From: an uncultured Clostridia bacterium
GTDB lineage: Bacteria; Bacillota; Clostridia; Christensenellales; UBA1242
DNA: 48,959 nt
Assembly: GCA_930990975.1 (NCBI GenBank)
Contig: CAKNRR010000010.1
Span: forward strand, 1-48,959
Reading direction: 5' to 3'
The notes beneath the pieces are model-generated. The model was not told the DNA's origin. It made no database searches and saw nothing but the letters and a program-made list of their open reading frames with translations. Below, piece after piece: positions 1 through 48,959 of this stretch (position 1 is the stretch's first letter; every line of letters starts with the position of its first letter). The position numbers were made by a program, and so were the translations under genes.

Positions 1-176
1 TTACAACATATAACTCAGTTGATAAAAGTTATTTCCAAAAAGCAACTGATGTTATTAACAATCAATACAATAATAAAAATACAGATAAAAATAATGACAT
101 AAAACAAGAAATAGACGAAGATGAACTAGAAGAATATCTACAATGGAAAAAGAAACAAAAAGATTTTGAAATGTAA
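1..176 (+). CDS. Tyrosine recombinase/integrase, C-terminal fragment (cut by window edge)
   Basis: Codons start at base 3 and the stop is TAA at 174-176, leaving 57 residues. The fragment begins TTYNSVDKSYF, which carries the catalytic tyrosine of tyrosine recombinases. It matches the complete integrase at 9638-10969 almost residue for residue in that part, then diverges in a lysine- and glutamate-rich linker, and ends in the same KKKQKDFEM tail. It would catalyse excision and integration of the element to the left. The gene is truncated only by the window edge, so nothing suggests it is broken. Its 3' end faces the tRNA-Ile remnant at 379-424, the same relation seen for the other two integrases of the window. 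Confidence 0.9.
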   Translation, partial: TTYNSVDKSYFQKATDVINNQYNNKNTDKNNDIKQEIDEDELEEYLQWKKKQKDFEM

Positions 177-177
177 T

Positions 178-202
178 TTGACAGCAGTTGACAGCAAATG
201 TG
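178..202 (+). repeat. Integrase arm-type repeat, left element
   Basis: TTGACAGC occurs twice in 25 bases directly after the integrase stop, ending AAATGTG. Position, length and the AAATGTG ending match the paired TGTTGCA repeats at 530-554 and 12926-12950. That these are arm sites bound by the integrase N-terminal domain is inference from position and repetition. Confidence 0.45.
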
Positions 203-204
203 GC

Positions 205-223
205 AGTTTTAGGCAGTTTTAGA
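205..223 (+). repeat. Shared 19-base element-end sequence, left copy
   Basis: AGTTTTAGGCAGTTTTAGA is identical to 12953-12971, at the equivalent place of the next element. It is itself a tandem repeat of AGTTTTA. It is a likely part of the attachment-site arm region; no coding role is visible. Confidence 0.6.
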
Positions 224-296
224 GAGTTTTTTGACAAAATTCGACAAAATAAGAAAATTTGAGAAATTTACTAAATTTTATTAAAAATAGAAGAAA

Positions 297-343
297 TAAA
301 AATCGCTATATCTCTTATAAATAAAGGAGTATAGCGATTTTTT
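297..343 (+). terminator. Intrinsic terminator after the left integrase
   Basis: AAATCGCTATA pairs with TATAGCGATTT around a loop and is followed by a run of T. The A-rich upstream flank means it may also work on the minus strand. Confidence 0.75.
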
Positions 344-355
344 AAATAAAAAATG

Positions 356-374
356 AGAGCAAATTTTGCTCTCA
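356..374 (-). terminator. Terminator belonging to the displaced tRNA-Ile 3' half
   Basis: GAGAGCAAATTTTGCTCTC is a perfect 19-base palindrome. On the minus strand it lies a few bases after the CCA end at 379 and is followed by a T-rich run, as expected for the native terminator of the tRNA that once ended there. Its presence supports the view that the 379-424 fragment was the end of a real tRNA transcription unit. Confidence 0.65.
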
Positions 375-378
375 AATC

Positions 379-424
379 TGGTAGAGATGAGTGGACTCGA
401 ACCACCGACCCCCACCTTATCAGG
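379..424 (-). pseudogene. tRNA-Ile 3' half, separated from its 5' half by the element
   Basis: Read on the minus strand this is the anticodon loop end, anticodon 3' strand, variable loop, T-arm and acceptor strand CATCTCT followed by A and CCA. No 5' half lies next to it: identity to tRNA stops at the anticodon loop (CTTATCAGG, 416-424). The acceptor strand pairs 7/7 with AGAGATG, the 5' acceptor strand of the broken tRNA-Ile halves at 13303 and 13405. It does not pair fully with the intact tRNA-Ile at 13126-13202. Joining it to either broken half gives a 77-base tRNA with all stems closed. It is therefore best read as the displaced 3' half of the original target gene. Confidence 0.85.
388..424 (-). 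repeat. 37-base direct repeat shared with the intact tRNA-Ile (left copy)
   Basis: Identical to 13135-13171. It covers the T-arm, variable loop and anticodon 3' strand of tRNA-Ile. It could be read as attL/attR of the element, but the acceptor strands just outside it differ, so part of the identity may only reflect homologous tRNA genes. Confidence 0.8.
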
Positions 425-648
425 AAAAGTCTTTTTAAGTGTGGGTGGAACACCTACTACCTTTTGACCTTTGTTTACGAGAATTTTAGCACAACAAAAT
501 TTCTTTTTGCAACAAAACAAGCGCAATTTACTGTTGCAGTTTGTTGCAAATATGCTTATTTTTGATATTTTCTTCGCTTTAAACCTGCCTTGTCTTTTTA
601 TGAACTTTTTAAATCTTTTATATTTAATCAATACTAATGTTAAATGAC
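425..648. other. Left end of the element, non-coding
   Basis: No plausible gene. It begins at the tRNA core and contains the paired TGTTGCA repeat at 530-554 and several GCAACAAAA motifs nearby. It ends in front of the helicase promoter. Short open frames here only translate the tRNA remnant and repeats. Confidence 0.6.
530..554 (+). repeat. Paired TGTTGCA arm repeat, left end of element
   Basis: Twenty-five bases starting ACTGTTGCA and ending GTTGCAAATATG match 12926-12950 at 22 of 25 positions in the same orientation. One copy lies at each end of the element. They are likely integrase arm-binding sites (inference). Confidence 0.6.
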
Positions 649-677
649 TTGCGAAAAAATGAGATATATGATATCAT
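649..677 (+). promoter_or_regulatory. Promoter of the helicase operon with palindrome over the -10
   Basis: TTGCGA (649-654), 17-base spacer, TATCAT (672-677). The perfect 10-base palindrome ATGATATCAT at 668-677 covers the -10 and could be a repressor site. Start codon at 710 follows a strong AAAGGAGG. Confidence 0.5.
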
Positions 678-709
678 TATTTTGATTAAATAGTTTTAAA
701 GGAGGACTG

Positions 710-3700
710 ATGCTGTTTTACTGTTATGGGAAAAAGGTCGAAATAGATGAAAATACTATATTGGACAACTATCTTTTTAAAAAAATACATGAAGCCCTAT
801 TGTATAACAAAGAATTGATACCTGGTCGTAATGGTATTCCAAAAGGCTTACAATTTATAGTTGATGATACTCAATATCGTGCCTATTTTGAATCCGACAA
901 AGCCCAGAAGAATTCTTCTCCTTTTGAGATAATAGATGAAAAAGATTTAAATTTTGATGTTGTCTATGCAAATACCCTTTTTATACATTTTGATGACGAT
1001 GAATTTAAAGATAAATATATTGCTTGCAAATTGAGTAAACAATGCTTATTAAATAATTATACTTTTCAAAACAAAAATAACATGACTTCAATTAATAGCA
1101 ACGAAATTGATTGTTGTTTGATTGATGTTGCAATAGACAATCAATCTAATGAAAATAAACTTGGAAAATATTATCAATACTTTGAAATACTTTTAAAAAA
1201 ACTTGAAAGTAAAAAAGAAGAAACTCGATTTGAATTAAATCTTGATTTGCTAAAAAAAGAATACTCTTTATTTAATGATATTGTTGTTGATGATAAGTCT
1301 ATGCTTCTCCCTATAAAAGGCGGGTTTTCATTTATTAAAGAAGTTGTTGTTGAATATACAACCAATGATGAGCATCAAGAACATTTCAATCTTCAAATTG
1401 CTCATATTAAGAATGAAGATAAAACATATAGGAAAAAATTACTTGATGAGAAAGTTGTCATTGACAAACAAACCACAATTTATGAGTTATGCGATTTGGA
1501 TGAACAGGAAAAAGAAAAAATAGAATGGCTCATCAAAGATGACAAAACAGAAAAAGTTTTTATTGCCGAAGATTTAAAAGGTGAGATAACAAGAGTAAGA
1601 CGAATTTTAAATGCCATAACAAAAATAAATTCAGGGAATGTGCAAAATTTAAGATTGGTAGACACAATTTGCAATAATTCTATAGACTATTTCGATTACG
1701 ATTTTGATGTTAAAGATGAAATTTTAGTTGAAATTGCTGACAAATATCCTGTTTTCAAAAAAAATAAAGAACAATTAATTGCGACTGCGAAAGTGCTTGA
1801 TATGGATAAGCACAATATTGATGTTATGTTAATTCAAGGACCGCCAGGAACAGGAAAGACCGAATTAATCACTGCGTTAATTAAGGAACTTTCTCATAAG
1901 GGCAAAGGCATCCTAGTTTCTTCAAATGTCCATGTTGCCTGCGACAATATTATTGAAAGAATTAAAGGTGATAAAGAGATTGTCGTTAAAAGATATAAAA
2001 ATCTTAAAGAAACGGACAAATTTAAAAACGAAAAGTTAGTAAACCAACAAAATTATATTAAACAGCAAGTTTTTGATAAATATCAATTAAATGGGAATGC
2101 TGTCTATGATTTAGATGGTTTAAAAAAGTTGGAAGAAATTAGGCTAGAGAAAGAAAACATTTTAAAGGAAACAAGCGAAAAATATAGCTCACTTATAAGT
2201 GAGGAAAATGAATTTTCCTATTTCATCCACCAATTAGAAGAGTTAGATAAAAACACAAATGAAAAGAAAAAAGAAATTGAAGCAAACCAAGAAGAAAAGC
2301 ATATTTTGCAAGATGAGATAGAGATAATAAATAAAGATTTATCCGAGATAAATGATGAACTTATAGATATTAGAGAAGAAACCAAGAAAAAATCAAAGGA
2401 ACACACAAATTTAAGTAAGGAATTAAACACCTTTAAGAAAAAATCCAATGAAGTAGGAAAAGAAATTTCTCAATTAGAAGATGATATATCTTCGTTGCAA
2501 AAAAAGATTGATGCCAGCAAAGATTTCATAATAAAAATTGATGAGAGTGTTTTGGAAATTGAAAACAGAATAGAGGAATTAGAATCTATTGATATTGCTG
2601 CTTTACAAAACGAAATAAAAAATAATTTTATTAATTTAACCTTAATTGACACAAACTATAAATGTTTTGAAGATGACATTAAACAAATCAATGATTTAAT
2701 TTCACTTGTTGCGGTGTTAAACAATAGGAACTTATATCTTGAAGATATTCCACAAAAATTACTTTCAAACGATTTTAAAAATTGTAGTTTTTTAAATAAA
2801 ATTTTTGAAGATTTACAAATTTTAAACAAATACTATAAAAGCGACACAACTTCAAAGATATTATCAATTTTTAAAATGAAATCAAATGGAAACAATATTT
2901 CGTATTGGGAGTATAGAAACTCAAAAAGAAATGTCATTGATTTTATAAACTATATTTTATATTATAGAAGCAAAATTTTTAACGATATTATTGAAAAAGG
3001 AATAAATAAAGACAAGATACAAAAACTAATTGAGAAAGAAAGAAGCAATAAAAATAGGAAAGCTTTTGATAAAGAAAATTCCGAGCAAGAAATTTCATCT
3101 TTTAAACAATCCATATCACAAAAAGAAGATGTTTTGAGAGATAAAAATGTTATTTATCAAAAACTACAAAGTGATATTGAAAACTTGGAAACGAAAGTTA
3201 CAAATCTTAAACTTGAACTTGATGAGTTGATTGATGATGAAAAAAAATTGAAAGCCGACTTAAAAGATGCTAAAAATAAATTACTTACAAAAAATAAATT
3301 ATTGAAAAATAACGATACAAGTTATAATGCATTAGAAAAAGATTTTTCTAAATTATTAGAAAACACACATTCACTTGAAAAGATAATTGATGAACTATCT
3401 AATAATGAAGAGTTTACAAAATTTAAAAATGAAATAGATAATTGCAATAAACTTCGCAATGTTTTATCTATTGAGATAGAACAACTTAACAATCAAATAG
3501 AATTTTTAAATTATTGCCATACATCTCTAACGAAAGTTAATGACAATACTATTTTATTCGACTATATTAAAGAACTTCAAGATTTATCAAAATACAAAAC
3601 TGAAGATTTAAGTAAATATTTAGAAGGTTGCGGAAATCTTTTTGATATAGAATTTAATGTGGGCGGTGCTGATAAAAATGGTTCGATTTTGTCTATGACA

Positions 3701-4708
3701 ACCAACCAAGTGGCACAAGTGTATAATAGAGATATGACCTTTGATTATGCGATTATTGATGAAGCAAGTAAATGTAGTTTGCAAGATTTATTGGTCTGCT
3801 TGCCTATTGCAAATCATTTAGTTTTAATTGGTGACTATATGCAACTTGACCCTATTTATGATGAATATAAAGATTTAGATGATGACTCCAAAAAGGTATT
3901 CTATAATTGTGAACATTTTTGGGATGAATTAAACAAATCTGCGTTCAGTATTTTACTTACAAAAGCAATTGAAAAAAATTATAAAAACAGATTATCATCC
4001 TTTTATATTTGCAGAAATGTTGCTGTCATGAAAAGACAGTATCGAATGAATAAAGGTATATTTGATTTAATCAGTCCTGTATATAAGATACATCGTGGCT
4101 TTGAACTTATAGATGAGAAAAACACAAAATCTAATGATGTGTTATGCTTAAACATCCCTGGGGAAGAAACCCTTGTTCAAATTGGAGATAGGCCAACCTA
4201 TAAAAACAGATACGAAGCAAACTATATCAAAGAGACAATCGATTATATAAGAAAAAACTATAATAAACTCGACATCAAAACAATAGGAATTATAACGGGT
4301 TATAGCGGACAAGTGCAAGAACTTAACAGAATCTTAAATAAGTTAACAAAACAGGATATAAAGATTGAAATTGGAACCTTTGACAGATTCCAAGGAAAAG
4401 AATTTGATTTGGTGCTTGTGAGTTTAGTTAGGACTGAAAAGTTAGGATTTTTAAATGATGTTAGAAGGATGAATGTGGCATTTTCTCGTGCAAAAAAACA
4501 TCTTATCATATTTGGGAATATAAACGATATAGTGAAAAATTGCATGACAATAAAAAAAGATAGTGTTGACTTAACTCCAGCGGAAAAAGAGCATAGATAT
4601 GTAAATGATGAATTACTACCAAAATTAATTGAATTATCTGCTTATAATGATTGTTTATCAGTGAATGAAGCCATATTAAAGATTAAGAAAATGTTGGAGG
4701 TAAACTAG
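710..4708 (+). CDS. Giant SF1 (Upf1/Dna2-like) helicase with coiled-coil insertion, candidate defence protein
   Basis: A 1332-residue protein with all superfamily 1B helicase motifs: Walker A GPPGTGKT at 377-384, Walker B IIDEAS near 1015-1020, GDYMQLDP from 1041, QYRMN from 1110, GTFDRFQGKEFD near 1222, and NVAFSRAK from 1255. Between motif Ia and Walker B lies about 500 residues of lysine- and glutamate-rich coiled coil, far longer than normal insertions, giving an SMC-like shape. The first 370 residues match no domain I recognise. It should be an ATP-driven nucleic acid translocase. It is read straight into the next gene with no gap, so the two products probably work together. Its place in a mobilizable element, unrelated to transfer genes, suggests anti-phage cargo. 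Mokosh-type defence also uses an Upf1-like helicase, but the partner here lacks a phospholipase D motif. Start chosen by AAAGGAGG seven bases upstream. Confidence 0.8.
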   Translation: MLFYCYGKKVEIDENTILDNYLFKKIHEALLYNKELIPGRNGIPKGLQFIVDDTQYRAYFESDKAQKNSSPFEIIDEKDLNFDVVYANTLFIHFDDDEFKDKYIACKLSKQCLLNNYTFQNKNNMTSINSNEIDCCLIDVAIDNQSNENKLGKYYQYFEILLKKLESKKEETRFELNLDLLKKEYSLFNDIVVDDKSMLLPIKGGFSFIKEVVVEYTTNDEHQEHFNLQIAHIKNEDKTYRKKLLDEKVVIDKQTTIYELCDLDEQEKEKIEWLIKDDKTEKVFIAEDLKGEITRVRRILNAITKINSGNVQNLRLVDTICNNSIDYFDYDFDVKDEILVEIADKYPVFKKNKEQLIATAKVLDMDKHNIDVMLIQGPPGTGKTELITALIKELSHKGKGILVSSNVHVACDNIIERIKGDKEIVVKRYKNLKETDKFKNEKLVNQQNYIKQQVFDKYQLNGNAVYDLDGLKKLEEIRLEKENILKETSEKYSSLISEENEFSYFIHQLEELDKNTNEKKKEIEANQEEKHILQDEIEIINKDLSEINDELIDIREETKKKSKEHTNLSKELNTFKKKSNEVGKEISQLEDDISSLQKKIDASKDFIIKIDESVLEIENRIEELESIDIAALQNEIKNNFINLTLIDTNYKCFEDDIKQINDLISLVAVLNNRNLYLEDIPQKLLSNDFKNCSFLNKIFEDLQILNKYYKSDTTSKILSIFKMKSNGNNISYWEYRNSKRNVIDFINYILYYRSKIFNDIIEKGINKDKIQKLIEKERSNKNRKAFDKENSEQEISSFKQSISQKEDVLRDKNVIYQKLQSDIENLETKVTNLKLELDELIDDEKKLKADLKDAKNKLLTKNKLLKNNDTSYNALEKDFSKLLENTHSLEKIIDELSNNEEFTKFKNEIDNCNKLRNVLSIEIEQLNNQIEFLNYCHTSLTKVNDNTILFDYIKELQDLSKYKTEDLSKYLEGCGNLFDIEFNVGGADKNGSILSMTTNQVAQVYNRDMTFDYAIIDEASKCSLQDLLVCLPIANHLVLIGDYMQLDPIYDEYKDLDDDSKKVFYNCEHFWDELNKSAFSILLTKAIEKNYKNRLSSFYICRNVAVMKRQYRMNKGIFDLISPVYKIHRGFELIDEKNTKSNDVLCLNIPGEETLVQIGDRPTYKNRYEANYIKETIDYIRKNYNKLDIKTIGIITGYSGQVQELNRILNKLTKQDIKIEIGTFDRFQGKEFDLVLVSLVRTEKLGFLNDVRRMNVAFSRAKKHLIIFGNINDIVKNCMTIKKDSVDLTPAEKEHRYVNDELLPKLIELSAYNDCLSVNEAILKIKKMLEVN

Positions 4709-6253
4709 ATGAATTTGGTTAGGTATAGTAAGATAATAAAAATTCCTATCACTCTCTATCTGCTAAACATTAAAAACACTTCCATTTTAAGATATGAAAA
4801 CTTGCGTTTCTATGAGAAGTATATTGTTTTGGCGCTTAAAAGTGGCTTTCAAGCAAAAGATTTGGAAGATTTAAAACAAGAGTTATCAAAAATCTTTAAT
4901 ATTAAATTTTCTTTTGTGGATGAGTTTATAGAACACTATAACAAGATAGGCTTTATTGACTACGATAAAGAGAAATCGGTATTTTCATTAAATGACTCCT
5001 ATCGACTTGAATATGATAAAAAAAATAAATCCATAATGCGCTCCTGCACAAAGAAAAGTTCGTTTGATTTTATTGATATAGTTTATGTTAAAAACATAAA
5101 CACTTTCTTTTCAAGTGAAAATTTTAAAGATTTCTTAAAAGATTTGAATGAGAAAAAAGAGATTGAAGATAAGTCATTGTTTATCAAAATGTGTAAATCA
5201 AATGAGCAATTGAAGGAATTGCTTGAAAATATCTTGGCGGGCTCTTCGATACGTGCTATCATGGATGATAACCAATTAAAAAATTGTGAAATAGAAGTTT
5301 TTGAAGTTTCAATCAACATAGATTGTTTATTAAATTATGCCTACGATGGACAAGTGTCAAATTTACAAAATTTTTTAATCTCAAAATCTATGCCTCAAGT
5401 AGAAGTAAAAAATTTTCTTGATGAGATAATAAAGTCGCATTTCCAAACCGACTTAGTTATTCCTAAATATGTTAAAGAGCATGAAGTATATTCTAGAATA
5501 AATGAAACAAACAGAATAATCTCAAAACATGAAGAAGAAATCTTCAAAAATAAAGAAGAGATACTTGCAAAGGAAAACATTTTAAATTCTTACACAAATA
5601 AGGAAAATTTGAAGAAAAAGGAGAAAAATAAACTTAAAAAATTAAATGAAGAATTAGATAGTCTAAAAGAAAAAATAGTTAAACTCGAACAAGAAAACGT
5701 TAAATTAACTAATACGCAAGAAAGATATAGTTTTTTTGATAGTATGACTGAAATTGTTTATAATAAATATTCTAACAACAACTATTTTGACTATATGGTC
5801 AGACAAATTTGTGTTGTTACCGATAAATCAATTGAAGCATTATCAATTGGAGATAATGAAAATATCGTACTTGATTTAGCAAGCATAAGAAGTTGGATAA
5901 ATAAACTGGGTTATGCAATATTTAATTATTTTTTTGTAGAACCGAAACCTATAAATTTTTCCACATATTTCTACGATAAATTCAAGCGAATAAAATTAGA
6001 AGAAATATTTGCCAAATCTAAATTAAATTCTTATGATTTTTCTAATATGGAAATATGCCATAAACTTATCGACTCTTGCTATCACCATGGAGAGAATAAC
6101 AACAAGACAAAATTAAATCAAAACAATATAAATGAGTTTCTTGCATATCCCCAACAGAAAAGGAGAGATGTTTTATTGAGTTTTATTAAATTATATGGCG
6201 CTATTGATTTGACCGAAGAACAAAAGAAAGAGATTTTGCAGAAAATGAATTAA
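4709..6253 (+). CDS. Unknown partner of the helicase: winged-helix-like N terminus and coiled coil
   Basis: 514 residues, not recognised as a known family. Residues about 25-95 look like a winged helix: regular helices, then a KIGFIDYDKEKSVFSLN beta wing. Residues about 265-350 are strongly coiled coil. The C-terminal part is globular and contains HKLIDSCYHHGENN near residue 450. No HxKxxxxD, Walker or PD-(D/E)xK signature is clear. The ATG directly follows the helicase TAG, with GGAGG inside the end of the helicase gene, so translation is coupled. Both proteins carry coiled coils and could dock through them. A reasonable guess is sensor or effector of a two-gene defence system, but no catalytic residue supports either role. 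Confidence 0.65.
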   Translation: MNLVRYSKIIKIPITLYLLNIKNTSILRYENLRFYEKYIVLALKSGFQAKDLEDLKQELSKIFNIKFSFVDEFIEHYNKIGFIDYDKEKSVFSLNDSYRLEYDKKNKSIMRSCTKKSSFDFIDIVYVKNINTFFSSENFKDFLKDLNEKKEIEDKSLFIKMCKSNEQLKELLENILAGSSIRAIMDDNQLKNCEIEVFEVSINIDCLLNYAYDGQVSNLQNFLISKSMPQVEVKNFLDEIIKSHFQTDLVIPKYVKEHEVYSRINETNRIISKHEEEIFKNKEEILAKENILNSYTNKENLKKKEKNKLKKLNEELDSLKEKIVKLEQENVKLTNTQERYSFFDSMTEIVYNKYSNNNYFDYMVRQICVVTDKSIEALSIGDNENIVLDLASIRSWINKLGYAIFNYFFVEPKPINFSTYFYDKFKRIKLEEIFAKSKLNSYDFSNMEICHKLIDSCYHHGENNNKTKLNQNNINEFLAYPQQKRRDVLLSFIKLYGAIDLTEEQKKEILQKMN

Positions 6254-6259
6254 TTTGCT

Positions 6260-6288
6260 TTGACAAATTAAATTAAATATGATATATT
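6260..6288 (+). promoter_or_regulatory. Consensus promoter of the small structured RNA
   Basis: TTGACA (6260-6265), exactly 17 bases, TATATT (6283-6288). No reading frame follows; the transcript would begin near 6295 and run into the hairpin at 6324-6384. Confidence 0.75.
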
Positions 6289-6294
6289 AAAAAT

Positions 6295-6390
6295 ACAACT
6301 TAATATTTGAAATTAACTGAGCGAGCCTAAGAGCACCGAAATTCGATACACCACCAGTTTGTATCACTATCGGATTCTTGGGCTTTTTTA
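6295..6390 (+). ncRNA. Small structured RNA with three stacked stems and a terminator tail
   Basis: A 9-bp outer stem (AGCCTAAGA 6324-6332 with TCTTGGGCT 6376-6384), a CCGA/TCGG middle stem (starting at 6336 and 6370) and a top hairpin GATACA 6345-6350 with TGTATC 6360-6365 closing on loop CCACCAGTT. The outer stem is followed by TTTTTT, so the structure ends in its own terminator. It has a consensus promoter and no open frame. It sits between the helicase pair and the mobilization operon, where an antisense or trans-acting control RNA, or an RNA component of the defence pair, would fit. The structure is seen; the function is unknown. Confidence 0.65.
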
Positions 6391-6391
6391 G

Positions 6392-6411
6392 TTAGACAAA
6401 ATTAGACAAAT
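6392..6411 (+). repeat. Tandem 10-base direct repeat before the mobilization promoter
   Basis: TTAGACAAAA followed directly by TTAGACAAAT. It is next to the terminator of the small RNA and 14 bases before the promoter inverted repeat. It is a possible binding site for the regulator encoded at 6489. Confidence 0.4.
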
Positions 6412-6424
6412 ATTGGTTTTGTTT

Positions 6425-6472
6425 GTGTTGGTAAGTAATTTATATATGTTAAAATAAATTAAACACCAACAC
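6425..6472 (+). promoter_or_regulatory. Promoter/operator of the mobilization operon
   Basis: Inverted repeat GTGTTGGT (6425-6432) and ACCAACAC (6465-6472) encloses a promoter: TTGGTA 6428-6433, 16-base spacer, TAAAAT 6450-6455. One arm covers the -35 and the other lies just after the expected start site. That geometry is typical of repressor looping or occlusion. The repressor is not identified. Confidence 0.5.
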
Positions 6473-6488
6473 TCTAAAAGGAGTGAAA

Positions 6489-7250
6489 ATGGAAGAAAAA
6501 TTTTATGTGGATATAAAAGATGACTATGGCAAAGTGCGAACATTTGAAGTACCTACTCTTGAAATGAAGATTGCAATAGATAACATAGACAAAGAACTTA
6601 AAAAGAGTTATAAGCACGATGCACTTAAAAATGCCATTCCTTTTTCTGTCTTCCCAAATGAGGACTATATTTCTCGTTTTGTAAATAATGATAATAAACT
6701 TATTTCTTTCTTTGAAATCGAAAGGTATAAATTAAATAAAGCTCTTTGGCAAGTTGTCAAAAATATGACAAACAAAAAATATAAAAAGATTTTGTATATG
6801 CGTTTTAAAAATAAAATGAAATTTAATAAGATTGCCGAAAAACTTGGTTGTTCCAAACAAAGCATTTCTGATAACTACAAAACGGCCATTGATGATTTAA
6901 GAGTTTTACTTTGTGAAGATAAGACTTTTCGAAATACATACTATTTCAAACAATTTAGGCATAGTTTAAAAGTCAACACAAATCTTATAGGAAAAGAAAA
7001 ATTGAGAGAATTTGATAAAACTAAAAACTTTTTAGGATTGACTTCCATTGAAAATATGATTGAAGTGTTTGATTTAATTAAAAACACACAAAAGAAAGAA
7101 AACAAATTAAACAAACAAGAAAATATCAAAAATGCATTTAAAAAGCAAAAATTTTCAAGCTTTGGCAAAACATATTCTGTGCAAGATATTTTTGACATTG
7201 TTGGTGAATTTTTGAAGCCTTTTAGAGAAAATAAAGAAAAAATTGAATAA
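6489..7250 (+). CDS. Sigma-70 region 4-like HTH regulator of the mobile element
   Basis: 253 residues from the ATG at 6489, six bases after AAGGAG; the in-frame GTG at 6483 would sit on the ribosome site. Residues about 95-140 form a sigma region 4 type helix-turn-helix, with KKILYMRFKNKMKFNKIAEK followed by LGCSKQSISDNY as recognition helix. Regions 1 to 3 of a true sigma factor are absent, so it is not a full sigma factor. Related small proteins are common at the head of mobilization operons of Firmicute elements, where they control transfer and excision genes. It is likely to act on its own promoter inverted repeat and on the mobilization genes downstream. The C-terminal third is lysine-rich and unassigned. 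Confidence 0.65.
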   Translation: MEEKFYVDIKDDYGKVRTFEVPTLEMKIAIDNIDKELKKSYKHDALKNAIPFSVFPNEDYISRFVNNDNKLISFFEIERYKLNKALWQVVKNMTNKKYKKILYMRFKNKMKFNKIAEKLGCSKQSISDNYKTAIDDLRVLLCEDKTFRNTYYFKQFRHSLKVNTNLIGKEKLREFDKTKNFLGLTSIENMIEVFDLIKNTQKKENKLNKQENIKNAFKKQKFSSFGKTYSVQDIFDIVGEFLKPFRENKEKIE

Positions 7251-7262
7251 ATTTATAAAAAC

Positions 7263-7362
7263 TTTGCGATTTACCCCTGACTTTTGCCTAATTTTTCTAT
7301 ATAAGTGAGGGGCTATTGCAAAAACAAGCAAAGAACTGTTATCCGCCGACAGTTCTTTTTTT
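7263..7362 (+). other. Nested inverted repeats with a terminator: candidate oriT or attenuator
   Basis: CCCCT 7274-7278 pairs with AGGGG 7308-7312, with TTTGC/GCAAA outside them. A strong hairpin AAGAACTGT 7331-7339 with ACAGTTCTT 7349-7357 followed by seven or more T comes next. It lies between the regulator and the mobilization genes, where an origin of transfer or a transcription attenuator would be placed. No nick site can be named from sequence alone. Confidence 0.45.
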
Positions 7363-7454
7363 GTTGAGAAAATTAAGAGGAGGTGAAAATCATTGCCCCT
7401 TTAATTTGAAATAGAAAGAGATATAGAAAGGCTTAAAAATTATTGGGAGGTTTT

Positions 7455-7913
7455 ATGGCAAGAATAAAAACAAAAGATTTAAAGAATTGTTATTTGTTTC
7501 GGGTGTATGATGAAGAAGAAAACAAGGTTTTTGAAAGAGCAATTAAAATGTTTGCAGATAAGTTTGACAGCAAAAGTGATATGGTAAAGTATTTTGCTTT
7601 GGTTGGTGCGGATAAACTGCTTGGAGATAATGTTATAAATCAAAGTATAAACTTTTCAGAAATTAAAAAATATCTACAAAGCATAGATGAGAAACTTGCA
7701 AATATTGTGGGTAGGCAAAAAATGGACTATATTCAAACAAATGCTGAGATTAAAACTAATCAATCTCTTTTGCATTTGATAACTAAAATACTAAACAAGA
7801 TTAGCAATATCAATATACACAACTATACTAACGATTGGAAATATACTCCACTTGACGAGTATGGACTTGAAGAAGAAAAACAAAATCATTTGCGAGAGTT
7901 GCTAAATGAATAG
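7455..7913 (+). CDS. Probable mobilization accessory protein (relaxosome component)
   Basis: 152 residues from the ATG at 7455, after GGGAGG at 7445-7450; the in-frame TTG at 7443 overlaps the ribosome site. The first 70 residues, with a beta start NCYLFRVYDEEENKVF then a helix pair, suggest a small ribbon-helix-helix-like DNA-binding fold. The middle is a predicted coiled coil. The stop overlaps the start of the relaxase by eight bases, so the two are translated together. This is the usual position for MobC-type accessory proteins, which bind oriT and help the relaxase. The assignment rests on position and size more than on similarity. Confidence 0.5.
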   Translation: MARIKTKDLKNCYLFRVYDEEENKVFERAIKMFADKFDSKSDMVKYFALVGADKLLGDNVINQSINFSEIKKYLQSIDEKLANIVGRQKMDYIQTNAEIKTNQSLLHLITKILNKISNINIHNYTNDWKYTPLDEYGLEEEKQNHLRELLNE

Positions 7914-9102
7914 TGTTCCTAATGTTGTGTATATGCAAGAGTTTTTTCTACCCCACTACAAAGATAAGAAAATGCAAGATAAACGAGATTACTATTCTTC
8001 AAACAAATACAGTGATTATCTCAAATATATTGCAACTGGTATTAAAGATTTGCAAAAACTTGATTTTATCGAGTATTCAAATAACAATTCTAAGTCATCT
8101 GGAATATTTAATCAAAATGGCAAGATGAAAAGCGAAGATATTGCAAAAGTGCGGAAAGATTTAAGAAAAACAAAGTCGGTTATTTGGAGCGGTGTTATAT
8201 CTTTTGAAGAAAAGTTTGGCAAGAAGTGGTGTGCAAATTTTGAACAAGCATACAATCTTGTAAAAAATGAACTGCCTAAATATTTTAAGCGTGCAGGACT
8301 TAATCCTAACAATGTTGAATGGTTTGCAGGACTTCACGAAAACACAGATAACAGGCATATTCATATAGTCTTTTTTGAAAAAGAACCTTTGCGAATTAGG
8401 GACAATAAAAAAGGTTTTTCTCGTGGGCGAATATCATCAAAGGCAATGGACGAGTTTAAGGCAAATATTGAACTTTCAGCCACCGATTATAAAGCACGAG
8501 AGATAAAGTTAAGGACTGACTTAACAAAGAGTTTTAAAGAAGAAATAAGCGAGATTTCAGGACTTAAATTAAAGAATATGCTAATAAGTCTTGCAAATCA
8601 AATTCCACAAAACAAGCCCACTTTTTACAACTCCGAAAGTATGCAAAATTTAAAATCACAGGTTGATAATATTTCAAATTATATCATTAAGCACAATTCA
8701 AATATATCACTTTACAAGCAAGATTTTGATGAGTTGGTAAAAGAAAAAGATGAGCTTGTGAATAATTATTGCAGGCGTAATGGGTATGACAAACCTATTC
8801 AAAGTGTTGGAGATAAAATGATGAATGATGTTTATCGAAGGCTTGGCAATATTGTTATTGAAAGCGCTAAAAATTTAAAACTTAAAGAGAACGAAAGATT
8901 GAAATTGAATGCAAAGAATTTGGTGGAAAAACGCATTCAAAAAACCAAGTTAATGAAGGAACTTGACGAGTGTTTATACCTTAATTCAAAGGTTGAATAC
9001 GAAACTATTAAAGCATTTCAAGACTATATGAATACACTTGAAGAAATGAGAATTAAAACACTGATTGAGCAAGGATATTTAAGTAGTGATTTTGAAATGT
9101 AA
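7906..9102 (+). CDS. mobL: MobL-type (MobP) relaxase
   Basis: 398 residues. The metal-binding relaxase motif is clear: LHENTDNRHIHIVFFEKEP around residues 143-161, a HxNTDNxHxH signature. An N-terminal Tyr-rich segment ending in TGIKDL and SGIFNQNG resembles the catalytic region of MobL proteins. The remaining C-terminal half is helical. The enzyme nicks one strand at oriT and pilots it into a recipient through a conjugation machine supplied by another element. No ATPase or secretion genes are present here. The protein ends SSDFEM, and the last 15 bases GATTTTGAAATGTAA are identical to the end of the left integrase gene, an odd similarity between unrelated families. Confidence 0.85.
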   Translation: MNSVPNVVYMQEFFLPHYKDKKMQDKRDYYSSNKYSDYLKYIATGIKDLQKLDFIEYSNNNSKSSGIFNQNGKMKSEDIAKVRKDLRKTKSVIWSGVISFEEKFGKKWCANFEQAYNLVKNELPKYFKRAGLNPNNVEWFAGLHENTDNRHIHIVFFEKEPLRIRDNKKGFSRGRISSKAMDEFKANIELSATDYKAREIKLRTDLTKSFKEEISEISGLKLKNMLISLANQIPQNKPTFYNSESMQNLKSQVDNISNYIIKHNSNISLYKQDFDELVKEKDELVNNYCRRNGYDKPIQSVGDKMMNDVYRRLGNIVIESAKNLKLKENERLKLNAKNLVEKRIQKTKLMKELDECLYLNSKVEYETIKAFQDYMNTLEEMRIKTLIEQGYLSSDFEM

Positions 9103-9138
9103 TATAGTTTTTATGGATATTTATGGTATAGAGCATAA

Positions 9139-9320
9139 GCGAGAAACAAAAATCATTTTAAGTGCTAAAAAGTGCCTAAATTAAGCATTTTTAACTGATA
9201 CACTTAAATTTTTTTGTTTTTCTCGTCATTTTGGGCTTTGCTGGGATACCCGGACGCCCTTTTAAATATAGAAAATTTGTTATTATGCAGAAAGAAGTAA
9301 GGCTACCATGCGTTCTTTCT
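9139..9320 (+). other. Structured intergenic region before excisionase: three inverted repeats
   Basis: First, an imperfect 26-base inverted repeat, 9139-9164 with 9201-9226 (GCGAGAAACAAAAA versus TTTTTGTTTTTCTCGT). Second, GGGC 9233-9236 with GCCC 9256-9259 enclosing CTGGG 9241-9245 and CCCGG 9249-9253, followed by TTTTA, a terminator-like hairpin. Third, AGAAAGAA 9289-9296 with TTCTTTCT 9313-9320. The gap has no credible gene; a 68-codon frame from 9231 only reads through these hairpins. The region separates relaxase from excisionase and could hold oriT or control integrase expression. Confidence 0.55.
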
Positions 9321-9387
9321 CAAAAATTTAGAATAGAGAGATTTTATAGATTTAGAAAAGAAAATTTTAATTTTTTGAGGAGACAAA

Positions 9388-9645
9388 ATGAACTATACAA
9401 ACTTAAATTTAAACGAACTAATACAAGCGGAAGTTGACCGAATTTCAACTAAATATAATAAAGATTTTTTAGACTGTGAGGACCTTATTAAAATCACAGG
9501 ACTTGGCAGAGATAATGTGAGAAATCTTATGCGAAGCAAAACCTTTCCAACAACAAAAGTCGGCAAAAGACAAGTTGTAAGTGTGCTTAATTTTGTCACT
9601 TGGCTAACACTCAACAACGCTCAAAGCGAGGTGAAAAATGGCTAA
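9388..9645 (+). CDS. xis: Excisionase-like small HTH protein
   Basis: 85 residues, start after GAGGAG. Residues about 25-75 form a MerR/Xis-type winged helix: FLDCEDLIKITGLGRDNVRN then MRSKTFPTTKVGKRQVV, the pattern of helix, recognition helix and wing. It overlaps the integrase start by eight bases, the normal relation for an excisionase. Such proteins bend the attachment DNA and turn the integrase toward excision. No cofactor or enzymatic residue is present. The two N-terminal helices before the motif are unusual in length but do not argue against the call. Confidence 0.8.
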   Translation: MNYTNLNLNELIQAEVDRISTKYNKDFLDCEDLIKITGLGRDNVRNLMRSKTFPTTKVGKRQVVSVLNFVTWLTLNNAQSEVKNG

Positions 9646-10969
9646 AAAGAAAATTGTAAGCAAAACAAGACGAGGCAACAACGAAGGGAGTATCTATCAA
9701 AGACAAGATGGACTTTGGGTTGGAATGGTGTCGCTTGGATATGATGATAATGGCAAACAAAAAAGAAAGGCAATTTATGGTAAAACAAGAATTGAAGTGA
9801 GTAAAAAACTTGCAGAACTAACCAACAGAATAAACAGCAACAACTATGAATATGTTTCTCAAAATACCCTATCTGTTTTGATGAAAGAATGGCTTATGGT
9901 GTTCAAAAAATCACAGGTAAGTCCACGCACTTTTGAAAATAATATTGCCAGATTTAAAAATCACATAGAACTTAAAATTGGTGGAATGAAATTAGATGAA
10001 ATTTCAACTCTAACAATTCAAAAAATGCTTAATGAAATGCTTGAACAAGATTTGAGTTTAGACTATGTGAAAAAGACGAAGTTTTTACTTGGTCAATTTT
10101 TTGAGTATGCAGTTGATAACAAATTTGTTTTGACAAATCCTGTGAACAAAGTGAAAGTTAAAAGTCAAGAACACAAGATTTATAGAAAGAACGAATACAA
10201 AGCAATTCCTGTTGATATTAGAAAGCAGTTTATTGAAAGTTTAAATGAACACACTTTTCTGAAACCATTTTGCTATGTGATGATGTTTGCAGGGCTACGC
10301 ACTGGCGAAGCACTTGCTCTTGAATGGCAAGACATAGATTTTAAGAACAAACTATTGAGAGTTGAAAGAGGTATGACAAATGTGCCAAAGTTTGACAACA
10401 ATGGAAAAGTTATCTCTCGTCAACTTGTCATCGGTGACACAAAGACAGTATGCTCTAAAAGAACAGTGCCTATGCCCGACATTCTGGTTGAAGCATTAAA
10501 GGAATATTTTACCAAACAAAAGCAAAAACAAGCGAAGTTTGGAATTTCTTTCACTGACGACGATTCCTTTGTGTTTTGTAATGATGAAGGAAATTTAAGA
10601 ACATATAGCGGAACAAAAAAGATTTTTTACACTTTCTTGAAAAGTCACAACTTGCAAAAATACCATATTCACTTTCACACTTTAAGGCACACTTTCTCTA
10701 ACACTCTTTTTGAAGCTGACCAAAACCCAAAAGTTATTCAATCTCTTCTCGGTCATAAAGATGTTAAAACAACAATCACAACCTACAACTCAGTTGATAA
10801 AAGTTATTTCAACAAAGCAACTGATGTTTTTAACGAAAAATATAAAGTGGAAGATGAAAAGCAAACAGATTTTGACAATTTAAGTGATGATGAACTTATG
10901 AAGCAAATGCGAGAACTTGAAAAACAAATTGCAAAAAGAAAGAAAAAACAAAAAGATTTTGAGATGTAA
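9638..10969 (+). CDS. int: Tyrosine recombinase/integrase of the element
   Basis: 443 residues with every catalytic residue: R221 in AGLRTGE, H347 and R350 in HTLRH, H373 in LLGHKD, and nucleophile Y383 in TTYNS. Residues 1-60 form the arm-binding domain typical of Tn916-type integrases (NNEGSIYQRQDGLW...), and 65-170 the SAM-like core-binding domain. A 60-residue charged tail ends KKKQKDFEM, shared with the integrase fragments at 1-176 and 48908-48959. It carries out site-specific recombination at the tRNA-Ile anticodon loop. The start overlaps the excisionase gene. Unlike the left element, another gene (11025-12923) lies between it and the attachment end. Confidence 0.95.
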   Translation: MAKKKIVSKTRRGNNEGSIYQRQDGLWVGMVSLGYDDNGKQKRKAIYGKTRIEVSKKLAELTNRINSNNYEYVSQNTLSVLMKEWLMVFKKSQVSPRTFENNIARFKNHIELKIGGMKLDEISTLTIQKMLNEMLEQDLSLDYVKKTKFLLGQFFEYAVDNKFVLTNPVNKVKVKSQEHKIYRKNEYKAIPVDIRKQFIESLNEHTFLKPFCYVMMFAGLRTGEALALEWQDIDFKNKLLRVERGMTNVPKFDNNGKVISRQLVIGDTKTVCSKRTVPMPDILVEALKEYFTKQKQKQAKFGISFTDDDSFVFCNDEGNLRTYSGTKKIFYTFLKSHNLQKYHIHFHTLRHTFSNTLFEADQNPKVIQSLLGHKDVKTTITTYNSVDKSYFNKATDVFNEKYKVEDEKQTDFDNLSDDELMKQMRELEKQIAKRKKKQKDFEM

Positions 10970-10980
10970 ATGTTTTATAA

Positions 10981-11009
10981 TTGAGATAATTATGATATTA
11001 TGCTATAAT
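10981..11009 (+). promoter_or_regulatory. Promoter of the HEPN-motif gene
   Basis: TTGAGA (10981-10986), 17 bases, TATAAT (11004-11009). The start codon is only 16 bases after the -10, with GAGG between, giving a very short leader. It makes the cargo gene independent of the integrase transcript. Confidence 0.75.
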
Positions 11010-11024
11010 AAAAATGAGGTTTAA

Positions 11025-12923
11025 ATGAGAATGATTAAATTTTGTGACATAGATGATTTTTCTTTTTATCATAATCTAAGTCAAGCAGAAGAAGTTTTAA
11101 AAAAGCTTGATTTGTCAAAAAGAAATTATAAAGTTAACGAGATTTTGGAATTTTACATTATTACTAAGTTTTCAAAAGTTAAAAATTGTAACCTAAAAAA
11201 TATGTATAAGAAAGAAATTGAATTTCTTTATAAGGAGATTAGTAGTTTTATAAAACAGTTAACTGATAAGTCATTTTATAAATATTATAGAAATGTAGAT
11301 AGTTTTTATTTAGCTACTTTTTGGGAAATGATAAATGATTATATAGATAATACAATGCTATCAAATTTATTTATTAATCAAGTTTTTTCTTATAAAAAAT
11401 TTTATATAAATTATTTTTTAAATTGCAAAAATTTAGTTAAAAAATATGAATTGGAACTTCGTAAGTTTTTACTAAAAAATCATACTACAGCTGAATTGCT
11501 TTTAGAAGAATATGAAATAGACAATATCCACCATAAAAAATTTTATTTCCCGAATTTCACAAATCTTGAAATAGAAAAGATATTCTATAATTATATAAAT
11601 AGCGACAATGCAAACATAAATTATTTGAAAATTATTCCATTTTTAAGTTGCAAAGAAATACAGATTTCGGACAATATTAAATTACAGGCATTAAAGAAGT
11701 CAAAAGAAAAAACTGCAGCATTTTTTTCGAATAATAATGGTATTGAATTTGGTAGCGAAATAAAAATTGGTGATTTTGATGAAACTATTAAAATAGATAA
11801 GAGAAACAATATAATAATATATAATTATGATAGTAAATGGATAAAAAAGAATTTAGACTATCCTACTTTATTAAATAACTTTATTTATCTCTTTTGTTTT
11901 GTAGATAGACAAATGAGATTCACAAATGTAAGTAAAATTAACAAAATGAGTATTTTTGAAAAAGAATTAGGACTTCATACGAAAAACGAATATAAAATAG
12001 ATTTAACTTTTCAGTTGACCCAATCTACAGCATTAATGCAAATGATTTCTTATAATACAGAACTAAAAACGTATAACATAGAAATTGAAAAATGTTTAGA
12101 TTGGTTTTATAAAACATATTTAAAAGAAGAATTTAAAATAGCTGATTTTATTACACATATAGAAAGCTCACCTGAAAATTATTTTGAAAAGTGTAGAGTT
12201 TTATTCCCAGAAATTGATGGTATAATAAAGCAATTTGCAATATATCAAGAATATAGGGAAATAGATCATGATTTGATAGAAATTTCGAATAATTCTATAT
12301 TGTTTGAAAATGTAAAATCTCTCAACAAGCACAAATATGTTTATGGAAATGAAAAAAAATTAAATTTTCTAAATTACCTAATATTTTCAGACCAAAGCAG
12401 ATTAAGATATTTAAAAGGATACGAAAAACATAATTCCTTTTATGAGTTAATAAGAAAAGAAAATGTTAAATTAAAAGATTTTAATGATTATCAAAAAAGT
12501 GACTTACACTGGCTCTATGAGAATAAAATTATAAAACGAGATAGAAAAGGTAACATAAAATTTTACGACATTAGAGAAGTAATTATTTATTATGATCTTT
12601 ATTTTAATGAAGTAATAAGTTTTTATCATTATCCTACTGAATATCAAAAGCTAATACTAAAATTGGCAAAAAAAGGAAACCTTTTTCTAAAAAACACTTT
12701 ATTTTCAGAACCAGAAACAAAATATCTTAATTTTTATTTAAATAATAGGTCCGCTTCAAATAGTTTATCGCTGAGAAATCGATATGGACATGGAATTCAA
12801 CCGAGAGAAGATAATGAGGAAATTCACAAACAAAATTATATGTATCTATTATATATAATTGTATTGATAACAATAAAAATCAATGATGACTTATGTATTT
12901 TTGCTGAAAATAGTAAAATTTAG
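11025..12923 (+). CDS. HEPN-motif protein, candidate abortive-infection RNase
   Basis: 632 residues, mostly helical, very low GC even for this window. Close to the C terminus lies LRNRYGHG, giving R584-N585-x-x-x-H589. This matches the HEPN ribonuclease motif RN(x)3H within Rx4-6H, followed by the usual glycine. HEPN domains near the C terminus of long helical proteins are common in Abi-type toxins that cleave RNA after infection. The gene has its own consensus promoter and terminator and sits between the integrase and the attachment end, a slot empty in the left element, so it is recent cargo. The N-terminal 550 residues show no domain I can name. RNase activity is inference from the motif. 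Confidence 0.65.
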   Translation: MRMIKFCDIDDFSFYHNLSQAEEVLKKLDLSKRNYKVNEILEFYIITKFSKVKNCNLKNMYKKEIEFLYKEISSFIKQLTDKSFYKYYRNVDSFYLATFWEMINDYIDNTMLSNLFINQVFSYKKFYINYFLNCKNLVKKYELELRKFLLKNHTTAELLLEEYEIDNIHHKKFYFPNFTNLEIEKIFYNYINSDNANINYLKIIPFLSCKEIQISDNIKLQALKKSKEKTAAFFSNNNGIEFGSEIKIGDFDETIKIDKRNNIIIYNYDSKWIKKNLDYPTLLNNFIYLFCFVDRQMRFTNVSKINKMSIFEKELGLHTKNEYKIDLTFQLTQSTALMQMISYNTELKTYNIEIEKCLDWFYKTYLKEEFKIADFITHIESSPENYFEKCRVLFPEIDGIIKQFAIYQEYREIDHDLIEISNNSILFENVKSLNKHKYVYGNEKKLNFLNYLIFSDQSRLRYLKGYEKHNSFYELIRKENVKLKDFNDYQKSDLHWLYENKIIKRDRKGNIKFYDIREVIIYYDLYFNEVISFYHYPTEYQKLILKLAKKGNLFLKNTLFSEPETKYLNFYLNNRSASNSLSLRNRYGHGIQPREDNEEIHKQNYMYLLYIIVLITIKINDDLCIFAENSKI

Positions 12924-12925
12924 TC

Positions 12926-12950
12926 ACTGTTGCAAATTGTTGCAAATGTG
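12926..12950 (+). repeat. Paired TGTTGCA arm repeat, right end of element
   Basis: ACTGTTGCA and TTGTTGCAAATGTG; 22 of 25 bases match 530-554. It lies directly after the stop codon of the HEPN-motif gene. Confidence 0.6.
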
Positions 12951-12952
12951 AA

Positions 12953-12971
12953 AGTTTTAGGCAGTTTTAGA
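12953..12971 (+). repeat. Shared 19-base element-end sequence, right copy
   Basis: Identical to 205-223 of the left element, three bases after the arm repeat, as it is there. This conservation at non-coding ends supports a shared integrase specificity. Confidence 0.6.
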
Positions 12972-12979
12972 AAGAATTT

Positions 12980-13016
12980 GACCGAAAGTTATGAGTTTTA
13001 ACTTTTGGTCATTTTT
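12980..13016 (+). terminator. Terminator of the HEPN-motif gene
   Basis: GACCGAAAGTTA (12980-12991) pairs with TAACTTTTGGTC (12999-13010), with one G-T pair, followed by ATTTTTT. Confidence 0.8.
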
Positions 13017-13097
13017 TATGCCTATTTTAATGATAAAAAACATTTGCTACAAATTTTGGGTATATTTGCAACAAAAAATTAGTTATAAAATCATAAT

Positions 13098-13122
13098 AAA
13101 AACCCCGATATTATCGGGGTTT
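13098..13122 (-). terminator. Terminator of the intact tRNA-Ile
   Basis: AAAACCCCGATA pairs with TATCGGGGTTTT with almost no loop, four bases after the tRNA 3' end on the minus strand. It is symmetrical, so it can also stop transcription from the element. Confidence 0.85.
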
Positions 13123-13125
13123 TAG

Positions 13126-13202
13126 TGGTAGGATTGAGTGGACTCGAACCACCGACCCCCACCTTATCAGGGTGGTGCTCTAACCGACTGAGCTACAATC
13201 CT
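13126..13202 (-). tRNA. tRNA-Ile(GAT), intact
   Basis: 77 bases including encoded CCA. The acceptor stem AGGATTG/CAATCCT pairs 7/7; the D-stem is GCTC/GAGC; anticodon stem CCACC/GGTGG encloses loop CTGATAA with anticodon GAT; the T-arm has the standard TTCGAGT loop. It is the third tRNA-Ile 5' half in a row on one transcript that starts from the promoter at 13447-13475. Its acceptor differs from the two broken upstream halves, which suggests it arrived with the element rather than being the original gene. Confidence 0.97.
13135..13171 (-). repeat. 37-base direct repeat shared with the displaced tRNA half (right copy)
   Basis: Identical to 388-424; lies within the intact tRNA-Ile and covers its 3' half without the acceptor strand. 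Confidence 0.8.
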
Positions 13203-13217
13203 ATATTAAATTTTTCT

Positions 13218-13303
13218 CGGAATGAGTGGAGTCGAACCACTGTCTCCAAACCCTAAATTTTTTCTTATCAGGGTGGTGCTCTAACCGGCTGAGCTACATC
13301 TCT
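13218..13303 (-). pseudogene. Broken tRNA-Ile: intact 5' half, unrelated middle, degenerate 3' half
   Basis: The 5' half (AGAGATG acceptor, D-arm, anticodon GAT) is perfect to the anticodon loop at 13264-13272. Then come about 20 AT-rich bases absent from tRNA. A T-arm with TTCGACT loop is retained, but the acceptor strand CATTCCG fails to pair at several places and there is no CCA. It looks like a target cut at the anticodon loop, with a decayed 3' half copy joined on. Its cognate 3' half is at 379-424. Confidence 0.85.
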
Positions 13304-13362
13304 ATATGGTTTGTTTTAACGAGTTTAGCAACTCTCGTTGGCGTGCTCAAAGTGGTCAAATT

Positions 13363-13405
13363 CACCTTATCAGGGTGGTGCTCTAACCTGCTGAGCTACA
13401 TCTCT
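13363..13405 (-). pseudogene. Broken tRNA-Ile 5' half nearest the promoter
   Basis: Perfect 5' half: AGAGATG acceptor, D-arm with GCTC/GAGC and CTGATAA anticodon loop, then CACCTTATCAGG (plus strand, 13363-13374) and abrupt divergence. The following bases contain no T-arm; a small AACGAG/CTCGTT hairpin follows. It is the first tRNA sequence after the promoter, so it is probably the oldest, native copy. Confidence 0.85.
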
Positions 13406-13446
13406 ATATATATGTACAATACATTCTTAATCAATATTGCATTTAA

Positions 13447-13475
13447 ATTATACTTAATAATATTTCTTTTGTCAA
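13447..13475 (-). promoter_or_regulatory. Consensus promoter of the tRNA-Ile array
   Basis: On the minus strand TTGACA (13470-13475), 17 bases, TATAAT (13447-13452). The transcript would start near 13440 and pass through two broken halves before reaching the intact tRNA-Ile and its terminator. Confidence 0.85.
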
Positions 13476-13575
13476 CAATTTTTTTGAAATTTATGTAATT
13501 ATTTAATTAATTTAAGTCAAAATATAAATGGTTATAAAATTTTATAATCGTTTAGAATTGTTGTTAGGAGAGTTT

Positions 13576-14784
13576 ATGGAATATGTAAAAGGCAAGCCTT
13601 ATTTTAGTGATGTTGAAGACAAAATAAAAAGTTATCCATATTTAGATAAAAACATATCTTGTGATTGTTTGGTTGTAGGGGGAGGGATTGATGGTGCAAT
13701 AACCGCCTATTATTTGGCTGAAAACAACATTGATACAATTTTGATTGATAAGTATAGGCTTGGTTTTATGAATACAAGTTGTGCTACTGCTTTACTTGAA
13801 TATCAATTAGATGACCATGCGAATGACTTAACTAAATTTTTTACCAAAGAAGAACTGGTAGATGTGTATAGAATTGGGCTTAAAGCATTGGCTGATATAG
13901 AAGACATCATCAAAAAGCTTGGCAATTATTGTAACTATCAAAAATGTGATGCCTTGGTTTTTTCATTAAAGAGCAGTGAGGCAAAACAATTAAAAAGAGA
14001 ATACATTTCCAGAAAAGAAAATGGATTTGATGTGGCTTATTTTGATAAGATGAACAACCCATATCCATTTGCTCTTGAGAGTGCCATATTATCAAAAGGT
14101 GGTGGAGCACATTTTAATCCTTATCTTTTTGAAAAAGAATTAATAGAAAATATTGATAAAAAAATAAAAATATATGAAAATACAGAGGCTGTATCAATAA
14201 AAAAATGTAAAAACAAATTTATTGTAACCACTCAATATGGTATAGAAATTATGTGTAATAATATTGTATGTACGACAGGATACAACACAAACAATTTTTC
14301 AAAAGATAAATTATGCGATAAATATGTAAGCTACACAATAGTTTCAAAACCGCTCAAAGAAAAACTATGGAAGGATGGTGCGCTTTTGCAAGATAATTCA
14401 AATCCTTATCATTATTTACGACTTTCTTATGACAATAGATTGATTATTGGTGGAGAAGATGTTTTATTTAAAGGAAAAGTTATAAAAGATAAGGTGGCAA
14501 GTAAAAAATATAAAATGTTGAGAGAGTTTGCTATAGAATTGTTTCCAAATTTAAAAGACATAGATTTTGAGTATGAATTTTGTGGAATATTTGCCACAAC
14601 CTCCAACAACCTTTCTATAATAGGTGAAGATAGTAAGGTTGAAAATTTATACTATAATTTAGGATATGGAGCAAATGGAATTATTTACTCAATTTATGGT
14701 GCTCAAAATTTGGTTAGGCTAATAAAAAAACAGAAGACAAGCAAATCTTTGCCTCTGTTTTCTATGACAAGAAAGTTGCCATAA
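13576..14784 (+). CDS. FAD-dependent oxidoreductase of the DAO family
   Basis: 402 residues from the ATG at 13576, after TAGGAG; an in-frame ATG at 13528 has no ribosome site. An N-terminal Rossmann FAD site CLVVGGGIDGAITAYYL near residues 34-50 ends in the acidic ILIDK strand. TSCATALLEYQLD near residue 77 matches the family of D-amino acid oxidase or glycerol-3-phosphate dehydrogenase-like enzymes widespread in Firmicutes. The C-terminal GIFATTSNNLSIIGED and YNLGYGANGI segments form the second half of the flavin pocket. The substrate cannot be told. A hairpin (AAACAGA/TCTGTTT) within the last codons may serve as terminator before the convergent radical SAM gene. Confidence 0.8.
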   Translation: MEYVKGKPYFSDVEDKIKSYPYLDKNISCDCLVVGGGIDGAITAYYLAENNIDTILIDKYRLGFMNTSCATALLEYQLDDHANDLTKFFTKEELVDVYRIGLKALADIEDIIKKLGNYCNYQKCDALVFSLKSSEAKQLKREYISRKENGFDVAYFDKMNNPYPFALESAILSKGGGAHFNPYLFEKELIENIDKKIKIYENTEAVSIKKCKNKFIVTTQYGIEIMCNNIVCTTGYNTNNFSKDKLCDKYVSYTIVSKPLKEKLWKDGALLQDNSNPYHYLRLSYDNRLIIGGEDVLFKGKVIKDKVASKKYKMLREFAIELFPNLKDIDFEYEFCGIFATTSNNLSIIGEDSKVENLYYNLGYGANGIIYSIYGAQNLVRLIKKQKTSKSLPLFSMTRKLP

Positions 14785-14888
14785 AATAATTGAATAAATA
14801 AAAAATATTTTAAGTATTTGGCTAAGTTTAGCTAAAAATATGCAAAAAAGTCAATTTTTTAATGTTTTTTATCGAAATTTTTATAAAT

Positions 14889-15803
14889 TTAATTTGTTTT
14901 TTGTTCACTATAAAACATTCCTTGATAGATGTCTTCAACTGTCAATCTTTTATTTATTCCGTTTATTATCCATTTTTTATGAGCATTCCAAGCTGGAGCA
15001 ATAAGTTTGTTTTTTGGTGCATCTCCGCTGATGCGATGAATAACAATGTCTTTATTTATATGAGATAAAATATAAACGACATCATCTATATATTCATCAA
15101 GTTCAATTGGCTGATACTTATTGTCAAAATATAGCTTTGCAAGTTTTGTGTTCTCTACTATATAGGTTGAGTGAATTTTGAGTCCCCAGATGTCATGTCT
15201 ATTTAAAAAAATTACAGTGTTTTTTATATCTTCAATATTTTCTCCTGGCAGTCCGACCATGATGTGGACGACAACGGGGATATTATATTTTTTTAGCAAA
15301 TTTACAGCTTCAGTAAATTGTTGATTAGAAAAACCTCTATTAATAAAATTTGCTGTTTCCTCATTTGCCGACTGAAGTCCAAGTTCCACCCAAACGAAAT
15401 ATTTATCTTGATAAGTTTTAATTAATTTAACTTTCTCTTCATCAATACAGTCTGGACGAGTAGCAATTGCAAGCGCCACTATTTTGTCACTTATTAATGC
15501 GGAATCATATTTTTTCTTTAAAACTTCAACTTTTCCATAAGTGTTTGAAAAATTTTGAAAATATGCAATAAATTTGTTTGCGCGTTTGCCTCTATAACTT
15601 TCTAAGTGATTTGTGACTTGTTTTGCAATATCTTTATATAAAATGTGTTCACCACTCCCTTGCTCACTGCAAAATATACAGCCACCATAACCACAAGTTC
15701 CATCACGGTTAGGACAGCTAAAGCCTCCATCTATACAAATCTTAAGCACGCGTTCTCCGAATTTATCTTTCAAAAAGTTGTTTAATTTGTTATATCTTTC
15801 CAT
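14889..15803 (-). CDS. Radical SAM protein of the TIGR01212 (YhcC/YtqA) family
   Basis: 304 residues. The iron-sulphur segment CPNRDGTCGYGGCIFCSEQG near residues 29-48 is the hallmark of this family, with the DGGFSCPNRDG start. IATRPDCIDEE, VELGLQSANEET and VHIMVGLPGE follow, as in the radical SAM barrel. The enzyme binds a 4Fe-4S cluster and S-adenosylmethionine; related proteins have been tied to tRNA modification, but a firm reaction is not established. Unusually, the -10 lies seven bases before the ATG and no ribosome site is present, so the message seems leaderless. Confidence 0.92.
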   Translation of the reverse strand: MERYNKLNNFLKDKFGERVLKICIDGGFSCPNRDGTCGYGGCIFCSEQGSGEHILYKDIAKQVTNHLESYRGKRANKFIAYFQNFSNTYGKVEVLKKKYDSALISDKIVALAIATRPDCIDEEKVKLIKTYQDKYFVWVELGLQSANEETANFINRGFSNQQFTEAVNLLKKYNIPVVVHIMVGLPGENIEDIKNTVIFLNRHDIWGLKIHSTYIVENTKLAKLYFDNKYQPIELDEYIDDVVYILSHINKDIVIHRISGDAPKNKLIAPAWNAHKKWIINGINKRLTVEDIYQGMFYSEQKTN

Positions 15804-15810
15804 GATAATA

Positions 15811-15839
15811 ATTATAGCAAAGTTTTTTAAATTTGCGAA
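15811..15839 (-). promoter_or_regulatory. Promoter giving a leaderless radical SAM transcript
   Basis: TATAAT on the minus strand at 15811-15816, 17-base spacer and TTCGCA at 15834-15839. The ATG at 15803 is where transcription would start. No Shine-Dalgarno sequence is present. Confidence 0.55.
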
Positions 15840-16080
15840 AGTTTATTAATGATATATTTGCAATGGAGTGGTAAAATTTTTTAATTTTATTTTTAAGATT
15901 TTGAAGAAACTTAATTTTTACAATTTTTAAAAATCATTCAAACTGTTAGGATAAAATTAAAAAATTATTTATAATAATTATAAATAAATTTTGCGAAGTG
16001 AGGTCAAAGTGCCAGTTAAAATAATTTGCTATAAATAAGTGATTTGAACTGCCTTATGGCAAATTTTAAAAGGAGAAAAT

Positions 16081-19000
16081 ATGAATAAAAAAGCAAAATG
16101 GGCAATCATTATTGTGGCGATTTGTTTGGTAATCGTTGGGCTTGGTGTCGGCATTTGGGCATTGACTAAAAAGCCAGACGAAGAAACAAAAAATCCAGAC
16201 GAAAAAGTTGTCAAATTTGAAGGCACACTTTCAGCAGAGTCTTCAAACTCGCATGTGAAAGTGAAAGGTGAGATTTTAGGATCAAAGCAAGATTCAATAC
16301 TTGATGAGATTGATGTAAGTGATGACGGCAATACATCTTTATATCAAAATCAGCTTACTTTCAATATCACTGATGAAGATGTTGTAGAGGATATTGTTTT
16401 AAATATATTTATTGAAAATGTAAAAACAAGTGAGTTGACTGTTGAATTATACAACGACAGCGAAACTCTTGTAAACTACACGGCATCTGTGCTTTATGAA
16501 GGTGCAGAGTATGAGTTTGGCACTCCAATAACACTTTCCTCTAGCGTAGAAGATAATTATAAAACGCAATTTCAAATCACTTTTCATTTGATAGACAAAA
16601 CACAGGAAGTTTCGGGGAAATATAATTTCCGTTTAAAATTGTCGGGAACAGATGAAGCACCAGAAGAAATTTTCGATTCAAAAGAACAATTCAATATATC
16701 AAGTGGCGAAATTTATGTATTTGATGGTTCAAACTTTATAGCAAAAGATTATGTTTCTGACAACTATGAAATACCAACAAGTTTTGATATTGTTGATTTA
16801 TCCGCTGATAAAAAAGAAGAGTCAATTCCTACATATTGGATAAATAATAAAGATATACTAGAAAGCGACAGTAATCATTATGGGAACTATATCGTTGCAG
16901 CTCAAGTCATGATGAATAATTATGATGAGGCAGCGAATGATGACTATAGTTCAGAAAGATACTATGTTAATGAGTTTAAATTAGATAGTCAAGATATAAT
17001 AGTTGCTATAAAAGCAGGCACTTATTTTACAGATAAATTACAAATTGAAATGGTTTCGTCTTTTGGACTTGGCTTATTGCAATTTTTTAAACAAGTTTAT
17101 GAAGAAACAGGCATTGATTTACTAAAAGAAATATCAAACTTAAGTGTTGATTATTCTACTATCCCTGCTCCTTATTCACCAGAAGAAAAAGATTATTTTT
17201 GGGAACAGAATAAGAAAGGAATTTTAGCTTTGCTTGGTTATATTTTTGCAAATTTAATCATCGACTTATCAGAAGAAGAGATGGCACAGATTGCACCAAT
17301 TGTTGATATGTATCCTATTGTAATGAAGCAATTTACAATCACTCGAGGGGATACATATCAAATTGATGATGCAAACATAAGTCTCGCTGGAATGCTTGAC
17401 ACTGATATTATTTCAATTCCAAGTGATTTTAGTTATGGTATTACAAATATATCAGCGGAAACAAAAGAATTTCAAGTAAATGAAGGAAATGCTGAATATT
17501 CTGTTGTTGACGGAGTACTTTTTAATAAGGATGCTACAGCAATTGTTTCATATCCAAAACTTAAAACAGATAGTGAATATAGAATTAATGAAAATGTAAC
17601 AAGTATAAATTCAAACGCATTTTTAAATATACCAAACCTTGAAAATATTGTACTTGAATATAATTCATCAAGAATGATAGGTTTATTGTCAAGCCTTAAT
17701 AATAGAGGATTTGGCGTTACAGTTGAAACCAATGAATATATTTCAAGATTCAAAACAGCAGAGTGGGAGTCAAATAATTTGACTGTTCCAACTATTATAT
17801 ACTTAGATGACGCAGGCCTTGAATATCAAGATAGCGAAGCTGGCTTTATTGTGACAGGCTCAAATAATGATGTTCAAGTTGTGGAAATTCCAACAACATA
17901 TTCTTTTGAAAATGGAATAGTTAAGGATGTTGTAGGGATTGGAGAGGGTGCTTTCCAAGATAATATAACAATTACAAACATTGTTTTACCAAACACTTTA
18001 AAGAGTATAGGAGATAATGCTTTTGCGGGAGCAACAAATCTTAATAATGTGGATTTTGCTAATGCCACAATTACATCATTTGGAACAAATGTATTTGGAG
18101 GAAGAACAGATATATTTGTTTACTCACAAAACAAGGATACTGTTGACTTGATTCAATCATCATATCCTTTGGCCACAAGCATAGATATGAGCTATGAAAT
18201 TGAAAATGAATTTAGTGGGAATGGTAGCACTGGACCTAGTGATATTGATGGAACAATCACATTTAAAGTTACAGTAGGTTCTCATGAATGGACAATGTCA
18301 AGCTCTTTCTATAATTATCTTTCAAACAATTTTAATTCTTACTTAGTAGTGTTTGATAATGAGGAAGGGGCAGCTAATGCAAAAGTGCAAGTTATTCTTG
18401 ACTGTTACGCAATATCAGGAACGGCTGGAAATGAAATATCACATGTTCAAGAACAAATAGCTCTTTCAAGAATTGAAGAAGATGGTTCTTTAACTAAAAT
18501 AGCAGGAACGCCAACTGATGAAACATATTTCAATCATCCAGGCGATGGAAGCTCAGCTCATGTTGATGTAAGTTATGAAGGCGAAGTGAACAAAGGGGAT
18601 AAGCTTAGCTTTATTGTAAACTTTACTATCCTTTCTTCTTATGAATATTGCTTTACTGAAGGCACACTTGTTACACTTGCCGATGGCACAACAAAAGCTA
18701 TTGAAGAAGTGACATATGACGATCTTCTCCTTGTATGGGATTTTGATAGAGGAGAGTTTGGATATACTTACCCTGTTTGGATAACTAAAGCTGGAGAAAA
18801 TAACAAATATTATCTCATGAAATTTGATGACGGAAGCGAACTTGAGGTTGTGTTCTCTCATAGACTTTTCAATGCTGATACCTTAACTTTTGAAAAATCT
18901 ATTGATGCGATTTATTCTCAAGTAGGTCAATCATTTGTTCGTCAGGTTATAGGTGAGGATGGAAAGCCAACTCTTACAACCACAAAATGTGTTTCAATTA

Positions 19001-19581
19001 CAGAGGTTGAAGAAAATTGCGTATACTACAATATGATTACATCTCAAGCACTTAATTTCTTCTCAAATGGATTCTTGGGTTCTACAGGTCTTTCAAATAT
19101 GTATACATTTGAAAAAACAGAAGACGGAAGATACATTCACAATCAAGAACAACTTGAAAAAACAAAAGTAAATGGAGATGTATTTGAATATGAAATGTTT
19201 GATACATCACGCATAACTTATGAAATGTATGTTGAATATAGACTTGGAGAGTTGAAAAATATGGTTGATATTTTGGCTCAAACTCCACCATATTCTCAAC
19301 TTCCAATAGAACAAGTTTATGCTTATGCAATCTCTGTTGTAAATGATTATTTCCCAGATGGATATTTTGATGCGATGAAAGAATGGCCATCGACAATGTT
19401 GGTTACAACCAGTGATGGGGCATCAATGCGTGTAAACAAAAACGAAACTTATATTCTATCAGCTCCAAAGAAGCAAGAAGGTTTTGCGGGTTGGTATAAT
19501 TCATTTGATGGAAAAATCTACCAAGCAGGCGATGAAGTGACAATTTATATGAACACTCATTTTGTTGCAAGATATAATTAA
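16081..19581 (+). CDS. Large membrane-anchored surface protein with LRR, Hint and InlB-like modules
   Basis: 1166 residues, SD AAGGAG. One N-terminal membrane anchor (residues 6-30) precedes a long extracellular part. BspA-type leucine-rich repeats occur at about 515-545 and 600-690 (AFLNIPNLENIVL, GIGEGAFQDN...LPNTLKSIGDNAF). At residue 857 a Hint domain begins with CFTEGTLVTLADGTTKAIEE; block B histidine H927 lies in VVFSHRLF; the end is YYNMITSQALNFFSNGFL. The terminal His-Asn of inteins is missing, so splicing is unlikely but N-terminal Cys-driven self-cleavage is possible. The last 60 residues resemble an InlB B-repeat (GFAGWYNSFDGK). A role in attachment or cell-surface maturation is inferred. 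Confidence 0.8.
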   Translation: MNKKAKWAIIIVAICLVIVGLGVGIWALTKKPDEETKNPDEKVVKFEGTLSAESSNSHVKVKGEILGSKQDSILDEIDVSDDGNTSLYQNQLTFNITDEDVVEDIVLNIFIENVKTSELTVELYNDSETLVNYTASVLYEGAEYEFGTPITLSSSVEDNYKTQFQITFHLIDKTQEVSGKYNFRLKLSGTDEAPEEIFDSKEQFNISSGEIYVFDGSNFIAKDYVSDNYEIPTSFDIVDLSADKKEESIPTYWINNKDILESDSNHYGNYIVAAQVMMNNYDEAANDDYSSERYYVNEFKLDSQDIIVAIKAGTYFTDKLQIEMVSSFGLGLLQFFKQVYEETGIDLLKEISNLSVDYSTIPAPYSPEEKDYFWEQNKKGILALLGYIFANLIIDLSEEEMAQIAPIVDMYPIVMKQFTITRGDTYQIDDANISLAGMLDTDIISIPSDFSYGITNISAETKEFQVNEGNAEYSVVDGVLFNKDATAIVSYPKLKTDSEYRINENVTSINSNAFLNIPNLENIVLEYNSSRMIGLLSSLNNRGFGVTVETNEYISRFKTAEWESNNLTVPTIIYLDDAGLEYQDSEAGFIVTGSNNDVQVVEIPTTYSFENGIVKDVVGIGEGAFQDNITITNIVLPNTLKSIGDNAFAGATNLNNVDFANATITSFGTNVFGGRTDIFVYSQNKDTVDLIQSSYPLATSIDMSYEIENEFSGNGSTGPSDIDGTITFKVTVGSHEWTMSSSFYNYLSNNFNSYLVVFDNEEGAANAKVQVILDCYAISGTAGNEISHVQEQIALSRIEEDGSLTKIAGTPTDETYFNHPGDGSSAHVDVSYEGEVNKGDKLSFIVNFTILSSYEYCFTEGTLVTLADGTTKAIEEVTYDDLLLVWDFDRGEFGYTYPVWITKAGENNKYYLMKFDDGSELEVVFSHRLFNADTLTFEKSIDAIYSQVGQSFVRQVIGEDGKPTLTTTKCVSITEVEENCVYYNMITSQALNFFSNGFLGSTGLSNMYTFEKTEDGRYIHNQEQLEKTKVNGDVFEYEMFDTSRITYEMYVEYRLGELKNMVDILAQTPPYSQLPIEQVYAYAISVVNDYFPDGYFDAMKEWPSTMLVTTSDGASMRVNKNETYILSAPKKQEGFAGWYNSFDGKIYQAGDEVTIYMNTHFVARYN

Positions 19582-19625
19582 TATAAATGAAAATGGTATA
19601 TAAAATTTGAAATTGATATAACAAT

Positions 19626-19660
19626 AAAAGGGTAGTATCTTATAATACTGCCTTTTTTAT
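19626..19660 (+). terminator. Terminator after the Hint surface protein
   Basis: AAAGGGTAGTAT pairs with ATACTGCCTTTT, with T-run. Confidence 0.8.
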
Positions 19661-19677
19661 TAAATATTTAGATATTC

Positions 19678-19705
19678 TTGACTTACAAAATCACTTTGTT
19701 ATACT
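19678..19705 (+). promoter_or_regulatory. Promoter of the lipoprotein pseudogene
   Basis: TTGACT (19678-19683), 16 bases, TATACT (19700-19705). AAGGAGG stands before the ATG at 19770. Confidence 0.55.
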
Positions 19706-19769
19706 TTTAATAAGTTATAAATCTTGTTTTGTTGTACTCCCTAAGCTTATATAACTTTAAGGAGGAATT

Positions 19770-21044
19770 ATGAAAAGAAAAATTTTAGGTTTATTATTTG
19801 CGTTTTGTTTAATTGTGCCTTGTGGAGCATTTCTTACTGCTTGTGGCGGGGCACATTTAGTCTTGAGATAAGTGCACAAAATGCCACAATTACATTGCAA
19901 AAAGATAAAGCTAAAAAAGGTGAAACAGTAATATTTGATGTTGGCGTTAACAATCCTACTGAAGACTATGTTTATGAACTTGAAAGGGTTTATTATGTTG
20001 TTGAAGGTAGCGAGCAAGAAAATGTCCTTACAAGCGAAACTTCAACTTATTCTTTTGAAATGCCAAAAGGGGATGTTGTTATTTATGCAGATGTAAGTCA
20101 ATCTGCGATATATAAAGATTTTTCAATTTTTAATGGAAGTTTAACATCGTATTATGGGAACGAAACTAATATTGTTGTTCCTGCATCGTATTCGTTATAT
20201 GACACAGGAAGTAACGAAAGAATAATCAAACTTGATAATCAGCAAGAAATTCTTGCATTTAGTCAAGGTAAAAACTATTTAACATTTGCTTCTGGTCAAT
20301 ATTATGTTACTCCAACAATTGGAGATGCAACTCTAGAAGAAACTTATGTTACTGCAGGTCAAGTTGAATCTTATTTCGAAAACCTTATTCAATCTGCAAA
20401 TATTTTAGAACAAAATTTATCAGTTGAAATAAAACTTACGAGTTATGATGTGAAAGTTGGCGATGTAATAACTGAAGCTCATATTGGTGCATTTGTGAGA
20501 CCTTTTATAGAGTTAAGCCAAGGGTATTTATCATCATTTATAATGAAAGTGAATGGCCATGAAGATATAATAGTTACACAAGAAAACTTAGAACATCAAA
20601 TGTCTGTTATAGAAACAATTTTTAGTAATGGCGTTGGCGAGGACTCTTTACCTATATCTTATACTTATGGGAATTATTATCTTATTATAGAAGGCGATGA
20701 TTTTGAAATAACAAACATCAATGCTAATACAATCTCTGACGAAGCAGCTTTCTCAAGTTTGGATATTGAGAGTATAGTTATTCCTAGTTCTATAGTAACC
20801 ATTGCAAATAGAGCATTTGAAAATTGCAATAATTTAACATCGGTCACAATTGAAAGTGCAAATATTTATAATTCTTTAACTGATTTAAGTGCGTGTGGTG
20901 ATTTAATAAAAAATGCAACAGAAATTAAAGTTTTTAAAAACCGTTGTTGATGATGCCGCTAACATAAATGAATTTTTAAATACTGATGGTGGTTATAGTA
21001 AAACAGAGAATGGCGTATATTATATTTATTCAAGACAAATTTAA
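19770..21044 (+). pseudogene. Secreted lipoprotein gene with two compensating frameshifts
   Basis: The ATG at 19770 follows AAGGAGG and opens a lipoprotein signal peptide, MKRKILGLLFAFCLIVPCGA followed by lipobox LTAC. Just after the cysteine, at a GGCGGGG tract (about 19846-19852), the frame is lost; the rest continues in frame -1 up to about 20940 as EISAQNATITLQ... . There, at a run of five A, the frame returns to the original and reads TVVDDAANINEF to TAA at 21042-21044. The two shifts cancel. The C-terminal part has a single BspA-like leucine-rich repeat (IVIPSSIVTIANRAFENCNNL), so it is a surface-protein relative of the gene upstream. Both sites are homopolymers, so sequencing or assembly errors are as likely as a real pseudogene. 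Confidence 0.7.
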
Positions 21045-21109
21045 ATTAAGGGGAAATTGATATTATAAATATATTTAAGAGATTATTCGGCGCAAAGGCG
21101 CAATATCTT

Positions 21110-21469
21110 ATGATTTGTGCGTCGGGAGAAGAAACAAAAAGCAAGAGCAAGCATCTTGGTGTTCAATCAATAATTCTGTCAACTATAGGTCTTATTGGAG
21201 TGATTGTTTTTGTCGTTGTTGGAACTATTCTTGCAAGGAATGTTGCTGCATCTAGTAATGCTCCTATATCATCTTTTTTTGGAGCGATAGTTTTTTATGC
21301 TTTTGCATTAGCATTCTTTTTAAGTTGTTCTCTTACAAGCACATCGTTTGCAAATTGGCAAAGACATTTAAACAAACACAAGATTGGACTCGCAAGTTTG
21401 ATTATAAGCCTTGTTGGAATATTAATTTGTATTGTGTTCACAATACTATTCATTGTTTTTATGTTATAG
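21110..21469 (+). CDS. Small membrane protein with three transmembrane segments
   Basis: 119 residues from the ATG at 21110, with hydrophobic segments at about 20-43, 55-75 and 92-118. No family recognised; the pattern is that of DUF4190-like small membrane proteins. The frame is open and plausible upstream (NIFKRLFGAKAQYLM), and AAGGGG at 21048-21053 is placed for an ATT codon at 21062, not for 21110. The true start may be this non-standard codon. The gene follows the lipoprotein by only a few bases and is probably in its operon. Confidence 0.6.
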   Translation: MICASGEETKSKSKHLGVQSIILSTIGLIGVIVFVVVGTILARNVAASSNAPISSFFGAIVFYAFALAFFLSCSLTSTSFANWQRHLNKHKIGLASLIISLVGILICIVFTILFIVFML

Positions 21470-22067
21470 AAATGGCGGCTGTGGTTATTTTATTACAATG
21501 TAATTAGGTTTCTCTTCATTAAAAGTACCGTTAAAAATATTGTTTTGGATAAAACAAAGAGTTGTTGTAAAAAAAGCATTTTGCAACAACTCTTTTATTT
21601 TTTTTGATTTTTGTATATTATTTTGTTAAAATATAATATTTTTTGCTAGATTTTGTATATTTGGAATACTTTTGAGTAAATCTTGTTGAAGAGGAGTTTG
21701 AGAGCGGGAATCATAAGGAGATGTACTATAAGGCATGGGGACATATTATATATAAATATATATATTATATTAAATTATAATCATTATATAGTCATAAAAT
21801 ATTAATCATTGCGTAATCAATAGAATCAATCATCAAGATTTTACAAAAGATTTTATTGTCTAAGTCTGTTTTGCAAAAGTGGTGGTTGTTTTTTGTTATT
21901 ATGCGTTGTTTATTTTGATTTTATATCATTTAAGAAATTAGGTTTAAAAGTTGTTCTAAATATTCTTAAAACAAACGACAATGAATTTGTTTTTAGTTGC
22001 TTAAGAGATTTGAGTTTGCAGGGGATTTTTGTTAAGTAAAATATTTTTATTTTCTTTTGAAAAATCC
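21470..22067. other. Long AT-rich gap without a gene
   Basis: It contains the terminator at 21556-21599 and then about 450 bases of AT-rich sequence with runs of TATA (21745-21790). Ribosome-site-like AAGGAG at 21716 precedes only a 19-codon frame. No RNA gene or conserved signal recognised before the S10 promoter. Confidence 0.6.
21556..21599 (+). terminator. Terminator of the small membrane protein operon
   Basis: AAAGAGTTGTTG (21556-21567) pairs 12/12 with CAACAACTCTTT (21584-21595), followed by a T run. Confidence 0.85.
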
Positions 22068-22096
22068 TTGACTTATTTGTCTTTCTTTGGTATTAT
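22068..22096 (+). promoter_or_regulatory. Promoter of the S10 ribosomal protein operon
   Basis: TTGACT (22068-22073), 17 bases, TATTAT (22091-22096). The start site would be near 22104, 278 bases before the S10 start codon. Confidence 0.8.
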
Positions 22097-22104
22097 ATTA
22101 TAGC

Positions 22105-22381
22105 TGTGAAATTTGGGGTTGATGCGTAAGGTTACTTTGGTTACCGGCAATCAAAGAGAATTTACGCGGACAAGTTCGTAGCAAAGACTATGAGCGACTA
22201 ACCTTTAAGTCACATTTTTTAATCTCTTACAGCATGACACACGCGGGAAAGTGTACCGTATGAAAAGGTTGATCATGGTTCACGCATATCTCGCCGAAAA
22301 CAATGTAGTTTTCAATGAAAGTGTCAATAAAAGTGGTTGGTGTGATGGTTAGCATTGCTATTACAGGAGGTATTTTTATTA
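22105..22381 (+). promoter_or_regulatory. Structured 5' leader of the S10 operon, probable r-protein autoregulation
   Basis: About 275 bases with no reading frame and higher GC than the flanking gap. Stems visible include GCGTAA 22124-22129 with TTACGC 22162-22167 closing a GGTTAC...ACC arm, ACAC...GTGT around 22239-22254, GAAAAC/GTTTTC near 22298-22314, and TAGCA/TGCTA just before the AGGAGG. Long leaders on this operon allow an excess ribosomal protein (L4 in Escherichia coli) to shut it down. Which protein binds here is unknown. Confidence 0.55.
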
Positions 22382-22690
22382 ATGGCAACACAAGTAATTA
22401 GAATAAAATTAAAGGCCTTTGAACACAGCCTTATCGATGAAGCTTGCAGAAGAATAATTGATACAGCTGAAAAGTTCGGAGCTAAAGTTGGCGGGCCTAT
22501 CCCACTTCCAACAGACAGAGAAGTGGTTACAGTTATCCGTTCACCTCATAAAGATAAAGACAGTCGTGAACAATTTGAGTCAAGAACTCACAAAAGACTT
22601 ATTGATATTTACTCACCAAACGCAAAGGCAGTTGATGCGCTTATGAAAATTGATTTGCCTGCTGGTGTAGATATCAAAATCAAACTATAA
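22382..22690 (+). CDS. rpsJ: 30S ribosomal protein S10
   Basis: 102 residues, standard length. [19 protein letters not shown] and the [13 protein letters not shown] loop are typical of uS10, which sits in the 30S head and also acts with NusB in antitermination. The ATG at 22382 is 11 bases after AGGAGG; an upstream in-frame TTG at 22355 would cover the ribosome site and is rejected. First gene of a gap-free cluster of about 30 genes. Confidence 0.97.
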
Positions 22691-22709
22691 TTAGGAGGAA
22701 GACATAAAA

Positions 22710-23345
22710 ATGAAAAAAGCGATTATTGGCAAAAAACTTGGAATGACACAAGTCTTCACTCCTGAAGGTGTGGTTATCCCAGTTACAGTTGTAGAGGCTG
22801 GTCCTTGCCCAGTTGTTCAAATTAAGAACGATGAAAAAGACGGTTACAATGCTCTCGTTGTTGCATTTGAAAGACAAAAAGCTCAAAGAGTCAACAAACC
22901 TATGACAGGAGTTTTCAAAAAAGCCGGTGTTGAAGCTTACAGAGTTGTAAAGGAATTCAAATTTGACAACACAAATGAATATTCCCTTGGACAAGAAATC
23001 AAAGCTGATATCTTCACAGAGGGAGATGTAGTAGATGTTACAGGAACTACTCGTGGTAGAGGTTTTACTGGCGTAATCCAAAGATGGAACCAACACAGAT
23101 TAAAGATGACTCACGGTACAGGTCCTGTTCATAGAGAAGTCGGCTCTATGAGTGCAAACTCAACTCCATCAAGAGTGTTCAAAAACAAGAACATGCCTGG
23201 ACACTATGGTGTAGAGAGAGTTACAATCCAAAATCTTGAAATAGTTAAGGTTGACCCTGCAAGAAATCTTCTTCTTGTTAAAGGTTGTATCCCTGGGCCA
23301 AAAGGTTCAGTTGTAACTATCCGTGAAGCAGTTAAGAGGAGCTAA
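22710..23345 (+). CDS. rplC: 50S ribosomal protein L3
   Basis: 211 residues. The N terminus [15 protein letters not shown] and the central loop [26 protein letters not shown], which reaches the peptidyl transferase centre, identify uL3. It binds 23S rRNA early in assembly. TAGGAGG precedes the start; 19 bases separate it from S10. Confidence 0.97.
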
Positions 23346-23356
23346 AGGAGATAAGT

Positions 23357-23983
23357 ATGGCAAAAGTTAAAGTTTATAATATGAAAGCAGAGGAAGTTGG
23401 ACAAGTTGAACTTCCAGACAGGCTTTTCGCAGTTGAATATAACGAACCTCTTATCCATGAAGTTGTAGTTGCTTACAACGCAAATCAAAGACAAGGGACA
23501 AAATCAGCCCTCACAAGAAGTGAAGTAAGAGGTCATGCAAAGAAACCTTGGCGCCAAAAGGGTACAGGACATGCTAGACAAGGTTCAAGCAAAGGTCCAC
23601 AATGGAAAGGTGGCGGAATTGTTTTCGCTCCAAAGCCAAGAGATTTCTCTAAAAAGGTTAACAAGCAAAAGAAGCGCTATGCACTTTTAAGCGCTCTCAG
23701 TACAAAACTTGCTCAAAATGAAGTTGTTGTACTTGATAAATTCGGATTTGCAAATCCAAAAACAAAAGATGCTAAGGCATTCTTAGATGCGTTCAAGTTT
23801 AATGGTTCAGTTTTAGTTGTTAATGATATTAATGACAAGAATGTTAAACTTTCAACAGCAAATATCCCAGCTCTCAGCATCGAAGAAGCTGACAACCTCA
23901 ACGCTTATGAAGTTGTTGCAAGCAAGAACATCGTTCTTACTCAGTCAGCTATCAAACAACTAGAGGAGGCGTACGCAGAATAA
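23357..23983 (+). CDS. rplD: 50S ribosomal protein L4
   Basis: 208 residues. The exit-tunnel loop [20 protein letters not shown] followed by [19 protein letters not shown] is fully conserved. L4 also represses this operon in some bacteria, and the long leader at 22105 is a possible target. Its TAA overlaps the ATG of L23 by one base. Confidence 0.97.
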
Positions 23984-24285
23984 TGGAAAACGAAAAAATC
24001 ATTATAAAACCACTTCTCACAGAGAAAAGCTATTCTGGCATCGCAAATAAAGTATATTCATTTATAGTTGCTAAAAACGCTGGAAAAATTGAAATCAAAA
24101 ATGCAGTTGAACAACTTTTTAATGTAAAAGTTGCAAAAGTAAACACTTGTATCGTAAAAGGTCACAAGAAAACTCAAAACACAAAGGCTGGAAGAACAGT
24201 TGGAAAAACTAGCGATTACAAAAAGGCTATTGTTACTTTGACAGCAGACTCTAAATCAATCGCATTCTTCGACAGCTTATCATAA
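23983..24285 (+). CDS. rplW: 50S ribosomal protein L23
   Basis: 100 residues. [13 protein letters not shown] near the start and [16 protein letters not shown] identify uL23, which lines the exit of the ribosomal tunnel and docks trigger factor and signal recognition particle. Its start overlaps the L4 stop, so translation is coupled. Confidence 0.96.
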
Positions 24286-24302
24286 TAAGGGAGGGGTAAA
24301 AA

Positions 24303-25130
24303 ATGGCAATTAAAATTCATAGACCTACTTCTGCTGGAAGAAGATTTTATACAACCTCTTCCTACGAAGAAATAACAAAGAAAGAGCCTGAGAAATCACT
24401 TCTTGTTAAAAAAGCAAAAAATGCAGGAAGAAATGCTCAAGGTAAGGTTACTGTAAGACACCAAGGTGGTGGAAACAGACAAAAATATCGTTTAATCGAT
24501 TTCAAAAGAAACAAAGATAATATCCCTGCAAAAGTTGTAGGAATCGAATATGATCCAAACAGAACAGCTTATATCGCACTTTTAAACTATGCAGATGGTG
24601 AAAAGAGATATATCATAGCTCCTGTTGGACTTAAAGATGGTGATATTGTTATGAGCGGTGAAGATGTTGAAATCAAAGTCGGCAACAATCTTCCACTTGC
24701 AAATATTCCTGTTGGTTCACTTATCCACAATATTGAACTTCAACCAAAGAAGGGCGGACAACTTGCTCGTTCAGCTGGATCAGTTGTTCAATTAATGGCT
24801 AAGGAAGGCAAATATGCAACAATCCGTCTTCCAAGTGGCGAAATGAGAAAAGTGCTTTTGACTTGCCGTGCAACAATCGGTACTGTTGGAAACATTGATC
24901 ATGAGCTTGTTTCTCTTGGAAAGGCTGGAAGACATAGACACATGGGCGTAAGACCTGCTGTTCGTGGTGTTGCTATGAACCCTAATGACCACAAGCATGG
25001 TGGTGGTGAAGGTAAGAGCCCTGTTGGTATGGCATCTCCTGTTACACCATGGAATAAGCCAGCTCTTGGTTATAAGACAAGAAAGAAAAAGAATAAATCT
25101 AACCGTTTAATGGTTAAGAGAGTTAATTAG
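24303..25130 (+). CDS. rplB: 50S ribosomal protein L2
   Basis: 275 residues, usual length. [19 protein letters not shown], the [12 protein letters not shown] strand and the [19 protein letters not shown] loop, whose histidine lies near the peptidyl transferase centre, are all present. Start follows GGGAGGGG. Confidence 0.98.
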
Positions 25131-25141
25131 GAGAGAAGATT

Positions 25142-25435
25142 ATGAGCAAATCATTGAAGAAAAAGCCTTATGTTCATCCAAGTCTAGTAAAAAAGGTTGC
25201 CGAGATGCAAGAATCAGGCGTTAAAAGACCTATAAAAACTTGGTCAAGATCATCTACTATCTATCCTGATTTTGTAGGATTTACATTTGCAGTACACAAT
25301 GGTAAAAAACATGTCCCTGTATATTGTACTGCAGACATGGTAGGTCACAAACTTGGAGAATTCTCTCCAACAAGAACTTACAAGGGACACACTAAAAAGT
25401 CGGCAAGCGTTGCTTCTAAAGCAGGCAAAAAATAG
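25142..25435 (+). CDS. rpsS: 30S ribosomal protein S19
   Basis: 97 residues. [20 protein letters not shown] and [16 protein letters not shown] are standard uS19 signatures. It forms a pair with S13 in the 30S head and touches the bridge to 50S. Twelve bases follow L2. Confidence 0.97.
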
Positions 25436-25444
25436 AGGTAAAAA

Positions 25445-25834
25445 ATGGCTACAAGAATAAGACAAAAAGCTGAAAAGAGAGCAAAAGAGGTTAAAAGACC
25501 TTATGCTGTTGCTAAATATGTTAGAATGAGCCCATCAAAAATCACATATATACTTGACCTTGTTCGTGGCAAAAAGGCAAGTGAAGCTGTTGCTATCCTT
25601 GAAAATATGCCTGATAAGGGCGCATTTGAAAGCTTAAAAGTACTCAAAAGTGCAATAGCAAACGCTGAAAACAACATGGGAAAAAATGTTGAAACTTTGG
25701 TTGTAAAAGAAGCTTATGCTACAAGCGGTCCACAATTTAGAAGAATGTCTGCAAGAGCAAAAGGCCAAGGAAACATTATTCTTAAAAAAACTTCACACAT
25801 CACTATTGTGCTTGATGAAGTGGTAGGAGGCTAA
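25445..25834 (+). CDS. rplV: 50S ribosomal protein L22
   Basis: 129 residues. An arginine/lysine-rich start precedes YVRMSPSKITYILDLVRGKKA. The long beta hairpin GPQFRRMSARAKGQGN that reaches into the exit tunnel is present. Nothing unusual. Confidence 0.97.
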   Translation: MATRIRQKAEKRAKEVKRPYAVAKYVRMSPSKITYILDLVRGKKASEAVAILENMPDKGAFESLKVLKSAIANAENNMGKNVETLVVKEAYATSGPQFRRMSARAKGQGNIILKKTSHITIVLDEVVGG

Positions 25835-25836
25835 GA

Positions 25837-26508
25837 ATGGGACAAAAGGTTAGTCCAGTTGGACTTAGAATAGGAATAAATAAAGATTGGAATTCAACTT
25901 GGTATGCTGATAAGAAAACTTTTGCTGCAAACCTTAAAGAAGACCAAGATATCAAAAACTTTATTACTAAAAAATATAAAGCTTGTTCAATTTCAAAGGT
26001 TACTATTGAAAGAACTGAAGGAAAGCTTGTTGTAAATATATTCACAGCAAAACCTGGTATGATTATCGGTACTAAGGGTGCTGGAATTGAAACAATCAAA
26101 AAAGAAATTTCAAAAATTATTAGACCTGTAAAACTTTTACTTGTAAATGTAAAAGAAATCAAAAAACCAGACCTTGACGCTCAACTTGTTGCTGAAAGCA
26201 TCGCTATGCAACTCGAAAAGCGCGTTGCTGTTAAGAGAGCTTTAAAACAAGCTATTGAAAGAGTTATGAAGGCAGGAGCTAAAGGTTGCAAGGTTCAAGC
26301 AAGTGGTGTTCTTTTGAAGCCAATGGACCAAGCACAAACAGAAAAACAATTCAGAGGTTCAGTTCCTCTTCATACACTTAGAGCTGACATTGATTATGGT
26401 GAAGTCGCAGCACATACATTGACAGGGAAAATTGGTGTTAAGTGCTGGATTTACAAAGGTGAAATCCTCGGAAACAAGTCGTCTAATACAAAAGGAGGAC
26501 AAGAATAA
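25837..26508 (+). CDS. rpsC: 30S ribosomal protein S3
   Basis: 223 residues. Start [13 protein letters not shown] is typical. A KH domain with [18 protein letters not shown] near residues 70-90 binds mRNA at the entry channel. The stop shares one base with the next start. Confidence 0.97.
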
Positions 26509-26951
26509 TGTTAATGCCTAAAAGAGTTAAAAGAAGAAAAGTTCATAGAGGCAGAATGACAGGAAAAGCTACTAGAGGAAACACTCTTGCTTATGGTTCA
26601 TACGGAATCATTGCAACAGAACCATGTTGGATAAAATCAAACCAAATTGAAGCTGCGCGTATTGCTCTTACAAGATATACAAGGCGTGACGGTAAAGTTT
26701 GGATAAAGATTTTCCCTGACAAACCAGTTACAAAGAAACCAGCTGAAACGCGTATGGGTTCTGGTAAAGGTTCTCCAGAGTTTTGGGTAGCAGTTGTAAA
26801 ACCTGGCAGAGTCCTCTTCGAAATTGAAGGTGTAAGCGAAGAAGTTGCTAAAGAAGCACTAAGACTTGCAGGACACAAACTTCCATGTAAAGTTAAATTT
26901 ATAAAGAAGGAAGAAAATGCTACAAAAGGTGGTGTGAAAGATGAAAATTAA
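26508..26951 (+). CDS. rplP: 50S ribosomal protein L16
   Basis: 147 residues. [19 protein letters not shown] supports the ATG at 26508 over that at 26514. [20 protein letters not shown] is the conserved loop near the A-site tRNA. The C-terminal 11 codons overlap the L29 gene. Confidence 0.97.
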
Positions 26952-27159
26952 TGAAATCAAATATTTGACAGTTGCTGAGTTAAACGCAAAACTTAAAGAA
27001 CTTAATAGTGAATTATTTAATCTTCGTTTTTCTCACGCTACTAGATCACTTGCAAACCCAATGGCAATTCATAATGTTAAAAAGGATATTGCAAGAGTCA
27101 AAACAATATTAAGAGAAAAAGAATTAGAATCAAAGGGAGGAAACGATGGAAACAAGTAG
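26941..27159 (+). CDS. rpmC: 50S ribosomal protein L29
   Basis: 72 residues of paired helices. [20 protein letters not shown] and [17 protein letters not shown] are diagnostic. It lies near the tunnel exit. The gene overlaps L16 in front and S17 behind (14 bases). Confidence 0.96.
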
Positions 27160-27409
27160 AAATTTTAGAATTACTCGTGTTGGCGAAGTTGTATCAGCCG
27201 GCAAAATGGACAAAACTGTTGTAGTTAAAGTCGTTTCTAGAGTTAAAGACCCAATTTATAAAAAAGTCGTACAAAAATCTAAGAAGTTCAAAGCTCATGA
27301 TGAAAACAACGAATGCGGAATTGGTGATACTGTAAGAATTATGGAAACAAGACCACTTTCTAAAGACAAGTATTTCCGCGTTGTAGAAATCATAGAGAAG
27401 GCTAAGTAA
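27146..27409 (+). CDS. rpsQ: 30S ribosomal protein S17
   Basis: 87 residues, OB fold. [17 protein letters not shown] and [20 protein letters not shown] are typical of uS17, an early-binding protein of the 30S body. Confidence 0.97.
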
Positions 27410-27422
27410 GGAGGAGAGAGTT

Positions 27423-27791
27423 ATGATTCAACCTCAAACAAGATTGAAAGTTGCAGATAACACAGGTGCAAAAGAAATTATGTGTATAAGAGTTCTTGGT
27501 GGCTCTTACAGAAGAAGCGGAAACATCGGTGATGTTATTGTGGCTTCTGTTAAAAAAGCAATACCTGGTGGTACTGTAAAGAAAGGTGATGTTGTTAAAG
27601 CTGTTATAGTTCGCTCTTCTAAAGGCTTGCGTAGAAGTGATGGCTCACACATAAGATTTGATGATAACGCTGCTGTTATTATTGATAACCAAAAACAACC
27701 AAAGGGAACTCGTGTGTTTGGACCTATCGCAAGAGAACTTCGTGATAAGGGATATATGAAGATTATATCTCTTGCACCAGATGTTATATAA
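27423..27791 (+). CDS. rplN: 50S ribosomal protein L14
   Basis: 122 residues, exactly the usual length. [19 protein letters not shown] and [20 protein letters not shown] identify uL14, which takes part in a bridge to the 30S subunit. Confidence 0.98.
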
Positions 27792-27805
27792 AAGGAGCGC
27801 TACAG

Positions 27806-28453
27806 ATGAAGATGACAGTTAAAAGTGGCGATAATGTTTTAGTTATTGCTGGAAAAGATAAGGGCAAAACAGGAAAAGTTAGTGCTGTTTATGCTGATTC
27901 TAATAAAGTGCTTGTTGAAAATGTTAACATAGTTTCAAAGCATCAAAAACCAAAGTCACAACAAGACAAGGGCGGAATCTTCAAAAGACCTGCTCCAATC
28001 GAAGCTTCTAATGTTTTAGTTGTTTGTCCTGTTTGTGGAAAAGCAACAAGAGTTGCTCACACTGAAATAGACGGCAAAAAAGTTCGTTCTTGCAAAAAGT
28101 GCGGAGCTTCACTTGACAAAGAATTTGTAAAACAAACAAAGAAAGAAGCTAAGAAAGCTATGAAAGCATCTGATCTTAAAGGAGCAAACCTCAAAGCAGT
28201 AAGCTCTGAAGAGAAGAAATCAACAAAGAAAAAAGCTGAAGAAAAAGTTGAAGTAGCTACAGAGGAAAAGAAAACAACTTCTACAGCAAAGAAATCAACA
28301 GCTGCAAAATCTACAACAACTAAGTCAACTGCAGCTAAATCAACAGCAAAAACTGCTACAACAAAAACAACAGCTAAATCAACAAAGAGCGAAGGCTCAG
28401 AAGAAAAGAAAACAACAAAAAAGTCGACAACAGCTAAAAAGGAAACAAAATAG
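27806..28453 (+). CDS. rplX: 50S ribosomal protein L24 with histone H1-like tail
   Basis: 215 residues, about twice the normal 100-110. Residues 1-60 carry the KOW motif (VIAGKDKGKTGKVSAVY) and 72-96 four cysteines CPVCG and CKKCG that can hold zinc, as in many Firmicutes. Residues 105-215 form an extra tail made of lysine, threonine, serine and alanine with repeats such as KSTAAKST, resembling the tail of histone H1. L24 starts 50S assembly at the tunnel exit; the tail would stick out of the ribosome and could bind RNA, DNA or membrane. The tail is in frame and ends at TAG, so it is not an artefact of a missed stop. Confidence 0.95.
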   Translation: MKMTVKSGDNVLVIAGKDKGKTGKVSAVYADSNKVLVENVNIVSKHQKPKSQQDKGGIFKRPAPIEASNVLVVCPVCGKATRVAHTEIDGKKVRSCKKCGASLDKEFVKQTKKEAKKAMKASDLKGANLKAVSSEEKKSTKKKAEEKVEVATEEKKTTSTAKKSTAAKSTTTKSTAAKSTAKTATTKTTAKSTKSEGSEEKKTTKKSTTAKKETK

Positions 28454-28462
28454 GAGTAAATA

Positions 28463-29014
28463 ATGGCTAAAGAACAAAATAGAATTTTAGAAAAATACAA
28501 AAAAGAAGTTGTTCCTGCTCTTATTCAAGAATTTGGTTATAAAAATGTAAACGAAGTTCCAAAACTTGTAAAAATAGTTCTTAATATGGGACTTGGTGAA
28601 GTTAAAGGCAATTCAAAGAGTTTCAACATCGCTGTTGACGAACTTGCAGTTATTTCTGGACAAAAGCCAGTTGTAACAGTTGCTAAAAAATCAATTTCTA
28701 ACTTCGGATTAAGAGAAGGACAAAAAATTGGTGCTAAAGTTACACTTAGAGGGGATAGAATGTATGAGTTCTTTGATAGACTTACAGCAATCGCTCTTCC
28801 AAAAGTGAGAGACTTTAGAGGAATTTCCGATAAGTCATTTGATGGAAAAGGAAATTATTCTATGGGAATTAAAGAACAATTAATTTTCCCAGAAATCGTA
28901 TATGAAAAAGTCGAAAAAATTAGAGGTTTTGATATTACTTTTGTAACAACCGCTAAGACCAACGAAGAAGCAAAAGCACTTTTAAAGGCACTCGGATTGC
29001 CTTTTGCTAAATAG
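28463..29014 (+). CDS. rplE: 50S ribosomal protein L5
   Basis: 183 residues. [16 protein letters not shown] and [16 protein letters not shown] are conserved. It holds 5S rRNA in the central protuberance with L18. TAG is followed ten bases later by S14. Confidence 0.97.
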
Positions 29015-29024
29015 GAGTAAAGTC

Positions 29025-29210
29025 ATGGCAAGAAAAGCATTAGTTGAAAAACAAAAAAGAACACAAAAGTACAAAACTCGTCAGTATACAAGATGTTCAC
29101 TTTGTGGCAGACCACACGCAGTTCTTAGAAAATACGGCATTTGCAGAGTATGTTTCAGAGAACTTGCAAACAAAGGTGAAATTCCTGGCGTTAAAAAGTC
29201 AAGTTGGTAA
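29025..29210 (+). CDS. rpsN: 30S ribosomal protein S14, zinc type
   Basis: 61 residues from ATG 29025, preceded by AGGAG; an upstream in-frame extension to 29004 is rejected because the family begins [10 protein letters not shown]. Cysteines CSLCG and CRVCF bind one zinc ion. This is the C+ form (sometimes rpsZ), common in Firmicutes and replaced by a zinc-free copy under zinc limitation. Confidence 0.97.
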
Positions 29211-29224
29211 TTAAGGAGGATAAA

Positions 29225-29623
29225 ATGAGAGTTACAGACCCAATCGCAGATATGCTCACAAGAATCAGAAATGCAACAACTGTAAAGCATGACACTGTAA
29301 GCATCCCTGCATCAAACGAGAAACGCGCAATTGCAAAAATCCTTCTTGATGAAGGCTATATAGTTTCTTATGAAGAAATTGAAGAAGCTGGACACAAAAA
29401 TATCATCATCACTTTAAAATATGATGAAGCTGGCGACAGTGTTATACAAGGACTTAAGAGAATTTCTAAACCTGGTCTTCGTATATATGCTCAAAAAGAT
29501 AAACTTCCAAAAGTTATAAGCGGACTTGGAATCGCTATCATCTCAACAAACAAGGGAATTGTTACTGATAAAGAAGCAAGAAAACTTGGCGTTGGGGGCG
29601 AAGTTCTCGCTTATGTATGGTAA
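29225..29623 (+). CDS. rpsH: 30S ribosomal protein S8
   Basis: 132 residues from ATG 29225, seven bases after [23 protein letters not shown] and the C-terminal GGEVLAYVW are diagnostic. S8 binds 16S helix 21 and, in other bacteria, represses the spc operon through L5 mRNA. Confidence 0.97.
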
Positions 29624-29632
29624 GGAGGAATT

Positions 29633-30181
29633 ATGTCTAGAATAGGTAAAGAACTTATCGTAATGCCTGCAGGTGTTACAGCAAAATTTGAAAATGATAC
29701 ACTTACAGTAACTGGTCCAAAGGGAACTTTGACTCAAGTTGTTGACAGTGTTATCAAAGTTAATATTGATGGGCAAAATCTTTCTTTTGAAATCGCAAAA
29801 GAAACCCCAACATCAAATGCTAAACATGGCTTATACAGAGCACTTGCACATAACATGGTAGTTGGTGTACATGATGGATTTACAAAAGCTTTACAAATAG
29901 CTGGTGTAGGTTACAAAGCTAGTGTTAGCGGAAATAAACTTGTTATGAACTTAGGACTTTCTCATTTAGTAGAAGTAGAAATTCCTGAAGGTTTAAATGT
30001 TGCTTGTCCTTCTGCAACAGATGTTGTTATAACAGGTATTGACAAACAAAAAGTTGGACAATTTGCTTCAAAGATAAGAGATCTCAGACCAGTTGAACCA
30101 TATCATGGTTATGGAATCAAATATGCTGATGAAGTAGTAGTAAGAAAAGTCGGAAAAACAGCTGGTAAAGGTAAGAAATAG
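29633..30181 (+). CDS. rplF: 50S ribosomal protein L6
   Basis: 182 residues. [15 protein letters not shown] and the C-terminal loop [17 protein letters not shown] are signatures of uL6 near the factor-binding stalk. Confidence 0.97.
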
Positions 30182-30192
30182 GAGAAACTCAA

Positions 30193-30561
30193 ATGATTAA
30201 CAAAGTAGATAAAAACCAAGAAAGATTAGTTCGTCATAAGAGAGTTAGAACAAAAGTTTCTGGAACAAGCGAAAGACCTCGTCTTTGCGTATACAGAAGC
30301 ACAAGTCAAATTTATGCTCAAATAATTGACGATGTCAAAGGAGTTACTCTTGCTTCTGCTTCAACTCTTGACAAAGAAGTTAAGGCTCTTTGCAATGGAA
30401 AGTCAAAAACTGAACAAGCTAAAATTGTTGGTGAGCAAGTTGCAAAACGCGCTCTTGAAAAGAATATTAGTGAAGTAGTATTTGACAGAGGCGGTTATAT
30501 TTATATCGGTCGTGTTCAGGCTTTAGCAGAAGGTGCTAGAGAAGCTGGACTCAAATTTTAG
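30193..30561 (+). CDS. rplR: 50S ribosomal protein L18
   Basis: 122 residues. [20 protein letters not shown] is the basic 5S rRNA-binding start, and [20 protein letters not shown] is the conserved end. Confidence 0.97.
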
Positions 30562-30570
30562 GAGGAAATC

Positions 30571-31167
30571 ATGGCAGAAAATGAACAAATCAATGTAGAA
30601 GAAACCGTTGCTGAAACATCTGCTCCAAAAGCAAAAAAAGGTAACTTTTCTAAGAAAAGAGATGATAAAAGAGAAAGAGCACCTAGAAAAGAAGCTAGCG
30701 AATTTGATAAGACAGTCGTTTCTGTTAGACGCGTTCAAAAAGTTGTAAAAGGTGGACGCACTCTTCGTTTCTCAGCACTCGTTGTTGTTGGCGACAGAAA
30801 GGGTAGAGTAGGAATTGGTCTTGGCAAAAGCAAAGAAGTAAGTGCTGCTATTGAAAAAGCAACAACTGCTGCTAAGAAAAATGTTGTAAACATTCCTATC
30901 GTAAATGATACAATTCCACATGAAGTTATAGGAAAATTCTCAGCAACAAGCATAATCTTGTTACCTGCTCCTGAAGGTACTGGAGTTATTGCTGGTGGTT
31001 CTGCTCGTGCTGTTATTGAACTAGCTGGTATAAAGAACATTGTTACAAAAAGACATGGTTCTTCAAATAGAATGAACTGCGTAAAAGCTACAATGCAAGG
31101 ACTTACAAGTCTTAAGACAAAAGAAGAAATTGCAAGACGCCGTGGCAAAGCAGTTGAAGAAATATAG
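30571..31167 (+). CDS. rpsE: 30S ribosomal protein S5
   Basis: 198 residues, about 30 longer than usual through an N-terminal part rich in lysine, arginine and glutamate. The core [20 protein letters not shown] with [13 protein letters not shown] is intact, as is [11 protein letters not shown]5 sits at the mRNA entry and controls accuracy. Confidence 0.97.
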
Positions 31168-31176
31168 GAGGGCATT

Positions 31177-31371
31177 ATGGCAAAACAAGAAAAGATGCTT
31201 AAAGTTACTTGGGTTAAGAGCTGTATTGGTTACAACGCAAAACAAGCACTTATAATCGAAGCTCTTGGCTTTAAAAAACTTAATCAAACAAGAATGCTCC
31301 CTGACAATGCTTCCATAAGAGGTAGCCTTCATCATGTGGCTCACCTTGTAAAAGTGGAAGAGGTTAAATAG
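31177..31371 (+). CDS. rpmD: 50S ribosomal protein L30
   Basis: 64 residues. LKVTWVKSCIGYNAKQALI and LGFKKLNQTRMLPDNASIRG match uL30. Placed as usual between S5 and L15. Confidence 0.95.
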   Translation: MAKQEKMLKVTWVKSCIGYNAKQALIIEALGFKKLNQTRMLPDNASIRGSLHHVAHLVKVEEVK

Positions 31372-31380
31372 GAGGCCAAT

Positions 31381-31827
31381 ATGGAACTTGAGAATTTAAA
31401 ACCAGCTAAAGGTGCAACAACAAAGAAAGTTAGAGTTGGAAGAGGAATCGGAAGCGGAATTGGTAAGACAAGTGGAAAAGGTCACAAAGGACAAAATGCT
31501 CGTAGTGGCGGCGGTGTTAGACCTGGATTTGAAGGTGGAAACATCCCACTTATCAGAAAAGTTCCAATGAGAGGATTCAACAACAAAAACTTCTCAAAGA
31601 AATATGCTTGCATCAATGTTGGAGATTTAGAAGCATTTGAAGCAAATGCAGTTATTGATCAAGAACTTCTTTATGAAACAAGATTCATAGGAAAACGCAG
31701 CGAATATGGTCTTAAGGTTTTAGGAGATGGAGAACTTACAAAACCTTTGACTATCAAAGCAAACAAAGTTACTAAACAAGCAAGAGAAAAAATAGAAAAA
31801 GTTGGCGGAAAAATAGAGGAGCTATAA
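31381..31827 (+). CDS. rplO: 50S ribosomal protein L15
   Basis: 148 residues. LKPAKGATTKKVRVGRGIGS and the glycine-rich GHKGQNARSGGGVRPGFEGG are diagnostic. The stop lies one base before secY. Confidence 0.97.
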   Translation: MELENLKPAKGATTKKVRVGRGIGSGIGKTSGKGHKGQNARSGGGVRPGFEGGNIPLIRKVPMRGFNNKNFSKKYACINVGDLEAFEANAVIDQELLYETRFIGKRSEYGLKVLGDGELTKPLTIKANKVTKQAREKIEKVGGKIEEL

Positions 31828-31828
31828 C

Positions 31829-33121
31829 ATGTTTAGAACGATAATTGACGCATTTAAAGTGAAAGAAATTAGGAATAAAATATTAATTACGCTCCTTCTT
31901 CTTTTAATTTATAGAATAGGTTGCTGGATACCTTGTGTTGGGTTTAACCCAGATTTTGCACTTGGTGAAGGCAATACATTTGGTTTTTTTGAACTAATGA
32001 ATATGGTAAGTGGTGGAGCGCTTGCAAACTGTTCAGTGCTTGCACTTGGCGTGTCACCATATATTACAGCATCAATTGTAATACAACTTTTGACTGTAGC
32101 AATTCCTTCACTTGAAAGACTTTCAAAAAGTGGAGAGGATGGAAGAAGAAAGATAAGTCTTTACACTCGTATTGCGGCTCTCGTTTTAGCTATAGCTCAA
32201 GCTGTTGGTATTGTTGTTGGCTATGCTGGTGAAGCATTAGATCCAAACCTTACAAATTCAATGCCTGCATGGCTTGTAGGTTGTGGTATGGTCATCATAA
32301 TGGTTGCTGGTGCAATGTTTACAGTATGGCTTGGTGAAAGAATTACAGACCTTGGAATAGGTAATGGAACAAGCTTGCTTATCTTCGTAGGTATCCTTTC
32401 TTCAGCTGGAACTTCAGTTGCTGCAATCATACAACAATGTACAGTTGATATCACATATATTTGGTATTTAGTATTATTTGTAGTTGCAATCATATTAATC
32501 TTTGCTTTAATCGTATTTATGGATGGTGCAGAGAGAAGAATCAATGTCCAATATGCAAAACAAGTCAGAGGAAGAAAGATGTATGGCGGACAAAGCAACT
32601 ATATTCCTATCAAAGTAAATGCTACAGGTGTTATGCCAATAATATTTGCTAGCGCACTTTTGACATTCCCTCAACTGATCATATCTATTTTCTGGCCAGA
32701 TGTTACTTGGTATAGTGACTGGTTAGGTACAAACTCATGGCTTTATATCGTTCTTACTGCAGTGTTAATTTTAGTGTTTGCATTCTTCTATTCAAAGATT
32801 TCATTTGATCCTGACGATGTAAGCAAGAGAATTCAACAACAAGGTGGATTTATTCCAGGCAGAAGACCCGGAAAACAAACAGCAGAGTATTTGAGCAGAG
32901 TTTCAAATAGAGTTACTCTATTCGGTGCAATTTTCCTTGCAGTTATAGCCCTTATTCCATCACTTGCATTCAAGGCAATAGGTGATGCATCAGGTGCTGC
33001 AATATTGATCAACGCGTTCAGTACAACAGGTCTTATGATTGCTGTTTCAGTTGCGCTTGAATTTGAAAAACAATTATCTGCACAAATGTTTGTAAGAAAT
33101 CATAAAGGTTTCTTGAATTAA
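31829..33121 (+). CDS. secY: Preprotein translocase subunit SecY
   Basis: 430 residues with ten membrane helices. The plug and pore region VSGGALANCSVLALGVSPYI, cytoplasmic loops RNIKYAKQ-like INVQYAKQVRGRKMYGGQS and GGFIPGRRPGKQTAEYL are well kept. It forms the SecYEG channel for secreted and membrane proteins, such as the surface proteins in this window. Translation is coupled to L15. Confidence 0.97.
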   Translation: MFRTIIDAFKVKEIRNKILITLLLLLIYRIGCWIPCVGFNPDFALGEGNTFGFFELMNMVSGGALANCSVLALGVSPYITASIVIQLLTVAIPSLERLSKSGEDGRRKISLYTRIAALVLAIAQAVGIVVGYAGEALDPNLTNSMPAWLVGCGMVIIMVAGAMFTVWLGERITDLGIGNGTSLLIFVGILSSAGTSVAAIIQQCTVDITYIWYLVLFVVAIILIFALIVFMDGAERRINVQYAKQVRGRKMYGGQSNYIPIKVNATGVMPIIFASALLTFPQLIISIFWPDVTWYSDWLGTNSWLYIVLTAVLILVFAFFYSKISFDPDDVSKRIQQQGGFIPGRRPGKQTAEYLSRVSNRVTLFGAIFLAVIALIPSLAFKAIGDASGAAILINAFSTTGLMIAVSVALEFEKQLSAQMFVRNHKGFLN

Positions 33122-33343
33122 TTAATATAACCAATAATTAATCAAGACAATATAAAATTAACAAAAAGGCTTAGACAATCATATTTAATATGGTTGAAAA
33201 GCATAGTGGATTGCTAAATTTTAATCTTATATAAATAGATGAATTGATTTGACAATATAATTGCAAAGAAAATTAAACTTATTTAAAACATAAGGTTAAA
33301 ATTTAGCGGAAAATTCACAAACCTTGAGAAATGAGGAGTTTTT
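33122..33343. other. Gap between secY and adk
   Basis: A hairpin CAATCATAT/ATATGGTTG at about 33175-33196 has no T run. TTGACA at 33249-33254 has only a weak -10 (TTAAAC) after it. adk may have its own promoter here. No gene seen. Confidence 0.4.
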
Positions 33344-33976
33344 ATGAAGATTATTCTTTTAGGAGCACCAGGAAGTGGTAAAGGAACTTTAGCAAAAAAA
33401 ATCTCAAAAGATTTTGATATACCTCAAATATCCACAGGTGACCTTTTCAGAGCTATTGTAAAAGAAGACAGCGAGCTTGCAAGCAAAGTTAGAGAAATCA
33501 TGCAAAGCGGTGGGCTTGTTCCTGATGAAGTTACAATAGAAATCGTAAAAGAAAGAATAGCAAAAGATGACTGCAAAAAAGGATTTATCTTAGATGGATT
33601 TCCTAGAACAGTCAATCAAGCAAAAGCTCTTGAAGGTATTTCTCAAATTGACACAGTTATTTTAGTAGATCTTGCAAATGAAATAATCATTGACAGATTG
33701 TCTGCTAGAAGGACTTGTCCAAACTGTGGTGAAATTTACAGTGTACAAGACAATCTAGAAAATGTATGCAAAAAATGTAATTCACCTTTAATTCAGCGTG
33801 ATGACGATAAACCTGAAACAATAAGACATCGTCTGGAAGTTTATGAACAAAACACATCACCACTCATAAACTTCTACAGTGATAGGATATTTAAAGTTTC
33901 TTCTGCAGGTTCACCTGAAGAAACATATAGTCCTGTAAAAACTTTTTTAAGTGAAATGGAGGGAAAAGTTGAATAA
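33344..33976 (+). CDS. adk: Adenylate kinase
   Basis: 210 residues. P-loop GAPGSGKGT at residues 7-15, the AMP site ISTGDLFR, and DGFPRT are conserved. The LID carries CPNC and CKKC, a four-cysteine zinc site typical of Gram-positive enzymes, followed by QRDDDKPETIRHRL. The enzyme balances ATP, ADP and AMP. The stop overlaps the next gene. Confidence 0.97.
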   Translation: MKIILLGAPGSGKGTLAKKISKDFDIPQISTGDLFRAIVKEDSELASKVREIMQSGGLVPDEVTIEIVKERIAKDDCKKGFILDGFPRTVNQAKALEGISQIDTVILVDLANEIIIDRLSARRTCPNCGEIYSVQDNLENVCKKCNSPLIQRDDDKPETIRHRLEVYEQNTSPLINFYSDRIFKVSSAGSPEETYSPVKTFLSEMEGKVE

Positions 33977-34712
33977 CTTAACACCAGCCGAAATGGTTTT
34001 AATGAGGAAGGCTTGTGAAATCACTCGTGATGCATTAAATTATGCTGAAACATTGATAAAGCCAGGCATTTCGACAAAAGAACTTGACAATCTCGTAGAA
34101 AAGTTTATAATAAATAGTGGTGCGTACCCCGCATGTAAAGGATATGAAGGTTTTCCAGCCGCTATTTGTGCTTCTGTGAATGATATGGTTGTTCATGGAA
34201 TACCAAATGAAAATATTATCCTTAAAGAAGGGGACATAATCAGCATTGACCTTGTAGTTAATTACAAGGGGTTAAATGGAGATGCTGCAAGAACTTTTCC
34301 TGTAGGGAAGATTTCGCCAGAAAAAGCAAAGCTTATTGAGGTGACCAAGCAATGCTTTTTTGAAGGTGTCAAACATTTGAAAGTTGGACATAGACTAGGC
34401 GAATTATCTCACGCTATTCAAGAGTATGCAGAAAAAAATGGATTTTCAGTTGTTAGAGAACTTGTTGGTCATGGTATAGGAAAATCTATGCATGAACCAC
34501 CAAATGTTCCTAATTATGGGAAAGTCACAGACGGACCATTGGTTACTGACAATGCTTGCCTTGCTGTTGAACCTATGATAAACATGGGAAGAAAGGAAGT
34601 ATGGTTGATTGAAGATGGTTGGGGAGTTGTTACTCGCGATGGCAAAGCATCAGCACACTATGAAAATACAGTTCATGTCACCAAAGACGGCATAGAAATT
34701 TTGACACTTTAA
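33969..34712 (+). CDS. map: Methionine aminopeptidase type I
   Basis: 247 residues when started at TTG 33969, which lies five bases after GGAGGG; an in-frame GTG at 33951 has no ribosome site. Metal ligands appear in order: the DLVVNYKGLNGDAAR aspartates, GHGIGKSMHEPPNVPNYG histidine, LAVEPMIN and YENTVHV glutamates, with MVVHGIPN before them. It removes the starting methionine from nascent proteins. The reading frame overlaps the end of adk by eight bases. Confidence 0.94.
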   Translation: MNNLTPAEMVLMRKACEITRDALNYAETLIKPGISTKELDNLVEKFIINSGAYPACKGYEGFPAAICASVNDMVVHGIPNENIILKEGDIISIDLVVNYKGLNGDAARTFPVGKISPEKAKLIEVTKQCFFEGVKHLKVGHRLGELSHAIQEYAEKNGFSVVRELVGHGIGKSMHEPPNVPNYGKVTDGPLVTDNACLAVEPMINMGRKEVWLIEDGWGVVTRDGKASAHYENTVHVTKDGIEILTL

Positions 34713-34721
34713 GAGGTGAAT

Positions 34722-34997
34722 ATGTATAAGATTGGCAATGTTGTGCTTGCGACGGCAGGAAAGGAAAAAGGACAATTGTTTATAATTGTCAAATTGGAAG
34801 ATAAATATGCTTATTTATCTGACGGGAAAAGACTAAAGACATCAAATCCCAAGAAAAAAAGCTTTAAACATATAAAATTGTTTAGCAAAGAAAGCTTAGA
34901 AGAAAGTGATGTTCTTGATAAAAATGAAAGGACAAACGCACTAATAAGAAAATTTTTATCAGTTGAAAGGAGTAAGACATGTCAAAAGATGATGTAA
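34722..34997 (+). CDS. KOW-domain RNA-binding protein (L14e-like)
   Basis: 91 residues from ATG 34722, placed after AGAGGTG; an in-frame GTG at 34716 is less likely. [20 protein letters not shown] is a KOW motif, as in L14e and YlxQ-type proteins. Firmicutes commonly carry such a gene between map and infA. A role in ribosome assembly or translation is inferred from place and fold. The last codons overlap infA by 19 bases. Confidence 0.8.
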
Positions 34998-35200
34998 TTG
35001 AATTTGAAGGGGTTGTAATAGAAGTTTTACCAAACACCACTTTTAGGGTTCGTTTGTCTAATGGACATGAAATCTTAACCTATCTTTCAGGGAAATTAAG
35101 AAAAAATTATATTAAAATTCTTGAAGGTGATAAAGTAAAAGTTGAAATGAGTCCTTATGATCTCACTAAAGGAAGAATCACTTGGAGAGATAAGGGCTAG
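34979..35200 (+). CDS. infA: Translation initiation factor IF-1
   Basis: 73 residues, S1/OB fold. [20 protein letters not shown] and [18 protein letters not shown] with [10 protein letters not shown] are diagnostic. It blocks the A-site during initiation. The AGGAG lies inside the preceding gene. Confidence 0.97.
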
Positions 35201-35212
35201 AAAGGAGACAAA

Positions 35213-35329
35213 ATGAAAGTTAGAGCATCTGTAAAGCCAATTTGTGATAAGTGCAGGGTTATAAAAAGAGAAGGTAAAGTTATGGTAATCTGCTCTAAAA
35301 ACCCAAAACATAAACAAGTTCAAGGCTAA
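35213..35329 (+). CDS. rpmJ: 50S ribosomal protein L36
   Basis: 38 residues, [20 protein letters not shown] to the end KHKQVQG. Three cysteines and one histidine (CDKC, C, H) bind zinc, the C+ form. The start is six bases after AAGGAG. The last residues usually read KQRQG; here KQVQG. Too short for common gene thresholds but unmistakable. Confidence 0.97.
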
Positions 35330-35355
35330 AATTAAAAAATTTGGAGGATAATTAA

Positions 35356-35733
35356 ATGGCAAGAATAGCTGGTGTAGATTTACCCAGAGAAAAAAGATTA
35401 GAGCTCGGGCTTACTTATATTTATGGTATAGGTAGGGATACATCTAATAAAATTTGTGAAGCAACAGGTGTAAGTGCAGATATTCGTGTAAAAGACCTCA
35501 CTGATGACCAAGTTGCAAAACTTCGTAATTATATCGAACATAACCTCATCGTTGAAGGTGAGCTTCGTAAAAAAGTCGACATGGACATAAAGAAACTTAG
35601 CGAGATAGGTTGCTATCGTGGCGTACGCCATAGAAAAGGACTTCCTGTTAGAGGACAAAATACTCGTAACAATGCAAGAACTAGAAAAGGACCTAAGAAG
35701 GTTATCGCTGGTAGTTCTAAGAAGGGTAAATAG
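35356..35733 (+). CDS. rpsM: 30S ribosomal protein S13
   Basis: 125 residues. [20 protein letters not shown] and the basic tail [20 protein letters not shown] are standard. It forms bridges with 50S and touches the P-site tRNA. Confidence 0.97.
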
Positions 35734-35743
35734 GAGGTAAGAT

Positions 35744-36148
35744 ATGGCAACAAAAAATACAACAACTGCTAAGAAAACAACAAAGAAAAGAGTAAGCAGA
35801 AATATCTCTGCTGGACAAGTTCATATTAAAACTTCTTTTAACAATACCATTGTAACATTCACTGATTGTGATGGTAATGTTTTATCTTGGTGCAGCTCAG
35901 GAAAACTTGGACTTAAAGGTTCAAAGAAAAGCACACCATTTGCTGCTCAATCATGCGTAGAAGATGCTGCAAAAGTCGCAAAAGAACATGGAATTAAAAC
36001 AGTAGAAGTATTTGTTAAAGGACCAGGAAGCGGCAGAGAACTCGCTATCCGTTCACTTCAAAACTGCGAACTTAATGTAACCATGATAAAGGATGTTTCT
36101 CCAATCGCTCACAACGGTTGCAGACCTCCTAAAACAAGAAGAGTATAA
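35744..36148 (+). CDS. rpsK: 30S ribosomal protein S11
   Basis: 134 residues. [19 protein letters not shown] and the ending [15 protein letters not shown] are diagnostic. The N terminus has a short threonine-lysine stretch ([12 protein letters not shown]). It forms the platform near the E-site. Confidence 0.97.
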
Positions 36149-36162
36149 AAGGAGATAACAAA

Positions 36163-36789
36163 ATGGCAAGAACTATAGAACCTGATTGTCGTCAATGCAG
36201 ACGCGAAGGATGCAAACTCTTCCTAAAAGGTGAAAGGTGCACAACAAAGAAATGTGCTATGGAAAGAAGACCTGTTATCCCTGGACAACATGGAAATTCT
36301 AAGAGAAGAGTTGCTTTTTCAGAATACGGCACTCAACTTCGTGAAAAACAAAAAGTAAAAAGAATGTATGGAATTCTTGAAAAACAATTTAGAGAATACT
36401 ATGAAAAAGCTGTTAAAATGCAAGGTGCTACTGGTGAAGTTATGATGACATTGATTGAAAGAAGACTTGACAATGTTGTATACAGAATGGGCATTGGTGC
36501 AAGCCGTAAACAAAGTCGTCAAATAGTAAACCATGGACTTATTACAGTAAACGGAAAGAGAGTAAACATTCCTTCTTATCAAGTAAAAGCTGGGGATGTT
36601 ATAGCTGTTAAAGAAAACAAACAAGACAATGTTAATTTCAAGGAACTTAGAGGCGCTAAAATCGTAATGCCAAAATGGCTTGAATTTGATACGGTCGCTC
36701 TCACTGGGAAAATCTTATCTCTTCCTAGCAGAGAAGATATCGACTCCGATATCAAAGAACAACTTATCGTTGAATTCTATTCAAGATAG
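36163..36789 (+). CDS. rpsD: 30S ribosomal protein S4
   Basis: 208 residues. Five cysteines in CRQCRREGCKLF and CTTKKC point to the zinc-binding C+ form. The S4 RNA-binding domain (RRLDNVVYRMGIGASRKQSR then VNHGLITVNGKRVNIPS) is complete. S4 starts 30S assembly and represses the alpha operon in other bacteria. Confidence 0.97.
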   Translation: MARTIEPDCRQCRREGCKLFLKGERCTTKKCAMERRPVIPGQHGNSKRRVAFSEYGTQLREKQKVKRMYGILEKQFREYYEKAVKMQGATGEVMMTLIERRLDNVVYRMGIGASRKQSRQIVNHGLITVNGKRVNIPSYQVKAGDVIAVKENKQDNVNFKELRGAKIVMPKWLEFDTVALTGKILSLPSREDIDSDIKEQLIVEFYSR

Positions 36790-36810
36790 TATAACGGAGG
36801 GTATAAAATT

Positions 36811-37761
36811 ATGGAAATGGAAAGACCTAGAATTACTTGTGAAGAAACTGACAATGGAGCATTTGCAAGATTTGTTGTTGAACCACTTGAAAAAGGTTAT
36901 GGTATAACACTTGGAAATGCAATGAGAAGAACTCTTCTCTCAGCTCTTCCAGGTTCTGCAGCAATCGCAGTAAGAATTGCAGGTGTTGCTCACGAGTTCT
37001 CTACAATCAGAGGTGTAACTGAAGATGTAGTAGATATTATTCTAAATTTAAAGAACTTATATGTGAAATGCAAGGATCAAAGCAGAGACTTTATAACTTA
37101 TCTTCATATAAGAAAAACAGGAGCTGGAGAAGTTACTGCTAGAGATTTTGAAGATAACAGCGATGTTGAAATTTTAAATCCTGATTTGCATATCTGCACT
37201 ATGGATGATGGTGCTGTGCTTGATATGGATTTGATGATCGGAAATGGCAGAGGATATGTTCCAAACAATATCAACAAAGAAAAATTTGAAGATATTGATT
37301 ATATAGCAATGGATTCAATATTCTCACCTGTAAAGAAAGTAAATTTCAATGTTGAAAGCACTCGTGTTGGACAAAGCGTAAATTTTGATAAACTTACTTT
37401 AGAAGTTGAAACAAACGGAACAACTTCAGCTAGAGAAATTGTTTCACTTTCTGGAAAGATTATAATGGAACACATCAATCTATTTGTTGAACTTTGTTCT
37501 CAAATAGCCAACACAGATATCTTGGTTTCTCGTGAAGAAGATAAACAAGTTAAAATTTTGGAACTTCCTATTGAAGAAATGGATCTTTCTGTTCGTTCAT
37601 ATAACTGCTTAAAGAGAGCAGGAATCAATACAGTCGAAGACCTTATCAAAAAGTCAAGAGGAGATATGCTTAAAGTTAAGAATTTAGGTATCAAATCTAT
37701 TGATGAGGTTATTGCAAAACTTGAAAGTTATGGACTTTCACTTCGCAAGGACGAAGACTAA
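36811..37761 (+). CDS. rpoA: RNA polymerase alpha subunit
   Basis: 316 residues. The N-terminal dimerisation domain includes GYGITLGNAMRRTLLSALPG and the C-terminal domain (about 250-316) DLSVRSYNCLKRAGINTVED, which touches UP elements and activators. Start ATG 36811 follows GGAGGG. Placed between S4 and L17 as usual. Confidence 0.98.
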   Translation: MEMERPRITCEETDNGAFARFVVEPLEKGYGITLGNAMRRTLLSALPGSAAIAVRIAGVAHEFSTIRGVTEDVVDIILNLKNLYVKCKDQSRDFITYLHIRKTGAGEVTARDFEDNSDVEILNPDLHICTMDDGAVLDMDLMIGNGRGYVPNNINKEKFEDIDYIAMDSIFSPVKKVNFNVESTRVGQSVNFDKLTLEVETNGTTSAREIVSLSGKIIMEHINLFVELCSQIANTDILVSREEDKQVKILELPIEEMDLSVRSYNCLKRAGINTVEDLIKKSRGDMLKVKNLGIKSIDEVIAKLESYGLSLRKDED

Positions 37762-37782
37762 ACTTTATAAAGGAGAAAAATA

Positions 37783-38292
37783 ATGGCTAATGCAAAATTA
37801 GGTAGACCAAGTAAAGAAAAAAATTCTATGTTACGCGGACTTGTTTCAGACCTTCTTTGGTTTGGTAAAGTTGAAACTACACTTGCTAAGGCTAAGTCAG
37901 TTAGAAGTCAGGCAGAAAAGATTATAACTCTTGCAATCAATTCATATGAAGACATTGTTAAAGTTTCAAAAGAAATTAAAGATGAAAAGGGTGTAAAAGT
38001 TAAGAAAACTGTTTCTAATGATGGACCTAAGAAATTGCAAGCTCGTAGAAAGATGATGGCTTATTTGATGGATAGACAAGAACAAAGAAAGCCAAAAGAA
38101 TCTGTTGAAGCTTTTGAAGCAAGAACAAACGGAATCAACCACCCACTTCTTGAAAAGATTTTCAATGTTTATGCACCAAAATATGCAGCAAGAATCAAAG
38201 AAGTTGGACAAGGTGGTGGATACACTAGAATCATCAAAATGGGTCAAAGAAGAGGCGATAGCGCTGAAATGGCAATCGTTGAGTTAATATAA
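37783..38292 (+). CDS. rplQ: 50S ribosomal protein L17 with a long internal insertion
   Basis: 169 residues, against about 115-130 in most bacteria. MANAKLGRPSKEKNSMLRGL and the end GGGYTRIIKMGQRRGDSAEM are normal. Between residues about 62 and 120 there is an extra charged helical segment (KEIKDEKGVKVKK, MDRQEQRKPKESVEAFEA). The insertion lies where the short family has a loop exposed on the 50S surface. Last gene of the cluster. Confidence 0.96.
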   Translation: MANAKLGRPSKEKNSMLRGLVSDLLWFGKVETTLAKAKSVRSQAEKIITLAINSYEDIVKVSKEIKDEKGVKVKKTVSNDGPKKLQARRKMMAYLMDRQEQRKPKESVEAFEARTNGINHPLLEKIFNVYAPKYAARIKEVGQGGGYTRIIKMGQRRGDSAEMAIVELI

Positions 38293-38301
38293 TAAAAAAT
38301 T

Positions 38302-38357
38302 AAAAATCGTTACTATGATGTGGTTATATGACTTATCATTATGTAACGATTTTTTTT
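38302..38357 (+). terminator. Terminator of the ribosomal cluster
   Basis: AAAAATCGTTAC (38302-38313) pairs with GTAACGATTTTT (38343-38354), followed by more T. Confidence 0.85.
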
Positions 38358-38507
38358 AGTTATTTATTTTTTTATTTAATTAAATAGACAACCCAAATTT
38401 AACAAGATAGATGATATTATTGATATGTTAAACTTATCTCTTGAATCCTCTATTTCCTCCTTAGATAACATAAAATAATGTGTTTAATGAAAAATTCTCA
38501 AAAACAC

Positions 38508-38535
38508 TTGACAAAAATCGGGGGGGGGATAATAA
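38508..38535 (+). promoter_or_regulatory. Promoter with poly-G spacer, likely phase-variable
   Basis: TTGACA (38508-38513), then AAAATC and nine G (38520-38528), then ATAATA. With GATAAT (38528-38533) as -10 the spacer is 14 bases; with TAATAA (38530-38535) it is 16. Tract length therefore sets spacing. The AGGAGG (38540-38545) and ATG 38552 follow. A G9 run is very unlikely by chance in this AT-rich genome. Confidence 0.7.
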
Positions 38536-38551
38536 GAGTAGGAGGTTAAAT

Positions 38552-39211
38552 ATGGAAAAATTAAACTATAAGAAGGCTTTTGTGGGGTTGATATTTTCTA
38601 TTTTTATTTTATTCTTTGTATTTATAAACAACATCAAAGTTTTTACATCCTTACCAGATGAATTGAAATTTACTGAATTGTCTTATTGCCTATATATATT
38701 TTTGTTTGTGTCGATTTGCGCTGGTGCATGTTTTCAGTTTATCACAATTACATATACTTTGAAAGTCGAAAGATATTCAACGAAGATGTTATTATTTATA
38801 ATTTCATTAGTTTTTGATTTATTGGTGATTCTATTGTTGTTTTTTATTGCGTATTTTGCTCAAGTTGAAGCTAAAGATCCAGATAATATTGAAAATATAG
38901 ATGAAATTGTTTCAGGAGTGCTTAATTTATCTTTTAGTGAATTAAATTTGACATTATTTATCCCTCTATTAACATTGTTTTCAGCTATTATAGGTTTTGA
39001 TATTTATGAATTAAAAGTAAAAATGATTAATGAACAAATCGCTCAAGAAAATATTGATGGATATAATAATGTGCTAACAAAGGAAAAATTTGAAGAAAAA
39101 ATTGCTGAATTGACAGAATTATATGAACAAAAAGTAATAGATGAAGCAAAATACAACAAATTAAAAGAAGATATAACAGATAAATACATAAAGTCAAAGA
39201 TGCAAATATAG
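38552..39211 (+). CDS. Four-helix membrane protein with C-terminal SHOCT-like domain
   Basis: 219 residues from ATG 38552, after AGGAGG; the longer frame from 38480 crosses the promoter and poly-G tract and is rejected. Four hydrophobic segments at about 10-30, 45-68, 80-105 and 125-150 are followed by the cytoplasmic TKEKFEEKIAELTELYEQKV then IDEAKYNKLKEDI, a short helical SHOCT-type tail. Two paralogues lie at 40617 and 41173. Function is unknown; SHOCT tails are thought to mediate oligomers. Its promoter may be switched by slippage in the G9 tract. Confidence 0.7.
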   Translation: MEKLNYKKAFVGLIFSIFILFFVFINNIKVFTSLPDELKFTELSYCLYIFLFVSICAGACFQFITITYTLKVERYSTKMLLFIISLVFDLLVILLLFFIAYFAQVEAKDPDNIENIDEIVSGVLNLSFSELNLTLFIPLLTLFSAIIGFDIYELKVKMINEQIAQENIDGYNNVLTKEKFEEKIAELTELYEQKVIDEAKYNKLKEDITDKYIKSKMQI

Positions 39212-39556
39212 ATAAATGACTTTATTTAAGATAGAAAAGGTATATACATCAATAGATTTAGTTTGCTAAAGAAGTCCATCGTTATATTGTTATCTAAACA
39301 ATTTCTTTTCTTTGTCATAAAGTGCGCCTCATTAAGTGTTTAACTTTTGGGCGTATTTTTATTTAAGTTTTTTTATTTTATATATCAAATAATAAAAATA
39401 GTTATTTTTTAATTTTTGTTTAATTATTTTATTAATTATTTATTAATTTTTTATTTAATTATTTTTTTAATATTTTTTTATTTTTAATATTTTATTTTTT
39501 ATCAATATGTGTCTTATTTATTAAATCTTATAATTAAGCAATCTCTAAGCTCTTGT
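39212..39556. other. Non-coding gap with extreme AT tract
   Basis: A terminator-like hairpin, CGCCT (39325-39329) with GGGCG (39349-39353) and T run to 39360. From about 39363 to 39520 the sequence is nearly pure A and T, dominated by T runs. No gene seen. Confidence 0.6.
39325..39360 (+). terminator. Terminator after the first SHOCT-type gene
   Basis: Outer CGCCT/GGGCG with inner AAGT/ACTT, followed by TATTTTTATTT. Moderately stable. Confidence 0.55.
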
Positions 39557-39585
39557 TTGACAAAAAATTCTTAATTATGTATAAT
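39557..39585 (+). promoter_or_regulatory. Promoter of the Nudix-dtd operon
   Basis: TTGACA (39557-39562), 17 bases, TATAAT (39580-39585), full consensus. Leader is only about a dozen bases and contains AGGGGG. Confidence 0.85.
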
Positions 39586-39603
39586 GTGGCTTTAGGGGGT
39601 TGC

Positions 39604-40107
39604 ATGGATATAAGGTTGTTTGACGAGGAATTGAATACAAAGTTTAAATTTAGAGTTAACGGTATACTTATAGTTGATGACAAATTATTGACGCTTGAGA
39701 TGAATAATATGTGTTATAGATGCTTTCCTGGTGGGCATGTAATGGTTGGGGAAAGCACTGAAGAGGCTATCAAAAGAGAATTTTATGAAGAAACTGGAAT
39801 AAAGGTTGACGAAGTTAAACTTATGACAATTTTGCAAAATTTCTTTCCAGGCTATGATGCAAACTATCATGAACTTAGTTTTTATTACATAGTAAAATCT
39901 AATCATATCCCAGAAGAGAAACTAAAAGATTTTAAATTGGTAGAGCATGACCATGACCATATTATGAATATGGATTATAAATGGTTGAAAATAGGCGACC
40001 TTAATGAAATTATTTTAAAACCTGATATTATAAAAGATATTTTGATAAAAAGAGATTTTGAATTTAAACATTTGATTAATAGAGAAAAAGATGGAGAAGA
40101 ATTATGA
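39604..40107 (+). CDS. Nudix hydrolase
   Basis: 167 residues from ATG 39604; the frame open from 39553 overlaps the promoter and is rejected. The Nudix box G(x5)E(x7)REUxEExGU is present as GHVMVGESTEEAIKREFYEE followed by TGI. The family hydrolyses nucleoside diphosphates linked to another group; substrate here unknown. DHDHIMNMDYKWL near the C terminus resembles the 8-oxo-dGTPase/NUDT-like end. The TGA stop overlaps the dtd ATG (ATGA), one of only two TGA stops in the window. Confidence 0.85.
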   Translation: MDIRLFDEELNTKFKFRVNGILIVDDKLLTLEMNNMCYRCFPGGHVMVGESTEEAIKREFYEETGIKVDEVKLMTILQNFFPGYDANYHELSFYYIVKSNHIPEEKLKDFKLVEHDHDHIMNMDYKWLKIGDLNEIILKPDIIKDILIKRDFEFKHLINREKDGEEL

Positions 40108-40553
40108 AAGCAGTAGTACAAAGAGTTTTAAGTGCAAATTTGAAAGTTGATGGTGAGCTTATATCTGAAATAGGGAAAGGGCTTGTTGTGTTTTTGGGCA
40201 TTGGTCAAGGTGATGATGAAAAGGCTCTTGAAAAATTGGGACAGAAGATTGCTAAATTGAGGATTTTTGAAGATGAACAAGGGAAAATGAATTTATCAAT
40301 AAAGGATATATCTGGCGAAATTTTGCTTGTCAGCCAATTTACATTGTATGCAGATTGCAAGCATGGCAATAGACCAAGTTTTATCACAGCCGAAAAACCA
40401 GAGAAAGCCAATAAACTTTATCAAGATATGAAAACCTTGCTTGAGAAAGAAGATATTTCAGTCAAAATGGGAGTTTTTGGTGCAGATATGAAGATAGATG
40501 CTTTAAATGATGGCCCAGTGACCATTATATTGAATAGTGATGAGTTAAAATAG
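40104..40553 (+). CDS. dtd: D-aminoacyl-tRNA deacylase
   Basis: 149 residues. MKAVVQRVLSANLKVDGELI, the catalytic SQFTLYADCKHGNRPSF and the C-terminal NDGPVT (usually GPVT cis motif partner) are conserved. It removes D-amino acids from tRNA and so protects translation. Coupled to the Nudix gene through ATGA; both may serve as housekeeping enzymes that remove damaged molecules. Confidence 0.97.
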   Translation: MKAVVQRVLSANLKVDGELISEIGKGLVVFLGIGQGDDEKALEKLGQKIAKLRIFEDEQGKMNLSIKDISGEILLVSQFTLYADCKHGNRPSFITAEKPEKANKLYQDMKTLLEKEDISVKMGVFGADMKIDALNDGPVTIILNSDELK

Positions 40554-40561
40554 CATTTTAT

Positions 40562-40590
40562 TTGACATTATTATTAAAAGTTTATATAAT
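40562..40590 (+). promoter_or_regulatory. Consensus promoter of the SHOCT paralogue pair
   Basis: TTGACA (40562-40567), 17 bases, TATAAT (40585-40590). Start site about 20 bases before ATG 40617. Confidence 0.85.
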
Positions 40591-40616
40591 TTTGTGTAAA
40601 AGTGAAGGTATATACT

Positions 40617-41171
40617 ATGAAAAATAAAAATTTTCGTTATTCTGCCATAACAAATATTATTTTTGCTTTAATATCATTGGCAATTTGTATATTTTTGATT
40701 GTTATATCAGTTGAAATGGCAAAACAAACAGAGTTATTAATGGAATATCAAATAATGGTTCCCATAGTGATTTGTTTGATGTTTGTAACAGCGTGTTTGG
40801 CATTTGCTAATGGTCTTACAATTTGTTATGGCTATAAAAAGAGTTTTTCTTTAAATATTTCCAAGCTGGTTTTCTTGCTTTTGACAATAATAGCATTTAC
40901 AGCGTTTGTAACTTATTTTAGCTTTGGAGATTATTATATTTTCTATCTTTTGTTAAGCTTTGCGGATTTTGCATTCAATTGCTATGAATATAAGAAAAAT
41001 AAAAAGGCTGAAGAAGATGTCATTGATTATACTGAATTAGAGAATAAAGTTAAACAATTAAATCAGTTAAGAGATAACAATATAATAGATGAAGAGCAGT
41101 ATCAAAAGTTAAAGACAAATTATACATCAAAATTTTTAAAAGATGAACTTGGAAATAAAAGGAGTAAATGA
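40617..41171 (+). CDS. Four-helix membrane protein with SHOCT-like tail (paralogue 2)
   Basis: 184 residues from ATG 40617, with AAGGT before it; the GTG at 40602 lies on the ribosome site. Four membrane segments (about 12-33, 43-66, 80-101, 104-120) and tail TELENKVKQLNQLRDNNIID then EEQYQKLKTNYTSKFLK. It is clearly related to the genes at 38552 and 41173 in layout and tail. Ends with TGA, two bases before the next start. Function unknown. Confidence 0.7.
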   Translation: MKNKNFRYSAITNIIFALISLAICIFLIVISVEMAKQTELLMEYQIMVPIVICLMFVTACLAFANGLTICYGYKKSFSLNISKLVFLLLTIIAFTAFVTYFSFGDYYIFYLLLSFADFAFNCYEYKKNKKAEEDVIDYTELENKVKQLNQLRDNNIIDEEQYQKLKTNYTSKFLKDELGNKRSK

Positions 41172-41172
41172 A

Positions 41173-41727
41173 ATGGAAGAAAAAAAGACTAATTATAGAT
41201 TTTCATGGATAGCAAATTTTGTTTGTTCCATAGCAATGTTTGCATATTTCGTTATTTTTCTAGTCACAATTATAGAAATGGGCATGATGTCAAACAGACT
41301 TGAAGCTCTATTGATTTTATTATTAATTTTGTTTTTTGGATGTGGTATTGTTTCAATAATAAGTGGGACACTTGCTTTAAAAAATAGTAAAGCTGCGTTC
41401 CCTATGAATATAGCGACATTAATTATTATATATTCAATTATAATAGTTTTCTCTGTATTTATGGGCTTATATGGTGCATTATTAGGTGGATGGTTTGTAT
41501 TTTTCCTTTTTGCAAATTCAATAATTTCATTCATATTGGTGTATGAATTAAATAAAAACAAAAAGACAGTAAAGGAAGATACTGCAAAAGATGGTTATGA
41601 TGAGTTAAATAAGAAAATTGCAAAACTCAATAATTTAAAAGAAAATGGGATTATTGACGAAGTACAATTTGAAGAATTAAAAAAATCATATATATCAAAA
41701 TTTTTGTTAAATGAAACAAAAGATTAA
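41173..41727 (+). CDS. Four-helix membrane protein with SHOCT-like tail (paralogue 3)
   Basis: 184 residues from ATG 41173, eight bases after AAAGGAG inside the previous gene; the frame extends to 41143 without a ribosome site. Segments at about 12-34, 44-65, 78-100, 103-125 and tail NKKIAKLNNLKENGIIDEVQ then FEELKKSYISKFL. Same size as paralogue 2, so a tandem duplication. It is in one operon with it. Confidence 0.7.
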   Translation: MEEKKTNYRFSWIANFVCSIAMFAYFVIFLVTIIEMGMMSNRLEALLILLLILFFGCGIVSIISGTLALKNSKAAFPMNIATLIIIYSIIIVFSVFMGLYGALLGGWFVFFLFANSIISFILVYELNKNKKTVKEDTAKDGYDELNKKIAKLNNLKENGIIDEVQFEELKKSYISKFLLNETKD

Positions 41728-42032
41728 GATTATAGAATATGAAACAATTTTTAAATTATCTTAAATATTGTCTATAAGGGATGAAGGCGAAAGGACATAT
41801 AGGGAATATAATAGTCATAAAATCTTAAAAAATAGAACCATACAAAATCTTGAAAGTGTCAAAATATCATTGTGATGATTATTTAGCTACTTAAAAAGTT
41901 TATATTTTTATAAATTTATAAGCAATGAAACAAAAAATTAAAGTATGACCTATTTTAATTGAGTATAAAATATTAAAAAGGCTTTAGATTTTTGCGTAAT
42001 TTTCATTTTTTCTGAAAATCTTATAAAATCTA
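41728..42032. other. Gap without a gene
   Basis: AT-rich. Contains a purine-rich part (41775-41805) with AAGGGATGAAGGCGAAAGG but no reading frame after it. No stem or known RNA recognised. Confidence 0.5.
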
Positions 42033-42061
42033 TTGACAAATTTTTTAAAATATGCTAATCT
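42033..42061 (+). promoter_or_regulatory. Promoter of tRNA-Ala
   Basis: TTGACA (42033-42038), 17 bases, TAATCT (42056-42061), 24 bases before the tRNA. Confidence 0.8.
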
Positions 42062-42079
42062 TTAAGAGCATTGAAAAAA

Positions 42080-42161
<82 letters not shown>

Positions 42162-42163
42162 AA

Positions 42164-42226
42164 AAATAACCACTATATAAATAAGATTTAAGAAAAATCA
42201 TGTTATATATAGTGGTTATTTTTTTA
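42164..42226 (+). terminator. Terminator of tRNA-Ala
   Basis: AAATAACCACTATATA pairs with TATATAGTGGTTATTT, then T run. Confidence 0.85.
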
Positions 42227-42517
42227 TTTAGGTACATTTTTTGCTAAAATTGAATTAATTAAAACTATTTAGTAGTGATATTTATCTATCATTTGTGTAT
42301 GAATATTGTTCATGAATTTAATAGTAATTCGTAATAATCTTGTTGATTTTATAAATATTAATTATAACAACTATTAAAATAGAAATGGATATGATATAAT
42401 ATATTTACCTTACATTGTATTATATAATAGGTGTCGAAACATTTACCTATTATGATTGTCTAGTAAATTTAATTTTGTTGGTTTAACGAATTTATAATGA
42501 TATTTAGGGAGGTTTAT
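42227..42517. other. AT-rich gap before an unknown gene
   Basis: It contains TATAAT at about 42391-42396 and the inverted repeat described at 42424-42453. No gene or RNA recognised. Confidence 0.5.
42424..42453 (+). promoter_or_regulatory. 9-bp inverted repeat in the leader of an unknown gene
   Basis: ATAATAGGT (42424-42432) and ACCTATTAT (42445-42453), 12-base centre. It lies about 30 bases after a TATAAT and before ATG 42518. It may be an operator or an RNA hairpin; no T run follows. Confidence 0.4.
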
Positions 42518-42859
42518 ATGAGATTATATTATTTTATGGAAGAGGAACATTTGGACGAATATGATAAAATAGCTGAAACCGAAGATAATCCATTAGGTTT
42601 AGAACCCAATGCAAAGGCTACACCAATCGCTATTAGAGATTATTATCAATTTTTAATTTCTATCACTAACCATAATAAAGAAAATCTTGACGAAAAGGTT
42701 GAGGGGTTGATGTATAACAAGGAACTTCTATCAAAAGCCATGATAGAAGCATTTAAAAAGTCAAAATGCTACAAATTAAAATCAGAAGAAGAAAGAAATA
42801 TAATAATAAATTTTATAAAAGGAGATCCTCTTGTTGAAGATCCGTTTATATGGGTTTAA
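42518..42859 (+). CDS. Unknown small protein, 113 residues
   Basis: ATG 42518 follows GGGAGG. MRLYYFMEEEHLDEYDKIAE and an acidic, helical body; no membrane segment, no cysteine-rich site. Two regions recur in style: NPLGLEPNAKATPIAIRDYY and GDPLVEDPFIWV at the end. I do not recognise the family. Its isolated position gives no functional clue. Confidence 0.55.
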   Translation: MRLYYFMEEEHLDEYDKIAETEDNPLGLEPNAKATPIAIRDYYQFLISITNHNKENLDEKVEGLMYNKELLSKAMIEAFKKSKCYKLKSEEERNIIINFIKGDPLVEDPFIWV

Positions 42860-42889
42860 TTTATGTTAAAAACTGAAGTTTAAAATGTT

Positions 42890-42918
42890 TTGACAATATT
42901 TGCAATTTGATGTACAAT
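42890..42918 (+). promoter_or_regulatory. Promoter of the small membrane protein gene
   Basis: TTGACA (42890-42895), 17 bases, TACAAT (42913-42918). Confidence 0.8.
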
Positions 42919-42957
42919 ATTAAAAGAAATAGAATATAACATTAAAAGGAGGTTTTT

Positions 42958-43332
42958 ATGAAAGAAGTTTGGACAAATCGTTGGAAAAAGTTGCTAATTT
43001 GGGTAAGTGGCTATCTTGGAATTATTCCATTTGTTATTGTCGGAGGCTATACTATAGTTAAAAGCAATGATGAAGAGCTTAAGAAGACAACACATAGAGC
43101 ATTTGTTGTTACAATAATTTTTACAATAATTGCTGCTTTCATTGCAATCTATACAGTTTGTATGGGCTTAGCCGATAATGTCAGCTATAAAGCTGAAGAA
43201 GCGATAAAATGGATAAGTGGTCTTACTGTTATTGCAGAATTTATTGTTTATGCAATCTTTGCTATTGTTGATTTTTGTAAAAAAGATGACAAAGTTGAAG
43301 TAATTAAAGAAACAGATGATAAAGAAGATTAA
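42958..43332 (+). CDS. Small membrane protein, three transmembrane segments
   Basis: 124 residues, start after AAGGAGG. Hydrophobic stretches at about 12-35, 47-70 and 82-104; charged tail KKDDKVEVIKETDDKED on one side. Own promoter and terminator. No family named; unrelated in sequence to the SHOCT-type trio. Confidence 0.6.
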   Translation: MKEVWTNRWKKLLIWVSGYLGIIPFVIVGGYTIVKSNDEELKKTTHRAFVVTIIFTIIAAFIAIYTVCMGLADNVSYKAEEAIKWISGLTVIAEFIVYAIFAIVDFCKKDDKVEVIKETDDKED

Positions 43333-43347
43333 TTACCTAAAAATGTT

Positions 43348-43375
43348 AGACTCGCTATAATGCGGGTCTTTTTTA
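43348..43375 (+). terminator. Terminator after the small membrane protein gene
   Basis: AGACTCGC pairs with GCGGGTCT (one G-T) and TTTTTT follows. Confidence 0.85.
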
Positions 43376-43509
43376 TGTGTTTTTGCAAATTTGCTTATTA
43401 TAAATGAATTAAGCAATATTGCTATAATCAAAAATTATTAAAAATTTTTACTTTAACTATTGAAAATATAAAAATATTGTGATATAATAAGACTAATCAT
43501 GGAGGGGTT

Positions 43510-45075
43510 ATGTCTAAGCATTTGATTAAAATATTATCAGTATTTGCACTTGTAGTGCTTTTGCCTTTGATTGTTGTTGGCTCAGCATTGTGCGTAACTG
43601 AAGCTGTACCATGTACTTTAACCATTTTTGAAGGTGGAAGAGAAGGACAGTATGGTGGCACAGATTCAGAAATAGTAATTTTAATTGACGGAGTGGAACA
43701 AGTAGACGACGCAAACGAACCATTAACTTCTATTAAAGTTAATAAAAACACAGAAGTAACAGTATCATACACAGGGAAAGGATACGATTTCCTTGGTTGG
43801 TATGCAGGAAATCCAAAAGAGGTTGATGAAACAGATACTGCTCAATCACAAAACGCTATTTATACATTTACTTTAAAGAAATCTACAACTTTAACAGCAT
43901 TAAGAAATGTTACAGAATATCAAATCACTTATGGTGGAACTTATGATGATTATACAACACCAATTACAGATGGAGATATTTCAGGTGGGTTGACTCAAGT
44001 TGTTGAATATAATCAATCACTTGCAACTTTAGTTCCTAAAGTTGGTGCTGAGTTTGATGGATGGAGTGTATATAAAGAAGGTATAACAGACGCTACTGGA
44101 GTATTCAATGCAATATTTAATGAAGCGAATAAGGATTCTGAAGGAAACTTTATAACAATTAACTTAAGACCACGCTGGTCAAATCAGATGGCTATCACAT
44201 ATTATACAAGCGATGGATCAAAGGTTATTGCACAAGACATTGTAACAGAAAGCAGTCTTGAGAGTTATGAATTGTTGGCATCAACTGATTCAAGAGTTGT
44301 TGAAAACATTACAAGAGGATATGAATTTGCTGCTTGGACTGATATTAATGGAACACCAATCGACATCTCAACAGTAGTATTTGAACAAGGCGAATTCAAG
44401 ATCTATCTTAAAGAAAATCTTATTAATTACAGCATGAATGTTGCTTACAACGCAATAGATAGTGACAATGTTACAACATTAACATACAATGTTGTTGACA
44501 AGTTCTCAACTTACAATGTTGAAAGAGACGGCTATAACTTTGTAGGATTTGTATATGATGGAAACACATACACATTAAGCGGAAACGATTATATCTTCAA
44601 TGGAAACTCTTTAGGAGATATATTAATTAACGCTGAAGAAGATGTTACAGTTACAGCATTGTGGGATAGCTTGTATAATGATATTACATGGCATGTAGAT
44701 TTTTCAAACGAAGATGATATGGGATACAATGCAGTTTACTACTTTGATGGGACAAATTATAACTTCATAGATTCTGTTGAAGAATTTGTAATATTTAAAG
44801 ATGTTGCAGAGGAAGGATTTAGACAAGCAGAAGATGAAATTTTGGCATCTTACTTCACACAAGAAGGTTTGCTTGACAACCTCTATATCAAAGTTGGAGA
44901 AGAATATCAAAAAGTTACAGCTTCAAATATTCTAGTACAATATGATACAAATCCAATGGATCGTCAATATATTGAATTTAACGAAAACATTACATTCAAG
45001 ACAGTTATGGATATACTTGAAGCAAATGGAATTACAGGATACGACCAACTTACTATAAGCATTATTTGCGAATAA
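43510..45075 (+). CDS. Secreted or anchored surface protein with InlB B-type repeats
   Basis: 521 residues, GGAGGGG before the ATG. Residues 1-30 form a signal peptide or membrane anchor (IKILSVFALVVLLPLIVVG). Then come at least four beta-rich units of the InlB B/Flg_new kind, each with an aromatic core: GYDFLGWYAG, GAEFDGWSVYKEG, GYEFAAWTDINGT, GYNFVGFVYDGNTY. No LPXTG or choline-binding motif is present. The C-terminal 120 residues are different and may form the functional head. It shares the repeat type with the end of the 1166-residue protein at 16081. GC is somewhat higher than in neighbouring gaps. Confidence 0.75.
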   Translation: MSKHLIKILSVFALVVLLPLIVVGSALCVTEAVPCTLTIFEGGREGQYGGTDSEIVILIDGVEQVDDANEPLTSIKVNKNTEVTVSYTGKGYDFLGWYAGNPKEVDETDTAQSQNAIYTFTLKKSTTLTALRNVTEYQITYGGTYDDYTTPITDGDISGGLTQVVEYNQSLATLVPKVGAEFDGWSVYKEGITDATGVFNAIFNEANKDSEGNFITINLRPRWSNQMAITYYTSDGSKVIAQDIVTESSLESYELLASTDSRVVENITRGYEFAAWTDINGTPIDISTVVFEQGEFKIYLKENLINYSMNVAYNAIDSDNVTTLTYNVVDKFSTYNVERDGYNFVGFVYDGNTYTLSGNDYIFNGNSLGDILINAEEDVTVTALWDSLYNDITWHVDFSNEDDMGYNAVYYFDGTNYNFIDSVEEFVIFKDVAEEGFRQAEDEILASYFTQEGLLDNLYIKVGEEYQKVTASNILVQYDTNPMDRQYIEFNENITFKTVMDILEANGITGYDQLTISIICE

Positions 45076-45087
45076 AATATTAAAAAT

Positions 45088-45120
45088 AAAAAGGGCTTTC
45101 GTTTAAGAAAGTCCTTTTTT
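45088..45120 (+). terminator. Terminator of the repeat surface protein
   Basis: AAAGGGCTTTC pairs with GAAAGTCCTTT and a T run follows. Confidence 0.85.
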
Positions 45121-45176
45121 GTTGAAGAATCCAATTATAAATTTTAATTAAATAATTTAAAATTAAATGTGATGAT

Positions 45177-45205
45177 TTGTCTTTTTAAGAATAATATGGT
45201 AAAAT
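45177..45205 (+). promoter_or_regulatory. Promoter giving a leaderless engB transcript
   Basis: TTGTCT (45177-45182), 17 bases, TAAAAT (45200-45205). The ATG begins seven bases after the -10, where transcription should start. No ribosome site. Confidence 0.6.
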
Positions 45206-45211
45206 AATTCA

Positions 45212-45811
45212 ATGATAATAAAAAAAGCAATTTATAAGACAAGTGTTGTCAATGTTAAGGATATATTAGATGATGGAATGCCAGAGTTTGCTTTTGTCGG
45301 AAGAAGCAATGTAGGGAAATCATCTCTTATAAACATGTTGACGAATAATAAGAGTTTAGCCAAGACTTCATCAACTCCAGGGAAGACAAAAATGATAAAC
45401 TATTTTGATATAAATGATAGTTTTAGATTTGTTGATTTGCCTGGATATGGTTATGCAAAGGTAGGGAAGGCACAATTTGATGTTTGGTCTGGACTTATAG
45501 GGGAATATCTATCTGGTTCAAAAAGCCTTCTTACGATTTTTGTTTTGCTAGATATGCGACATGAGCCAACAAACCAAGATCGTCAAATGATTGAATTTTT
45601 GGTGTATAACAATTTGCCGTTTATGGTTATAGCAACAAAGGGGGATAAAATAGCAAAAAGTAAAATAAATCAATATGTCAGAAAGATGGCAAATTTTTTG
45701 CATATTCGAGAGGAATTAATTATGGCGACAAGCAGTGAATCTAAACTTGGGAAAGAGAAAATACTTGAATATATAGAAAATAAATTGGGTTTAAATGATG
45801 AAAGAAACTAA
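45212..45811 (+). CDS. engB: Ribosome biogenesis GTPase EngB (YsxC/YihA)
   Basis: 199 residues. G1 GRSNVGKSS near residue 28, switch STPGKTKMINYF, G3 DLPGYGYAKV and G4 TKGD are typical. It helps late 50S assembly and is usually essential. The gene lacks a ribosome site and seems to be read from a leaderless message. It overlaps the following methyltransferase gene. Confidence 0.95.
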   Translation: MIIKKAIYKTSVVNVKDILDDGMPEFAFVGRSNVGKSSLINMLTNNKSLAKTSSTPGKTKMINYFDINDSFRFVDLPGYGYAKVGKAQFDVWSGLIGEYLSGSKSLLTIFVLLDMRHEPTNQDRQMIEFLVYNNLPFMVIATKGDKIAKSKINQYVRKMANFLHIREELIMATSSESKLGKEKILEYIENKLGLNDERN

Positions 45812-47039
45812 GACAACAAAAGAATTAAAAATAATAGATTATGGTTATGATGGAGAGGGTGTTGGTAGAATAGATGGAAAGGTATGTTTTGTGCCTTACA
45901 CTTTAATTGACGAGGTGGTCGAATTTTCACCATTACAAGAAAAGAAGAATTTTTGCAAAGGTAAACTTGTTGGCATCTATGATAAAAGTGATAAAAGAAT
46001 AGATGCGCCTTGTCCATATTTCACTAAATGTGGAGGATGTAGCTATCAACATACAAACTATAGCAATGAATTGCAAATAAAGAAGCTTTTACTTTCAAGA
46101 CAGCTTGCAAAGATTGAATATAGTGGAGATCTTGAATTGGTGTCATCTACGCAAGAATATGGCTATAGAAACAAGCTTAAACTTTATGTTGATGAAAGTT
46201 CAATAGGGTTGTATTATAAGGGAAGCAATAAAATTTGTCCTATTCAAGATTGTTTATTGGTTGATAATTTGATTTCGAAAGCAATATTGCCAATAAAAAA
46301 TTTTGTAGAAGGGAATAAGCTATACAGGTTTATTCAAAATATTGTGTTAAGGCAAGAAAATGAAAGCTGTTTAATCAATTTTATTTTAAAAAGTTATAAG
46401 GATATCAACTATCAGGGACTATACTTATTGTTAGGTAAAAATTATGGTATTTTTCAAACCTATGATAATGAAGAACAACACATAGTTGGTTTAAAATCTT
46501 TGTCATGTGAAGAATTTGGATTAAAATGCAATTTTTCTCCATCATCTTTTCATCAAGTTAATAAATACTTGGGAAATAAACTATATGAAATTGTGCTCAA
46601 TGAAATAAAAGGCAAAAATATATTGAATTGCTATAGTGGTGCAGGTGTGTTGAGCGGAATGATTGCCAATATAGGCAACAATGTAACAGCTATAGAATTG
46701 GGTAAGCACGAACATGATGATGCTGAAAAACTAAAGCAAAAAAATGATTTAATCAGTTTGACAAATATTTGCGGAGATTGTCAAAAAGTGATTCCATCCC
46801 TAAAAAACAATTTTGACACAATTATTGTTGACCCACCAAGGTCTGGGGTGGCTATTGATGTTTGCAATGAAATCAGCAAAAAGAATTTCAAGAGATTGAT
46901 TTATATTTCTTGCGACAGTGCAACTTTAGTAAGAGATTTACAGATATTGACAAATGTTAAAATAAAAAAAGTCTATCTTGTAGATATGTTTGCGAGAACT
47001 GGCGAGTATGAAACAGTTGTTATTTTAAATAAAGGATAA
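45795..47039 (+). CDS. 23S rRNA (uracil-C5)-methyltransferase, RlmD/RumA family
   Basis: 414 residues. A TRAM domain (about 8-60) is followed by cysteines CPYFTKCGGCSYQH that with C near 150 bind a 4Fe-4S cluster. SAM motif ILNCYSGAGVLSGMIA, then VDPPRSGVAIDV and YISCDSATLVRDL with the nucleophilic cysteine. It makes 5-methyluridine in 23S rRNA or tRNA; the exact site is not deducible. Starts at tandem ATG ATG (45795 or 45798) inside engB, no clear ribosome site, so translation probably depends on engB. Confidence 0.9.
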   Translation: MMKETKTTKELKIIDYGYDGEGVGRIDGKVCFVPYTLIDEVVEFSPLQEKKNFCKGKLVGIYDKSDKRIDAPCPYFTKCGGCSYQHTNYSNELQIKKLLLSRQLAKIEYSGDLELVSSTQEYGYRNKLKLYVDESSIGLYYKGSNKICPIQDCLLVDNLISKAILPIKNFVEGNKLYRFIQNIVLRQENESCLINFILKSYKDINYQGLYLLLGKNYGIFQTYDNEEQHIVGLKSLSCEEFGLKCNFSPSSFHQVNKYLGNKLYEIVLNEIKGKNILNCYSGAGVLSGMIANIGNNVTAIELGKHEHDDAEKLKQKNDLISLTNICGDCQKVIPSLKNNFDTIIVDPPRSGVAIDVCNEISKKNFKRLIYISCDSATLVRDLQILTNVKIKKVYLVDMFARTGEYETVVILNKG

Positions 47040-47177
47040 AAAATAACCGAAAATTAATATATAAAAATAAAAATTTATGTTATAATATATTAAGCTTATT
47101 AAAGAATTATTTTGTAAGTCTAAATTTAATGTTTGATAACTCAAACAAATTGGTTGATTTTTGAGTGGAGGATGAAT

Positions 47178-47741
47178 ATGAACAGAATTTATAAACGCCC
47201 TGAATATATTGATTATCAAATTGCTTTGGATGGTTTTACCAAAATAAGAGCTGAATTAAATGATTATATTGAGAACGATCCTGAAAAGTTTACTCAAAGA
47301 TTCAAAGAGATAAAAAATAATGCTTTTGAAGGGGATACTATTGCAATGGATGCTCTTGCTTATTATTATAAATCAGGAGTTCCAAATCTTTTACCTGAAA
47401 ATTATGAAAGATATTTAAAGTGGGAGTTGTTAGCTGCAGCAAGAGGGAATGAATTTGCAATTGAAAAGCTTCAGTTTATGTTAAACTATGCCTACAATGC
47501 AATTATGGATTGTGACGATTATGACACTATCGTATATAAAAACGACATAGAAGATTACAACACAATGTATGTTCTTGGTAAGGCTATTTGTAAAATATTA
47601 GTTCGTGAATTGGAATATTTTCCAATAGATATTGTTAAAGAACCAGATGATTATAAACCTTATACACAAGAAGCATTTATATTATTTAGAAAAAAAGTGG
47701 ATGAAATAATACCAAAAACAATAGATTTTCTTAAATCTTAA
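47178..47741 (+). CDS. Unknown protein with one Sel1-like repeat
   Basis: 187 residues from ATG 47178, six bases after TGGAGG; the ATG at 47172 is too close. Residues about 50-90 (GDTIAMDALAYYYKSGVPNL then KWELLAAARGNEFAIEKL) resemble a Sel1/TPR repeat, used for protein contacts. The rest is helical and acidic. No partner or pathway can be inferred from neighbours. Confidence 0.6.
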   Translation: MNRIYKRPEYIDYQIALDGFTKIRAELNDYIENDPEKFTQRFKEIKNNAFEGDTIAMDALAYYYKSGVPNLLPENYERYLKWELLAAARGNEFAIEKLQFMLNYAYNAIMDCDDYDTIVYKNDIEDYNTMYVLGKAICKILVRELEYFPIDIVKEPDDYKPYTQEAFILFRKKVDEIIPKTIDFLKS

Positions 47742-47745
47742 AAAT

Positions 47746-47783
47746 AAAAGCATTGAAATTTATTCTTATTTCAATGCTTTTTA
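47746..47783. terminator. Two-way terminator between converging genes
   Basis: AAAAGCATTGAAAT pairs with ATTTCAATGCTTTT; T runs on both sides serve both strands. Confidence 0.85.
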
Positions 47784-47785
47784 TT

Positions 47786-48235
47786 TTATCCATTTATGAA
47801 TATTGAAGCCATTGTTGCCAGCCTTGCGTCAATTATTTTCTTGAGTTCACTTTCAAAATTTGAATATTCACATAGTTGCAACAAATCTCTTATTAATTGA
47901 CTTTCAAGGCCTATGAATTTTAAAAAACAAGATGTTTTGTCATATTTCATTTTAAATTGTTTCAAAGGCTTGTCATAATCAAACAAGACTGACAGCTTTT
48001 TTATTTGGCGCTCATTTAGTGAATATAATTGAGAAGTATTGAGAAATCCGCCCATTATAAAAAGACAACTCTTTATTTGTGACATGCAATCTAAAATTTC
48101 ATCAAGCAAAACTGCTTCTTTTTCATCATCTACTTTAACAAAAATAAAACCTTTGTTTTTTAATGTGTCAGCATAAGCTTTTGCCATTTTTTCATAATCT
48201 TGCAAATTTAAAATTTGTTCGTCATTATATTCCAT
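47786..48235 (-). CDS. Unknown 149-residue protein
   Basis: Start ATG at 48235 after GGGGG. Helical, mixed charge, with KNKGFIFVKVDDEKEAVLLD near residue 27 and two cysteines near the middle. No membrane segment or motif recognised. Converges on the Sel1-like gene and shares its terminator. Isolated between chromosomal genes and the element end, so it could be chromosomal. Confidence 0.5.
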   Translation of the reverse strand: MEYNDEQILNLQDYEKMAKAYADTLKNKGFIFVKVDDEKEAVLLDEILDCMSQIKSCLFIMGGFLNTSQLYSLNERQIKKLSVLFDYDKPLKQFKMKYDKTSCFLKFIGLESQLIRDLLQLCEYSNFESELKKIIDARLATMASIFING

Positions 48236-48436
48236 AAACAGCCCCCAAGATTATTTATGAAGAAAAAGCAGGAAATGACACCTTAAAATATATGAATATT
48301 CAATTGTAATATAATAAAATATGTGATATAATAAAACGCGTAGAGTAAGTGAAAGATTCTTTAATAAACTTTTTATAGATTGAAAAAAGCTGTTTATAAA
48401 AAATTATGAAAGAAATTCAACAAATTTACAAGAAAT

Positions 48437-48504
48437 GCACCCATGGTGAAGTGGATATCACAATAGTCTTCGGAACACATATTTTGGGGTTCGATAATCC
48501 CCAT
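48437..48504 (+). pseudogene. Broken tRNA-Arg(TCG): good 5' part, decayed 3' part
   Basis: GCACCCA acceptor strand, D-arm GTGA/TCAC with GG in the loop, and anticodon loop CTTCGGA are all normal up to 48476. The 3' anticodon strand (ACACA instead of ACTAT) breaks the stem. A T-arm hairpin TGGGG/CCCCA survives with an 8-base loop. The acceptor 3' strand, expected TGGGTGC plus CCA, is replaced by A-rich sequence. Layout matches the broken tRNA-Ile at 13218-13303. Confidence 0.85.
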
Positions 48505-48521
48505 AAAAAAATTATCATTTT

Positions 48522-48598
48522 GCTCCACTAGCTCAACTGTATAGAGCATTGGTCTTCGGAACCAAGGGTTGGGGGTTAGAATCCCTCGTGGAGCACCA
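48522..48598 (+). tRNA. tRNA-Arg(TCG) with unusual U19-A56 elbow
   Basis: 77 bases with CCA. Acceptor GCTCCAC/GTGGAGC 7/7, D-stem GCTC/GAGC, anticodon stem TTGGT/ACCAA with loop CTTCGGA, T-stem GGGGG/CCCTC. D-loop reads AACTGTATA, so position 19 is U instead of G (48540). T-loop reads TTAGAAT, so position 56 is A instead of C (48578). The two changes compensate as U19-A56. All stems are closed, so it should fold. Confidence 0.93.
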
Positions 48599-48621
48599 TA
48601 AAACCCTTTATTTTAGGGACT

Positions 48622-48653
48622 TCTAGCGATTTTTGACTTCGCTAGATTTTTTT
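48622..48653 (+). terminator. Terminator of tRNA-Arg
   Basis: TCTAGCGA (48622-48629) pairs with TCGCTAGA (48639-48646) and TTTTTTT follows. Confidence 0.85.
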
Positions 48654-48671
48654 ATTTACAACAAAAAAAAT

Positions 48672-48711
48672 AACCCCTAAAAAAAGATAAAAATCTTAAT
48701 TTAGGGGTTCG
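48672..48711. terminator. Second terminator, probably for the integrase
   Basis: AACCCCTAA (48672-48680) pairs with TTAGGGGTT (48701-48709), inner AAGAT/ATCTT. Flanked by A and T runs, it can act on the minus strand for the integrase gene. Confidence 0.7.
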
Positions 48712-48907
48712 AATTTTAAGTGCTTAAAATGACAACCTTTTTTGTGAAAATGCTAAAAAATGGTCGATTGCTACAAATTTGTAACAAATTTTTCACAAAT
48801 TCATGCAAGAAAACCTTTATTTATCGCATAAAAACGCATAGTATCGTATTGTGCTTTTTTACAACATTTTTGTAAATGAAAAATTTGAATTTATTAAATT
48901 TCAGCAT

Positions 48908-48959
48908 CTACATTTCAAAATCTTTCTTTTTTTGCTTTAACTTTTTCTTCTCTTCTAAT
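48908..48959 (-). CDS. Tyrosine integrase, C-terminal end (cut by window edge)
   Basis: On the minus strand the frame reads LEEKKKLKQKKKDFEM and stops with TAG at 48908-48910. The KKKxKDFEM ending is shared with the integrases at 1-176 and 9638-10969, so this is a third member. No catalytic residue falls within the window. Its 3' end faces the tRNA-Arg, as the others face tRNA-Ile. Confidence 0.8.
   Translation of the reverse strand, partial: LEEKKKLKQKKKDFEM

Follow-up and report, generated by a model that had tools for sequence, protein, structure and literature searches.

A tRNA-Ile(GAT) array around a mobilizable element

The window, a stretch of 48,959 nucleotides from an uncultured Clostridia bacterium, carries whole and partial tRNA-Ile(GAT) genes at the two ends of a 12.8-kb element, here termed element B (Table 1). 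On the minus strand, a 5' half starting with AGAGATG at 13405 is followed by a second 5' half at 13303, an intact tRNA (13202-13126) and, past the body of the element, a 3' half (423-379); this placement of the pieces, first made in a sequence-only reading of the window, is confirmed. The acceptor strand AGAGATG pairs with the CATCTCT of the 3' half at all seven positions (7/7), whereas the AGGATTG of the intact tRNA offers only four Watson-Crick pairs and one G-U. Among the tRNA matches of the assembly, no other intact tRNA-Ile(GAT) occurs. Both junctions of element B share a 9-bp core, CCTGATAAG, the middle of which is the 7-bp anticodon loop. The central proposal of the earlier reading, namely that the anticodon loop of an AGAGATG...CATCTCT tRNA was the point of cutting and that the element supplies a complete tRNA-Ile in its place, is upheld, as is the promoter that it had placed on the resident side of the array. 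This promoter is the sole consensus promoter-like site in 13020-13560, a region in which the search found none in the spacers, and exact sigma-70 matches in the whole window number 3 against 0.03 expected.

Table 1. Features of the tRNA-Ile(GAT) array, element B and the adjoining part of element A
Feature	Position	Strand	Evidence or remark
Last 57 residues of the element A integrase, with stop codon	3..176	+	contig start cuts off the rest
Terminator of element A's tRNA	348..378	-	hairpin and T-run read directly
3' half of element A's tRNA, ...CATCTCTACCA, with left junction of element B	379..424	-	core at 416-424
Element B, 12.8 kb	425..13263		flanked by two CCTGATAAG copies, 416-424 and 13264-13272
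MobL relaxase	7906..9102	+	Pfam MobL, 6.6e-29
Small ORF preceding integrase, excisionase-like by position only	9388..9645	+	77-93% identical homologues adjoin relatives' integrases
Element B tyrosine integrase	9638..10969	+	Pfam Phage_integrase, 3e-29, and SAM-like domains
Terminator of replacement tRNA	13099..13123	-	
Complete replacement tRNA-Ile(GAT) on element B, AGGATTG...CAATCCT	13126..13202	-	ARAGORN; Rfam, 72 bits
Spacer B, right end of element B	13203..13263	-	spacer type recurs in other genomes
5' half of element A's tRNA-Ile (AGAGATG...), cut by element B	13264..13303	-	7/7 pairing with 3' half at 379
Spacer A, brought by outer element A	13304..13365	-	same spacer in other genomes
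Chromosomal tRNA-Ile 5' half (stump), AGAGATG... through core CCTGATAAG inclusive	13366..13405	-	sequence
Resident promoter, TTGACA-17-TATAAT	13447..13475	-	upstream of whole array; 12/12 consensus positions (sigma-70)

Scanning 8 ORFs against Pfam and NCBIfam yielded relaxase, integrase, helicase and sigma-like matches. In this non-exhaustive set, in which 3 of the 8 ORFs lack a Pfam match (a 632-aa ORF is likewise without one), neither a phage structural gene nor a recognisable conjugation-channel gene was found; within this scope the gene content is that of an integrative mobilizable element, i.e., an integrase and a relaxase without conjugation machinery, and not that of a temperate phage. 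The small ORF preceding the integrase has no family match. Element B also bears a candidate defence gene.

The contig opens within a second integrase of the same family, whose C-terminus (3-173) is 46% identical to residues 381-443 of the integrase on element B and ends as in two related loci (L093 and L108); the terminator behind the 3' half also occurs behind complete tRNAs in L093, L108 and L112. The presence of this C-terminus places the 3' half at 379 on an outer element, element A, and indicates that the two broken 5' halves stem from two successive, nested insertions, a point missed in the sequence-only reading. As read from the sequence, the tRNA broken by element B is that formed by the halves at 13303 and 379, which was brought by the earlier element A. 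The earlier claim that the 12.8-kb element cut a resident AGAGATG tRNA holds for the cut itself, but not for the origin of the tRNA, which came with the outer element. On the same reading, the chromosome's own tRNA-Ile survives only as the stump at 13405; its 3' half was not found in the assembly with up to 3 mismatches allowed.

Stacked halves and empty sites in related genomes

Our data are assemblies, mostly metagenomic. Across the genus, the stump motif is present in 88/112 genomes and two or more stacked 5' halves in 38. In the 31 multi-copy arrays that were read, none of the 41 upstream copies retains a 3' half, all of them stopping at the anticodon loop; among the readable last copies, 61 of 63 have 7/7 acceptor stems. 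Fifteen genomes combine stacked copies with a separate far 3' half, and in all 15 the latter pairs fully with the host 5' half, defined as the outermost copy (with the exception of G000, where it is the copy entered by element B). Permutation gave a mean of 4.9 full stems of 15, with 0 of 200,000 permutations as high. The recurrence of the arrangement across the genus, along with the 15 complete stems, is therefore more than chance. In contrast, complete pairing over 7 positions between the far 3' half and the 5' half belonging to the element is seen in only 2 of the 13 tabulated cases, viz., G016, with identical stems, and G005, with one G-U pair.

Uninterrupted counterparts of occupied sites are found among the relatives. 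Genome G077 has the uninterrupted site of G074 with both flanks present, and G100 is the uninterrupted counterpart of G099, with a weaker flank match. When 9 occupied sites were compared with single-copy loci, these were the only two for which both flanks were recovered in one relative, the others giving one flank or short matches. The expectation from the sequence-only reading, that empty sites would hold one uninterrupted tRNA, is borne out in relatives, where the uninterrupted tRNAs of both pairs join the stump's 5' part to the far 3' part; an empty site flanked as in the present genome was looked for and not found. The neighbouring FAD oxidoreductase gave no lead to an empty site, as a scan of 29 loci from relatives showed no tRNA-Ile at any of them.

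Related integrases show the same architecture at tRNA-Thr(GGT), and in both the tRNA-Ile and the tRNA-Thr sets the anticodon of the cut tRNA is also that of the carried one. The 16 tRNA-Ile integrases group together in a tree of 37 of 40 rows, from which 3 short rows were dropped (support 92/98, below the tree's star limit); since its stub and single labels are partly uncertain (L093, L102, L108), we do not argue gains or losses from it. Viral contigs contribute 12 loci with integrases of 20-44% identity. In several arrays (e.g., G017), the stumps outnumber the elements seen, which calls for past loss of elements. Spacer types B, C and others hold weak tRNA-like 3' halves (29.7-52.8 bits; 40 bits for spacer B when scored with the 5' half), and the spacers form a series grading from a tRNA-like 3' half of 49-53 bits to nothing recognisable.

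The locus might alternatively reflect ordinary integration, in which the element entered the intact AGGATTG tRNA and restored the 3' half of that gene, whose acceptor stem came to mismatch the far half only afterwards. The stretch CTGATAAGG...CCACTCA is indeed common to the intact tRNA and the far 3' half, as in ordinary islands in the available text of the Islander study (PMC4383910), and distant integrases have made ordinary insertions at the same tRNA within the genus (G007 and G096). Furthermore, among the 51 family loci in which an intact tRNA lies close to the integrase, 25 have no extra 5' half, implying that contraction or ordinary restoration also happens, or that stumps have decayed. 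However, stumps cut at the same base would be left unexplained, the far 3' half fits the stump and rarely the element's own 5' half, and the empty sites of relatives fit the stump model; we regard this already disfavoured account as very improbable for the present locus.

Still less credence attaches to a decayed tandem tRNA-Ile cluster unconnected with the elements. The weak tRNA-like 3' halves of the spacers and the period of about 100 bp, near that of a tRNA plus an intergenic spacer, would suit it; it is already disfavoured by the uniform ending of the 41 upstream copies, by displaced 3' halves lying 7-17 kb away behind an integrase element and by the single uninterrupted tRNA of stump-free relatives. 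We give equally little weight to misjoining of the ~40-bp repeats in metagenome assemblies: many contigs terminate inside the array, the last tRNAs of G034 and G061 are mismatched (acceptor 3/7 and 5/7, respectively) and two contigs of G016 are inconsistent with one array, but the stacking recurs in 38 genomes and in named records of different projects, with spacers matching elements, and several cases are complete on a single contig. A different reading, that the tRNA is carried for codon supply or to withstand a tRNA-cutting defence, and that its position next to the junction is secondary, is unlikely, though less so than the preceding ones. Such roles are suggested for phage tRNAs in the available discussion of PMC10865867, and element B has its candidate defence gene; against them stand the identity of carried and cut anticodons in both tRNA sets and the lack of a visible promoter of the tRNA's own. 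These roles would in any case be compatible with, rather than opposed to, replacement of the cut tRNA.

Relationship to known tRNA-targeting elements

The sequence-only reading set complete replacement against most known tRNA integrators, which restore only the 3' part. The replacement-tRNA principle does have a precedent, in the tRNA-dependent lysogeny of actinobacteriophages (Guerrero-Bustamante and Hatfull, 2024; PMC10865867). As described in the available text of that work, those phages resemble element B in having a tyrosine integrase, an attB in a tRNA gene and a short common core (8-17 bp in the phages). In element B, these correspond to the Phage_integrase domain, the split tRNA together with the relatives' empty sites, and a 9-bp core with which no functional tRNA is rebuilt at the junction. 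The same text concerns temperate phages, whereas element B encodes a MobL relaxase. In phage Fionnbharth, the tRNA gene overlaps a second phage gene and is served by a promoter of its own that was tested; that of element B is set in from the junction by about 60 bp, no promoter was seen for it, and, unlike in the phage systems described there, it becomes the next attachment site. The requirement for the phage tRNA was shown experimentally in that study; for element B, it is predicted.

Islander-type islands, in the available text of PMC4383910, share with element B the tyrosine integrase, the crossover in the anticodon loop and the displaced 3' half at the far end. Their attP, however, carries a tRNA fragment that restores the target, whereas in element B a complete tRNA with its own 5' half lies behind a dead one, the stump at 13303 being followed by spacer B. 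Judging from the filters described there, a search of this kind would probably misplace the end point of such elements and take them for ordinary islands. Cases hidden in island databases may be recovered by looking for an intact tRNA with a 5' fragment some 100 bp upstream, along with a displaced 3' fragment that pairs in the acceptor stem with this 5' fragment and not with the intact tRNA. The combination of integrase and MobL relaxase is shared with MobL integrative mobilizable elements, and we found no report of one with a replacement tRNA in the available open-licence literature. Tycheposons were considered as a precedent and set aside, as the available text of PMC10872708 describes tRNA-flanked elements and no replacement tRNA.

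A proposed model of replacement, nesting and ownership of an essential tRNA

The cut tRNAs and their matching halves, the complete carried tRNA, the nesting and the empty sites of relatives are evident in the assembled sequences. We propose that an integrative mobilizable element recombines its CCTGATAAG with the anticodon loop of a tRNA-Ile(GAT) gene, an insertion that would part the 5' half from the 3' half with no tRNA rebuilt at the junction. The complete tRNA-Ile just inside the element's right end, with the same anticodon, its own terminator and no visible promoter, would be read from the resident promoter through the 5' stump and spacer, and take over. Attachment would require only the conserved anticodon stem-loop, leaving the host acceptor stem free to differ. 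As the carried tRNA has the same loop, the next element could land there in turn, and such nesting would leave a ladder of 5' halves in steps of about 100 bp; here, element B sits inside the tRNA of element A, and element A inside the chromosomal tRNA. We put the probability of this model as a whole, i.e., cutting of the tRNA-Ile, supply of a replacement under the resident promoter and nested insertion, at roughly 0.9. Against it weigh the mismatched last tRNAs of G034 and G061, the G016 contigs, the stump-free family loci, the arrays in which stumps outnumber elements and the missing 3' half of the chromosomal tRNA. The precise point of crossover, transcription through stump and spacer, maturation of the precursor, excision of the element and a cellular need for the carried tRNA are predictions of this model.

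What is new here is that the element is mobilizable rather than a phage, that it places its tRNA next to the junction, under the resident promoter, and that the carried tRNA is the next target. The replacement-tRNA strategy is thereby extended from actinobacteriophages to mobilizable elements of (gut) Clostridia, in a form in which the element would break an essential gene, borrow the host promoter for the substitute and become the next target itself. The spacer series bears on how such systems originate from ordinary ones, a question left open in the available discussion of PMC10865867. More generally, we lean slightly towards a picture in which tRNA-Ile(GAT) in this genus, and tRNA-Thr(GGT) in relatives, are owned by mobile elements in many lineages: each arrival would retire the prior copy, install its own under the resident promoter and renew the landing site. 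The stump ladder would then be a legible record of one invasion after another, and horizontal transfer would have replaced the acceptor stem of an essential tRNA repeatedly.

Nested insertions at the tRNA-Ile gene

The genome studied (1.41 Mb in 18 contigs; the window is C10:1-48959) carries three tRNA-Ile(GAT) starts on one strand downstream of a promoter, two of them 5' halves and the third a complete gene (table). The genes between this array and the displaced 3' half code for helicase-like and sigma-like proteins, a MobL relaxase, an integrase and a protein of the candidate defence family PDC-S56; the region corresponds to a 12.8-kb insert, hereafter element B. As cargo, the PDC-S56 gene separates the integrase from the replacement tRNA, and the helicase-like gene adjoins an ORF of 514 aa for which Pfam gives no match. 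Genome-wide there are 32 Rfam tRNA matches, four of them in the window; the other 28, re-read with ARAGORN, comprise 26 genes and two partial genes at contig ends. As none of these 26 is a tRNA-Ile, the complete copy in the window is the only tRNA-Ile(GAT) seen in the assembly.

Features of the tRNA-Ile array and of the insert within it
Feature	Position	Strand	Remarks
Promoter	13475-13447	-	12/12 consensus match
5' half, AGAGATG	13405	-	passes into spacer A past the anticodon loop
5' half, AGAGATG	13303	-	passes into spacer B; same break point as the 13405 copy
Complete tRNA-Ile(GAT), AGGATTG	start 13202 (13126-13202)	-	followed by terminator
3' half ending CATCTCT	423-379	-	own terminator
632-aa protein, PADLOC candidate defence family PDC-S56	11025-12923		E 7.4e-180
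1332-aa helicase-like protein	710-4708		AAA_11/AAA_12 domains; partial matches to MkoA defence models

Window positions 3-173 encode the end of a second integrase related to that of element B (46% identity over the last 63 query residues), which terminates as in two other loci of this family, L093 and L108. The gene order in family members is spacer, tRNA, terminator and then the integrase gene reversed in direction; hence, given this integrase end, window 379-1 is read as belonging to an outer element, A, and forming its right end. The tRNA that element B entered (13303 plus 379) is read as element A's own, and the chromosomal tRNA would survive only as the stump, a 5' half cut at the anticodon loop, at 13405, for which no further 3' half was found at ≤3 mismatches. 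The sequence-only reading had posited a cut of the resident tRNA: that an AGAGATG tRNA was cut holds, but its attribution to the chromosome gives way, in light of the second integrase end, to element A.

Stem pairing and uninterrupted sites

The pairing of the broken halves was examined in 15 genomes in which copies are stacked and a far 3' half lies apart from them (13 tabulated, with G027 and G061 added by reading). As host half we took the outermost copy or, in the genome studied, the half that element B had entered; it matches the far 3' half at 7/7 stem positions in all 15; under permutation the mean was 4.9, and 15 was reached 0 times in 200,000. Both halves share a contig in eight of the 13 tabulated genomes, and these cases alone give 8/8 full pairing (permutation p 0.00056). 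When the far 3' half is set against the 5' half of the element itself, all seven positions close in only 2/13, namely G016, where the stems are identical, and G005, with one G-U.

One uninterrupted AGAGATG...CATCTCT tRNA at an empty site, which the sequence-only reading had proposed looking for in relatives, is seen in G077 when compared with G074. The upstream flank of this single tRNA aligns with G074 over 1414 bp (75%), ending just beyond the anticodon loop; the 3' half recurs there at 47/47 bases, and a downstream block of 1223 bp (74%) lies about 0.5 kb farther from the tRNA in G077 than in G074. These flanks bracket the G074 insert, which bears a TGGCTTG tRNA, and the 3.5 kb of G077 examined hold no family integrase. 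In a further case, G100 carries whole the AGAGGTG...CATCTCT tRNA of G099, with no family integrase within 10 kb; the two match over 822 bp upstream (70%) and, downstream, over just 105 bp (91%) in the region of the 3' half and its terminator.

Arrays across the genus and beyond

The 5'-half pattern is present in 88 of the 112 genus genomes (the studied one included), and by our row count 38 have at least two close copies on one contig. The loci read, which do not cover all 38, yielded 73 arrays distinct by script, 42 single and 31 multiple. The multiple arrays contain 41 non-last copies, not one of which keeps its 3' half, and copies are spaced by 90 bp (4), 100 (9), 101 (17), 102 (10) or 269 (1). 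Acceptor stems are mixed within arrays (e.g., AGAGATG, AGGATTG, TGGCTTG, TGGGATG, AGTCGCG); that of the last copy is fully paired in 61 of 63 readable cases, the exceptions being G034 (3/7) and G061 (5/7), while 10 last copies are cut or unreadable by the strict pattern. The mismatched arrays, L058 and L108 (G034) and L123 (G061), are possible contraction products or misassemblies. All evidence comes from assemblies, and contraction, recombination or misassembly could explain both these tRNAs and the disagreement between two contigs of G016.

A second kind of broken tRNA-Ile copy (L155 3243-3406; L161 5715-5880; L306 upstream of 2836, reverse strand) has a short GC-rich hairpin-like insert in the anticodon arm, ending AAGGTGG; comparable repeats with a split anticodon stem lie downstream of the terminators of several tRNA-Ile genes. 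Separately, the motif AG(A/T)TGNTAAA with a short variable closing stem lies just upstream of tRNA-Ile in L031, L034, L045, L195 and L196, and occurs in element spacers and also at stump-less sites; it is perhaps a leader captured together with the tRNA.

Scanning named genomes with the integrase alignment gave at least 456 relatives, the best 80 loci of which were kept; their record titles are mostly Clostridia, with some Christensenella, Caccopulliclostridium and Onthoplasma, and some are genomes already in the genus search. In 51 of these 80, the opposite strand carries an intact tRNA-Ile(GAT) (20) or tRNA-Thr(GGT) (31) within 4 kb downstream of the integrase; the other 29 have none in that interval. 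Extra 5' halves, often ~100 bp apart, precede the intact tRNA in 26 of the 51 (11 Ile, 15 Thr); the other 25 have none, and here array contraction could not be told from ordinary restoration. The tRNA-Thr loci of 13 genomes gave 23 pattern matches, six of them displaced 3' halves behind foreign sequence; a stump with a fitting acceptor stem was seen for those of G119 and G116 and for one of the two in G112, but for neither the second in G112 nor the two in G115.

The G074 element (L096 1554-8324) is smaller and encodes a protein matching PF00910 (RNA_helicase); its complete tRNA-Ile follows a unit of 269 bp, and its integrase is a different one (30% over 186 residues); thus, the strategy is not bound to one integrase, and this would be a second element type using the same tRNA replacement. 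Inserts at the same tRNA in G007 and G096, with only distant integrases and one 5' half, resemble ordinary islands.

Proposed mechanism and relation to known systems

Integrase core sites are flanked by inverted repeats. The core common to both element B junctions is CCTGATAAG, with the 7-bp anticodon loop as its middle, and at the joined ends TTTTC and GAAAA would flank it as such a repeat. The short repeats TTGTTGCAAA / GCAACAAA, located close to either end of element B (window 509, 541, 12937, 13068), are possible arm-type integrase sites. A review likens the anticodon loop and stem to a core site (PMC8371274).

As the carried tRNA has its own terminator and the resident promoter is the only promoter-like site found in 13020-13560, this tRNA is most likely transcribed by read-through of the stumps. 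RNase P, which cleaves tRNA 5' ends, would then release that of the carried tRNA from the precursor. Spacers, the sequences after the stumps, were scored with their 5' halves against the tRNA model at 12 loci (gathering score 29), giving 49-53 bits for type C, 39-42 for B, 36 for one further type, 30-33 for D and 24-27 for A, and no match for units of L034, L106 and two tested tRNA-Thr loci. This series is consistent with a 3' half that once restored the tRNA and that decayed when a whole tRNA had been acquired, although the direction of change is unproven.

In 2024, experiments on phages showed that an element-borne tRNA can replace a broken host tRNA, in what is called tRNA-dependent lysogeny (PMC10865867). 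Within the open-licence literature searched, mostly by titles and the starts of abstracts, we found no such replacement reported for integrative mobilizable or conjugative elements. The elements studied would work in the same way as tRNA-dependent lysogeny, but element B does not appear to be a phage, with no phage structural gene among the eight ORFs scanned. New relative to that precedent are the insertion of one element into the tRNA carried by another, the occurrence across a genus and, most likely, transcription of the carried tRNA from the resident promoter.
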